Part shown: piece by piece, positions 1 through 64,000 of the stretch
Numbering within the stretch: the stretch's first letter is position 1
How the letters are laid out: each line of letters opens with the position of its first letter
DNA from: Asterella californica
Lineage: Eukaryota > Streptophyta > Marchantiopsida > Marchantiales > Aytoniaceae
NCBI GenBank assembly: GCA_036924285.1
Contig: JAYKYS010000006.1
Span: 23,162,001 to 23,226,000 of the forward strand
Reading direction: 5' to 3'
Length of the DNA: 64,000 nt
Translations under genes and position numbers: made by a program
The notes under the pieces: model-generated
Seen by the model: only the letters and a program-made list of their open reading frames with translations
Database searches by the model: none
What the model was told of the DNA's origin: nothing

Positions 1-1730
1 TTCGGCAGAAACCAGAATTAGAATTCATGATCGATTGGACTGTTGCCTTGGTCGATGTTGCGCTCATGAGAGGACTTGTTCTGCACTTCACGGGTCAAAG
101 TAGACGCCTAGTCCGAGATGGTTAGTGCGAATCACTTGTCAATGACCAGGTATCTAGAAACTGTAACACCTGCTCACGTGGGCTTCATTAATGCGAATTA
201 GAGCGCAAATGTGAGCGTGACAGTCGCTTGCGTGCGCTGATGGCGAACCCAAGTGGAAGGTAGGATCCGCTCGTAGTGGAAAGTCCCAGTCGAAAGGCTG
301 AAGAACCAGAGGACTTTCACAAGCAGCGTACCTTGTAAAATGACAACAGATCTCCTTCTCATGAAAGTGACAAGTAAGAGGAGGGAAAGTGAGTGTGAGT
401 ACTATAAAACACATGGCCAAATCAAAGGCAAATAACCGAGAAGCAGATGTTGGTGTGGAAAACACGAAAAGTGCGATAGGTCGGTCGGAAGTATGTACCT
501 AGGATCCGCTCTCCTAGGGCAGAACCAGTTAAAGGGATGTTTTGTGTTGGTCGAAGCAGGAAAGGAGGGCGAGGTACATTAGAAAAGGGTGCGGAAAAGC
601 AGAAGCAGATGCGACTCTGATGCGACACATGAAAACAGGAAGACTGAGAGAGTGTTACTGACAGAGTTGTGACCGGCCACTGCTCTACGAACAGTAGATG
701 CACTAGTGTAGGATCTAGGCGGGGAACCCTAAGAAACCAAGAAGGAAATGGAAGGTCGTCGTGAAGAGGTAACAACTGCCATCGTCCAGACTCCACTGTG
801 TGTAGGCGGCGGAGCTCCTGGAGCGCACTCTCTTCTCCCAGAAATAAACCAAAAATAAACAAAGTAAAAGAATAGAACAGAAAAGAAAAGAATTAAATGT
901 GCCTTTGGTGAAAGCATGAACAGAAACGGATGATCATAGCGACTTCGCCCTCATTCATTTTTAATATCCCTATCTACAGTTTCATAGACACATCTTCCAT
1001 GAACCTACTTGTCATATTTGCTGGTACTCGTGCATTTTATTCACCTCTTCCAAGATGGAAGAGGCTAATTAATTTAGTTTTTGTTTGGTGATATTGTCTG
1101 GATTTATATTTTCTGAAATGTATTTTGTGTCCTAACTTTATGGGTTATGTCTGGAAAGTATACAATTGTGTCTTTTGTTAATATTTAATAATTATTTTAC
1201 TATTTTATTGATATATTTACAAATTATTTTGATAACACCATCCAAGATCTACCAGTCCACAAACCACGTCTAACTCCTCTCACCATGACTGCTTCTATCC
1301 CCATCTATAGTTTCTTTCTTATTTCCTTGATTGTACTCTTCCTTCCCTCTAGCCAGAAGCATGTTGCATGCATATTATTCATCTCTAAGATAGAAGATGT
1401 AAATATACAAAGGTTTGATTTATTATATAATCCATTCTTTATGTAGTGCGCATACACATCGCTACACAACATATGTCATAACATATCGCTGTCAGAGACA
1501 CATCACACATATACATAACACATAGACGATGTCATACACATACACAAGTGTATCACAATCGTCTCCTTAAGTGGCGATTAGGTCCGTCTAATTCTAGATA
1601 GCCTTATATCTCAACTATGTGATATACACCTTCATGGGTGCAAGGATCTGGAGACCGGGTGCTACATCGCCCCATGGTTAGTCGCCTGTCTACAATCCAT
1701 ACCACGCAAGGATCTAATCGCCTATCCTTG
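1..1730. other. Left flank, no supported gene
   Basis: I see no recognisable gene here. Bases 1-900 are of mixed composition and have minus-strand frames up to 146 codons with no familiar motif. From about 900 the sequence is AT-rich. The stretches 955-1075 and 1295-1406 resemble each other (both carry a version of tcta-agttt followed by a small hairpin), which suggests an old repeat pair. Bases 1440-1730 lie just 3' of the retrotransposon coding region on its strand and may be its 3' untranslated region or LTR, but no LTR boundary could be fixed. Confidence 0.4.
1044..1064. repeat. Hairpin of the dispersed CCTCTTCCA family
   Basis: A perfect 9-bp inverted repeat, cctcttcca (1044-1052) and tggaagagg (1056-1064), with a 3-nt loop and flanked by ttca and aat. 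The same core recurs at about 24.8, 43.2, 48.7 and 59.5 kb. A weaker relative lies at 1369-1406. Confidence 0.5.
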
Positions 1731-1736
1731 CTATAT

Positions 1737-2355
1737 ACATCGAGGACAAACTCACCGTCCAATAGAAATGACATTGAAAGATGAAGTCAAACACGACATG
1801 TGCCAACCTCTCGAACAATCATCACACACCAACATACGAGCTGCTCCACCAGCAGATCCACACAACATACACCTCAAGCGCGCACGTACAACCGCTAAGC
1901 TTGGATCAACGGTACCATCGATGTTTAGAAGATGACATGGCGTGCAATTACGCACATGTCCTCCAAACAACACCATCACGACCCTCTAACATGAGTACTT
2001 CAGAAAGTAACATCTCACGCACTCGTAAAATAGTGCACCTTACGGTCACATCCAACGTCGTCGGTGCAGTTTGCTATGGATAGATATAATCATCAGGATG
2101 AAACATGCAAATCGATGACCGATAACCTCCTCCTCGGATAGCCGCATATCGCAATGTGTTTCTATACTGAGCAATCGCTATGTTCTCAAAAGTCATAGAC
2201 ATAACTCTCCGAAATATCTCTGCTCGTTGAGAACATGCTTTGACCCACATATCCAAGTCATCAAGGTTCAGCACCTCAGCAGAATCACGACGAATGACCG
2301 AAGGTAGATCTAGATCTCGACCATACAAGAGAAAATATGGTGAGAAGGAAGCCAA
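1737..2355 (-). pseudogene. Integrase C-terminal region with PHD zinc finger
   Basis: The first part (2355-2074) reads ASFSPYFLLYGRDLDLP and later IRGGGYRSSICMFHPDDYIY, the typical distal part of a plant-type Gypsy integrase. After a stop and a frameshift it continues at 1979. There a full PHD set of zinc ligands is visible: CMLC, then CDDC, then the H and C of GWHMSC (1871-1791), and finally CPRC at 1748-1737. The spacing is C-x2-C-x11-C-x2-C-x4-H-x2-C and then C-x2-C. One TGA sits where PHD fingers have a conserved Trp (IGR-stop-VCPRC), consistent with a TGG to TGA change. In the PHD family this fold binds histone tails, so a role in choosing insertion sites is inferred, much as chromodomains do in other Gypsy integrases. 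Confidence 0.75.
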
Positions 2356-2381
2356 AGATGTTTGTCGGCTAAAATGGTAAC

Positions 2382-3010
2382 CTAGTCTCCCAAGCGGCCC
2401 TTCTGCAAGTCATACTTGCGCAATCCTCTCTTCATTGTCTGAACTACCCTCTCTGTCAAACCATCCGTCTCAAGATGATCTCGAGATATAGTCCGATGAT
2501 CAATCAAGGCCTGATCACATGAGGTCTGGAACTCACCAAGAAACTTTGTACCTTGGTCTATCAGCACTTCAGCTGGTACTTCAAAATGACTCAGCACTCG
2601 GTCTAAGAACACATACGTTGTCTCCTCACTCGTCTTGTCAAGTAATGCCACCAACTCAATCCACTTGGAGAAGTGCTCCACCATGACCAACACATACCAG
2701 TGGTGATGTACGGTCAATGATAAAGGTCCCACAAAATCCAAACTCCAACGATAACTCAATCCCATAATCGGTAAAGGATGAAACTGTGGAGTAGGAGCAT
2801 TAAACGATGCTCGTACTCGATCACAAACCACATATCGTGCGACAAATAAAACATCGATGTGCATCGATGTGCAAACATCGATGTGCATACTACGCTATCA
2901 ATATTGTCTTTGGAGTAAGCTATGTGTACGCTTCATCCCAAAATGTCTCAACTCCTCATTGGCATGTCGTACTAACTGTGTCCTTTGGGATGGATGTGAC
3001 ACATCCCGTG
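2382..3010 (-). pseudogene. Gypsy integrase: zinc-binding and catalytic core
   Basis: The catalytic core (2888-2382) has the integrase acidic triad: Asp in SLDFVGPL, Asp in VLIDQGTKF and Glu in LTERVVQTMKRGL. Just upstream (about 3010-2910) an HHCC-type N-terminal domain is seen as RHANEELRHFGMKRTHSLLQ, followed by the degenerate YVVC pair near 2830. A local triplication of a short cgatgtgc-containing unit at 2850-2888 and stops disrupt the join between the two. The enzyme inserts element cDNA into host DNA. Downstream it continues, with a frame break at about 2360-2380, into the C-terminal and PHD region. Confidence 0.85.
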
Positions 3011-3270
3011 CTCTCTCATCCCACACTCGAAGTACATGTCGTCCTTCTCGTCAAAATCTCTTCGTTCGTTGGAGGACATGATCTCGCTCCTTGGTACTTA
3101 CTGTGTCTATCATCATGTCAATACGTAGGTACTCCATTAGGGTCCATCGTCATGGATATCTCACTGGTATGGAACACCATCTCCATCATCAAGATCTGGA
3201 GACTCACCATCTACTCTCTAACTTGAGAAAGATACGACATGGTCCTCCATACAAGAAAGACAGATGCATG

Positions 3271-3561
3271 TCACCTTAGCACTACCTCCTCATCAACCTC
3301 ATCATGCCATCGAGCACCAATCTGATCCTGCTGACTCGTGCATGGATTACAACCCAATCCATCGACATCTAGGTTTGCAACTCCAAGTCTATGCACTACT
3401 TGGAAATCATACTCTTGTAAGATCAGAGCCCATCGAGCAAGCTTCTTTGTAAGCTTGTCGGACTTCATCAACCATTTGAGCGACTGGTGATTAATGATGA
3501 GAGTAAAGGGGTTCCTAAACAGATGATATCGAAAGCGTGCAACAACCCACACTGTCATCAA
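3271..3561 (-). pseudogene. Gypsy RNase H domain
   Basis: This frame reads INHQSLKWLMKSDKLTKKLA and then RWALILQEYDFQVVHRLGVA, ending near DVDGLGCNP. These are the hallmarks of the distal RNase H of Ty3/Gypsy pol, with degenerate forms of the usual TDHQPLKWL and AD-LSR motifs. The N-terminal part of RNase H should lie at 3790-3560 but is broken by stops. The normal role is to degrade the RNA strand during reverse transcription. Confidence 0.85.
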
Positions 3562-3792
3562 ACACTCTCCCTCATAGAACTATACCTCGTCTCCGCCGAA
3601 TTATTAGAGCGACTAACATATGCCACCACAAACTCTTTTTCTCATCATCATGATGAGTCAGCACTGCTCCAAGTTGCAGCATACTCCAATCAGTGTGCAG
3701 TAGGAAGGGACGCCCCCTAACGGTCTCTTCAAGATGGGAGCAGATGTCAACTTATCCTTGAGCTCTACAAAAGCTCACTCCTGCTCATCTCC

Positions 3793-4647
3793 TCACTGCC
3801 ACTCCTGGTCTATCTTCATCAGTTTGGTCAATGGCTTCGCAATTGCACTAAACTCTCTCACGTATCGACGATAAATATTCACCAAATCAACAAATATCCG
3901 AACTCGACTTACATCTGTGGACCGTTGGATATGTACAATAGTCTCAACCTTTGTCTGTTGGACATTCAACCCACCTGAGTAGATGGTATGACGCAAGTAC
4001 TCTACCAACTCCTGGAAGAACTTACACTTCCCAGGGTGTAACTTCAACCTATGAGCTCTCAACCGCTCTAACATATCCCGTAAGTGTTTCTCGTGCTCCT
4101 CCATTGTAGCACTATAGACTAAGATGTCGTCAATATAACATCTGATAAAATCCAATCCTGTTAGGATCCTATCGATCACCTTTTGGAACTCAGCAGGGGC
4201 GTTCTTCAACTCAAATGATAAGAACCGTCACTAATAGAAACAATATTTGTCGTGAGAGTCAATTTCTCAGAATGTTATCTTGGACTTATCTTTTTCTCTC
4301 ACCGGCAACTGATGATACCCTGCTCGAAAGTCTAAAGTATTGAAGACCTTCACATGATCCACTACGTCAAAGATCTCCTCAGGTGTCAGCATGGCATACT
4401 TATCGGACTTTGTCTGCCGATTGATAGGACAGTAATCTCCACACATCCGTCTATCCGTGTAGTTGTCATACATATCATTCTTTGCTGGCATAACAGTGGC
4501 AGATGCATACTCTCCATGCGACCTCTCCACCAACCCAACCTCCAACAAGTCTTGAGTCTTACTTTCGATCAAGGCTCTCTCCATGTCACTGTATCTGTAG
4601 GGACGTCGAAAGATTGACGTGTCACTAGTCAGTCGATATGTATACAT
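3793..4647 (-). pseudogene. Gypsy reverse transcriptase
   Basis: Two frames separated by stops at about 4210-4266 make up the RT. The upstream frame (4647-4267) has the CGDYCPINRQT motif and, at residues 105-113, LDFRAGYHQ, which contains a catalytic Asp. Between the two frames the translation still reads EIDSHDKYCFY and then FELKNAPAEFQ, so little or no sequence is lost. The downstream frame (4209-3793) has YIDDILVYS at about 4137-4111, which holds the catalytic aspartate pair. These motifs place the enzyme in the Ty3/Gypsy group. Confidence 0.9.
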
Positions 4648-4922
4648 GGTCTCTTCAAGGTACCCAAATCTTTCATATTGAAGGCAAAAAAATTCATGTA
4701 GCTCTTCAAGGATCTTTGAACTCTTCGTCTCTCCTCTCTTATAAGCTTGGATCCAATCTCCTCTCCCAAGTATCCGCTAGAGGTAGAAGACGAAGCCATT
4801 GACTGCTATCTTCCAACCTCTAGAGCAGTTTTTTTCTGCTCACCACCAACAACCTCCACCTCCACTATGCGAAAAACTCCTATAGTCCTAGCTGCAAGCT
4901 CCACACTCTCTCCTACGTCATC
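4648..4922 (-). other. Linker between DNMT and RT, degraded
   Basis: Minus-strand translation gives short open pieces such as ARTIGVFRIVEVEVVGGEQ and KDLGTLK just before the RT. They are probably polyprotein linker. No domain is recognised. Confidence 0.4.
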
Positions 4923-5589
4923 TCATGATGTCCAAGGATGACGAACTCCACACGCCTCGTCCTCAATCTTTGTTTCCACCGATCCGATAGACAAAGAGCT
5001 CAGAAGTGTCCGAGCAATAACACCCGTCGATCGCATCCGACGCTTCTCAGTCAATCCAAGGCTAACAATCCACGTCAAGCAGTTCAAGTCCATTGCTTGA
5101 TCTAATACTTGACGACGTGAAGCCTCTAACATCGGGGCTACTACCGTCGTATTCATAGAAAAATCCATCGTTCGTTCTCTCTCATCGGCGTTGAACTCCA
5201 TCAACTGTTGTAACCGAGCATCCCATACAAGCATAGGTCCTCCATCTCTGTAAGCATGTGACGTTGAAAAGCTCACCAATGTGAGAAACGTTGTCCTAAG
5301 TCGTCCCACTAGGTTCACCATTGTCATATGTGACCTATCGACGATTCTCACTACTTGAGATCGTCGTCCTGCATCCAAGATGTCATCAACTATGAGGTGC
5401 GATGGTCGTCTCATTGCATTGTGTGCGTGCTTGAGCACCTCCTTTGATAACAAGTTCGTCCACTACAACCATAGACGATGTGCACGAGATCTCACTCTCG
5501 CTGCATCTAACAGCCGGTCCAACCCAGGACCGCATCTGGTGCACACTCCTCATCATCTCTGTATGAGCATCATCCAACAAAGGAACGTT
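4923..5589 (-). pseudogene. C-terminal half of retrotransposon C5-cytosine DNA methyltransferase
   Basis: The reading resumes exactly after the 1.86-kb insertion with NVPLLDDAHTEMM (from 5589), completing the ENV motif of the first half. After a frameshift it reads RSRAHRLW-stop-WTNLLSKE and then, from 5453, a 176-codon frame. That frame holds RDGGPMLVWDARLQQLME (about residues 69-86), ADERERTMDF (89-98) and RRQVLDQAMDLNCLTW (113-128). These match the distal DNMT motifs: the ERER-MGFP element and the motif X form LGQAMDLN. Substitutions at key glycines (MDF for MGF, LDQ for LGQ) and the stops show that it is inactive. The family transfers methyl from S-adenosylmethionine to cytosine C5. Confidence 0.85.
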
Positions 5590-6173
5590 GTCGTGTCGGA
5601 TATTGCGTGAAGGATGTCCAGGAAAACGCGAGGTTCTTGGCTGTGGAGATGCTGTGTGCTGAAACAGAGACAAGACAGAGAAAAACAACCACGAAAACGA
5701 ATGCTGCGATATATACACTCCAAATGTATGTACACGGCCGGTTCTTTCTCCTAAGAGCACAGAACTGATAACCAGACCAGAGCGGTCTGTAACCTGCTTC
5801 AAAGCCCTTAAAACAACCCTTGATTCTCAACCCTGATCCAAAAACACCGAAGCGTAGCTCAAAGCAAGAGAAACTTCCCTTTGCTAACAAGCAGAGCCAC
5901 AGCAGTATCACGCGATCCAAACCCAAGTCTAAACCACATCCATGTACAAGTTCTTAGCTAAAGCTAGCTATCACAAGCTGTATATAGCCAACCAGAACTC
6001 TACCGAACTCAAAAGAGCAAAATCCGTAGCGAAGAAATCGAAAAAGGCCTATCTGTGAACTTCCTCCTTTCGCCAAACGGACTTCAGATGTCGATAGGGT
6101 CTCCTCCGCTGACTCCGTTAACCCAAGAAACTTTCAGATCCGACTTCCAACAGCCGAGATATCGTCAATTTTC

Positions 6174-6960
6174 GGTCGCAGGTGACCGATCCTTCAAAAA
6201 CTCCTCCCTGCGGCTTAAAATCGCGCACACCGCACAAACGGATCGTCCAAACTGATATCCGTCTTCGCTGACAGATAGATCTAGCTACCCTGAACCCAAC
6301 GAGACTCCAAACAAGTCGTTTGGAGTTCCCTTTGCAAAACCACTCGAGAAATTTGGTCGCAGGTTGCAAAAAACTGACGTAAATCGACTCCCTGCGGCTC
6401 AAACTCGCTCATCACACTGAAACCAACAATCCAATGCACACACGGTCTTCTCCTATGAGTAGATGAAGACTCCCTGATCGCGTAGGCACCAAGAACGAAG
6501 AGCTTGGCTCACCGATCGCGAAGAACAGCCCAACCTCAGATCGCAGGTAAACGAAAATCTGATGTAAGCGCTTCCCTACGAGCCAATTTCACTCAGAACT
6601 TCCAAACCGCCCGATGAAAACTGGTATCGTCTTCAATTTCCTGTAGAACTCGGTGTTCTGATCCCGTTGGATCCAAGGACAGCAAGTTTAGACTCTGGAA
6701 CGGTCCGAACGGTCCAACTCCCCTTCACAGGTAACTGAAAACTCCAAATCTGCTTCCTGCGTCTCAATTTCACTCAGTATGCACCCCCTGATCCGTCTCT
6801 TCCCAAACCGTCTGAACCAGTGCGTAGCCTGCACAGATCTGAACCCAACGACGCCTTGCGCGCTTGCATTGGACTCCTAAATCTCCCGAACCGTCTGTTG
6901 ACAGGTCGCAGGCGCAAGCTAGCCCCTAAGCTGCCTCCTTGTTACAGTCTCTGTACGTAC
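6174..6960. repeat. Degenerate tandem array, unit about 180-185 bp
   Basis: A motif like ggtcgcaggt followed by ctgcggctca and ttcactca recurs with starts at about 6174, 6355, 6539, 6724 and 6904, a spacing of 180-185 bp. Copies are diverged. The array lies wholly inside the 1.86-kb insertion. Confidence 0.6.
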
Positions 6961-7050
6961 AATTCTCTCCTGAATAATAAGGAGCAGGCCCCTTGCGTCT
7001 TTGATATAACGCCTGAAGCCCTAAATACCCAGTCAGCAAGTAACCAGGAG

Positions 7051-7400
7051 CCTAGCTTGATTTTGCCTTTTTCCGAATCGCATAACTTCTTCTCTGAATG
7101 TCCAAACGAAGTAAACAAGATGCCCATGGAAAACTGACAATGAGCTCTATCCATCTATGCGATAAAAGTGAAGATCTGAAGTTGTACCAAAAGCCCGCAA
7201 GGTGAGGCCTAGCTTGTTTTCTCCATCTTTCGAGTCCTGTAACTTCCTCACTAGGCGTCCAAACGAAGTAGACAAAGTGCCTATGGAAAGCTGACAAGGA
7301 GCTCGACCCATCTATGCGATGAAAATGGAGATCTGAGATTGTGCCAAAAACCATAAGCTGGGGCCTAGCTTGTCTTCTCGTGAGTGTCTTTGGAGCGACA
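7051..7400. repeat. Tandem array, unit about 156 bp
   Basis: cctagcttg occurs at 7051, 7208 and 7364, and the sequence between repeats well (for example tgtccaaacgaagta and ccatctatgcgat in both units). There are two full units and the start of a third, near the right end of the insertion. Confidence 0.75.
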
Positions 7401-7446
7401 AGCATCGGAGTTTGAATTTCATGTAGGAGCCGGTCCACGACACGAC

Positions 7447-7863
7447 AACGTTCTCCAAGATGTACGCTGAAGAATCCACCTGATGCATCTGGAGATGTCG
7501 TAAGATCCGTAACATCTTTCAAAACATACTAGATCACGAATCATGTAAACTTTAACCTCTCTCAGCATGCGTGTGACCTTGACATGACCATCCGGCTATC
7601 ACCAAGTGAATGATGTCAACAACCGTGAGATCTTGCGCCCCCAGCAGTGAAATATCCGATGGTAATGCTTGTTGATATCCTCTGACAACTGATATGAGCA
7701 ACAACTCGGGATATCTTTGCACCAAGCGTGCCACATGACGCAATGAGATGCATCTCGCAATCTCATCTCTCTCCACATACAAGTATCGTTGTACTCGTAT
7801 GCCTGCTTGTAATACCACAGCCAAACCTATGCTGATCTCTCCAAACAGCTCCAGAGCACACAC
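7447..7863 (-). pseudogene. N-terminal half of retrotransposon C5-cytosine DNA methyltransferase
   Basis: Residues 3-18 (ALELFGEISIGLAVVL) match DNMT motif I, the S-adenosylmethionine site, normally LFGGI-TGLAA. YVERDEIAR (30-37) fits motif II. IAGWSCQGHT (89-98) is motif IV, with the catalytic Cys kept at codon 7584-7582 although the usual Pro is Ser. Downstream in the same frame, across several stops, SLHDS-stop-SSMF and then LRILRHLQMHQVDSSAYILE lead into ENV at 7455-7447, which is motif VI with the catalytic Glu. Upstream, a linker in the same style (VTLSPLDTTLIV) joins it to the protease region, so it belongs to the polyprotein. The domain is interrupted within ENV by the 1.86-kb insertion. 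Confidence 0.88.
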
Positions 7864-8268
7864 ATCTTCCTCTGGATATTGTCATACAATGAGAGTCGTA
7901 TCCAACGGTGATAAAGTCACAAGGCCAGTAGCAGGAACAATCCGATGTTCCTCTACAGACGGTACAAAGGCTTCACTCCAAGCCTGTTGCACCAATTGAT
8001 CAGCATACTGCTGCAACTCTCCACTCGAACTTCAGAGTGGAACATCCAAGACAGATGATACTGCCGTGGTCATACTAGGTATGTCCTCCACCTCCTCAAA
8101 GACTGGAGTATCTTCCGCAAGAGTATTGTACTCTAATAATTCTCCCGGTTAAGTGATGACTGAACTGAACCCTGCAACGGACGCCATCATCTCTGATGTA
8201 GACTTCGTTGTCTCAACTCTTACACTGAACCGCACTTGTAAGCTGCTCACTCGTCCTTCACCGGACTG
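7864..8268 (-). other. Polyprotein linker between protease and DNMT
   Basis: Minus-strand translation is mostly open with single stops, for example FEEVEDIPSMTTAVSSVLDV, SSGELQQYADQLVQQAWSEA and FVPSVEEHRIVPATGL. It is continuous with the DNMT frame. This supports one polyprotein rather than a separate methyltransferase gene. Confidence 0.6.
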
Positions 8269-8640
8269 TCAACCTGGTCTATAAGATGTTGTTTTCGTCC
8301 AATAGTCGATCACAAATCTCATAGGATATAGAACAGCATCTCCAACCAGTACATCATAAGACTTTGCGACCGTAACAATGACTTTGATTCTCACCATCGA
8401 GCCATCCGTGGGATGATCTGATCGAACTCTCACCGTCAACATCTCGCATGTCATGTGTAGAGCTGTACTCCCTGATTCTCATAGAGATGTCTGTAGCTAG
8501 AATGGACATCTCTCCACCTCGGACTTCCTCAAATCCAAACCAATGCACACCACCTTCCTCAACATCAACAGCTGGGCTCCCAAGTCTAACAAGACTTTCT
8601 ACGATCGATACACCTTCCCTGAAGGTGCCACCAAACAGAA
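8269..8640 (-). pseudogene. Gypsy aspartic protease
   Basis: The minus strand reads KVLLDLGAQLLMLRK, a retropepsin active-site segment with the catalytic Asp. The usual Ser or Thr after it is Leu, which would inactivate the enzyme. The distal part (8454-8269) reads VAKSYDVLVGDAVLYPMRF and DYWTKTTSYRPG, typical of the second half of plant-type Gypsy proteases. A stop and a frameshift separate the two. In living elements this enzyme cuts the Gag-Pol polyprotein. Confidence 0.75.
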
Positions 8641-9325
8641 GATATCACTTCTGTTGTCCAACAACACCACACCTGGTGCTAAATCAGCACGATAAATCGT
8701 TGATCTAACTGGTAACTCATCTAACCTAGCAACCGTCGTTTGTCAAGTACCACTGGTAGCTGTCTTGATCCTCGACTCCATAGGCACATCTATCGTCTCT
8801 CGATGAACCAACTCAATTACTAGAGGTAACTACATCCTTGCCCTCACTGAGCGTGATCGTCAACTGGAACACTAGAGCCAAGCTTCTGAATGTCGATGCC
8901 TCCAACTCCACTGCATCATCGGTAGGTCGTTTAGGATACATAGACGTGGTCCTTAACGCCTCCGATAGCGTGAACAACTGAGGAAATCTAGCTTGTCTAC
9001 CAGCCTCCCCACGTTGTGTATCCAACTCCACTTACGCACCTCGTGGTTCAGAGGTACGTATTGCACTCCGAGTCACTACCGTTGATGTCTCAATCTGCGC
9101 CACATCAGCCATGAAGTTGAAGTCAACTCCTTCTCCTCCATAAGACGTGGAAGTCTCTATTCTTGAACTTGATCCCTGCTGAGCCATAGTCATACTAGCT
9201 ATCCTCTACTCTAATTGCTCAAACTGAGCAGCCATACCCGCATCTAACGTTGTAGCAGACGATGGACTGACTGATCCTCTTCCGGGTGCTGGACCTCTAC
9301 TTGTAGCTCGACCACCACGGTCTCC
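8641..9325 (-). other. Gag-to-protease linker, degraded
   Basis: A 72-codon frame at 9031-8813 (for example RFPQLFTLSEALRTTSMYP) and flanking broken pieces are probably polyprotein remnants. No domain is recognised. Confidence 0.4.
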
Positions 9326-9562
9326 TTAAGCTCCTCCGCCTCGTCCACGATCAACCTTGTCTTGCTGTAGCTTGGAGTGGAGATCAAAACAACGGTCATT
9401 GCTATGACCTGGTCGTATATAATGCTCACATTGTATGGACACCGCTTGAAACGTCTCAGACGTCTCATAACCACCTCTCTTATGTGGACAACCCTTCTGC
9501 TGATGAGAACCATCACACGTCCAACAAGGACCAACTTGCTGCTGACTAGAGAAGGACGACAT
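9326..9562 (-). pseudogene. Gag zinc knuckle (nucleocapsid) region
   Basis: It contains CWTCDGSHQQKGC, a CX2CX3HX4C zinc knuckle of the kind that binds element RNA, followed by a degenerate second knuckle, CEHYIRPGHSNDRC, in which one Cys is replaced. It is in the same frame as gag and separated from it only by the TAG at 9608, so it was once the C-terminus of Gag. The tail is Gly/Arg rich. Confidence 0.75.
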
Positions 9563-9607
9563 GGACTTCTGTCCACCAGGTCTTACAACACCTCCTTGGG
9601 ATTGTGA

Positions 9608-10456
9608 CTATTCAACACGATCGCTACCACCACCACCACCACGCTGTTGCGTAGCTTGTGATCCTCGAGAAGTGATGGTCGCCCTATGTGGTGTCTCCTT
9701 GCTGAATCCAACAGTCACCACCCTCTCCTCCATCATGTTGCGCTCAATCTGCTCAGCTAAACCAAAGACAACCGCTAACGTCGCAGCGGTGTCCCTAAGG
9801 AGAGTGGCATCTCTGACTCTCCTACACAGCTCTCGTTCCAGCATCCCATACTCGAAATGGACTGCATGTGCTTCCGTCACCCCTTGGGTAACACTGATCA
9901 ACCGCCTCATGCGAGTAAACGTCTCGCGTAGGCTCTCTCCAGTCTTCCACTGGAACTCTTGTAGACTCCTCAACTTGTCGGTCTGCACACCCTGATAGTT
10001 CTTCCTCAAACACTGGAAGAACTGAACCACGTGGTTAAACCCTGATGGTATCCCGTTCATACTACCGCCTGCTCCACTACTAATGAACGCACCGTTGGTA
10101 GTAAGTACTTCGTCGTCCGTGGATGTATCACTGCTACTGGTACCCGAACTCGCAGGTGCTACGTCTCCATGAAACTGCGCCAGTAGTGATAGAAATGTAG
10201 TTGAGAGATCAATGTTGTCTCCACAACTCAATCTCCATGTTGTAGTCTCGTCTGTACTCATGGTAATCGTCCATTGACGGTCCCTCAAGGTGTTGGAATA
10301 AACCCTTCCAATGAAAGGTGTGAACAGCTGTGGGTTTTGCATCTGCTGTAGATCGCACCAACTGTCAAACTCCTCGATGAAGTCATCCAGCTCAATGATA
10401 CCCACCGTACTCGAGTATTGTCGAGGTCCCTTCGTGATCTCATAGATCTCGTCCAT
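9608..10456 (-). pseudogene. Gypsy Gag (capsid) region
   Basis: The longest frame of the window, 282 codons. The centre reads VVQFFQCLRKNYQGVQTDKL, then LQEFQWKTGESLRETFTRMR, a retrotransposon Gag capsid pattern. The C-terminus is Gly-rich (QRGGGGGSDRVE) and runs into the zinc knuckle after one stop codon. The true start lies upstream, since a coding-like frame (10677-10460, shifted) continues 5' of the first Met here. Gag forms the virus-like particle in which reverse transcription takes place. Confidence 0.8.
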
Positions 10457-12452
10457 GTCTCACAACAACGATGCGATAATACTAGACTCACCATCATAAA
10501 ACGCACTACTGGACAATCAACGGCAATGGTGTAGATAGTCGGTATCTCATCCCACTCTATGTATACCCACTGTCCGAGATGTCTCCACCAGAACCTCTCG
10601 TGAACTCCGTGATGAAAGAATCTCGTGAACACACTATCCAACCAGAATGCTAAAATCCTCATCACCACCGTAACCACAACTTGCTTAATCCCGCTCCTAC
10701 TGAGCTCACCTGTCCCCTACTATGATGGTCAAGGTAAGGACAACCTGTACCTGTCATCACCACAGGCAGTCTCTCAGGGTATGTTGGTCGCAAGTCCAAC
10801 CTCACCGTGAGAGAAACAAAGATAGTCTGACCAGTCGGCAACTTCAATCTCATCACCGATAGCACATTAAAGTGAAGTCACTTCGGAAATCAAGCGTTAA
10901 CACAAGCAAACGCGACACACAAACAGGAGGTATAATATGGAGGGATTCCAACCACAAGTTAGCCTCCACACTCAATCATGCACAAAAGATAAACCTAACC
11001 TCATCCGACCTGACGACTCCTCTTCAGTGACTACATGCATCATATATGACCACGAACTGTCATAACTTATACCTAAGGTCACTAACTAGATGTCCACACC
11101 TCTAGTAACTCCAAAAGTATCTACGTGGTAGCTCTACTAACTCACCCAAGACAACTACCACCAACTATCTTCATACGCGTCTTTATGGTATAAGCAAACA
11201 CTATCACAATGACAACTTCTCCTTAGTATATGGGGTCACTCTACCACTCCTCTAGGAATGTGCAAAAAGATCTCTTACTACCTTAAACAAGTCCATAAAT
11301 ACTTACACGCATCCCTAGAAGACACCAAGAGCTATTGGTCTAGTGGTAAAGCCAAAGCAAAGAACTGCAGAGTTAAGTGTGCAAGCTCAAGAATAGTGTT
11401 GGACAAGATGTCTCCACACAACTGAAAGCTTGCATACCTCTCTCACGCACGCTAGCAAGCTTGCAAGCTTGCGGGCTCGGTCTCCGCACTCTAGGATTCC
11501 GTTTCTCACGCTTCCACACTCACGCACCTCTGCTCCTCGAAGCTTCGACACGCATTTCACACCGCGTCACATCCGCTCACTCTTTATTTGAAGTAGAGTA
11601 GAACTCGAGCCAAACTACACAAGAAGGACGCACAAGAAGGAAACACAACCCAAAATAGCAGCTTCAGAGATCTAAACACACTCCAGAAGGTCGAAATCTG
11701 CCAAATTAGCACCCGCAAGCGAGATTATGTCAGATTTTTGACCACCTGCGACCTTCTTTTCCTTCTAACTCCTTCGATCCTTCACTAAATCGACAGATTT
11801 TTGATGCGTTGGAATCATCTTCTCAACGCGCACCTACTGCACTCCTCAGCACCAGAAATTGCTGATCCACGCCTACTCGACATCCATCGATGCACTTCTA
11901 CCGACTTCAAATTGATCTCAAAAATCTATCACATGAAATTCTAGCAGCGCTTCCACACTACCTCATCACAAATTCGACCAAGAACAGATCCAACCACTAC
12001 TAATCCACACAACTATCAATCACACGACCAAAAAGAACCACTCCGTGCACTCGCGCACCTGCAAATTAAAAATATCAACGATCTGCAAATTCTGGAGATA
12101 CCACCGGCAGAAATCCGTGACCTGAAAGGTCTCAATCAGACTTTGCAATTCAAGTTCTTCGATGATAAATGGTATGTACTCACTCCATCATGTCGATCGG
12201 CACTAAACAACCACTAAAGTCGAGCCAAATTCACTCTGTGCTCGCAGAGAATCCAGATTGCACTCATCAAGACTATCCACCCATAGCCAAGAGCTTGAAG
12301 GCTCAACTCGAAGAACTAAGGTCTCCAAGCCTTACATGCGAAGTATACCTCTAGTGGGCTATCCCAAGAACTCGCCCTAACAGCACTAACGGCCCTACTA
12401 GGATTAACCACTCCGCACTCGGCCAACCTAGCCGAGCTGCTGAACTAACGTG
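10457..12452 (-). other. 5' region of the Gypsy element, probable leader and 5' LTR
   Basis: The first 400 bp carry broken frames probably belonging to the Gag N-terminus (for example LKLPTGQTIFVSLTVRLDL at about 10840). From about 10870 to 12452 I see no coding sequence. GC content stays above the flank until about 12460, and read on the minus strand the segment begins TGTCACGTTAGTTC, a plausible LTR start. No primer-binding site was found. A tRNA-like gagctattggtctagtggta at 11328 was considered and not accepted. Confidence 0.4.
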
Positions 12453-15247
12453 ACATTTATAAGAAAGGTTAAATCCTGAATTTTGTAATCAGAATCACGT
12501 CTATTCGAGCTCGATTTATGGGTTATGTATGGATCTCAACACATTAGATGTAATTATCATTTGATATTTATAAATAAATATAAAATTTTCATAAAACATT
12601 AACAAGTTTTCCAATAACAAAAAGCGAGCAAAAGTTCCCCGCAATTAATAAATTACCTTGGACGGAAGAAGTAACCCACGGGCGTGTACATGTATAGTCC
12701 GGGGTACTTACTAATAATTAAGGCATACTGAAGCCCTTCTTTTCAAGGAAATATTATATATCACAAGGGACGGTGTAACCTTAAGCTACGGTACACATGT
12801 CTGTGATGGAAACATTACAATTCATTTTATTTATTTATTTAGATGAAGCAGTACATAAACCATTTCGGCCTTTTCCTCTTTGCATTTGTCTGTGGTTTCT
12901 TTTCTGGTACGATCGACCTTTTCCCGTACGCCATCGTCTAGATTCGGAAAGCTGATCAACCACAGTTTGCGTTCGGTTTAGGTCCAGAAATTTATATACC
13001 ATTGGTTACACTCGGGTTAACACTGGTTTATATACTAGGTAAAGGATTTTGGGAATATAAAGTCTCCTCTGCTTTGTATTTTGCAGTGGCTTAATGTACT
13101 AGACATCATCCTCTGCAATGGATTATTTATATGTTAATTTGATAAATTATTATCTAATTTAAACAGTAGTTTTAGAAATGCAATTCAACTGTTGGATCCC
13201 TTTATAAATAGTGTAATTCTTTTGGTTGCAGCCTAACGTAAGAGTGAGATTATATTCGATAATCTCACTAGGAGACTCTAAGGGACAATAATGGAACTAT
13301 TTCGATATGTGTACAAGTGCTCTTGTTAACCCTTGCTCATGAAGTATGCATAATCACCTTCTCCATGTTCAGATGGGTGCATATTACTGCATGTTTCATT
13401 TATCACCAAATCTTTTTTCTTGGAACAGTTTGGTCATAAATGTAATATGTAAAGAAATAAACTACTATTGGAAGAAAACAACCGGTTTTATATGAAGAAG
13501 GGGATCATTTCATATATCTTACAGGTTTCAGAAATTCAGACGTGACTTCCATGTTTAACCAAGTAAACCAAGTTCAATATAGACATTAAATTAGTATTTT
13601 AAAATGTAGTTGTTATAAATTTAACAAGCCAAATTTAGAAAAAAATATCTCTGAGTCAGTTCTTCTCTTCTTCTCTCATATGTGCTTTTCCTACTATTTC
13701 AAACCCAGTCGCAGTGTACATTTTGTAATGGTTTTCCAGCCACTGTAACCCAAGCAACAATTAATTCTTTTTGTTAATTTTGTCCATTTTACCACGCTTG
13801 TTCTCTTCTCGGGTCATCTTCCCCAGGGCACCCAGACTAACTCTTCTCGCAGGTCTGCTTTCAAAGAACTAAGAAATATAACCTGTAAACCCCAAGTGTA
13901 AGTATAAAAGCAGAAAAAAGAAGATTTCTTTTGTCCTCCTTGTGTACTGTATGTTAGAGAAAACATATTGTTTTGTTCCAAAACATATCAGAATTTTATT
14001 TCAGTGTTTCTCAAGCGATACTCTGTAATTAGTTGTGAAGTGAATCACATAGTGTAAACCTTTGGAGAGCTTTCAAATTGATTTGAGTCCTTGTTGACAT
14101 ATTCTATTATTACAAGAAAATACTATTAAAAGATTATCTTGGATATAACTATTAACTTTCTTTTTCCGTGACTAATCCACCAGCAGAACGAAGTCTTCTT
14201 GATTATCTGACATATTCCTTATGGTACTTGGGCTTTGAAGAGAAAATGCTTTTAGTGATAAAACCTTCCTCCGAGGACAGAATCTGTGAGGTAAAGAGTT
14301 AAACCAAAGGTCTTAACTAGCTTTACAAGTTGTAATCCATTAAACTACTTAGTACTAATAAAGAAACCGTTACGGTTGTTAGATAGATAAGTTGACAAGA
14401 TTAAGTTTAAGTCTAAGTTTAAGTAGATAAGTTGACGACTTTTCTTGGAACCAAAGGGAAAAACCTTTTTTGGCTCAAGAAAACTGCAAGGAAAAAGTAA
14501 ATATTCTCTTACTTGCTTTATGGTACTCATACCGGGGTTAAGAGAAGTAGATGTCTTGTACTTACGTTGAGGGTCCCTTTCATTTTATTCGTAGATCATA
14601 AACGAATAGAATAAAAGTTGTTAAAGGATAATATCAAATGATTCTCAAGAAACTGTTACAATAAACAATATTTCAAATAAGAGATATTCAAATAACGATA
14701 AAAAAACTTAAAAGCACATGAGTTTAGGGTAATTGACAAGCTTTGTTAAGCGCTGAATAATACTAAGGAAATTTCGTTTCTCCAGTACTTATCAGTATCC
14801 AGTGCATAATTTGATTCAAATTGTCTGTCGTACACCTTGAAACTGAAGGTAAATTTGACTGTTCTGACTTATAATACTCGGTCACTACCATTAATAAAAT
14901 ATTTTATCTGTCACTACAATAATATTAAATGATGTTATTTTAAAATGACTTGATGATTAACTAAACCATATATCTCTTTTATAATTGTTATCTGGAGCAC
15001 CAAGATACAACAACTTGTTGCCTATAAACTATGATTTTCATGTAATAAACATGTCATTGAGTTTCGAGAAAAATATCTCATATTGTTACTGAATTTTTTA
15101 AAAATGTAAGAGCTAAATTTAATCTTTATACAAAGTTTAGAGTTAATATTTATGATTAGGAAAGAGGCACCTACCAAAAGATTACGAATGTTTACTAAAC
15201 ACCTGACTCTTAAAGCGAAAAGGTGAAAACTAATAACTAGGTGAGCG
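12453..15247. other. AT-rich intergenic sequence
   Basis: No gene is supported; the longest frames are about 60 codons and AT-driven. An 11-bp perfect hairpin with a 5-nt loop lies at 13243-13269 (agtgagattat and ataatctcact). Confidence 0.5.
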
Positions 15248-15252
15248 TAATA

Positions 15253-15505
15253 GGGTCACTCAAACCCTTTTCTATAGTGAATTTTACAGGGTTCAGATGA
15301 GAAACCGTAAGTGCAAACTTTCAGGCGTTGTAGGGATTGCAAAATGAGGGTATAAATTAGAATCACTTTTTTTTTACGATAGTCAGCAAATGTTGTTTAC
15401 AAGCATACACTATTTACGGGTGGTACGTAAGATTTACAGCAACAACTTATAAAATTCTTTTACGAGAGTTACGTAAGTTTCGTAAAAGCAAGGTTTGAAT
15501 GGCCC
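15253..15505. mobile_element. MITE-like element, family A
   Basis: The ends are imperfect inverted repeats: GGGTCACTCAAACCCTTTT at the left and, read on the other strand, GGGCCATTCAAACCTTGC at the right. Both sides carry taata (15248-15252 and 15506-15510), a likely target duplication. It is 253 bp with no coding capacity. Related sequence occurs at 39.56-39.82 kb and probably 37.35-37.52 kb. Confidence 0.65.
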
Positions 15506-15510
15506 TAATA

Positions 15511-17303
15511 ACTCTCATAACTTATATTGGTTTCCCACTAGATGGTGAAAACAAATGACACGGTGCATTATGTCGAGGTTTCTGTTGATTTGCATTTGTC
15601 ATTTGTTCCACCAGAACAAAGTGCCAGATCTAAATACTAGGTCAGATTTGAACCTTCGCTTTTGCTTGATGCAATCCGTTTTGGATGGTACAAAGTTCAG
15701 AACCAATCATTAATCAAGACCACGAATAGTAAAATCAAGATAAAATAACTGAAGTCAAGTATACCACTGTAATGGAAACGAACTGTTGGGTACAAAAGAA
15801 ATTCTTCTTAACGCTACATCTGAATGTTTAGAACAAAGTGTGGTGCAAAACTAACCATGGTAAGATTTCTACCGGACTAATGGAAAACGGACCTTCGGAC
15901 CCGCGGTTGTGGTGCGGTAGTCCCGTAATTTGTCTAGTCGTGATATAATTTAAAACAAACGTAAACCTACACCCCTGAAAGAGAGCGGGGAAGACGAAAA
16001 TATCATACACCAGCACCCGAGCAGACCACGCGTGGCACCAAGAGATTGCACCTTTTGTTCATACAACTGTAAAAGCTTCCCGGCATCGGGGCTCAATCAA
16101 TGAGCTTTGTGCACTGATTGGAGATACAGTATGGTACTGCACTGAGTAGGTGCATCAGAATCATGAGCACAGTGTAGCTGTGTACGACTCATGGTCGCTC
16201 ATTCTGCCCAGCTTGCGACTCAGGTAAGGTCTCAAGCTGGAGAGAGTCGGAGCAGCTGCAGTTCGTAGTCCCGCGGACTATATTTGGGCATCCCACATGT
16301 TTGGCCGTGGCCAGGAGTTCGATGTTTGTTAAGAGTATAGTGAAGGATCTGGTGCAGGACTGGAAACGAGAGGTGAGTCAAACTGCCCTCGTCTGCCGGT
16401 GATGCCCAGTATGAGAGTAAAGGGCTGGAAGGGAAGGTAGGAAATACAATCATGGTAATCTGGGACGGGAATTCCTTGTTATGGGAAGACCCCAAACCTT
16501 TTCTGTTCGTTAATGTTCGGAAAAGTGTGCTCGACTGTTTTCTGAGGTCGAGAGATTGTTAGGTGCTGGTTGAGTTTAGTGATCATGAGGATATCTGGAT
16601 GTTGACAGAGACGTTGGCGTATATTGCATGCGTTAGAGACAGATATTGACGCGCGAGTTGGTCGATTGACTCGTTGAACCATTCTGCTTTCCGGTTAGTT
16701 ACATAAAGTTTCTGAAACAAATCAAGTGTCTGCGGACGCTGATGGAGTACGGGAATCTTAGTTACACTACTGGCTAGGTTTGAAAAGATTTAAAAAGAAT
16801 AATGTTGTGGCGTTTGGTGCGCAGTCTATCATTCGAGTGAATATATGTACTGGTTGTGTTCTACAGTCACAGCAGGGATATCGATGACAGCATCTGCCTT
16901 TTGATGCTGTCAGAAAATTTCTCTGCGGTGAACAGGAACTATCCATGTACTGTGTAGAGAACAGGATTTGTTAGCAGTTTCCATGTTCTAGCTCGTATGA
17001 TCGATGCTGGATCATCAGAAATTTAAACCCTTTTCGGGTTTTCCGAGCATGTGAAGCGTCCTCGTTTTAGATGACGTTGAGTTTCCGCGCCTGGGTGGAT
17101 ATTGACGTTGCCCACGGTCTGATGCGGACGCTGTTTAAGTAGCCCTCAGAAACTTCGGATTCCCAGAAGGAAGAGAAGATTGGGATTTGTGTATACTCCT
17201 CGTTCTGGGCCCGAAGCGCATTGCTAGTTGAAAGGATTGTTGTATGTGTGCAGAATTGTTGCTTTGGTGGAGAGTAAAGTTTGAACAAGCTAAGCTGAAC
17301 GCG
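15511..17303. other. Intergenic sequence and probable upstream region of the membrane-protein gene
   Basis: No recognised gene. From about 16000 the GC content rises, as expected near a transcription unit. Minus-strand frames of 62-110 codons at 15.8-17.5 kb have no known motif and overlap the plus-strand gene, so they are probably shadows. Confidence 0.4.
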
Positions 17304-18164
17304 ATGGACATTGCCAGTACACCACGGGGAACAGGCTGGAAAGGTCGACGCTCGCAGAGTATGAGTATTTTATCCTGTACAGTGGACGGCGAATGTTGTC
17401 GTCGTAGGCTGGTGAAATTACGTGGACTCTTGCTTCTTCTCACTTGTTTCGTGCTGTCAGCAGTCATTTGTATGGCTGTCGGTCAGTTTTCACATCTGCC
17501 AAGGTTTTCCAGAAACAATGGAGAAGCCTACGACAAGATAAACTACATGCAAGGTGCCGATCACGGAGCCAACCGAGGCCCACACCTTGGCCAGAAGCCT
17601 CGCTCTCCGAATGAAGATACTGAACCCACGTCCAGGAAGCTTCTGGTAAGCCCTCAAAACCCGTCAACTCTTTGATAACTTATTCGAAGGAGTGAGACCT
17701 GAAGCTTTGTGACTGCCGTATGTGTAGTAGTGACCAGTTAGCTGAGGAATTCTCTCGTTATTCAGCGCACACTTGCTTCAATCTTGAGAAGAACGTACCG
17801 AGTGCACTGTCAAACTTTGTTCTTGTAAAGCATTCCCTCGGTGAACTTTTAGGTATTGCTGTTGTAGACTGTGCATATCCATATGGGAAAGATGCAGAAG
17901 GAATTTATCGTAGCAAGCTCATGGTTTATCCCAACCAACGGCATACTGCATCACCTCAGGAATCAGTACTCTATCATTAGTTTTTCTGGTTGTTTGTCGA
18001 TATCATAACCACGGCCTTACACGCGTATCCTGTTGTTGCCCCCACAGAATCAAGTTGATTTGAGTTTCCTACACGACTCCAGTGGCAAGGAAGTCCAAAG
18101 TTTCTTCCTGTTCGGCAAGCAACATGCTTCCCTGGCGGTGCCGCTGGATCGAAAGCAGAAATAG
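17304..18164 (+). CDS. Small single-pass membrane protein, two exons (unrecognised)
   Basis: Exon 1 is 17304-17645 and exon 2 is 18048-18164, joined in phase 0 across a 402-bp intron with a good donor (CTTCTG|GTAAGC) and acceptor (pyrimidine run, CCCCCACAG). Together they encode 152 residues. The N-terminus is basic (RGTGWKGRRSQSM; then CCRRRLVKLR at 31-40). A strong hydrophobic segment follows at about 41-60 (GLLLLLTCFVLSAVICMAVG), suggesting a signal anchor. The rest is polar, with NRGPHLGQKPRSPNEDTEP. An in-frame ATG at 17244 would add 20 residues; I prefer 17304 because the protein then starts with a plausible cytosolic tail. I do not recognise the family. It could be a secreted-peptide precursor or the N-terminal anchor of a larger enzyme. 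The gene model rests on splice signals and frame only. Confidence 0.45.
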
Positions 18165-19404
18165 ATTACTATAGTGATATAAACATTACCTACTTTCGAT
18201 TTGACAGCCGTTGCATATACTACTCCCCAAACCATAAATCTGCGCTTGCCGCTTACGCTCCAGATGTCGATGACAACGTTCCCATCAGAACTCAAAGTCA
18301 AGCTAGAGATCAACCTTCTCCCTCCGAAAAGGGACGATGCGGTTGTAGGATTCAAATCTGTAGTTAGCTGTTCGAGCACGTTATGTCAAGATTTCGCAAC
18401 TGTAAAGTTGGCAGCTGTATAGCTAATAAGACATGTAATAAAGCAGGATAAACAGCGTCTGAGGTGTCCTCGAGCTCGGAGGTACTGACGACAGTGACGA
18501 GTTCGTCGTGTTTGATCGGTGGTTGGTGGGGTAGGCTCTTCCGAGCCCCAGCCTGCGGGTGTCAGAGGCCTTCCCGTTTCGAGGCGTGCTAGAAAGTACA
18601 GTAGCTCCAGAGGAACCGATGATCATTGTCAGTTTCCTCGGCAGATATTTCGTTCGCCACAGCAGTCATCATTACGGTAGTCTGTCAGATAGCACCAGTC
18701 TAAGCGGATAACGAGGGTTTAGGGTTTAGAAAAGCATGCTGTTTATTTCCGCTTACTCTGAAACTTGATTCTCGTCGAATGGAAGGCACCGCTGATGCGT
18801 TTCATGTATGGTGAAGTGTCGAGTGTGATTCTCGAGTTTCCATGTCATCTGAGCCGTCGGTTCCTAACCGGGATACCGAGTCACAACTCATGATCGGAAG
18901 CCCAGGTAAGTGGGTTACGGAAGGGCCGGGTAGAGCATGAGCATAGGCTGTTATTGACTGGGTTGGGTGAGCAACGAAGGTCCAAGTAATGCTTATGGCG
19001 AGAGATATCGCAGTAAGTACATACGTGGTAGAAGAAGAGATACTTTTAACATGTACGAGTTTCTAATTCCTTTAAATATTCATTTAAAGACTTCTATTGG
19101 AGAAATTTCAGCTTTAACCCACGAGTATAACTACAAGTGCTCCGGGTAACCCAGAATATCTTATTTTGCGAGTTTGCCTTCAGAGAACTGAAAAAATCAA
19201 CCGCTCTGCAGAAAACGATTATGGTAATTACGTTTTATCTCAATTCGAAATCTGTAAAATAAAGAAAGAAATTAAACCTGTTCACTAAATTTACAAGCTC
19301 TGATTTACTTACTATTGCTCTTTCATCTGGACTCTATAGACATTTGGTTTATGTAAGAAACAATATCTATTGTGAAAAGATTCATTTGATGCCAAAATTA
19401 GAAA
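18165..19404. other. 3' flank, no further gene supported
   Basis: Bases 18165-18420 could be 3' untranslated sequence of the membrane-protein gene; a plus-strand frame of 73 codons there has no known motif. Two tandem plant telomere units (gggtttagggttta) lie at about 18714-18728. Such telo-boxes occur in plant promoters, but no gene start follows clearly. Confidence 0.35.
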
Positions 19405-19590
19405 AGATGAATCTCTCAGGATTAAATTGTGAATTCTCAGACTCGTTCTAGTTCTGGATCAGACTTTTTCTGTGCCCAAAAATGTAGAAAGGAACTGGCC
19501 AGCTCCTGCAAAACTATAACCCAAACACCACTTTAAGAGAAAGTCCTTATGACTAAACTAAAGTTCGTATAATTTATGGACATGGTGCAA
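19405..19590 (+). pseudogene. infA: Plastid infA pseudogene (translation initiation factor IF-1)
   Basis: The 3' part is clear: agtccttatgactaaacta followed by a reading of KVRIIYG corresponds to the IF-1 ending SPYDLTKGRIIYRL, with one stop. The start near 19405 (SGLNCEFSDSF) fits the IF-1 start EGLITESLPN loosely. The middle is unreadable. Position directly upstream of rpl36 matches plastid order. Confidence 0.55.
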
Positions 19591-19638
19591 AATCTTCATA
19601 ATTAAATATTGAAGAAAAAAAGTAGAAGTTGAAATTTC

Positions 19639-19746
19639 ATGAAAATCCTTGCTTCTGTTCATAAAATTTGTGAAAATTGCGATTAGTTTTGCATCGAGGA
19701 CTCATCACAATGGTTTGTTCTAATCCAAAGCACAACAACAAGGTAA
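19639..19746 (+). pseudogene. rpl36: Plastid rpl36 pseudogene (ribosomal protein L36)
   Basis: It reads MKILASVHKICENCD-stop, matching the L36 start MKVRASVRKICENC, with both Cys of the zinc site kept. After the stop and a frame change, tggtttgttctaatccaaag encodes the VCSNPKH segment. The length is right for the 37-residue protein. Broken by stops. Confidence 0.85.
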
Positions 19747-20019
19747 AGAAAATATAATTTTAAGTTAAAGTAAATTTAATATATATATATATATATAATT
19801 TTGTTTAAATTTATCAAAAATTTGATTTACATAAAATAAAAGAAGACGAGTAGTCCATCAGCAATTAGGAAAAGATATAAAGAAAATCTCATCATATCAG
19901 TAAAAAGCAAAAAGTAGATATAGAACTCGATAACTTTAACTTGGACCGTTATAGAGGTCGATATCTTTCTTTAGATATCAACAAAAGTTTCATGATATCA
20001 GTTGCTTATTACTTATAGC

Positions 20020-20410
20020 ATTTCCATTCTCGTAGTCTAAGGGAGTTTTCTTACATCCAAACCAGCTCTAATAATACGATCGTGACAGTTATAGATATTA
20101 GAAAGCACTAGATATCTCCGTAGTCTGCAGGTGCTTGGATTTAAATATACCAAAGAAAATACCCTTTCTACCCTATTTGTAGCTCGTCTCTGCAGAAAAT
20201 ACGATAGGAATGTTAATTGATCAAGGTATGATACAAGCTGAGGTTATGATTAATGGTGCAGTTCCAGGTAGAGATAGAGCATTACGAACAATTCGTCGTA
20301 ATGATATAATCCTTAGTTTTGTACATGATGTAACTCCGATGCCACATGATGGATGTAGACCACCTAGAAAAAGACATCGTGTGCAAATAAAAAACTACTC
20401 CAAAGAATAA
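20020..20410 (+). pseudogene. rps11: Plastid rps11 pseudogene (ribosomal protein S11)
   Basis: The distal part is open from 20210 to the TAA at 20408-20410. It reads [20 protein letters not shown], then [20 protein letters not shown], the conserved C-terminus of bacterial-type S11. Upstream the frame breaks, but SAENTIG, the GFK-TKK-TPF segment and NNTIVTVIDIRK can be followed back to about 20020. The C-terminus runs past the usual ...RRV end into QIKNYSKE, a read-through extension. It is not expected to function. Confidence 0.9.
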
Positions 20411-20429
20411 TTAGAAAATATTAATATGA

Positions 20430-22790
20430 TTCAAGATGAATAAGTGTTTCTTCTCAAACATTAGAATGGAAGTGTATTGATTCAACAACAGAAAGTAAAC
20501 TTCTTCTTTATAGTGGTTTCGCTATTTTCACCTTGTAGAAAAGGTCAAGCCAATATAGTTGGAATAATTATGCATAGAGCATTTACTTAACGAAATTGAA
20601 GGAGCTTCTGTTACATATGCTAAAATGAAATGGTAAGTAAAACATGAATATTCAACAATAACAGGTTTACAAGAATATGTTCCATGATATATGGATTTAT
20701 CCAAAAAGTGAATCTTTTTATCCTCAAAAATCTCATATGTTTGTTTTCAGATCTAAAATAGTAACTACTCAGTATATTCAAGGAACCTCTTGTATTTAAA
20801 TTATTGATAATACACAATACATATCAACATTAATAAATAAATAAACTTGTAACTTCACTCCATTAAGTTGTGATGTCGTCTAGCTGAAGAGTGCACGTCG
20901 TGAGGATGGATTGACCGAGATGTCCACAAGAGTAGTAGATGACAAATGACGTTGTTCTCTATCAGAGAAGATCTGTTGAGACTCTCGTGTTGTAGGGTCC
21001 CTAGACTTGCTATAAGTATCTCAGACCATTCGAGATTGAATGTGTAAGTGAGTGTGCGGACACACCAAGATGTTAGGACATCCTTGACAGTAAATCAGGA
21101 TGTCAGGACGTGCATAAAATAAATAAATTCGTGTAAACAAATGTACAAATAGATGCCGAAACATTAAGAAATAAATTACACATGCAGAAAGATGAGACTC
21201 TCCTACAATAAGATGTATAATGTCAAATCTCAAGTTTACGCGTACGTAACGATTAGAAAGACAACAAGGATTGGAGAGTTCATAACATGGATCATAAACT
21301 CAACATCAAAGCCAACCATCATATACTAGGTAAAAGGTTGTCTATCTACACAGAGAATACGAATGAACAACCGGTGAAGAAAATAGAAATACAAGAGATG
21401 AAATGAGATCTGTTCTCCATAATGCATCAGTACATCATGATGCAATCAACACATCAAGATGCAAATTGCCATCAGGTTGCAAGCACCACGTCAATATATA
21501 CATACATACAAATGAGGGTCAATGTGCGATATCAACTCAGAAGTCTATGAGAGGGTTCAAAGTCACAACAATAATCACAATCTCACAAGAAATAAACTGA
21601 TTTTAGCAACGACACACAATACAATAATATCAACTCTTTGAATAGAAGAAATTCTACACTTTGCTGATCAGGAAATGATGTTCCTTGATGATCTCACTGT
21701 CCACACTCTAACTTTAATCGGACGTCAAGAGTACTCAATAGGAGAACTAGAGCTTCCAAGGCACTACTAGTCTGCTCTTCAAGACTGACAGTCTTCATAT
21801 ACAAAAAGTATCAACTCTGAAAATGATGGTTGTAGAATGAACTCCCAGAAAGCCCACCCAAGAGAACTACCCCTCCAAAGACCGAGCTCCTAGTCAGAAC
21901 AAACAAAGAAGGCACAAAATATCTACATCAGGATGCGACTACAAGATAGAATAAAAACCTAATATAAGATAAGGCGCATGGATGACATCAACCACTGAAA
22001 GTAGGATATCGGTCAAAGCTCATAATGCGTGATTACGGAGCCATATCACCATGTATAAGCCATATCACCACGTCCTGACATCAAGACGCGAACTACACAA
22101 TAGATTAAGATGTGACTTCAGCAACTCATGAACACTTGTCATGTCAATCTACTTAAGTCAAACAATTCATTAACCACAAACTACCATTAAGACCCTCCAC
22201 TCTATTTGGACCCACCAAGAGGTTGTGCACTACATCCTAATACAACTTTCTTCATCATCCTACTCCGTCCAACCAACAACAAAGCTAAATCTTGAGATGA
22301 CTAGTCGTAAAAATACTACCAACTGAATTAAATATTTTATTATACAGTATTCAAAATTTACAAAAATTTCAAGAAAATATATTGTCTACGGATTATTTTT
22401 ATGCCAATAAGAAATGTGATTATAGCGTTCATTTTTCTAAAAATGATAAAAAAAAGTTTTTCTGGACATATGGATTTAAGGGAGTTTGAGTCATTCTTTA
22501 TGAACCTTCTTCCAATTTAGTTAATTTATTTGTTCCTGTAGTTCATAAAAAATGGAATAGAAAAAATAAATAAACCAAATATGTCTTATTTTCCTTTCCA
22601 ATCTGTACCACTAGATACTGAAAAAATGACAAATATGTTCTTTTAACATATAAATGTTACTGTCTAAAAAGTAAATGTGCATTCAACTATCGCAGATTTG
22701 TTATAGTGAAGATGATTAACTAAAACTGAAAAATCAGTGAATAAGTACTGGAAGCATTAAAAAAATTCCAATTACTAAAGTAAAAATTAT
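20430..22790 (+). pseudogene. rpoA: Plastid rpoA pseudogene (RNA polymerase alpha), interrupted
   Basis: It starts MIQDE-stop and continues with pieces matching plastid alpha: CRKGQANIVGIIMHRAF, EIEGASVTYAKMKW and VKHEYSTITGLQEYVP, up to about 20850. It resumes near 22310 with TELNIL, then IQNLQKFQEN, DYSVHFSKNDKKKFF and, at about 22680-22790, CLK...YSEDD...KLKN from the C-terminal domain. Both ends of the gene are therefore present, with a foreign 1.45-kb block between. Frame is lost many times. The plastid copy of this gene is missing in some mosses, which makes a nuclear relic informative. Confidence 0.85.
20856..22305. mobile_element. Insertion of about 1.45 kb inside the rpoA pseudogene, type unknown
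   Basis: Plastid similarity stops after aaacttgtaa (about 20850) and resumes at aactgaattaaatatt (about 22320). Between them the sequence is more GC-rich, with repeated words such as gatgtcaggacgtg (about 21095), which also occurs in inverse form near 22068. No long frame or LTR boundary is recognised. The exact ends and target duplication could not be fixed because rpoA is diverged on both sides. Confidence 0.6.
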
Positions 22791-22969
22791 TCTTTCTACT
22801 AATTATTCTTCTAGGTAATTGGATTGACAAACGTTTGTCAAAGAAACTAGAAACTAACTTGTCAACTAGAAGGAATACCTAAAATTTTTGACTAATACTC
22901 AAAAGTTTCAAATGTTCTTTTTTGTTTGAGACAGAATAAATCTCAATAAATTTTTTAATCAAAATAAAA

Positions 22970-23430
22970 GTAGAAAACCCTAAAGTCAAAGATTTATCAA
23001 TAGGTAAAGTAGTACTAACAAAAAGCTACGACAGTTCCTGTTACAAATACTGTAGTAGCGACTGGACCGCGTAAAGGATTCTGATATTTATTTAACATTC
23101 TCTAAAGAGTAACGCTTAACAACCTGCATGTACCGCAGCCACTAAAGGTACACCTAGAAATATATTAGGTACCGTACGAAGTACTCGAACAACTGGGAAA
23201 AAAATACCATTTCGGTAATATTTCTAGAGGGTTGGAAAAGCATTTGCAGGTTCACCAATCATTGATGGTTCTAAAAGAGCTAACCTACAATACATGCAAT
23301 AGTACCTAAATAACTACTAGGAAAATCATTTGGCCAAGCAGGATGACCATAATAAGTATGCCCCATATCCTTAGCTAATTTAGCTCGTAATATAGGATCG
23401 CTTAAACCATGTCTTTTTGTTATTAGGGTA
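22970..23430 (-). pseudogene. petD: Plastid petD pseudogene (cytochrome b6f subunit IV), main exon
   Basis: The minus strand reads [20 protein letters not shown], then [39 protein letters not shown] and, near the end, VATTVFVTGTVVAF and LPIDKSLTLG. These cover most of subunit IV, but with stops and frameshifts. Exon 1 of plastid petD is only a few codons and is followed by a group II intron; the sequence upstream (23430-24050) probably holds decayed intron. The protein normally anchors the b6f complex in the thylakoid membrane. Confidence 0.9.
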
Positions 23431-24049
23431 GATAACCAAAAGAATCGGAGATGATAAATAATCCTAATTTAGTATCATCTGGCTCAAACATTAAGGTAAC
23501 ATTCATGCTCATAAGTCTTGTTGAAATTTCAGAATTTTGATTCCTGGTTTCTCTTTTGTTTATATGAAAATTTAACTTAATAGTAAAATTTTTATTTTTA
23601 TTTATAGATCCCTTTTCTACTCCGACAGTAAACACATGATATTGGAAATGAATGTACTTTTATAATGATATTTACAAAATTTATTGGATTTTATGTAGTT
23701 TGTAATGTTTAAAATTGATAATAGAAAACTATTTTCGATAAAAATTGATTACTTATGTTTTTATTCAAAAGAATTAATTAGGATGAAAATACATAACTTT
23801 ATTAACAATTATGCAACAGATCTGAACTAATCTCTATATAACCAAAATTTTATAAGAAGCCATACACTCCCATAATCCCACCCTAAACTTTCCTTTTAAA
23901 AGTATCTATTCAAGTATAAGAATCTTTTTCAGTATCTTTCTAGAAAAGAACTTAGAAAAATCCATAAATCGTTTTTCAAAATAATAATGGAAAAAAGAAA
24001 TAACAATGAAATAAATATTTAAGTACATTTAATCCTGTATTTATTTACG
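23431..24049 (-). other. Decayed petD intron and petB-petD spacer
   Basis: Just upstream of the petD exon the minus strand carries ggttatctaccctaat, as expected at the intron-exon junction, and a gagcc-containing stretch that could be relic group II intron domain V. The remainder is AT-rich with no readable structure. Confidence 0.4.
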
Positions 24050-24590
24050 TAATTACAGTGGACCTGCACTCCTCTGTTTACGAATAGTTAAAGATTGCAT
24101 TAACATAATCAACCTAGCAGCCGCACGCACCTTGTTATTTCTGCGAATCAACAAGAAGAGTAGGCGAGTAGCTCTATCATTTTCTCGCTAGCTTAGTCTC
24201 ACTAATCCTTTTTCTTTTTTGTTTATTCAGACAAAGCCCTCCGCTCTAACCGATCTTGCAGTTAAATGTAAACCATAAAACCGATTTAATGTTGATTGAC
24301 CTACACTTACACTTCAACGTAATAACTCAACTAAAGGGAGACCCAAAGACTGGAGTAGCTTCTGGTACACCAGTTACAATTGTATCCGCCCAATATCCAA
24401 ATAATAGAAGATACAGTTCAAACTGCTAAAATAACACCAGTAACCCAAGTTAATTCAAGGTGTTTTACAAAACCTCTTGTAAGATTAACGCCAAAAATAT
24501 GTGGAAACATTCTTTAAATCATCATGCTTGCTGACCAACGATGAACTGAAGGAATAAGCATGCTCGATCAACTTCGAGGACTTTTGTTTT
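24050..24590 (-). pseudogene. petB: Plastid petB pseudogene (cytochrome b6)
   Basis: The minus strand reads MLIPSVHRWSASMM, then FVKHLELTWVTGVILAV, VSVGQSTLNRFY and, at the end, IRKQRSAGPL followed by TAA (24055-24095). These match cytochrome b6, including a haem-binding His region (SVHRWSASMM). The stretch 24120-24230 is badly decayed. Sequence 5' of the EVNFGWLIR region is missing, so the gene is truncated at about 24590, which marks the right end of the plastid insertion. Confidence 0.88.
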
Positions 24591-24699
24591 CTTTATATTA
24601 TTAGAAATACTATAAGTATTATACAGATATTCTAGACTAAACTTTAGTGAAAATTAAAATAACAATTAAAATATTAAATATTAGTCGTTCTAGGAACAA

Positions 24700-24860
24700 C
24701 AGCAACGTCTATAGAAGTGGAGTGCAGGGCGACGCACTTCAGAGGGTACAAGTGTGGGAGCCTAGTGAACCAAAAATTTAAACCAAAAAATGCATTAATA
24801 GATTAAGCTTGCAGCCCACTTCCATTTTCAGATGGAAGATATGAATAAACTTGCGAAAGA
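24700..24860. repeat. Dispersed repeat with GGGAGCCTAG lead and hairpin
   Basis: tacaagtgtgggagcctag at 24747-24765 is followed by the imperfect hairpin cttccatttt/cagatggaag with gaataaacttgcg (24808-24855). The same lead and hairpin order occurs at 43132-43286. It lies just outside the plastid insertion. Confidence 0.55.
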
Positions 24861-26040
24861 TCAACTATAATCGGATCAACGAATAAGCCATCCAAATTTG
24901 ACTTCAGTCATAACATATTGAGCAAATACAAATTCTCTGAACATACCCCGGTGCCTCTAGAAACAGTCTTGGTAACCAGCAGTCCTTCATTTTGCGGGTT
25001 CAAAGTCTGCGAGTGAGGAACTCAACCATTAAACCTAAAATGATTTTGCTGAAAAGGCTTTCATACAAGAATGGGTAAGAATTTAGATCAAAGCTTTCTA
25101 GTAAATTTACAATCTAGAGTTCATTTCAGAGGAAACTGTTCAGGATCGATTGAAAAATGTTCACAAAAACTTTTCTGGTCTTTTGGAATAAAATCTTATA
25201 TTTTCTCTACCTAAAAGTACATGGAGAGGGGAAAAAATATTCCTTTTCTTGCTTTTATATCCACTTCGAGTTTAAAACTCGATCGAGCACCTTGCTGTGA
25301 GATACTGCTGTTGAATTATATTACGTGGAGGTCTTAGTGTAGGTTAACACTATTATCAAGATTTTTGCAACACTTACAAACTTTGAGGTTGAATCATCTC
25401 TTTTTAAATAAACCCTCTAGTAATTTAGGGGGGACATTAATTATATAGAACACAAGTAACAAATAAATTTTGTTAAGATTTTCTTATTTTGTGTATAAGA
25501 GAAGTTGTAATAAATTGAGCACGTATAAGCATTTATAAGCGGCAATTTTTATTGCATCTCTAGTAATATTTTCAAACATTTCATAATTATTTTACCAGAT
25601 ATAACTAAAGTTTTGTTCAAATTAAGAACTAACTCTGATTCTTTTTTCAACACTTTCTATTTGAATAAAACTGATCATACTAATTCACATATATATAGTT
25701 GCTTCTGAAATTCGATTTCTATTTTAGGGTTGCTGACTCACTGGTAGACTAGTTGGTAAGTAAAATCTGTGTCACTTACCGTCTAGTCTGCTATCAATCT
25801 ACCAGAATGTTCGTGTCCAAAAAGTATCACGTAATATTTGTTCCGTGGGCACATCGATAAATGAAAGACTAAGTTTTCAATCTCGCCACCAAAATAAGTG
25901 AGAAAGAAACTGGATGAATCTGCAGTTTAGTTATCCAACTAATGATCATAGCTTGCCGTGCCCCACTGGTTCCTGCAGCCAAGTACTGGTCAGCAAGTAA
26001 AATCTCCTTATCGTGAAGCAGAAGTTATGGCTAACATGTT
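24861..26040. other. AT-rich intergenic sequence with a small hairpin
   Basis: No gene supported. An imperfect hairpin occupies 25747-25789 (agactagttggtaagt against acttaccgtctagtct). The string cagcaagtaaaatct near 25990 partly repeats its loop side. Confidence 0.4.
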
Positions 26041-26112
26041 AGTTGATATACATCGGGTGTAGAAGGTCCCGTTGTAGCTAACGGGACCTTCTACACCCGA
26101 TGTATATCAACT
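26041..26112. repeat. Perfect 33-bp palindrome with 6-nt loop
   Basis: The left arm 26041-26073 and the right arm 26080-26112 are exact reverse complements over 33 bases, separated by gtagct. The arms include acatcgggtgtagaaggtcc. The lack of any mismatch in a region full of decay means it is recent or maintained. It could form a long RNA hairpin or a DNA cruciform. No known microRNA was recognised. Confidence 0.9.
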
Positions 26113-28340
26113 TCAGAGGAGAAAGTTTGCGACGATGAGAATTCGAGGACAGAAAACTACTGACATCATAGCTCCTCTATACAGAGCTTCGATGCAGTCT
26201 AATACAGCATAAATACGTACGCTCAAATAGCGGATGTAACATTGGATCAAATCTGTAGACACCTACTTATATCATACCGAAACTTTCTGAGAATATTTGG
26301 GTGGCAGATACCATATATATGTGCGCAAGGACATATGGTCGATTGCTTCGTGTTTCAGTAAATAGAAAGCCAGAGGCGAAAGGAGTGGACTAGGTAAGGC
26401 TTTTTTATGTATTAAACGGTGTGAACGGTCTCACGTAAGTAAAAGAACAGGATGCCTGAGGTCTAAACATGACAGCCGATGCAAGTGAGGCTTTTCGCGA
26501 CTTTCGTTAAGAAACGCTTACTTGACGTGGATTACAGTAACCTTCTAGCCCAGGTGTCCTGAGGCAAGAAACTTACAACAGCCGCCAGTACGAGTGCTAC
26601 AAGCACATTTACAACAACAACAAACGACCTAACACGCAAACACACTCATATTTCTTTCTCGAATGAGGTGAACTGTGTAAGAATCCGCATAAAAAGTGTG
26701 GAGACATCGGCTCGAAAACCTATAGTCGTCAATGTGGCTGCATCTAGAAGGCATTACACTGGCAGATGCCATCGATTTCTGACAATCAATATGGACAGCC
26801 GACTCGAGATATTTCTAACTACAGTTTGTACGCGCAATTGAATTTCTACGTATCAAGCGTTAGTTGACACCGCGCTTACAGAGAGAAGTGAAAAGCTTCA
26901 TGTGAGTACGAGATCAAGTCGATCAAAACAATGGCTATCATGTGTAAAGATATGTTTTATTTGACCAAACATCAAACCTTGAGAATGACCGCTCCATTGC
27001 ATCCAGTACCAACCGAAGACTACCACGAGGGTCAAAATACTTGAAACTTTTCAAGCCCAGGAATGAACATTTTCCGCGCCAGTAGTCTCGGGGGACTGGA
27101 AATGCCCTGAAGCAACTAATGTCTCGTCTAAAGGAGCCGGCGTGTCCAGAGAATGGACGACGTACGCAGCCACGTGCTAGGCAGCAAAAATAAGAAGCAT
27201 CTGGTTTCTCACAATCGGGAAGCTCAAAGCCACAAGTGTCACGACACACTGAGATTTAATCCTGTTATGTAACTGCTGATCTCACATCCCTCAAGTGTCA
27301 ACACAAGGAGCCAGATGACATCCTTATGACTGCACTATCTTAGAAAACCGAATAAGAGACAACAACAAACAAAGACATGCATGAGCCATGAGGTTCAGCC
27401 TCACCTCGTGCATCTGTTGCAGTTCCGTGGACAAAAGTTCAACCGAATAAAATCCCGAAAAGCTCGCACGTCCGAGAGTCAAGCTCGCCATGCGCACAAT
27501 TCAACGAGCCTGAGGCACTCAAGGTCGAATGTCCCAAAGCAAGAAAACAAGAAAGTATCCCGAGGGCGCTCCCCAGCAGCCGCAGCTGCGCGCTCACATG
27601 AAGAGAGAGTGCGGGCGTGTAATCGTACAGTACTATGTTTCCGTCCTCTCTCCGTCTCGACTATCGTTCCCTTCTGCCTTATCTTTCCACTTTACGGCTG
27701 AGTACGGTGTTCTCAGCGTACAAGGTTGGATAACCAAACTCCCACCAGGTTCCGCACTCTCCCACACTACAGTACAGTAGCACTCTGGGTACAGTTCCAT
27801 CGCATGCTCTTGATCACCCTCGTCCTGAACGTTAGATTAGTATTTCAGCGACTCGGATTGGACCACACCTTACGGTACAACAATGCATTTCTCGTATGTG
27901 GTTCCTTTTGTTGCACCACGAGCCGCCGAGATCTTTTGCGTTTACTTGAAACGAGCTCTTTTCCCTGACGATGTACGTCTGTATATGCCGCCGCTACCGT
28001 CCGTGGTTGAGGAAACAACCGAGTAAATAAATATACAAGCAAGAAGAAATCCAACACCGATGCATCGTCGGAAAAGTCAGTCGATCGATGAGGTGCAAAG
28101 GTGATGGCGTTCGTTACCCAAAGAAACTGGAGTTAGCCGCAATGAGCGTCCCGCCCATCATGACTCATCGTGCACTTCACTCTTCTCCTACGGACCACCC
28201 GGAGAATCCCGGTCAGTCAGTTGCTGTTGCTTCTTTGCCTGTTTGGAGAATAATGTGCAAACAAAGTGAACTCGATCAAGCCGAACAAGGCGAAAAAGAG
28301 ACCCAAAGGGTCAAGCACCTGACACCCAAAACATGAAGAG
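26113..28340. other. GC-richer intergenic block, no recognised gene
   Basis: Between 26900 and 28340 the composition is closer to genic DNA and several frames of 70-106 codons overlap on both strands (for example 27381-27701 and 28088-28336 on plus). None has a known motif or a convincing splice structure. This may be promoter, untranslated region or a noncoding transcript. Confidence 0.3.
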
Positions 28341-31300
28341 AAAATCGGTGCTAAGCACTCTATACAGTGAAAATATAAGACTCGTTCCTTAAAAAATGAT
28401 TATCATGTTTGGTGCACGTCTAAGCATGTGATCTAAGCATGTATAGTATGCACTTCAACTACTTTTAATTCCTCACTTTCATTCGTTTCAGTTAGGAATA
28501 AGTAGTTTTGAATATGCATAATGCATCCAAAAGAATTCCTGATAATACCACTGGAAAGAGACAAGCGGAGAAATTGCTGAGATTTCACGTTGTGAGTGGT
28601 GGCAAGGCGAAAAATAACCCCTTATCTTTTTAGAAAAGAACGACTCGAAAGTTAGTTGAGACATAACATATTATAATTGGTTGGGGTATACTAATGACTG
28701 TCATTGGGATATATCAGTGATCGATCGTTATAGGGATATATTAAGTCGGGGTATTAACAGACTTGGGATATATTAAAAAATATTTAACATAGAAAAATCA
28801 ATTAAAATTTTCCATGTTAAGTACTTATACATGTCTGGTCCTCTACATGTATTAGACGTCAGACTTGGTTTGCAAGGCATAGAAAAAGTATTAACCCTAT
28901 TAATTAACCCTATTAAAGTATTAACCCTATTAATACCCTAGTATTAACTTTTTTTATGCGTAGAATAATTTCCAACTCTTGTAGAAAATATGTGTCTATG
29001 GAAAATAAGTAGTTCTTTACATCAAATTTAATCTCTCAAGACGTGTCAAGATAAATTACTACAATTCAGGGGGTTTGATGAAGACCGACACTGCCCCTTC
29101 AACTACCTTACGTGTGTGATGGTTGAAATGTAAATAAAATAAAACCTCGATAAACAGTTACTTTTGATTTTCCAGTTAACAAAGACTAAACCGTCACCAG
29201 ATGATGATTATGCATGGAAGAACCAAGTGAATTTCAAGTTACTTCATTCATACTACTGATTAGCGTAATGACAGTCCTTACAGAAGCGTTAATAAGTCCC
29301 ATGATAGTTATAATTCCAACAACATAATATTCTGGAAGTCGTGTAATATTTTTCATGTACTCAGAGTTGATCATCTACCTTTATCTTTTGTCTATGTATT
29401 TATTTATTACTTAGGTAGCACATGGAGGCTTTGAACTGGTTTACGAGAGACCTCGAGTTTGATACGAATTTCATCCTTCAGATTATAATTAAATATGTTT
29501 AAAACTTAACCATGATTTAACAACGTTGTAAATCGTTTTAAGTCTTCTGGTTGCATATATTTAATTTAATATTCTTATCAAACATAGATTGAGAAACTCA
29601 CCAAATCAATATAACTGTGAGGTGATGGGATCTTTTGGCTCAAGATTTGTCGGTCCTTGAAAACAATGTGTGATAGCATGCAAGGGAAATAATGAGAGAA
29701 TCTAAAACGTAACATGTCATATTATAATACTGTTAACTTGAGTTGAATTAAGAAACTAATAAGTAAAATATTGTTAAACATATTCTTCAGACTATGTCTT
29801 TTGAAATGGAGCTTTGTCATGTTGAGAACAAGAGCTATGGTACTGACTGGATGACTTGTACTTTCAACTGGTTTCCATCTAGCCCATCCTCTACCTTGGC
29901 CGTACTTCGTAAATACATATCACTAAATAAATGCCTTACATATTCATATTGTCATGATAAATAATACTGTAATAATACAATGTCATTGTAAGGTTACCAA
30001 TTTCAACTTTTTGTATTCTTTCTACACTGGTACTTCGTCTCATAATTCTGCAACACTTTCCTACTAAAACTTTCTGGCCCTCTTTCTTTATCCTTCTTGT
30101 GCTATCTTCTTTTTATCGTTTTCTCCGCTTAATCACGTCACTCTTTATAGTTTGGTTTTATTTTACTTGACTATAAATATTCTTTTATTTATCCTTAAGA
30201 TGGGCAAACGGAAGAAATAAATCAGATATTAAATTCCCAATTTAAAAACTGAATTTCGGTAGGTTAGTCAGTGACATCCGAACTTAAGATCATAAAATAT
30301 ATTGTAGCATTTTCTCACGATTTTCATGGTGTGTAATTTATTTGTTTGTAAATGGAAATATAATGTATATTACCAACAAATACAAGAAATAAAATGAACA
30401 GTAGTTACTGTAATGGTTTTGTTAAACCTGGACTTGTTCAGTTCCAGTATACTAGTTTTAAGTATCAAACCATTGAGTTGGCAGGACCTGTGTGACAATG
30501 TGAGGAACCATCGATATACACTATGAAAGATGTTCCTATCGGATATATCTCCAAACTGTAGAGCATATCAAATGAAGACATAAGTGATACATGCATAAGT
30601 GATACCTGCACTAAGATCCCTTCCCTCACTGTATCACTTTAGCCAACATCGATGTAAGACATATTTAAATTTATCTTTCGCACAAAATCATAGAAGATGT
30701 ATCTCCTAGTTGTATCGACTAAAAGAAATATAGAACCTTACAAAAAGTTTTACTGAAGTTGCTCGAAGCGTTTATGGCCAAGGATTAAGTGGCCCTAACA
30801 TTCACGTTATTAAATGGATTTGCAAGCTTCATACTAGTGTGCAGTACTGTCTGACCAATTATGCTGATGCCTTAATTGTGTTTAGTTTATGTCTGAAACA
30901 TTCCAATTAAACATGGTCCCTCTACACTACTTCTAAGAGAACTAACAAGACTTTCTTTGTCAGGTTCACGACAATGTTGGGTGCAAGGGATTATATATAG
31001 GCATGGTACTGGAATGAAAAAGAGGAAGTGGAAAAGAGCTACTCCTAAATGGTGAAAATCCACAGTAGCAAAGTGATGACAGACAGTCTCACACAGTCAG
31101 TATAAAAAGCTTCTAACAAGTAATCGTCATCTCATGTTTCATTGGACATTTCAGTAAAATACTGTATTCAAGCTACACATTTCGAACAGACTCTAGAATG
31201 CTATTTGGGTACTATATTCATTTGGTCCAGATATAATATATCGGAAGGCAACTTTGTCGATGTGAAATTTTCTGCCTTTAAGACCACATTCTTAAATATG

Positions 31301-32113
31301 TCTTGTCCTTTTTTGTTTTAAGGACATAGAGCATCAGTGGGCAAATCTATCCTTTTCATGGAATCATGCATATTTCACCTCCTCCACGATCATAAATATG
31401 TATAGTATACAGTAAATATATATTTATATAAAAATTTGTACAAAGCACTACGTTCATCCTCAAACACTTAAAAATATTCTCAACTCTTTTCTCTTAATAA
31501 TCTCATTCTAAAGTTAGTATATAAGTTTACTTAATAAGTTCATGTGGACTTTTCTCCCAAGTTCGAGAAGCACGTTTCAAACTATTTACATCGAGGATTC
31601 CATCTCCAGATTTACTGCAGCGGGAACATAATGTAAAATATTTATATGTTATCGCTGCAGATGGAATCCTGTAACAGTCGAAGAAGGATTCACCTCATAC
31701 GTTCAGATCCCTCTTGGGAAACCAAAGTCAACTATGCACGAACTTTCGTAAAGAAACTTGGGCACAATAACTCACACGAGCATCCACTTAGCCGCTCCAT
31801 TGTGAACAGAACCAGGACAACAAAAGAATGCTACATGAACGGCTCGTGAAGACCCTGCACCACAGACTGGACGGGGCAGAATAACCCATACCCTTAAGCT
31901 ACCACCATACATAGTTTACCCAAGGAACCAGAACCAGAGAAATGCGGGATTTTTACGGATTGAGTGACGAAATGCAGAAGTACCAAGTTACCAACTGTGA
32001 ACTGCAACTGAAGAGGGATACTCCTTTACACTGTTACCACAGTTCATAAAATGCTGTTGCTGGACTTTGGGGAACGAGTTGACGTACGAAATTCACTACC
32101 TTGCAGCATTCTG
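28341..32113. other. AT-rich intergenic sequence with short repeat clusters
   Basis: No gene supported. At 28685-28785 variants of gggatatattaa recur, and at 28886-28940 ttaaccctattaa recurs and runs into an inverse form. Together they could be the two ends of a small inverted-repeat element. The rest shows nothing I can name. Confidence 0.35.
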
Positions 32114-32525
32114 TCTGGCATTCAATTATTAACTTGGTCAGCCAATGCGCCATAGTTCTTATTTGGTCGGGCCCTTCACTTTCTCGTCTCTATTGGTCAG
32201 GTCCATGACTGGTAATAGACAGTTTACGACTGCCATGTCAGCAGTGGGTGATTAAATGGAGTACTTGAGGATGACGTGGATGTCTGCGATGTGATGATGT
32301 GAATATTCAATGATGTGGCTGTCTGATGTGTCTGGATATATTGGAGAAAACTGTTGATCACCTCTGTCTCGTCACTGCCAGGTCAACCACACAAGCCGTC
32401 CAACTCAAGACTCCTGCCTACTACCCGTCATGGGCCTGACCAAGAAAGAAGAGAAAGTGAAGGGCCCGACCAAGTAAGAACTATGGCGCATGGGCTGACC
32501 AAGTTAATAACTGGTCTGGCATTCC
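32114..32525. repeat. Large foldback: two arms of about 110 bp
   Basis: The left arm (32114-32222) and right arm (32413-32525) are inverted copies with about 85-90% match by eye. Shared blocks include tggtcgggcccttcactttc and gcgccatagttctta on one strand. About 190 bp lie between. A plus-strand frame of 111 codons (32354-32689) runs through the right arm and is probably incidental. It could be a foldback transposon or the source of a hairpin RNA. Confidence 0.75.
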
Positions 32526-35378
32526 CTAAGGGTCAAGACTCAAAAGCTGATCGAGCCGTCGCACTGATTGTAGTGAAGAAGGTACAGAGTACACTGACGG
32601 AATGTACGAAGAAACTGACTAAACCTGTGTGCTACAATCAGGGCGTGTCCAACTTCAGACAGAAAAGCGAGCATAAAGCAACGGGGTAGGGGAAATTGGA
32701 AAACCCCCAACAGTTAACTTTGTCCGTGCTCGTAATGTCTACCTTGGTAGTTTTAAGAGATTTGAAACAGGTTACTCGAACTTTGCCAATCTTACCTAGA
32801 TTGTGATACAGATTATCACACCGAGAGGGGTACAAGAAACACTCTCAGGCTCCTCCAGAAGTATAGTAGGAACACTCCCATTTCCCGAATCTGCACCCTG
32901 CAGAGATACATATTTCAAAAGATTATAAGATGGAAAAACATACTTCATTGTAAGAACAGATAGAGCAAAATCTCCTCAGCCCAAGTTGTCCAACTATTAT
33001 TCCGGTACAAACACAAAGTCCCATTACCTTTAGCTGAGGTATATATCTTCCACCTCTCATCAGTTCTGTTATTTTGAAGAATCACTGTATATATCGCGGT
33101 TGAAGTTCCGCCTATAAGGTGAGACGCAGCAGTCAGACCAGCTGCAGGAGCCAGTTCCTTTCCACAGTGCCCAAATGATTGTCAACTTTCTTTATTTCTT
33201 ATGTTTTAGATGAAGGGAGAAAGAAGGAGTACTTGTGGTATCCAGATGGTCAGAAGTCTCTCGACAGTGGACAATTATGTGGGACCTGCTAGGGGCAAGA
33301 TGAAGAAGCATCTACTGCACACAGTAGCTATAGGCTAGAGGTTCAAGTCTGTATCTGGGATTCTGGGTTCTGGATCAGTTAACTACGAGCAGCAGGGACA
33401 TCTAGGGCAGGGATGACTCTGATGAACTTATCTGCCGGAAGGTTGCACCCGGGTATCAGCACATGGACCTGCCAATTTGAATCTAACACTTGATCCGTGC
33501 TTTACTGTCAGCTGATGATGGTGCTGAACCGTGCTGATACGTAGGAGCGAAAAGGTGTAGGGTAGTGGTCAATGGACTGGTTTGGGGATTGAAGATCAAC
33601 GCTAGGGAAGAGCGCGGACCTCCCGTTAACACGTACTATGTCAACGCAGTTGAGTTCTACAAAGGCAAGGCCTGAAACCGTGAAAAAGTTCTTGCCCCGA
33701 CCAAACGCCTCTTGGAGCAGGCAAAGGCATAAAGCGGCATATATATCGGTGCGTTTGGGGCATGCTTTCGCGTTTCCGTAGGTTTAATTGTACGTTTCAG
33801 TTACTCCTTCTGAGGACTTTCTCCCTGTGAGGAAATATGTGACAGTACCTCGAAACCCACTTTCGTAAACTGTTTACTGTCCCAAGGAACTTTGAAAGTA
33901 CTTTAGTGACATTAACATGACCTATTTTGCCGGTTGTACTTTAAATATTGTCGGAAGTATCCACAACTAAATAGACACATTCTCCGAAAGATAGTGACGA
34001 CGCAAACGCAAAGTAGTAGCGTCGTGACAGAGAACGCCACGCAATGAATAGCAATAGATAAGAAGACTGTGAAAGCAGTTTAAGTGATGAAGTAATAGTT
34101 GCATGGATGCAACGAGAGGGGGGAAATGTACTCTCGTGAGCATTACAAGAAACAGTTCCGCTGGTAACTCCGGTCGAAGTTCGGGTGACGTGTTTGCCGA
34201 ATGTCAATCGCCTCGGGTATCACCTGCCAGCAAAGCCACTTGGCCGGGAATCTAGTCCACATACTTATTACTGTACACTCACCTTGAACTTGCATTGGTT
34301 GATCAAGTAAGTCTCAAAAGAGTTCGAACTTTGTTTGGAGTCCTTGTACTGCATATCCAGATAGACGGCATACACTTCTTGGTCCAGACTTCTTTTCAAA
34401 GTCTGGACCAAGAACACGAAAAGTGATCTCGTCCACAGCTGTGTTCTCTCACATACGGTGCACATGCAGATCCAGTTTTACCGATGCCATTTCACCACAA
34501 CTCCATCGTTATCAACAACTCGTTCCAAATCCAGCATGAAAGATCTAGACTTTCCATGGCCTTGATATGTCAACATGGAGAGAGATGAGTCTCGTTGGAA
34601 CGTCAACTTAGGTTCTGTTTCTGTTCCACTTGAGGTACGTACCAACCAAAAACCAGATGAGATGAGATTTTGCTCTTAAGACTGAGATGTTTGATTTCGG
34701 ATAATGTATAAGTCAGAGACCTGCACATTAACTCTTTGGTTTGTAAAGATCATTGTTTCTCGGTGATCTTTCTAATACTTTCTTCTGATATTTGTCTACC
34801 CATCAAATGTGCTAAAGACTGATAATTTGATCTACCCCGTTAGATAATTAACGTCTTGAGGAATTAAGGCTAAACTTCTAAATTAACCAGTTATACCGAA
34901 ACTTTTGATCCAACTTGTCGAAAACGCTGATATACATATATAATCTATAGTAATATATTTGGACTTTATTCATGTTCTCTGAATCTCCTTGGCTTCATCA
35001 TCTTCCGTACAGTTTCGAAAACCGAATAACATCTGAATTTTTAACCTTGGAAATACATTTTGTACGAGAGGAGTGCACTAGTACTATAGCATGAGAGCAC
35101 GTCTACCTAGGATATCCACACAATTCCACACACACCACTTGGTGGTTTCTAGAGAAGAGCGAAAGTACTGTAGCTTTTGTGTCACTATTTGATAGAGGTA
35201 CGGAAGATGTGAAAATATTATTTAAACAGCATGTTGAAGTTTTAGAACCACTTGCGTGGATGCTTCATAATGTGCAAGACTAATTCAGAGCAATGAGCAA
35301 TATAATCTCCTAAGATCGAAAGAACAGTTGATATTTTGTTCCTTTAGGAACAACACGAGGCCGGTGCTCCGATAGACA
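32526..35378. other. Intergenic sequence
   Basis: No supported gene. Bases 33100-33700 are GC-richer without a readable frame of note. It contains the 16-bp hairpin at 34375-34415. Confidence 0.35.
34375..34415. repeat. 16-bp perfect hairpin
   Basis: ttcttggtccagactt against aagtctggaccaagaa style arms (left from 34376, right ending at 34414) with a loop of about 7 nt. No known small RNA recognised. Confidence 0.6.
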
Positions 35379-35799
35379 TCATCGAACTGTAGTGATGAAG
35401 AATATCGTATTGGAGTGTGAGTGCAATGCACTGTAAAATGCTCCGTGTGTATCTATCATGAGAGAACAGATAACAGGCGAAGCAAAATGGTCCAGGCCTT
35501 GAAGTCCTTCAAAATGACAACCAACACGATTAATATGACGATATGGAATTGGGAAAGACATATTACCCACTGAGGGATCTATATTACCATTTATCTGGAA
35601 GAAAGGGCAAACTCCATAGTGTTGCCCAGTATACACACAGCAGATATGGGGCAAGGACAGATTCTCTAGCTGAAAACCTGAAATAACCGTTTATGTCAAC
35701 AGACATTCTTTTTGGCTTTTCAGGAGGGAGGTTCAATGGAAATTTGGTTGAACCTAGAAGGAACTCTTGTTTGGAGACAATATATAGTATATCATACAA
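35379..35799 (-). pseudogene. Possible decayed coding segment (unrecognised)
   Basis: Two overlapping minus-strand frames, 35799-35584 and 35654-35379, can be joined by one frameshift near YLLCVY, giving a coding-like stretch of about 130 residues (LNLPPEKPKRMSVDI; VGNMSFPIPYRHINRVGCHF; HFEGLQGLDHFASPVICSL). I do not recognise a family. It may be a relic of a host gene or a chance pair of frames. Confidence 0.25.
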
Positions 35800-38413
35800 A
35801 TGTTCGATTCCTTAGTTGGACAGAGACAATCACCTAACTTAAAGAGGGAGAGAGGGAGGCAGAATGAGACCCATACCAGACCAAACATGCTGTGAAGCAA
35901 GCAAACCCAGTAGAACTTGCTCATCATTCTGGTGGATATACCGATGAGGAAGTTGTCTCAAGAGAAGGTAAAGCTTTACAGAACCTCCACTGAGATGTGC
36001 AAAAGAGAAAACAGAAAGCTGCTTATGGAGGCTCATACTGTACCGGCATGAGAATGTTTATAAAGGAGCCGCAGTCACGCAACTTGGTTGACTTGTGGTG
36101 GTATGCGTGCCGAAAGGGAGCTGTAGCAGGCTTCAAGGCAGAGAGACTTTCGCCTTTAGGTGGAAGCAAACAAGTCTATAATCTTCAAACTTGAAAGAAC
36201 ATGATGAAAAGAGAGACCGTTTTCCTGCAGATACAAGTTGGTTACTATACAGGTGCACATGCCGCTATCCTCTTTCTACGTCACCACTGCATCTAATCTG
36301 ATACACTCCGGATGACACGTTAACTCTGCTCCTATAAATTACTTTGCAGTACATATAATAACAAACTTTTGTTATTTGCAATCTGATCGGACTATGCAGA
36401 TTCATGCAGACCAGATTCATGCAGACTCGCACGACCAGTTAATACGAGTACAGTTAATTAACCAGAGTTCAGTCTCTTCAGAGGTAGAGGTGAGGGCGGT
36501 TTGTTGTGTTGGGTGTTGTGAACTGTGCCCTTTTCAAGTCTTGTGACTCTTGTAAATCTGTCTACATGTCACCTGCCTATCCCACTTGTTCGGAATCCAG
36601 CTGGTATTGCATATTTCTTCTAGTATACACACCAAAGATCTTGTTAGCAATAAAAGCTATCATGACACGAAACATAAAGTGCAGATACAATCCTCAGGCT
36701 AGCATATATAGGATAATTATAATTGGTTTTGTAATCGAACTTTTCTTAATATCTTTCTCTTTTCTTTTTGTTTTGTTTGTCTATCCGTTTTGACATTTTG
36801 ACTGTACCTTTGCGTATACAGGAACGAGAGATCGGGGAAAGATAACATCAAATTTTATTTGGTTTAGATGTTTTGTCTGGTTTGGTCTGTTTTCCTTCTT
36901 TTTTGTGTGTATGCAGTATCCAGGTTCCCTTTCCTAAAGATACATTTCTGTAATAACAGTATCAAGAGAATCCTCCTTGTGTTATATTGTTTCTAGATAT
37001 TCCCGTAGCTGAGTCCTTTACGGGAGTTTCTGAAATCAGTTACACCTGTAACACTCCTACTGACAATGGTTCTCCAGATGCTCTATTTTATCTTATGGTG
37101 CTATCGAGATTCGAGACGACAACTTTTCTGCTGGTGGTAAGTTTGAGAATATTTGTATTTGAAGCAGAGGTGACTTTCGGGCAAATGGATCAAATCAGGA
37201 TGAGAACAGAAAAGCATAATACTGATCTTGAAAGTTAAACTTGGGAATAATAGAAGATGAAACGGGAATTTTAGTGCTCTTTATTATGAAACGAGTCCGT
37301 TTATATAATCATACGTCTCCAACCTCACGCTATAAAGATGAGAAAGGGATTAGGGTTTAAACCCATAAGCCTCTAGTGTCATATACCGACAGACGGTTTA
37401 CATCCATTTCTAAAATTCGTTATGTAGTGGGTACTTCTGGAGATACCCGTTCAGTTTACATCCAAAACTACATAAAATTCTCTACGGGAGCGACTGCAAC
37501 GTTTTACGGGTGAGGTTTCAAACGCAATTAACTATACCTAATTTTCCCAAGTGTTTCACTTGCAGTTTAGTTCTTCCTTGTTAAGAAAGGATTTAATATA
37601 ATCCTTAATTTTCTTCCTTGCAGGTAAGAAAAGAATTCATTGTTGCAGTTACTTTTCTCCACAAACAATTTCTACTCCAAAGTAGACTGAACAATTAACA
37701 GAACCAAATTTTCATCCGACCTTCATAGCGGGTGTCGTTTTGGAAGCATATTCTCCATATTTGTTATGTGATATTGCTGACACTGCTGGAGCGCATTTCT
37801 GCCATATATTTTACATGCTCTCATTGCTGAAGTTCAGGTTTGAAACTATCTGAAACTACCGTAGATTGCTACTGCAATAAACACCAGCTAATGACAAGAC
37901 TACAGGCTTTAGGGGTTCAGATTGAGGGTTGTCCGCAGCTCGGTACACCATATCAACTCTTTCTGTTTAATATGGGACGCAATTGGGGACTGATCATCAT
38001 CGAGTTAGTTCTAAAGGGATCTCTCTCGTGTAACCACAAAACTGATAATCTTCATAAAATCCTCATCCCAACGAACAATCAAGTGATTTGCAAAAGAGAA
38101 CCTATTCCAAGTTATTCTATGTCATGGCACGGAACTGGAGCAAAAACAGGTATGACAAACCGTAGATACTAACCTAAACAGTGAATTATGTCAAATCACA
38201 CAATTCTGTTGACTGTTAAATGAATCGTGTGTGAGCAATCGAGAGTGTTGGACAATACTTTCGTACCGACCATATTTTCGAACAAGAATTGCTGATATCA
38301 TGTTTGGTGGATGACTTCTTTCTGGATTTCTTTCATTTCTTCTCGTTTCTAGAGTTCATGGGGACATGATTTTCTTTAGTACTTATATTATGATGGTGTT
38401 TGCAAGTAGCCTT
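35800..38413. other. Intergenic sequence with a probable MITE relic
   Basis: Unrecognised frames of 65-110 codons occur on plus (35997-36194, 36506-36793, 37840-38172) without domain motifs. A 15-bp unit (agattcatgcagacc) is repeated twice near 36398-36427. The stretch 37350-37520 resembles MITE family A (gggtttaaaccc at one end, gaggtttcaaacg at the other, with tttacatcc words inside). Confidence 0.35.
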
Positions 38414-38812
38414 AGAGCGTCTCTGCAACTGCATTTTTGAAACTGAAATACTCACAGTTTCTGATCTTTTCGCTACAGTTCAGTTTTGCCTACCCGGCTG
38501 CAGTTTTGCATTGAAGTCAGATTTTCGAACGATTGTCTCTGGACTGCGCTCTGCAGTTTCGTTACAGTTTTGCGGCTTGGCAACTTTGCACTACTTGAAG
38601 CTACCTCAGCACATTTCGCTCATGTGATCTTCAAAATTGAAAACTTGAAATCTCAAAAGACCATGTCTCAAACTCATCTTCTAAACTGGCTCGAACCCTG
38701 TTCGCTTCTTCGAAACTGTGCACAGTCCAAAGATTCCGCTTATTACCAACCCTATCTCGCACACGTCTGGAACTTATTTTTTAGTTTGAAAACTGCAAGT
38801 GCAGAGACGCTA
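38414..38812. mobile_element. MITE-like element with about 40-bp terminal inverted repeats
   Basis: The left end has agcgtctctgcaactgcatt and continues tttgaaactgaaata. The right end read on the other strand has agcgtctctgcacttgcagt and continues tttcaaactaaaaaata. The interior is rich in cagtttt words. It is about 400 bp and has no transposase. Target duplication is unclear. Confidence 0.65.
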
Positions 38813-41800
38813 TTCGAATCTGACAAAAAAAAACTGTATTCATAATGAATTCTTGATATAAAGAGCTCGAGGTTCCACTAATTTCGATGCAGTAAGGACG
38901 ACTTTTAGTCACGGCAGCTCATCATCATGTCATCGGACTTTTAACCGTTGAGAAGAACGTGTCTGAAAGATTAGAAGGGCTCACAAGCAGCTGGGTGTAG
39001 TTGAAAACTCTTAAAAGAATGAATCAGAAGGGCGCATCTCCTTCATAAGATGCAGTGAGAAGGAAACCACAATGCACCGCTCCATGTTGAGCCCTTGACG
39101 CCCTTGTACTGTACAAATATTCATCTCCTGCAGAAGAGGCATGAGGCAAACTGACATCATCAACCCAGTGGCATCCATTTAGCTTCCTGTAAGACAGAAA
39201 ATCAGCTAGGTTATCGATTCACACAGGTATCAACTCGACAAGCGCTCATGGGAAAATCACACTGCACTTTCAACATTTGCTGCGAGAGGGATAGTAACTC
39301 AGAGACGAGGAGACAAGACTTTTTTATGACGTATTCTTTTGGAGTAGCACCAAACAACTTTGCTTTACTGAACTGACTTCTCTGCCATGGATTCATGAAG
39401 AACTAAAAGTACAGGTGAAAGTAGCAGAGATGTTAATCCTTGAGTGGGCAAGATCTAGATTAAGGAATGTACTAGTGTCTCTGTTCAGTGCCAACTCCTT
39501 CAAGAAATCTATATATTTTAGGAGTAATTAATTTTAATTAATTAATTAAAATGCATTAGGGGCGCTCAAACCTTCCCCAAGTTGAGAAGTTGAGAAGAAG
39601 TGTCAAACTTTGTCAAGGTTGTAAAACGTTCTAATCATCCAATTCATTTTTTAAAGGAGTTCAAGAGATGTTTACGGGCAAACACTGCATAAGTCCAGTG
39701 ATTATAAATTTTACTGGACATAAAAATTTACAACAGAAACTTTACTAAAATATAAAATAAAATATACATAAAATATTTTACTGGATCTATGAGAGTTCCG
39801 AAAGCTAAGTTTGAGTGGCACTCCACATAAGAACCTAAGCAACTATGCGATTCTTTTGCTGTAAAAATTACGGTTTGAAACTATGAATATTTTACAAAGA
39901 TCCTCACGTGCACCATGACTTTACGGTCGCTTTATATAAAATGTTTTCCAAGACCGACCGTGCCAATTCACAGGAGTTAGTTGAGATTCCCTAATGGGAT
40001 CTCACATAGTTTTAATCGATATCAAGGATCCAAAAAGTTGCTGTATGGTTTCCTTTTGAACCGGAAAGATGATTGGTAATGCACATCACTGTGAAGAATA
40101 CGTATTCTCCTAAGGCCCTTTAATCTCAGTTCCACCCAGGTTCATAAGTTACCGGGGCCACCGTTGTTGCTTCCAGTCAATATGGCCTTGATGCATACAT
40201 TACATTATTCAGTATATTGTAACTGCAACTGCAAACGCAAAATTGGCTATTTCGAACTGCTTGACTTTTACCATAATAGGGGTGTCAAAGTAGGCCATTT
40301 TTCCTGCTAGACATGGAATATATTTTTGAAGAATTCACCCCTGTCAAAGTAAAGTATTTGTGTGATTTTCAAGTTACTGTTATTTTATTTTATTCATGGG
40401 AGGCAAAGGTGGCAAAGGTGAGATAGTGGCTGGGAAAGAGAGATGTATGTTTAACACTTTGTGATGTAAACTATGATGTTTTCTTCCACCTGTAGAGACT
40501 GACGATTAAGAAAAACAACACAAGTTATTGTCACTAGAAGAAATTTACTTCTCAGGAAATAACAAAACCGAAACCTCAACTTTGACAGGCACTGGTATAT
40601 TCATCTTGACTGAGACATTAATGAAGACACCGAAAGGTATTTCCTGGAGGGGCCAGGACTCAAGAGAGCTAGAACTAGAAATGAACTGATGAGTTGACTT
40701 CTAGTTCTGGACAAAGTGAGTACCATGTCCACTCATCAGGGCTCAACGCACCGTTAACGGGGTGTACTGCCTTGAGTCCCAGAAGGCATCGATCCCCTTT
40801 GGAGTCTGGACTCTGGACTTCAGACTGTCCAGGTCGTTCAATTATCTCTGGCCCCAGGCAGCACATTCTGAACGTCATCGCAAACATGGACGCCATCAAG
40901 CGACACCTTTTACAGTGGGTATCATCTAGCTGTCAGAGTCAACCTCTCGACTACTTTCGTCTCCGAATAGCACTCACTCTTAGGTGAAGTTGACCACGTT
41001 CAAGCTTTCTGCGGTCCGTTTGAACCTGCATATGTGGCGAGGAAAAGTAAGCAAATGTGCTTTTCAGACTAGATTTCTTAATGACTCCATGTTAACAATA
41101 TTCATCTTGTTTCCTTCCATATCACCACAAATATAAACTTATACGTTCAGTATATGTGGTCACATGTCAGTTGAAGCAGTATGAATGGCTAAGTTTCTAA
41201 TAATTCTAGTATAATTTTGAGAAAACCAATGAATGTGCTTACAGTACAAGGGTTAACGCATATACTATGACAACTGAAGAAAAGTAGAAAATTGACTGAT
41301 GAGACATCCTGGCCAAAATATGACAATGATATCATTACCTTGCAAAATTATTGTTAACTATGTAAGTTTGCATGATTCTAATGAATTATTGTTATTGCAA
41401 TTTATTAACCTAATTTATTACCGAACCCACTTCTTTCTAATCTTAATACATCTTATTACTTGTTTTAAATAGAAACTTCTTTATTATAAGAAATTTGATT
41501 AGACAGTAGCCTTGCGAGTAGTATCAGTTTTCATCTCCGGATATTTTTTCCAAGGATTCTGGTATTAAAGTCCTATGCTTGGGGGTGGATACTCAGTTCT
41601 ATCCTATTTATTTTAATATTTATAAAAAATAAAATAAGTGAACAACAAATGTTAATATTTTTATTGTAATCTAATGTTGATTTTTATAGTGTTTACAGAA
41701 TCAAAAAACTTACAAAAATTAAATTTTTGATTGCTATTAACACTATGGTAATATACCTTTGATAGTAAACACTTTGATATTAAATAAACACTATAGTAAT

Positions 41801-42660
41801 ATACTACAATCAAACTTTGATTACGATAAACACACTAGTTATCAGTATATATCAGTTCTTGATAACTGACCAACTACTTGCATAAGTAACTTGCATCGTA
41901 GTTACTTATGAGTATACTTAAATACGTTTAACCACATTCTCGATAAGAATTTTCAAGGTTAAAAAAAGTTTGCGTTCTATTCTCATATCAAGCAACTGAC
42001 TATAATGGATTCATAGTTAGAATAAACATGAGGTTAATGTAATGATTGTCTTGCATGAATGTCACTAAGTCAATATTGGGCGAGGTAAGTTTATAATTTC
42101 AACCACAAACTATTACAAAAGTAAAATAATTTAGATGTCTAGTGTCGAAGCTACATTATAGCAAGAAATAAACCGCAAGATAAATAAATCACAGATAAAT
42201 ATCTATGCAGTTTAATTTGGTGTTGGTCATGAACCATTTAAATGAGCTAACTGATTTTTTAATGAGGAATCTCCAAATAAGATGTGATGGCTTTAGAGAG
42301 AGAGTTAAAAAGTAAGAATATGGCGGGCTTTGAGGGTGAGTGGAAGAGCAAAGACAAAGATATAATAGATACAATATTGATTTCAAAAACCGTGAAAGGA
42401 TATGCGCGGTATGTCAATTTTGACGCTCTACAACATTACTTAATATGTTAAAGAACCAATTAATTTTATCAGGGAAGTGGATCCAATAAAGTCAGTCACC
42501 ATGTTTAATACCTCTGATTTCCTAAGCTCTAATAAAAGTATCTATAAGAGAATGTATTACATATATTAAAGTACAAAAATTTTATTTCTTGATGTGAAAG
42601 TAGTTATCTCATGGTTTTTTCCTTACCATGAGAAACATTGTTATCACTACTCAATGACAT
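38813..42660. other. AT-rich intergenic sequence
   Basis: No supported gene. It holds a family A MITE (39559-39824), a small hairpin at 40671-40708 (agaactagaa/ttctagttct), an 11-bp hairpin at 41881-41910 (cataagtaact/agttacttatg) and repeated aacactatagtaatata words at about 41730-41810. A plus-strand 97-codon frame at 40694-40987 has no known motif. Confidence 0.4.
39559..39824. mobile_element. MITE-like element, family A (second copy)
   Basis: The left end is GGGGCGCTCAAACCTTCCCC. The right end read on the other strand is GGAGTGCCACTCAAACTT. The CACTCAAAC core matches the element at 15253-15505, as does the AT-rich interior with tttac words. It is about 266 bp and noncoding. Confidence 0.5.
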
Positions 42661-42918
42661 TTAGGAGTTGACAACTATTTGACATGTTGACGAATATTCA
42701 AAAAAAGTCTGCATATAATTTGAAAGAGTTTGAAAGATTTTTGTATCCGAGCATTTTACAAAAGGCAGACCCTCTAGTCCAACTCTTCTGGAAAGTCTAT
42801 CACGCAGATCGCAGCAGTTCAATCTAGTGTGTTGGACCATGTTCGCTTCTCCTAAACAGTTTCGAATCAAAATAACACTGATGTCTATAGGGTTGATATG
42901 GAATAAACGTGGATCCAT
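42661..42918 (-). pseudogene. Copia-type GAG-pre-integrase relic
   Basis: An 85-codon frame reads MVQHTRLNCCDLRDRLSRR, then GLEGLPFVKCSDTKIFQTLS. This fits the Ty1/Copia segment before the integrase, normally WH-RLGH...GLP-------C--C--GK. Several zinc-binding residues are replaced (GH by NC, the CxxC by FQT-L), so it is a relic. Neighbouring Copia domains are not recognisable. Confidence 0.45.
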
Positions 42919-43131
42919 GCAACTAACGATGAATAAGCATCCACAATGAACTTTCGTACTTTTGCTCTCTTTAAGATAGCGGAAATGACGTAAGTGTTAT
43001 ATGAATATTTTAGATTAAGTTTTATAAAAATATCAAATAGTATTAAATGTTATATGTTAGATGTTCCTGGAAACGCGAAAAAGTTATCAGAAAACCCATA
43101 AGTGGAGTACAGAAGTTTGCGCTTCAGGAAG

Positions 43132-43286
43132 TACAAGTGCGGGAGCCTAGTTCACAGTAACGGTACATTAATTAAATACTTTCATTTATTACCTAACCCT
43201 TCCCGTCGGAAGGGTTAAGGTAATAAATGAATGATGCTTGCTCACCTCTTCCATCTTCAGATGGAAGAGGTGAATAAGCAAGCATC
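43132..43286. repeat. Double-hairpin member of the dispersed repeat family
   Basis: After the lead tacaagtgcgggagcctag (43132-43150) come two stem-loops. The first pairs 43181-43203 with 43208-43231 (one bulge). The second pairs 43233-43256 with 43259-43286 (a 4-nt bulge) and contains cacctcttccatct. This is the best-preserved copy in the window. Confidence 0.8.
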
Positions 43287-43316
43287 GTGGAATATGCATC
43301 CATTTGCACTTTTAGT

Positions 43317-43350
43317 CGAATAGAGGATAAAGACGAATAGAGGATAAAGA
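43317..43350. repeat. 17-bp tandem duplication
   Basis: cgaatagaggataaaga is present twice in direct succession. Confidence 0.85.
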
Positions 43351-44577
43351 CAAACATTTAAACAGACAATTGGCTTACCACTCTTTCAAAATAGTTTAGT
43401 GAAAAATACAGTTTACTAAACCGTAGAGTTACGAGGAAGAGTGGTGCTCGATTGGATTTTCAGTGACAAAGTGACAGAAGCTTTTTTGATGGTGGCAAAG
43501 TTTTATAATTTTACTTTACTATATTTAAATTATTAAATATTAGATTATTAAAATTTAAACTCACTTGGTAAACTTGATTGCACAAATCAAGTTTGAATTA
43601 CACAAAACCCAAAAGTAACTCATGCAGACAAAACCTGTGGCTTGCATAAAAACCTGTGCCTCCCACGAGCGAAAATATTTTTAATTTTTAAGCTTTAATT
43701 TATAGCCTTCCGAGAAGAAAGATTAGGACATAAATTAAATTTACATATTCTCTTCTTCCTAACTTGGAGGTGTATATGCAAGAAAGTTTAAAGTTTCTTT
43801 CTTAGAGGGGTCAACTCTTTGTATTCGCTGATAACACTTGCGAGTCAAGAGTTATTTGAATCCTTATATTTTTCATTTTTTAAATATTAAATATTATAAA
43901 TAAAAAGTATATTCTCAAATATGTATATAATATAATATTTTCATTTAAAAATGAAATAACTTGTTTTAGTTTTATTAATTTTTAAAAATAATTTAAAATA
44001 CCTTATTTTTACTTGGATAACAAAAACCGTTAATAAACGGTTTTGTTCCATCATAACTCCTTGACGAGACATATGCTCTCATGACTGATGTCAAATATTT
44101 TAAGAAATTCAGTCAAGCGTGTATAGGATTGCGAATGCAAGATGAAAAAAAAATGTCTACCATGTTGATTAGAGATGGTAGGATCAAGAACTGGACTTTC
44201 CTTCTCTTCTCCGTAAGATTGGAAAGTTTGATCTCCAGTATTTTTGAAGCGCTTCTGAATATGGCAAAATATGTTTGGAACCACTTCTTTCTCATTCTCC
44301 AACTCATTTTGGAGAATGATAAAGAAAGTAGCCGAAAAGCTTAGTTCTTTTTCCTTACTAAGCAAGTTTTCTGAAGTGTCCCTCAATATGACAAAAATCG
44401 TTAGAAACTACCGTAACTATTTATTTTTCTTCAACTGAAGTTGGACTTACCTTCTATCCATTATCTTAGTCTTATTTTCTTCTCCTTAATCTTGATTGCG
44501 GGCCTATCATATATTTTCTAGAAGAATTAACACCATTTGATTTGACCACTGGCTAGAGAACCCTTGACACCACAAAG

Positions 44578-44624
44578 AAATTCATGTCACGATATTCTTT
44601 GTGAGAATATCGTGACATGAATTT
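44578..44624. repeat. Perfect 21-bp hairpin, 5-nt loop
   Basis: The left arm 44578-44598 contains ttcatgtcacgatattct. The right arm 44604-44624 is its exact reverse complement. The loop is ttgtg. Confidence 0.9.
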
Positions 44625-47245
44625 AAATTTTAAAGCACTCCAGTGTCTAGTTTGACTTCAGTTGCCGTAATAAACTACAATATTTGACAAGTATTTGTAA
44701 CAATGGAGGATTAAAGATTGTGAGTGTATAAATCGGTTAGCAAAAACAAGACAAAGCAAAATAGACCAGAAGATAACAACAAGGTGATACGCTTGCAATG
44801 GAATTGCCTGAGATTGATCCAAATCTAAACTCTCCCTCCCTTCTTCTAACCTCCACTTAATAAGATAGATATATTCAAAAAAACAATTCTTTATTTTCCA
44901 TGGGATTCACATTCGAGGGACAACTATACATAATCTTCCCAAGGCAAAGTTCAAACTAGTTTAGATGAACAACAAAATATACTAGATTCATAGTTGAATG
45001 TAGATATGCTAAACCTTAGGTGTTAGTACAAAAGTGAAGAAAAATATACTTTTTTCTCTATTTATTGTTTAGTTTCAAATAATCACTAAAAATTATTTAG
45101 TATTGTCAACAAATATTGGATATTTAATTGTGAAGTTAATCACATATTATAAAGAGTTTTGATTTAAATCTTAATTTAACAAATTTATTTCTTGTAAGGA
45201 AATCTTATCAGCAAGAGTGTCTTTTTAAAATTTTGTTTTTATTTTTGGACCTATTTACATTGTGAGCCATCTTATCAGCAAGAGTAAGTTTAGATATAAG
45301 TGGTCAATTCTTTTGTTCTCAGTTAACCTATCCTCTATGAATCTATCCGTTATATGTTATGAAACATCTAGTTTACATAGCATATAATGGAGCATCTGGA
45401 TTTTCTACTAACGAAAGTCTCTGTATAAAACGACAAAAAAGTCTTACTTTCCCTTACAGTTTTTCTTTCTGTTCAGTAAAATCTACAATTAGCTATGCAA
45501 ATGCATAGCAGCAAGCAGTTAGCAAAGTAAAAAGTTAACTGCTCTACATAAAAGGGCTTCACGAAGTGAGCATTTTCGCCCTGTTTTCAAAATATCTTGG
45601 TTCCTTCAATTGGTATGTCACGATCTTTTCCCACATGTGATTTATTCCTCTTCTTGACTCGGGAACAAAACTAGTAACAGGAAAAGAACTTATCTCGAGA
45701 AATGAGCTATGAGGCTTTAACTGAACCATCGCAAACCTCATACGCTCACTCGTCTTTCCCCAAGAAGCGGTGAGGGAGAATTTCCTTATCCAAACAGTTG
45801 CTTTATGCCAAGAATCCTTCATGTTTGCCAACATCTTAAGGCACCAATGACATATATCAATAAACACCTCCACAATTTAGCATAGAGGTGCTACCTCTTG
45901 ACCACCGGTACCAGTTCGATTCTTGGTTTCGAAATTTCGAGTCAAGTTAATATATATTCAAACTGGCTAGAAAAGTATCAGAAAGGAAACTAGGTACTAA
46001 GGTCTAACTTCAGTAAGTTCAGTAGATACGTTCCACTATAGTTTTTACATTTTTCTTTTGACACGAAAATATCACTTGTTCCGCCACAGTTTGAACGTTA
46101 TGAATACACCTCTGAAATAAGGCTACTTGCTCATACATTAATCATATTTAATATGCAGACTAGTATTGGATGATTAACTTTTTCTCTCATAGAGTTTATC
46201 AGTGAACTTTATCAATGCATCGCTCAGGTTTCGACTAGAGGGAAGGAAGAGGACAAGGAAGAGAATGTTGATGGGATTGGCTATGGTTCAAGAGAAGGAG
46301 ATATATTTAATATTTATATATTTAATAAAGAATATAAGAATATAAACTTGAGATAAAATCAATAGATAAATTTATAATTTTGATAACTATTCAATATTAA
46401 CAAGTAGAGTTGCAAATTTTTCGAACATACCCCTTAAAGCTAAAGCAGAAGGCAAGAACTGTTGCTTAAATAGTTGAAAATAGTAAGGATTGGGTGGGGA
46501 CTATGGAAAAAGTGAAATATTATCAGAGCTTGAGTTCTCGAGGAGTGCCACTAAAATGGATGATAAATGTGCATAAATATTAAATATGTAAATAACAACT
46601 CATGGGGATAGAAGAGGATTGTATCATGTAGATCATATAAAACTCAACCCTGCAGTTGCAGTCATTGAGAAAGTGTTCCACTGGTGGGAGTTCATTATGT
46701 CACAAAGCTTTTCCTCTAAAATGAAGGATGTAAGTTTGATCGTTACCTTAAATGATTTTACCTTTATGTTTGATATTTAACACAACCCCTCGAGAAGGGA
46801 ACAAGCCATCAATCGTATATATCTTGAGATTTATCACACATCCTTTAGGTTTCACGGGACAAGTCGTGATATAAATCATGTGATGAGCTGATCATGTTAA
46901 CACGATTTTGATGAAGTTGTTGTCTGTTAGAGAAGATCAGAACATTCTATCATGTGCACAAAATACATACTATATACCGAAAGCTTAGTGGGTAGTTACA
47001 ATCTCTTCTACAACGCAGAGTGGGTTAGAGATGAAGCATGTATTATTATCATCTTCCAAGATGGGAGAGGCCAGATAATGGAAGGTTTTGATCAAATTGA
47101 CGTGTATCTGGTGATACGTTCCTGGACTTGTTGTTTTAGAAGCTTGACCATGTTTGTGGTACTCATTGTGTAATGCAGCTATCGATTGCACTGAATGGTT
47201 ATTTGTTCTCACCCTTTCTATATACAGCTTCAGTGCTTGTTGTGC

Positions 47246-47337
47246 TTATTTCACATATATTGGGGTTCATATTAATCTCATGATCCTTGTTTTATTTCAC
47301 ATATATTGGGGTTCATATTAATCTCATGATCCTTGTT
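47246..47337. repeat. 46-bp tandem duplication
   Basis: Two adjacent copies of a 46-bp unit that includes tcacatatattggggttcat. The copies are essentially identical, so the event is recent. Confidence 0.9.
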
Positions 47338-48648
47338 TTACTTTCAGTCACCTGTATGTTAGACCTCAATCCTTACCATTGTACTCTTCTTCTTTGTGGA
47401 AATCTGCAAATTTCCAAACGATGAAAACATTGAGACTAAATAGAGAAACCATAAAGAGTGTTATAAAGCAATCGATACTTATGCACTCGGCCCAGACAGA
47501 ACTACTTTTTATCTTGTAATATGTTATCATCTCACTGGTACTTATCCGGACGTGGATATAAAGAAGTGAGCAATAAACTTGAAGCTTAAAGGTAGAAGCC
47601 AGTCCATATCTTATGGATCTGTTACATAAGAACTACGGTTGCTATATGAAATACTTACTGGAATGAGTGCTTGATTCCATCTAATAGCAGCATCTACATA
47701 AGTGAAAAGCTCAATGGCTAGCAGTAATTAGGACAGTAAGAGCTTTCTGAATATGATGGAAAATGCTATAAATCAATCTAAAAGTAAAAAATGTCATATA
47801 GATGCCAAATATCATAGTATCATGTTCAGTGTTGTGCATTACATCTACTATATTTGTTAGATCCTAACTTTGTAATATCTTTGACGACTTCATTAAAGAG
47901 ACTCTAAACTTCATCGTTTCAGTTTTATAGTTAGCACATGAGTATAAAATCAAACTTTTTGTTTGATAAAATTTTGCATATGTTGATAATTAATGAATCT
48001 TAACTTTTTATATCAGATTTAGGAACTAATTTATGAGATTAAATTCACCATATTAGTAATTCACATGTCTAACTCAAGGAATAGTTCAAAACTGAAAAGA
48101 ATTGAATTGGTGAAGACGTGGGTGGTTTTGGTGGTTTCAAGATTTCTACATGATTTATTGCAATCATCAAAATTTTGGATTTTACAGATATAAATGAAGT
48201 TAATATTCATCTCAAGCTAAAAAATTGTTTGTATGTCAAGTTACCATTAAGAAATTACTTATATTATACGTCACTATATATGGATCATTCTTGTAGTGAG
48301 TAATCATCTAGAACACTGATGCCGATACCCCAATCACATCAAGATTAACCAATTTGCGAGTCCATGTCTATAATGTTCATTTCTAGTAACTGCTATAGTT
48401 AATAATAGGCATGCAAGATTAGCTTTTGGGAACTTTTGTCCGCTTGTTGTTATCGAGAAAATGTATAGTTATTAATAAAAAATATTATTAAAAATAAATA
48501 AATAAATAATATTAACTATTTGTCCACACTGAGAACATGGAAAGAACATGACATAAACCACAAGGGGAGCGCGGAGTGACGCATTTCCCAAGGCACATAT
48601 GCGAGTCACTAATCGCCACTACTTGATGAAAAATATATTTTTAAAGCA

Positions 48649-48743
48649 TTATCTAACTTTTCTCAACGAAAAGATTAAGTAATAAATTAATCTTGTGCAT
48701 ATTTGTCTCTTCCATCGAAAAGATGAAAGAGATGAATATGCAC
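48649..48743. repeat. Double-hairpin repeat, third copy
   Basis: First stem-loop at about 48649-48686 (ttatctaactttt / aaaagattaagtaataa). Second at 48695-48743, gtgcatatttgtctcttcca against the inverse form ending gaatatgcac. Same two-hairpin layout as 43181-43286. Confidence 0.6.
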
Positions 48744-48944
48744 GCAACTAATAAAAAAACATTGTTTCAATCACGATTACCCTCGTGCGAAAAATAAACA
48801 GGACCACACATGAAGGAGTATATATTAGTTTCAGTTCATTACCATGGATAGTTATCTCTTATATCAGTAAAGTTGATTTAAATGCTACTATTCGGTTCAT
48901 ATGACATACGAAACTATGCGTTATAGTTAACTCTGACTTATAGT

Positions 48945-49310
48945 TTGCTTTATCACACTCGAGTAAGTTGTTGGGTTTGATCACACCCTTCTTAACAATG
49001 CATTCTTTGATATACTCTTTACTAGCTATCAGACTGTAAAGCTAGTTACTTTGCAATACTCTTTACTAGCTATCAGACTGTAAAACTAGTCACTTTGCAC
49101 TGACATGGTAAAGTGATATGCAGAATTGCACACCTCAACCTTTTGAGGATAGACCATCTTACGTGTATTTTATGGTTGAAATCGAAAGTAATGAAACGAT
49201 AAATGACATCGCAAAGTGACTGGCTTTACTGTAGATAGCCCGTCAAGGGATCACTATCAATCAAAGGTGTGATAAACCAAAACGTCTAGGGAGTGTGTTC
49301 AAACAAAATT
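48945..49310. mobile_element. MITE-like element with long inverted ends and an internal duplication
   Basis: The left segment from about 48949 (tttatcacactcgagtaag, ttgatcacaccctt, ctagctatcagactgtaaa, gttactttgc) is repeated in inverse order at the right up to about 49305 (on the other strand: tggtttatcacacctttg, gggctatctacagtaaag, cagtcactttgc). The left arm also contains a direct 44-bp duplication starting at 49012 and 49056. No coding sequence. Confidence 0.6.
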
Positions 49311-51146
49311 CTGTAGTTTACGAGAAATATACACATAGAAAGTATATTACAGGGATTAATATACTTTCTACACCTTCGTATTGTTGCTTCTGTCGAAGAC
49401 ATTTCTATGTCTTGACTTGTGTTCTTCGAAGAATCCATCCATTCAACTGAAATCGTTTCTCTCGATTTGCTTTCTCATGTGCATTCCCTCTATGTAGCAG
49501 CTACGTGGTTTGCAACAATATCTACCACAGCTTCAGTTGGTTCCGGCAATTCTCCACACGCTTTAAAGTATGAATTTACACTGACTCATACGGATCTTGA
49601 TCACAATACTTAAGCTATTCGGAACAGAAAGTTAGTCGATTTGGGGAGCAACTGGAAAGAAATGGATCTTCACAAATATGCCATTCAAATGAATCTGTTT
49701 AGTGCGGAATTTACCTGGAAATAAAACCTAATAGGGGATGTCAATGCTTATGGGAAATATTCCTCGGCGGATGAAAGAAAAAAGACCGTAATTTTCAAAC
49801 GGTCAACTTTTTATTGAACCGCGGTTAATTTTGGGTCGCTCTTTTAAACTGGAAATACATTCATTTTTATTGATTATTTTCCACCTTTGTTATCTTACAT
49901 CATTACTCTGACAGAGTAGACTTCTATACACAAACGAACGCACGAAACGATTGAATACTCAGTAAGAAAACACGAGTGGTGTTTTTCTACAGACACCTCT
50001 GAAAATACCCTCATAAAACACCCGCAAAAGTCCAACCGAAATCGTAATTCCTTCCGCGGATCTAGAATCATTAGGAAACTGCAACATTGACACCCCCTAA
50101 TGAGAGTCCGTCGAGGACATGGATGTGGCAAGCGCTCAAACAAGGTCTCACTCCATTTCATATTTAGCGTGATGTCCATGGCTCATATTGAGAGAAGATC
50201 GATTGTCGTTTCTGTACACTCTCAATACCTCGTTTGGCAAAGGCTTGGCCATGATATCTTATCTCAGTGGACGACTAGAGTGAAACTCCATTCTCAGTGA
50301 ACGACTGGTGGAACTCGAGAATCAAGCTAGAAATGCTACAGTTAGGTCCATTCACGCGGCTGTACCTTAGTAGATCTTGCTTGCAGTTGGGAGAAACAGT
50401 GTCTGTGATGTAAATCAGTTACTAAATTCAATCATGATGACGCCAAGGGGAAATATGATCATGGCCGTTCCCAACAAGGCATAAGTTTCACCTTGAAGAA
50501 AAGCCTGCTCCACAAGCACGTACATAAAGAGCTTGGCGTCTGCTGAAGAGACGAGACGCCAATGGCAGAGCATGACAATTCACAATCCGCCTGGAACCAC
50601 ATTCATCCAGTGACTGTAGCACCGTAGAGAAGCCAAGGTCGAAGAGACAAGAGAATGACAGACCAAGAGCTAGGGACGAAACACGAGAAGTTCGCAAAGC
50701 CCGAGTCCCACATGTTCATGTAAGACCAGATGGGAGCACTCGCAAGCTTGCACCTCACTACCACATCTGGTCGACAAAGCATGGACCTGATCACAGTTAC
50801 TCTTGGCCCACAAACTGGGATCTGTGACCCCACCATTCACCCAAGAGAGCTAATGTATAGCTACTATTGGACCTCAGTATGGCTGGCGGGCCCTGTGTGT
50901 AACCCACCCGCACAGGCGTCAACCAACCCGATTGCAGGCCTCCTCCCGGGAATCGCATGTGGGTGGACTCTGTGGGCTCCAAGTGTGACGAGACAATTCC
51001 CACCCCTACCTCGGGGACGTTCACTTGTCTCCATTCCTCGGAGAGTTAGATCCTACCAGGATGAACCCTGAGCTCACCCAGCCTCACCGTAATATCCACG
51101 TAAGGTTTCGCCAAGCATATAGACCTGCTCCGCTCCGCTGCCAAGG
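49311..51146. other. Intergenic sequence, GC-richer after 50 kb
   Basis: Frames of 64-113 codons on both strands (for example 50730-51071 on plus) overlap and show no known domain. Composition between 50480 and 51140 resembles genic DNA, possibly an upstream region of the small secreted-protein frame at 51147. Confidence 0.3.
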
Positions 51147-51392
51147 ATGGAGTTGTCTCACTTCTATTCTAGGTTTGTGCTTATGATAATTGTCTCGGCA
51201 TGTCATGTGCTCTCAGACGGACGGATAGTGAAACCTCCGGACATCCGACATTCCCGGACCGTGATAGAAACGGTAACGACTCTTGCCACACGCTTTGGTA
51301 TGATGAGCACACAGGAGTTTCAACAACAAGCTGTACTCAGTAAGTTCCCGCCAGGGAGTAAACTGGAAGTTATTTACTATGACTTGCTATGA
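51147..51392 (+). CDS. Possible small secreted protein (unrecognised)
   Basis: An 81-codon frame starts MELSHFYSRFVLMIIVSACH. The hydrophobic stretch at about residues 9-20, followed by VLSDG, looks like a signal peptide. The rest, DGRIVKPPDIRHSRTVIETV and on to FPPGSKLEVIYYDLL, has no family I recognise and no cysteine pattern. Upstream sequence is GC-richer than the flank. It could be the 5' end of a decayed longer gene. Low certainty. Confidence 0.25.
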   Translation: MELSHFYSRFVLMIIVSACHVLSDGRIVKPPDIRHSRTVIETVTTLATRFGMMSTQEFQQQAVLSKFPPGSKLEVIYYDLL

Positions 51393-53799
51393 TCACCCCG
51401 ATGAATCTCCACAAACCTAATAACAGATTTTTTCATACGGGGCTGGGGCAGAATTTATATGCGCTCTCAGACGCAGGCGTGTTGCTTAGAACACGTTAAT
51501 TACCTTGCCGTGAATGGAAATAATATTATATTTGTTAGTTCATCGGACGTGGATAGTTGATCATTAACTCTGGCTAATTATCTCTCACCTTTGGAGATTG
51601 TCTTGCAAAATAATCACACGAGTTAATGCGAATACATGTGCGCAACAGCTGAATGAAAGAAGAGCAAATTATGCTTGCTTCTCAAGGCAAAGAGCGAAAT
51701 AGTAGATAAAATATTATGTCAGATTTGTATTATTTCTAATTTGCTTGCGTATCAACACTCTTATGATAACAGAGAGGAAACCGGCTTATGTTGTTATATC
51801 CAGTTGCTTACATTTGGGTAGATAATCCCCAGTAGAACAGTTAGGGATATGAAGTAATATTTTAATGTAACAAAATGAGATTGGAATTATTTGAAACTAA
51901 TAAAATTCACTGTTCATCAAACCAGTGAATTACTGAAAAAGAAACTGACCGGAACAGGTTACTAGAATGAATGTTGGGTACCAGATATATTGGTGTAAGA
52001 GTGAAAACATGTAACAGCTCGCGTAGAGAAATTTCACTAGCTTTTGTGAATGAACCATGAGAAAAACTTATTGGACGGTCATTGTGTCTCAGTTTATACA
52101 AAGTTGTATCGTCAACGCAAGGTCAGGTCTTCTAGTTAGGGAGTTGATACTCCCTGCAGCCAGTCAGCTTCTTGACTATCACCTGCACATCTAGGTTAGC
52201 TCCACTATGCGTATTTCCCCGGACAACATGTTACGATTTTAAGCACGAGAGTTTCGGGAGACTGGTAAATAGCTATTCACATCGCAAGCTGCATTCTGAC
52301 TCGTTCAGGTAATTCCATCTTGTCTCTTTTGTTCGTATGTCGGTTTTATATTTATAGGAGAAAAGCTACAGCTACTTTAATGTATTATATAACTGTTGGA
52401 ATTTGTGACCTTAATCAAAATACATGTAGAGATTACTCTATACTTTTGTGCAAAAGAAACTGAAAATCTAAATGTAAAGTCCATCTATTATTGTGTTACA
52501 TAATATCAAAAGTTTAGGATAGTCAGTAACATAATTAGTTTCCCTCATGATCATATTTCAGTCTTCTACCGTACAAATATTTTTGTAAATATAATGACTC
52601 TGCAACTTATCCCTCTTTGCAAACAATTTTCTTTCCCCACCAGGGCTTGACAGCCCGGAGTTCATCACTTGGCAACTCTAAAGAACCGGAGCTACCATGG
52701 TAGTCTGACGGACACAGACGTCAGGACATCTCCTGGTGAGATTCCGTCCTCTCGCTGCTTGAGCCGCAAGTACATTGTAAGATTCGAAGTATATACCCCA
52801 AGCCGGAGGGTAGTAAGTACAATGCGATGTGAACCGCCTATGAGGCTTGCGCAATGCGTCAGTGAGTAGGGGTTCACTAACTGTCTATCTACTTCTACTG
52901 ACCAGATGGTTGTAGGTATTTCCTGAATTTATTTCCTCCCCGTGACAACAGGATCCAGGTACCTACTTTCATCTACTCAGGACGGTGATTTTTTGCCAGC
53001 TTCGTACCGAACTGAACCTGTAGGGTTGGTACGCCACAGTAGAGATGGTCCATCATTCGGGTGCGGAGACCGAACTGAACTTGTAGGGTCGGTACACCAC
53101 AGTAGAGAAGGTCCATCATCTCCGGGTGCGGAGACGCTAGTTTTCCTCTTTCCGCTGTATTCGCATCGCACTTGGCTCTACGTGAAGGTTCAGTTAATTT
53201 ACTTGGGTCTAGAGAAGGAATTCTGATTATTTTCAATATGGGAATGCGTTGTATATCGTCCGGCAGCTGACCGCCGGCTGAAGAAGACGGAGAACAGGTA
53301 GGAAAATCTCCTTCCAAGGGAAATGTTCGGGAGGCGAGGAATGTTTGGGACTTTGCCTTGGAGACTGTGCCGAGGAGGAGAAGGAGGAGGAGCCGCGGAC
53401 ATGCTCCCTCTACTAGGAAGTGGAGTAGCTGAATTTGAGAGAGCGAGTCCGGAACTACCCCATGTGGGGACAAGACAGTGCGGTAACAAAGGAGGTTTAA
53501 GTGCGGTAGAGTGTGGTTTGTACAAATCTGGAAAACTAAGACGTCAATGGTGGAGACTAAAGATACTGAAACAGAAGTTCTTATGCTGAATGCGACGTCA
53601 GGGACGGAGCAGAACGTCAGTGGATGAGTCAGACGGTCAAGTGAAGGGCTCGCGTCGTGAGGCGAGTGATTTCGTCCCTGTGCTTTTCACGAATTGCCGT
53701 AAGGGGGAGAAATTGGTGGAAATTATGAATAAAAATTGTATTATTAATTGAAAATTCGGCGAGCCATAAATTGGTCGCTCCTTCGGCATTTCTATCTCA
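51393..53799. other. Intergenic sequence with a 63-66 bp duplication
   Basis: AT-rich until about 52.6 kb, then GC-richer. Overlapping frames on both strands at 52.67-53.59 kb (up to 166 codons on minus) have no known motifs and their length comes partly from the duplicated unit at 53006-53134. Confidence 0.35.
53006..53134. repeat. Tandem duplication of about 63-66 bp
   Basis: accgaactgaac starts at 53006 and 53069, with gtagggt, caccacagtagaga and ggtccatcat following in both. The second copy has a small insertion (tct ccgg for tcgg). Confidence 0.85.
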
Positions 53800-54874
53800 C
53801 GTTCTTTCAAAGGTCTTTGCGTTCAGTCCATAGAGAGGCTTGCCGTAGTGAGAGAGAAAGCGCGGTTTTTAAACTCTTGTGAATCACAAAAGCAAGCGAG
53901 TGCAAGAAAAGGAGGAACTGAAGGAGGAGTAGTGGAAGAAGAGTGACAGCGGTGTGTCGCCGCCTGCGACTGTCATAAGTCGATAGTAAGGAAGATCATT
54001 TCTGCAGCGAGCGAGCGAAGTTTGACAGTGCAAGATTCCGGGGAGAGAGAGAAAGAGAACTCTGGGAGGTGCTTCCTTGTTGTTACTCATAGTAGCTGGT
54101 TGGTGGATCGTATAGAATGCGTTGCGTTTTCGGCCCGTGAGTCCGTGAGTGTTGGAACCTGTCGTGCCCTCAGACTGGCGAAAGTGGAGAAAGCGTGCTG
54201 TCAGTTCGTCTTCTCTTCCCACCTGTGCTCACCAGCACTTCCCGTGTTGCTGGTGGCTCGTTGCCAGTCCTCCTCTCCGTAGAGGTCTTAGATTTGTTGA
54301 ACAGTGCGGAGCTGGTGAATACACTGTTGTGCGGAGATCGACATAGGCCTTTCTCTCTGTCCGTCCGGCACTTAGCCTTAACTTCGGCATGCAAAGATTG
54401 TGTACCTGGAACCGTTGGTGAGATAGTGGTTTACAAAGTTTGAAGTGAGTGGGGTGCTGCAGTTTTGCCACATTTCTCCGTCTCATTGAGAGGCTCTGAG
54501 AAGGAGGAGATCCTAGGGTGGCCTAGGTGATAGTCGTCGTTACTCGGTTTTCCAATCGTTTAGCTGGCTTATTCGAGAGCCAGCAGTTCGCGAGTTTTGA
54601 ATTGCCACAAAAGTCGCAGGTGATGTCATTTGTATACACGAATAGAAAACATTTCAGTGGGAAGAAATTCTTCCACGAGTGGATGTTCCTGATCAAGAGG
54701 AGACGTGTCGAATGATATAGAAGTCGGCTTCGCAGCGGCTGGATTTTGTGCATACCTTTTTCGATTGTGGAAGGCGCGCGCTTAGCGTCGTCCTACTCCA
54801 CAATTGTTCCTGCCCTCGGAGCAGCGTTCCTATTCCCGGAAGCTCGTTAGAGCTTCGGATTGTAAATAGCGAAA
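53800..54874 (+). promoter_or_regulatory. Probable 5' region of the SAUR gene
   Basis: This kilobase is GC-richer than the flank and full of overlapping frames on both strands that all stop before the SAUR start, as expected of a long 5' untranslated region and promoter. I found no clear TGTCTC auxin-response element in it, and the transcription start cannot be placed. Confidence 0.35.
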
Positions 54875-55270
54875 ATGCCTGGAACCAAGGGACTTCTGAA
54901 GACCGTAAGGAGCTTCGGCAAACGGTCTTCGTCATACGAATGTCTTGCAGAGGTGGACATCCCTCCATCGAACATGAGAAGTGGGAGCAGGTCCAGGCTG
55001 CCTGATGACATTCCTCAAGGTTACTTGGCTGTCTACGTCGGCAACGAAAGAAAGAGATTCGTGATCAGCACTCAGTATCTAAATCACCATCTTTTCAAGG
55101 CCTTGCTGAAGAAGTCCGAGGAAGAGTTCGGTTTTGAGCACCAAGGGGGCTTGCCAATCGCTTGTGAGCCAGACTTGTTCGAGCATTTACTATGGCTCAT
55201 TGGCACCAACAGCCCCTCCGCGGAGACCACTAAGTTGGATGATCTGGTCGACTTATACGCCTCATTTTGA
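54875..55270 (+). CDS. SAUR family auxin-responsive protein
   Basis: A single-exon frame of 131 residues with the SAUR domain at about 42-112. It reads LPDDIPQGYLAVYVGNERKR, FVISTQYLNHHLFKALLKKS, EEEFGFEHQGGLPIACEPDL and FEHLLWLIG. In the family these correspond to the P-G-x-V-Y-V segment, the RF-IP--YL-HP-F--LL core (His for Pro here) and the EFG--G-L-IPC end. The N-terminal 40 residues are basic and serine-rich, and a short acidic-hydrophobic tail (KLDDLVDLYASF) follows. SAUR proteins are small plant-specific proteins, many induced by auxin, and in flowering plants some inhibit PP2C.D phosphatases to activate plasma-membrane proton pumps. The single-exon structure is typical. The start is the first ATG in frame, in the context gaaaATGcc. 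Confidence 0.92.
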   Translation: MPGTKGLLKTVRSFGKRSSSYECLAEVDIPPSNMRSGSRSRLPDDIPQGYLAVYVGNERKRFVISTQYLNHHLFKALLKKSEEEFGFEHQGGLPIACEPDLFEHLLWLIGTNSPSAETTKLDDLVDLYASF

Positions 55271-55640
55271 GCACTGAGGGGTAGAGAAGTACAGTATGCA
55301 GTATACACGGGGTCGTCATCACTGCCTGATCCTGTAACTGGCGAACACAGATTTCAGATGTGATTTCCCCCCAACACTCCTGTACATAGATTAGCATGGT
55401 AAATATACACCGGAGAGGCGGGGATGAATTCCCATTCTTTGCCTACGCTGCAATTCTTAGGTCTTTTGGCTTTCCCTTTCTGAGGAATTGATCATGATAT
55501 GAAGTTAGTTCTAGGTATGTAGGTTCTAGTTTCCTCCAACCGGGTTGATCAATTGTGAAGTTGATTATCTGACTGAGTAGTGACGGGGCTAGAACCGGTC
55601 AAACACACAAAATGCTTCATTCAACGTAAGTTGTAAAGCC
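55271..55640 (+). other. 3' flank of the SAUR gene
   Basis: No coding sequence. It probably includes the 3' untranslated region; no polyadenylation signal can be assigned with confidence. Confidence 0.4.
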
Positions 55641-55650
55641 TGCAACCTTC

Positions 55651-56346
55651 ATGTTAGCCCTATCAATAAATTCAAACTACAGTATGCTGGGCTCTTCAAG
55701 TTTTGTCAAAATTCTTCTTCTCAGCGGTGTGGCAGTTGAACCTGGAATCCGGATGGGAGTGCTATTGAGTGTGCTTGCAGTGGAATCTCTGACTGGTTCA
55801 GAAGAATTTTGCATTTGTCGAGTTCTTTTGCAACAGCAAGGATTAGAAGTATGACGGCGAAGTTCTAGTGCCTCTGGGCCAGCAGTTGGATGTCTTTAGT
55901 AAGCATCTCGTATGCAGTATTATTTTTAAATCTGACTCTGGTATTATGTTCTACGCAGAGGAGACGGTTGATCAGGGGTTGTGCCTCAGCTGCGATCTCA
56001 GTTTAGGTTGCACCTTCATGCATATCGAAAATGGAAGACTCAGTGGTGTCCCTGTTTCTCCATTTGCAGATGTGTATGATAGTCAGTTTCGTTTCTTCTT
56101 GGACGAGTTACTGCGATCGTCAATGCGTTGGACCTTCTCATTGCCTGGAAGAAATAAGGAGGTTTGTTTCTCTTTGAGGATGAGTCTGATGACAAGCTAC
56201 GAGGGAAGATGGCTCAATTAGGCTCCGGACCAGAATCATCGAGTGGAGAGTGGACAGCTGTCCGATATGTGCATAGACCTGGCGTGATTGCTTCGGCCGC
56301 AGGATTCACTACCGTTGCAGCAAGCGTTGGGTTCTCGTTTGCTTGA
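55651..56346 (+). pseudogene. Gene-like broken reading frames (unrecognised)
   Basis: Three consecutive plus-strand frames, 55651-55854, 55868-56221 and 56164-56346, read on from one another with frame changes (MGVLLSVLAVESLTGSEEF; FADVYDSQFRFFLDELLRSS; FLFEDESDDKLRGKMAQLG; RPGVIASAAGFTTVAASVGF). Residue use is protein-like, but no family is recognised. They could be exons of one gene with small introns or a decayed gene. Confidence 0.3.
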
Positions 56347-56369
56347 TAGTGTTCAACATATGAACGCCG

Positions 56370-56915
56370 ATGAGCCTCTGCAGTCCGCGACACGCCATTC
56401 GTCGCGTCTACGCCGGGAAACTCATGACAAGAACTTATGACTGCCGGAAAAGAAGGGCAAAGTGCTTGGGAAATAGGACACTGATCAGAATGCTGCAATT
56501 CAAGCACTTCTCATTACAGTCGCCTGCACTGGAGGTTGAAATTCATGCGCACGTACCAACTAGACGTGAGTACGCAAGAGTTGTTTTGAATTCAAAGGTT
56601 GCAGGATTTGCTAATCCACCATCAGGCTCTGGTCGCTACAAGGGTGGCGCCGAGGGCAGCGGGCATGCAACCAAGCAGGATACGCTGTCTCACTTCGCTG
56701 GAACTCAAAAGGTTGCAGGCATGAGGCAAACTGCAGGCAGTCTGTGCAATGACCTAAAGAAAGGCATGTCTCAAGAACGCTTCGCGCCGCACGGAAAACC
56801 TGGCATTGAGTGCGGGTTACTGGTGGCCCACGGACCAGTTGATGCGCCAGTCTTTGACTCCTCACTCTTCGGAAACGCAGGTTTTCGAGGAATGGCAGAT
56901 TCGCTGGACCTCTGA
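56370..56915 (+). CDS. Hypothetical protein, 181 residues (unrecognised)
   Basis: The longest plus-strand frame in the window. It begins MSLCSPRHAIRRVYAGKLMT and is basic in the first half and glycine-rich in the centre (SGSGRYKGGAEGSGHATKQ). No domain, signal peptide or membrane segment is seen. An overlapping minus-strand frame exists, and GC-rich composition alone could yield this length by chance. No neighbour gives a functional hint. Confidence 0.25.
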   Translation: MSLCSPRHAIRRVYAGKLMTRTYDCRKRRAKCLGNRTLIRMLQFKHFSLQSPALEVEIHAHVPTRREYARVVLNSKVAGFANPPSGSGRYKGGAEGSGHATKQDTLSHFAGTQKVAGMRQTAGSLCNDLKKGMSQERFAPHGKPGIECGLLVAHGPVDAPVFDSSLFGNAGFRGMADSLDL

Positions 56916-58107
56916 CTCAAGAGTCAAGAGCACAGTAAATCCACTCGGTTGCCTTGAAGCCTTGCAGTTGGCGCCGTCTCTCGTCGTTTCCTTCCTTCGG
57001 TACTTCTAACTTACGCAGAGTAAATCTTGCCAAGGTGTAAATAGAAAATAATCCAACAAATGCAGAGCTCCTCACTGCATTGCGAGGAATTCGTTCCTTA
57101 TCATCAGTTCCACCTGCCATGAACTAACTGCTGCCTCTCGATAAAGACGTTCCGGAGTATGGCATAGAGTCCACTCATCGGACGCCTCGCGTCGTGAGTG
57201 ATACGCGCTTGGCGACCGGGAGCTCACCAGCCATTGGGATACGATTAGGGTAAATATCTATTCTCACCGTTCCCCCTCACTTGCAGCTGCATGCGTTGAT
57301 CTGACAATTCGAAACATGCGTAGATGATCGCGTGCACATAAGTGGTGGAAATAGCAGTTCTTGGCAATTATCTTATTGCCGAATGAGTCTAAAGCTTGGT
57401 ATGAAGTTCTGTTGCTCTTTCTGTTCTTTTTCCTTTTGCTAACTATTGCTGATCTTATTCCCGGAGGTACTTACTGGAACTGTTACCATTGACGATCATG
57501 AAGGGCCACCAAAATCTACTTTTTTGAGAGGCGCCGGAGGATTCTTGTGATTGCGCTCGAACGGTAAACGCTGTAGTAGCTCTTGATCAGTTTGGTGAAG
57601 TCCGTGAATTCGTTTCCCACAATGGAATACTTGGGCATTTTTTCACGATCTGGCCTTGAACTCAACGAGCTTACCAAGTACTTCAGATATCCGTACTACT
57701 AGTAGCATTAAGGTTGTCGGGTCTCGTAAATTTCATTTCGGTAGCAAGCGTCCGGAGGTTCTGATATCGTGTCCTGCAGAACACTAGTCTGTAGCTAAAC
57801 ATCAACACAACCAATAGATTAGTCACAACGGATACTGAAGTGAAATACCCGCTTTGACCCTTAGTTAAAAGTCGTCACTTATACTGCACGGGAAACCGAA
57901 AGAAAGATGAACTCTTGCCTATAGCTCCACAACTAGGAAGTGTAATTGTCTAAACGTCCTATCTGCCAGATCAGCTTCTTAATTTGTTTATAAGAAATAT
58001 AAAAATAATAAATATTTATTATATAGAGCAAATATAAATGTATAAAGGTTATACAGAGAATCCTTTTATAATGATCGGACAGAGACGGTGAAATCTATTG
58101 TCGTATT
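56916..58107. other. Intergenic sequence
   Basis: No gene or structured element seen. GC content falls after about 57.9 kb. Confidence 0.4.
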
Positions 58108-58323
58108 TTACAGCTGGCTCTCGCTATCTAAAATACGTGCTTTAAAAGCTGAAACCCGAAATGCTTTTGCTTCTAGTGTATCTTCTATGCGATCTAACCT
58201 TTCTAAGAAAAGTTCTAAATTCTTTTTATTACTGGCTTTGAGGTAGAGCGTTCTGCTTCCCTTGTTGGGGTCCTCGCTCCCTTCGAACTCTCTGTTGGTT
58301 CCACCTTTAGTGGTAAGAACCAT
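58108..58323 (-). CDS. Short charged ORF (unrecognised), probably a fragment
   Basis: A 71-codon minus-strand frame rich in Lys, Glu and Leu, with RTLYLKASNKKNLELFLERL and RIEDTLEAKAFRVSAFKARI. The second half has a helical, coiled-coil-like pattern. Upstream, in other frames, SETKLEIQAAKRTNERLEGH continues the same style, which suggests a longer protein broken by a frameshift. The family is unknown; it could be a retroelement Gag relic. Confidence 0.3.
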   Translation of the reverse strand: MVLTTKGGTNREFEGSEDPNKGSRTLYLKASNKKNLELFLERLDRIEDTLEAKAFRVSAFKARILDSESQL

Positions 58324-59486
58324 GACCTTCTAGACGTTCATTTGTTCTCTTGGCAGCTTGGATTTCTAGCTTAGTTTCACTTAGTTTCACTCTGAACGTT
58401 TTTGATCGATCATCCTTCTTCGACGTAGCGGCGTTGCTGTTGATTTTGGAATTGCAGTTCTTTCCATCATCCTGCTATATCTGGTGCAGACGTAGCTGTT
58501 CTCGTTCTCCTTGTTAGGTCTGTTTGTTCATTTTTGTTCGGATGAAGAACCTTGCAGTCGCGCAGTCATCGTTGCGTATCTTTGTCTCTCAGGATCAGCG
58601 AATGGAGCCGTGCAAGCATAATGTCGGTGTTTTGAACCGTCACTTGTACTTGTATTATTTATTTTCATCATCGTTTTTACATTTTTTGTTGCTTTGTTTT
58701 AGTGCATTTGTGAACTGGATCTCCTTCTCCCGACCTTCTAGCATTTTGAAATTTGTTCTTTCCAGATGATGCTTGCAGCTTCTTGAGCACCAATTTGACA
58801 CATTTGCACGTTTCTTTTACGGACGTCATCGACCCATATGATCATATCACATCGAATCTGCACATCAAGAAAAGATGTTCAGTTGTTTTCGCTTTTCGCA
58901 CACAGGTGTTAGCACATTCCTCAGCTTTGACCATTTTTTCTTGCACCGGAAAACATTTGTGTATCAGCTTTTATATACATGTACAGAAAAGCCGATATGT
59001 ATATATATATCAGAACCTTCTTACTGTCTATCTGATTCATTTGCCATATATTCTTCCATCCTTTTCTTCTATTTGTTTGCGTGGTCTTTGTTACACATCG
59101 ATTTGTACAACTTCGTCTATAGTCAATAGTCTTCTTCGATGATCTTCTTCCACTAGTGATTTTCTAAGTTCCAACAGTTCGCTTGTTTCTCTCCAATTGG
59201 TTACACTCATCCATCCAGTTCACTTAGTCTTAACTCTTTCGATTAAACTCTTCCAGTGGGATTTGGTAAGTTCCAACCATCCGCGTGTTTCTTCCCAATT
59301 CGCTATGTTCATCCATCCAGTTCGTTTAGTGGTTATTCCTTTTTTTGACTGTTTTATTTTCTCGAGTGCTAAATCTTCTTTGTTCTTGGTTTTCTCTTGG
59401 TTCATCTTTCTCCCATATGGAGAAGTAGTCTTAGTCGTTATCGTTCTCTTCCCTTTTTGTTTACGAAGTCTCTAACTCTTAGAGAG

Positions 59487-59560
59487 ACACATCCACTTAT
59501 TCCATCTGGAGAGGTGAATAAGTTGAACATGGAAGAGGTGAATAAAATAAACAAGCATGC
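59487..59560. repeat. Dispersed hairpin family, two tandem half-copies
   Basis: ccacttattccatctggaga with ggtgaataag is followed directly by atggaagaggtgaataaa and caagcatgc. Same words as the hairpins at 1.0, 24.8, 43.2 and 48.7 kb. Confidence 0.5.
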
Positions 59561-60185
59561 ACATAATACTTTCTTTGTGAGTTGGTCAAATGTTATTCGG
59601 GAGCAGTCTAGTTTGTTGTAGTTAGTTGTATGCATTTTCTTCTATCAACGTTCTAGTGAACTCGTCAAAATATTATTTCCAAGTTTCTTTTACCTTTTCA
59701 TTATTTCTGCACACTGTTTAGGTTTTGATGTTTGATATGATGTATGATAATAACGATTTTTATGTTAATATTTACATAAATTTATGTACATATCTATAAT
59801 TCAGTTTTACTTAATTCATAAAATTTGATTGTAAATATAATGAGGTGTTGAATTGTGAATTAAGGAATTAAGTTAATATGACTGGTTAGAGGTAACTACA
59901 ATTATATTTATTATATTTTGAACAGAACTAAAATATTTATAGACTAAAATATATATCTTACTTTTTATATCTAACGTTAAAAGACTTTTTTTTAATTTTA
60001 TATTAATAACGAGACTTATATACTCGACTCTATTGATGAGTTCTAGTGTGCAAGCTGATTAAAATGTGAATTTAAGTTTTTTAGATCTTTCTTGGATCTT
60101 GTTAACTTTGAAGATAAGTTCATCAGAAAGAGATATGTCCATGAGCTAAAAAGTGAAGATCATCAGTTTTGTTTTCACATATAAT

Positions 60186-60189
<4 letters not shown>

Positions 60190-60217
<28 letters not shown>
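60190..60217. repeat. (AT)n microsatellite
   Basis: About 14 uninterrupted AT repeats. A shorter run lies at 19779-19797 inside the plastid insertion. Confidence 0.9.
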
Positions 60218-61164
60218 TGATATTGAAATATAAAATATGTATGAAAAATTATGAATTTTCTTCTACATCGTGTGGAGGATTCAAAAATGAAATATATGAG
60301 TATTTGTAATCAACAGAAGATACATGTTGTAGTTTGATTGTTTGATATTCGTAAAGTCTGAAAATTATATCATTTGGGATAGTTCATAGATAAGATCGAA
60401 AAAAGTTCACAGATAAGAACGAAAAAAGTTTACAAACCGAACTGTTCATTTTGATTTTTATCGGATAGATAGATAAACACTAATTAGATTTACTCTTTTA
60501 CCTAATCTTTTGTTGAGGTTATATTGACTATGTATAAGACGAATGCACAATCTTTAAGATGTTGCACTTAGTTGTAAACTTCATCAGTCTCGTGTTTGTA
60601 GACGTTGGAGTCATTTTCTTTAGTCGGTAGTTGCTTTTTCGTCATGCTTGTATCTTCCAAGATCTCTGAATATAGATTATCCACTTGTGTGCTCTTTCTT
60701 CAAAACGCTAGGTTTTTTCTAATGCTCTAGAGTGAAATGGTTGCTAACGTCCATGCTACATGTTCTTTTCGTGTTATTCCCTTTCTTATGTTTATCGACT
60801 TGTTATTATAGTTGGCACTCCCTTCCCAGAGGTTGTTCGCGTCCTACGACTGGTTTGACATTTTAGGAGCTCGCCTTTCATGCTATAGAATTTCATATCT
60901 GCTTCTCTCATACCATCCAAAATGTTTTGTCAGCAAATCAGTTCTTTCTTCATTAACATTTACCATTCTGTCACATAACATGGATCGTACAGAATTTGCG
61001 GATGAGAGGTAACATCATCTTCTCCTTTCCTTGCATATCGTATTTTCATTCTTGTCTTCATTCATGGATGTGAGGAATTCTCATCCAACAAGAAATGAGG
61101 GTGTACGGCACAAAAAGAGTGACCTTCAACCATAATCCTCTAATCTTTTACTCACTTCAATCTT

Positions 61165-62088
61165 GTGCTATGGAGAACTCGCCGAATTAAAGTTTGTCGG
61201 ATGGATGTTTCGTGCATACGCAAGCAGTATATTTACGTAGGTTGCATAAAGTTAGGGCTCTTTTTGACTCCTGTCACACATCATGAATATGCATATCACT
61301 TTTGCCTTTGGAAGGTGTACGTCCCGGAGGGGATATGTCAGCGGATCAGGATGATGTGGGTTCATTATTATGCAAGTCTTAGGATGATGCAGAAAAGTGG
61401 CCTAATGCACCGTCCTTACTACAACTCAAATGTCACATAGAGTGAGTAGTCGCAAGTTTGTGGTGCGGGGTGAGCGAATGCTGTTTTCCGTCACAACGTG
61501 CAACAATATTCTTTTCACACATGAACGGTTCCAGCAGCAAAGCAAAAGGTGTGTCAATGGCGCCTTGGTAGCTAGTGGCTGTAGGAACGTTGCAACTTTT
61601 GATATTAAGCCCGGCCTAGAAGACAGCCATGAAAGCAAAGTCCCAGATGCTAGCACAGGTTGGATGCAAGATTCCAAAGGCTTCGGCCGTGAGTGAGGTT
61701 CAGTGAGCTTTGTTGTTGCTACATGTCGATCATCCTGCTGACTTTCTTCACAACATATGAACCTGGTAGGTAGACATCTAAGCATATAGTCATATGTTTG
61801 ATGGAGGGTAATGAAGGAAGTCAACGACAGCTGTGGTGGTTTGGGCCACATTTGCAGGTCCTGCAGTCAAACCATGAATCACTAGAGTACACTTTCTATC
61901 GTGAGCTTTCCACGCTCCTTGCAAACGGTAAGAATAACGGCGAGCATGAAGAGAAGGTACGATTCGGGAGGGCAATATACATGTATATCAATCAAATGCA
62001 TACTTACATTCAGCCCCTTCTGACTTTATTTTCATTTCGAATTTGGATGTTAAGCCTACAAAAGATATACCGTACGACCTGTGCATGA
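61165..62088 (+). other. Possible exons of an unrecognised gene
   Basis: Plus-strand frames at 61165-61440, 61430-61696 and 61798-62088 have protein-like residue use in a GC-richer patch (VYVPEGICQRIRMMWVHYY; FDIKPGLEDSHESKVPDAST; GSQRQLWWFGPHLQVLQSNH). Donor-like GAAG|GTAC occurs near 61955. No consistent spliced frame or known domain could be built, and a minus-strand frame of 141 codons overlaps. Coding status is open. Confidence 0.25.
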
Positions 62089-64000
62089 TTGTCATATTCG
62101 CGAGCAGTTGGATGGAGTGCAGAAAGCTATTAGCTTTAGCTATTCAGCCAGGGTGTAATTTTACACTCTGTTCCGTTTAAATGGGCCTTCTTTGAAGTCA
62201 GCTTAGATTATATTCAGATTCGGAGCTCATGTGCACCTCACAAGTTGGGATTCTCCATACTCCAGAGAAGGTGCATGCTGATCATGCTACCATGCTCGAG
62301 GCCAAAAGGAAACTAAGGTTTGTGTTTTTCTCATCCTCGGCCGGCGGTAAAGTGCGAGCTTCAACGGGCCAGTTTGTAGTGTACACTTAATATGTAGTCC
62401 TGATCGATTACCTGTAAGAAATCCAGCCCCGACCTAGTAACAGTCCAACAATTTAACAAAAAACAATTCAATTCCCTAACAGTTCGAGGAGAGAACATGT
62501 ACAGAACCAGACAAACAACCCTTCGAAACTTCTTGTTTTACCAATGGTCCAAATCTTGCCCAGCCCAGCCCAACTCGAATCAACATCCAGCCATGCTGTT
62601 CCTTTAGCTTGTCTTTTATCGTTTGTCGTGCTTGCATGTGGTAGAATGAGGTCGTTTGTTGTTAAGTGGAAATGAGTTCCTCCGAGCTGAAAACAGGGTC
62701 CGTAGAGGGGCCCATACCGTAATCCAAGGTACGAGGCTCGTTGAGGGCTTGTTTCGTGTTGTCTCTTATGAGCAACCGGACTTCAGGATATGACCAGACG
62801 GAGCTTCTGGATGGTAATGGAGTAGAGCCGACCCCACGGACATCCACAGCTCCATAGCTAGGGTCTGCTAGTCACGCTATGCGTGTCCATTTAACCAAAT
62901 GAAAGCACAAAAGATATGAAGGCTTCTAGTTTATCCAAGAAACAGATATACCAGTTTTCGCCTAGATTTCCCCGCGTACCGTCAACCTTTTGGCGGTTTC
63001 TAAGGACTTCCAGTTGTTTGCGTTAGCAATCCCATTATCTAACACTATCTCTGAAGTGAAGTGTGACTTTAAGTATCGGTTCAAATCCGGTGTCTGCTCC
63101 ACTTTATCTGTTCTTTAGCAAAACCTGCAGGTTGAGTTTGCAAAGAATTCCGGTTCTAGGCGGACACTGATATACACCCTTGCGCTGACAAAATAGAGAG
63201 TACGGTAGTGATAAGACTTGCAAGAGGCGTTCTTCAGTCCTTAGTGCAGTACTTAGCTCTCAGGGGCTTTACTCAATTGAGTTTTGGAGGAACGATCTCG
63301 ACCCTCGAAGAGAGGATGGACTGAGGTATGTGAAGTTGTCATCAGGGTCCACCGATTGTGTTTATCTCCGTTTAGAGGGTTATAATGGAGGTCTTGTTGC
63401 GTTTGGACCGTAAAAGTGTGTGCTGCCCATGTTTTCCGGCTTTAATTGTCGTCCTCGAGTTTCCTCGCCAAAGAAACCCAAGATATGAACAACATACAGT
63501 TGTGCACGTGAACTTAACCCATTGACGGTCTGCTGATCTGCAAGTCTTTTCCTAGAATATTCTGCTCTCTTAGTCATTGCTTTTGCAAGTGGTGCACTAG
63601 GCACGAGTAAAACATTCATCACCAGTTCCAATGGAGGTTTAGTGATGAACATGTCGCTCCAAGTTGGAACTTTTCTTGGATGGCAGCATGTACTATCCAG
63701 ATTCTGGTGTACGTCTTAAGACGGAGGGAAGGACGAGATGGCTGAGTGATATACAACCGTGATGTTATACATCGTCAGATATTTTCCGTATTTGGTGCAT
63801 GACACGAAAACTTCCAGGTGTGTTCTCAGAATGCATTATACACCTCATGCGGTTCTAGCTTTCTTAAGCGCTCTGAAGATCTAGAGACGAGGAGATCAGT
63901 TGGAGGAATCATGATTTTGCAATTGCTGGTTGCAGCGGGTCAATCCTCTGGAGTCCAAAGTACTGTAAACCAGGAGATATCCATATCCCACTTCGATCCT
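62089..64000. other. Right flank, no supported gene
   Basis: Mixed composition. Minus-strand frames of 61 and 90 codons (62847-62662, 63652-63380) have no known motif. A T-arm-like cggttcaaatccggtg at 63078-63093 lacks the rest of a tRNA. Confidence 0.4.

What the first reader, a model, noticed from the sequence alone, without database searches (positions are those of the whole stretch)
4923..7863. Ty3/Gypsy retrotransposon with a C5-cytosine DNA methyltransferase inside its polyprotein
Seen: between protease and reverse transcriptase, on the same strand and joined by readable linkers, lies a DNMT domain with motif I (LELFGEISIGLA), motif IV with the Cys (GWSCQG), motif VI (ENV), the ERER-M-F element and motif X (DQAMDLN). 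Known: retrotransposons carrying DNMTs have been reported in dinoflagellates and in the charophyte alga Klebsormidium, where self-methylation of new copies was proposed. Inference: this window shows a related architecture in a land plant, so the lineage may have persisted into or spread through bryophytes. An element that methylates its own DNA could hide from, or enlist, host silencing.
Basis: partly seen in the sequence, partly recalled or inferred. Interest (0 to 1): 0.9.

Follow-up and report, generated by a model that had tools for sequence, protein, structure and literature searches.

The report
Bryophyte retrotransposon carrying DNA methyltransferase
A decayed jumping gene in what is probably a moss or liverwort genome carries its own copy of the kind of enzyme that hosts use to silence jumping genes, and the same combination turns up in other bryophytes, in green algae and in environmental samples.

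Summary
On the minus strand, 1737-10456 is a decayed Ty3/Gypsy element: gag, protease, C5-cytosine methyltransferase, RT, RNase H, integrase. This copy is dead: at least 23 in-frame stops, frame changes, Ser for Pro before the catalytic Cys.

Three protein searches gave 154 relatives with two orders: PR-DNMT-RT (bryophytes, probably Closterium) and RH-DNMT-IN-PHD (Haematococcus, Monoraphidium, many environmental). The catalytic Cys is kept in 147 of 147 readable rows. All four trees hold the second type together; whether the first is one clade differs between trees.

Known precedent: KnitGypsy-Dnmt3 of Klebsormidium (PMC5890265), whose sequence I could not compare. Self-methylation is plausible, untested. 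Own-genome copies could not be searched.

The parts
1737..10456 (-). Coding span of the decayed Ty3/Gypsy element, order gag-PR-DNMT-RT-RH-IN-PHD
   Evidence: tblastn of relatives P0002, P0009, P0014 and others; Pfam RVT_1 6.2e-16, rve 1.6e-10, PHD 1.3e-6
8885..10456 (-). gag region with CCHC-type zinc knuckle (CWTCDGSHQQKGC, in ORF piece 9329-9607)
   Evidence: 44% identity to P0002 residues 1-506; knuckle read directly in the sequence
8218..8799 (-). aspartic protease region; active site reads DLGA where P0002 reads DSGA
   Evidence: 49% identity to P0002 over 194 aa with 5 stops; sequence against P0002
7447..7926 (-). DNMT3-type methyltransferase, N-terminal half: motif I, motif IV (GWSCQG), motif VI (ENV)
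   Evidence: 66% identity to Marchantia P0002 over 160 aa, 4 stops; all six PDB sequences hit are DNMT3A, but at E about 1
5590..7446 (-). Later insertion of 1857 bp splitting the DNMT: 6-bp target duplication AACGTT (7447-7452 and 5584-5589), 9-bp terminal inverted repeats GTCGTGTCG/CGACACGAC, internal 146-bp tandem duplication (7050-7195, 7207-7352)
   Evidence: ends; relatives read ENVPLL without a break; 13 of 15 alignments stop at 7447; duplication
4926..5592 (-). DNMT C-terminal half: rest of motif VI, motif VIII (SRAHRLWL), ERERTMDF, motif X (LDQAMDLN); one frame change inside
   Evidence: 63% identity to P0002 over 156 aa with 1 stop; 28-aa match of P0006 at 5592-5509
3280..4737 (-). 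reverse transcriptase (YIDD kept) and RNase H
   Evidence: Pfam RVT_1 6.2e-16; 53% identity to P0009, 10 stops
1966..3140 (-). integrase, in two frames
   Evidence: Pfam rve 1.6e-10; 43-44% identity to P0014
1737..1958 (-). PHD finger after the integrase, all eight C4HC3 ligands present, one stop
   Evidence: Pfam PHD 1.3e-6; alignment to P0014
12476..12619 (-). candidate start of the 5' LTR (minus strand begins TGTTAT), tentative
   Evidence: local alignment with 1098-1237 scores 30 against at most 23.5 in 30 shuffles, but the inverted comparison scores 26.5
1098..1237 (-). candidate start of the 3' LTR, with a purine run at 1336-1350 upstream on the minus strand, tentative

Best explanation
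The window holds a dead copy of a Ty3/Gypsy LTR retrotransposon family of bryophytes whose polyprotein includes a DNMT3-class de novo cytosine methyltransferase between protease and reverse transcriptase and a PHD finger behind the integrase (shown by sequence). In intact relatives the element's protease would release the enzyme inside the particle together with RT and integrase (inferred from position). The likeliest use is that it methylates the new double-stranded DNA copy, or the DNA at the insertion site, so that the copy enters the genome already marked as silent (inferred; I give this step about 0.4). The PHD finger would steer the integration complex by reading the histone H3 tail (inferred). 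The confidence below is for the identity, domain order, DNMT3 class and membership in a bryophyte family, not for the mechanism.
Against: This copy cannot work, so nothing about activity follows from it. LTRs are only tentatively seen and no primer-binding site was found by pattern. The own genome could not be searched. In the published yeast assay the K. nitens Gypsy enzyme gave no methylation, called inconclusive by its authors. Nearly half of the relatives have Glu, not Pro, before the catalytic Cys (72 of 148), unusual for a C5 methyltransferase (recalled). CpG in the element is not depleted against the flank (0.74-0.81 against 0.74), so there is no strong sign that this copy was methylated for long. 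A PHD finger is not seen in 7 of 9 type A proteins that reach the integrase, though two of these (P0012, P0013) end inside it.
Confidence: 0.85

Rival explanations
1. The DNMT is a host DNMT3 gene or pseudogene and Gypsy fragments inserted around it by chance.
For: The copy is broken and contains one clear later insertion. The host genome could not be searched for other copies.
Against: The same PR-DNMT-RT order recurs within single proteins of Marchantia (P0009, P0016), Sphagnum (P0013), P0014 and P0017. Marchantia copies are 79-96% identical to P0002.
Confidence: 0.02
2. The DNMT-like domain has kept its active site for another job: methylating element or host RNA, or binding nucleic acid in the particle, rather than methylating DNA.
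For: The K. nitens Gypsy enzyme did not methylate yeast DNA (inconclusive by its authors). The Glu-Cys motif in 72 of 148 relatives is odd.
Against: Both catalytic residues are universal where readable. Profile and fold are nearest to DNMT3A/B, not to the tRNA enzyme, which scores 2.2e-7.
Confidence: 0.2
3. The DNMT acts on the host genome rather than on the element's own copy: it damps competing elements or limits its own copy number to spare the host.
For: De Mendoza et al. raise slowed retrotransposition to the host's benefit as one possibility (PMC5890265 Discussion). The PHD finger could bring the polyprotein to host chromatin (inference).
Against: No data either way here; a place inside Pol favours acting on the cDNA (inference).
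Confidence: 0.2
4. The two architectures (PR-DNMT-RT and RH-DNMT-IN) arose by two separate captures of related DNMT3 genes.
For: The DNMT sits at two different places. Neither DNMT-less Gypsy elements nor host DNMT3 genes of algae or bryophytes were in my trees, and human DNMT3A was the only outgroup, so one origin was not tested.
Against: DNMTs of the two types share 36% mean identity, against 26% of P0117 to DNMT3A in the structural alignment. Type B is one clade for RT as for DNMT.
Confidence: 0.35

Closest known systems
KnitGypsy-Dnmt3 of Klebsormidium nitens (de Mendoza et al. 2018, PMC5890265; abstract, passages and sections 9-11 seen)
   Same: Dnmt3-class, unrearranged DNMT inside the Pol polyprotein of a Gypsy element in a streptophyte.
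   Different: The place of the DNMT within Pol is not given in the text I saw, and 'PHD' does not occur in it. Its repeats are said to be DIRS-like. Its sequence was not compared, so kinship is untested. The present family is in liverworts and a moss, with a second type in chlorophytes.
SymbioDIRS-Dnmt3 and SymbioLINE-Dnmt of dinoflagellates (same paper)
   Same: Retrotransposons with a captured cytosine methyltransferase; the DIRS enzymes methylate CG in yeast.
   Different: DIRS and LINE elements, not Gypsy; described as unrelated to the Gypsy case.
Chromodomain Gypsy elements (chromoviruses) of plants (recalled)
   Same: A chromatin reader fused to the integrase.
Host DNMT3 (Physcomitrium DNMT3, PMC6453930, abstract start and passages seen; human DNMT3A/B)
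   Same: Same catalytic fold and motif order as DNMT3A/B.
   Different: Here part of a retrotransposon polyprotein; Pfam lists no PWWP or ADD companion in five relatives scanned.
Plant DRM (7l4h; 4onj by recall)
   Same: C5 methyltransferase of DNMT3 kin.
   Different: DRM motifs are rearranged (PMC5890265); here they are in the normal order, and DRM scores lower.

Membership tests
Ty3/Gypsy (Metaviridae) LTR retrotransposon | Ty3-type RT with RNase H | tested here: met
   Window RVT_1 6.2e-16; relative P0014 RT-RH hits Ty3 (4ol8) at 1.1e-80, best in PDB
Ty3/Gypsy (Metaviridae) LTR retrotransposon | Pol order PR-RT-RH-IN with integrase last | tested here: met
   the DNMT is extra, between PR and RT, and a PHD finger follows the integrase
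Ty3/Gypsy (Metaviridae) LTR retrotransposon | gag with zinc knuckle upstream | tested here: met
   gag homology to P0002 residues 1-506; knuckle read in the sequence
Ty3/Gypsy (Metaviridae) LTR retrotransposon | long terminal repeats, primer-binding site, target duplication | tested here: inconclusive
   weak direct similarity of 1098-1237 and 12476-12619; no primer-binding site by pattern; the element's own target duplication was not sought
DNMT3-class C5-cytosine methyltransferase | nearest to DNMT3 among solved C5 methyltransferases | tested here: met
   (on relatives); the N-terminal window piece alone hits only DNMT3A, at E about 1, the C-terminal piece none
DNMT3-class C5-cytosine methyltransferase | motifs in unrearranged order I, IV, VI, VIII, X | tested here: met
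   window and relatives
DNMT3-class C5-cytosine methyltransferase | catalytic Cys and ENV Glu | tested here: met
   present in window; 147 of 147 and 150 of 150 readable rows of 154 relatives
DNMT3-class C5-cytosine methyltransferase | de novo methylation of DNA | not testable with these tools
   no bench data here
KnitGypsy-Dnmt3 family | Dnmt3 inside Gypsy Pol | tested here: met
   against the description in PMC5890265 section 9
KnitGypsy-Dnmt3 family | sequence kinship with the K. nitens copies | not testable with these tools
   no protein named K. nitens among the hits; most hits are unnamed, and whether K. nitens is held is unknown
KnitGypsy-Dnmt3 family | DIRS-like repeat structure | tested here: inconclusive
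   terminal similarity is weak in either orientation (direct 30, inverted 26.5)
KnitGypsy-Dnmt3 family | purifying selection on the DNMT (Ka/Ks) | not tested
   no DNA of relatives in hand; conservation of catalytic residues only

The most novel reading that the evidence does not exclude
Green plants host an ancient Gypsy lineage that has carried its own chromatin kit since before, or spread across, the chlorophyte-streptophyte divide: a DNMT3-type writer inside Pol, a PHD reader on the integrase and, in the algal branch, a further C-terminal methyltransferase-like domain. The element would write the silent state onto its own copies and read chromatin when choosing where to land, with the DNMT moved from PR-RT to RH-IN in the algal branch.
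Probability: 0.35. Interest if true: 0.85.

Novelty: new variant of a known kind. Interest (0 to 1): 0.68.

Why it matters
Cytosine methylation is a classic host weapon against transposons; elements that keep the enzyme's active site over such divergence presumably gain from it. De Mendoza et al. left the role open, with one Gypsy case. If the family really spans liverworts, moss, Closterium and chlorophytes, the question becomes testable in Marchantia, a genetic model: one paper's passage lists only MET, CMT and DRM among its methyltransferases (PMC5784723), while its proteome holds many DNMT3-bearing Gypsy proteins. It also bears on DNMT counts: a survey found no DNMT3 in green-algal transcriptomes of one collection (PMC9998398 passage), whereas element-borne DNMT3-class domains occur in Haematococcus and Monoraphidium.

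Tried and rejected
Rejected: host gene plus chance Gypsy fragments; chance motifs; DRM; the insert as an intron, since its ends are GT...AC with a 6-bp duplication and inverted repeats.

Led nowhere: Pfam scan of the window DNMT pieces; PDB search of the C-terminal piece, one unrelated hit at E 1.5; tRNA scan and Rfam scan, no hits; viral-contig scan, 7 loci with short matches of 31-42% identity, not looked into; genome-contig scan, none of 24 stretches confirmed (the second scan this allows was not used); Pfam on ten other window ORFs, no hits.

The C-terminal tail of type B: no PDB hit better than E 0.12. Pfam gives D12 N6-adenine methyltransferase in 4 of 6 members (best 5.2e-4; member 1 is below cut-off, 20.3 against 22 bits) but also muconolactone isomerase in 2 of 6 (best 6.2e-6), which I take for chance. 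In three other typed tails Pfam found nothing. Of 53 tails over 200 aa, 25 match a DPW-like pattern, 16 a SPWF-like pattern and 12 both. The tail was folded inside P0150, but the fold searches were filled by DNMT and integrase rows, so its fold is untested.

An excess of stops at Q/R/W (16 of 23 against 16% of aligned residues) fits C-to-T decay, but the test ignores that such residues turn into stops easily in any case, and CpG is not depleted. I do not use it.

Trees disagree on type A. With Ty3 as root, type A RTs are a clade at 80 without P0154, but the larger FastTree puts the P0034 group apart from the bryophyte rows at 97. For DNMT, type A is a clade at 81/68 and not.

Not in print: ten searches of an open-licence library turned up only the K. 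nitens Gypsy case in what I saw; listings were capped at 20 rows, and subscription papers and supplements were not seen. Passages only were seen of PMC9033089, PMC6453930, PMC10952607, PMC9516144, PMC9998398, PMC10538959 and PMC5784723; PMC6317226 had no match for six terms.

Rows dropped: 2 of 154 proteins under 180 aa from the tree; one search used 45 of 154 proteins and left out P0154 (long branch); one search used 93 of 99 RT-bearing proteins, 43; one search used the 90 with long enough RT and DNMT; tblastn pieces under 60 bits, and stops opposite gaps, were not counted.
Full report
What is there. The element lies on the minus strand. tblastn of relatives places gag at 10456-8885, protease at 8799-8218, DNMT at 7926-7447 and 5592-4926, RT-RNase H at 4737-3280, integrase at 3140-1966 and a PHD finger at 1958-1737. 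Pfam gives RVT_1 6.2e-16, rve 1.6e-10 and PHD 1.3e-6 on the window's own pieces. Bit scores are 187-465 for five query regions against at most 26.9 in 20 shuffled 64-kb sequences.

State of this copy. It is dead. There are 23 in-frame stops opposite a residue of a relative in alignments of 60 bits or more, several frame changes, DLGA for DSGA in the protease and S-C for P-C in motif IV. Relatives such as P0002 read ENVPLL without a break, while the window has 1857 extra bases (7446-5590) exactly behind the ENV codons, flanked by AACGTT and ending in GTCGTGTCG/CGACACGAC. Alignments of 13 of 15 relatives stop at 7447. I take this for a later DNA-transposon-like insertion; its superfamily is not assigned. 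LTRs are only tentative.

Relatives. The search with the window's C-terminal DNMT gave 15 proteins: 12 Marchantia polymorpha, 1 Sphagnum fallax, 1 JGI and 1 ENA. Two further searches, from P0014 and P0002, gave 101 and 73 (queries included; only the 7994 candidates sharing most words were scored). In all there are 154 distinct relatives. They were sought by their DNMT, so finding a DNMT domain in 154 of 154 is expected; 153 of 154 hold at least one further element domain. Named hosts: Marchantia (15 proteins, from two annotations of one species, so loci may be counted twice), Calypogeia fissa, Sphagnum fallax, Closterium sp. NIES-53, Haematococcus lacustris (3), Monoraphidium neglectum (2), and two bacterial MAG labels that I take for eukaryotic contamination. 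The rest are unnamed records. The Closterium model is odd: a Copia-type RT precedes gag, protease and a DNMT whose middle part is missing by eye.

Two architectures. By the order of domains, 16 proteins are type A (DNMT before RT), 90 type B (DNMT after RNase H and before the integrase where that is present), 35 and 12 are fragments assigned by neighbouring domains, and 1 is unassigned (orders). One fragment assigned to A, Haematococcus P0115, groups with type B in the tree. The PHD finger is found in 91 of 154. In type A it is seen in P0014, in P0154 and in the window, and not in seven others that reach the integrase, two of which (P0012, P0013) end inside it. So it is ancestral with losses, or was gained more than once.

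Selection and history. The catalytic Cys is present in 147 of 147 and the ENV Glu in 150 of 150 rows that have a letter there. The residue before the Cys is E 72, P 67, S 6, D 2, A 1 of 148. DNMT and RT distances correlate among 90 proteins carrying both (r 0.53; type A 0.98, n 11; type B 0.38, n 79; type B thinned 0.30, n 68; 0 of 2000 permutations in each). The FastTree of 155 DNMT rows holds all assigned type B rows in one clade (103 rows, support 84), while type A is not a clade there. The careful tree of 48 rows splits A plus window (19 rows, 81/68) from B (28 rows, 91/66), and the window pieces lie in an 8-row clade with Marchantia, Calypogeia, Sphagnum and two unnamed rows, 100/100. In RT trees B is one clade at 99-100. 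Rooted on Ty3, type A is its sister at 80, except P0154; in the larger FastTree, however, the P0034 group of type A stands apart from the bryophyte rows at 97. So type B is firm and type A may be a grade. Long co-inheritance with one relocation is my reading. Two captures are not excluded, because DNMT-less Gypsy elements and host DNMT3 genes of algae and bryophytes were not in the trees. On recount I lowered the novel case from 0.40 to 0.35 for this conflict and because only 12 of 53 algal-type tails keep both methyltransferase-like motifs.

How it most likely works. Shown: the domains, their order, conserved catalytic residues, correlated RT and DNMT histories. Inferred: release by the element's protease, packaging with RT, methylation of the new cDNA or the landing site, and steering by the PHD finger. 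The PHD of P0014 is nearest by sequence to PHD fingers of Lid, KAT6A, PHF12 and CHD4, then KAT6B, KDM5A/B and DPF proteins; several of these read unmodified H3K4 (recalled). If the element's PHD does too, it would pair a DNMT3 domain with an H3K4me0 reader as host DNMT3 does through its ADD domain (recalled). This is a hypothesis only.

Against the literature. The known Gypsy case is KnitGypsy-Dnmt3 (PMC5890265). A 2025 survey mentions DNMT3 in 'LTR Copia and DIRS' elements of streptophytes and dinoflagellates (PMC12344493 section 5). In ten library searches I saw no report of bryophyte or chlorophyte Gypsy-DNMT elements or of the PHD finger; supplements and subscription papers were not seen. 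Hence a new variant of a known kind, not a new kind.

Limits. A SAUR gene at 54866-55270 (PF02519, 7.1e-27) and the bryophyte clade point to a land plant, most likely a bryophyte. Own-genome copies could not be searched, because the tool did not complete.

Noticed in passing
window 5590-7446: 1857-bp insertion with 9-bp terminal inverted repeats and 6-bp target duplication AACGTT, holding a 146-bp tandem duplication (79% alike); looks like a non-autonomous DNA transposon of unassigned superfamily.
   Followed up: partly
relatives of type B, e.g. P0033, P0035, P0053, P0075, P0078, P0113, and also P0154, C-terminal to the PHD finger: A conserved tail resembling amino-methyltransferases (DPWxGTG...SPWF). 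A profile from six of them finds it in 53 of 56 proteins with over 150 aa after the PHD; both motifs are kept in 12 of 53 tails over 200 aa. Weak D12 N6-adenine hits in 4 of 6. Gypsy elements with two methyltransferases would be remarkable.
   Followed up: partly
DNMT motif IV in 154 relatives: Glu rather than Pro before the catalytic Cys in 72 of 148 readable rows, rare among C5 methyltransferases as far as I recall.
   Followed up: no
P0116, Closterium sp. NIES-53: Gene model with Copia-type RT followed by gag, protease and a DNMT lacking its middle part: nested insertion, fusion or mis-annotation.
   Followed up: no
window 54866-55270, + strand: SAUR (auxin-responsive) gene, PF02519 at 7.1e-27, an intact-looking host gene.
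   Followed up: no
window about 11331-11390, + strand: tRNA-like string (TTGGTCTAGTGGTAAAGC) upstream of gag, perhaps a tRNA-derived SINE or tRNA fragment; read by eye, and ARAGORN finds no tRNA.
   Followed up: no
Marchantia polymorpha proteome: Fifteen DNMT-bearing Gypsy-type proteins from two annotations of the species, one standing for a cluster of 18 sequences, while a 2018 paper passage lists only MET, CMT and DRM for this plant (PMC5784723).
   Followed up: partly
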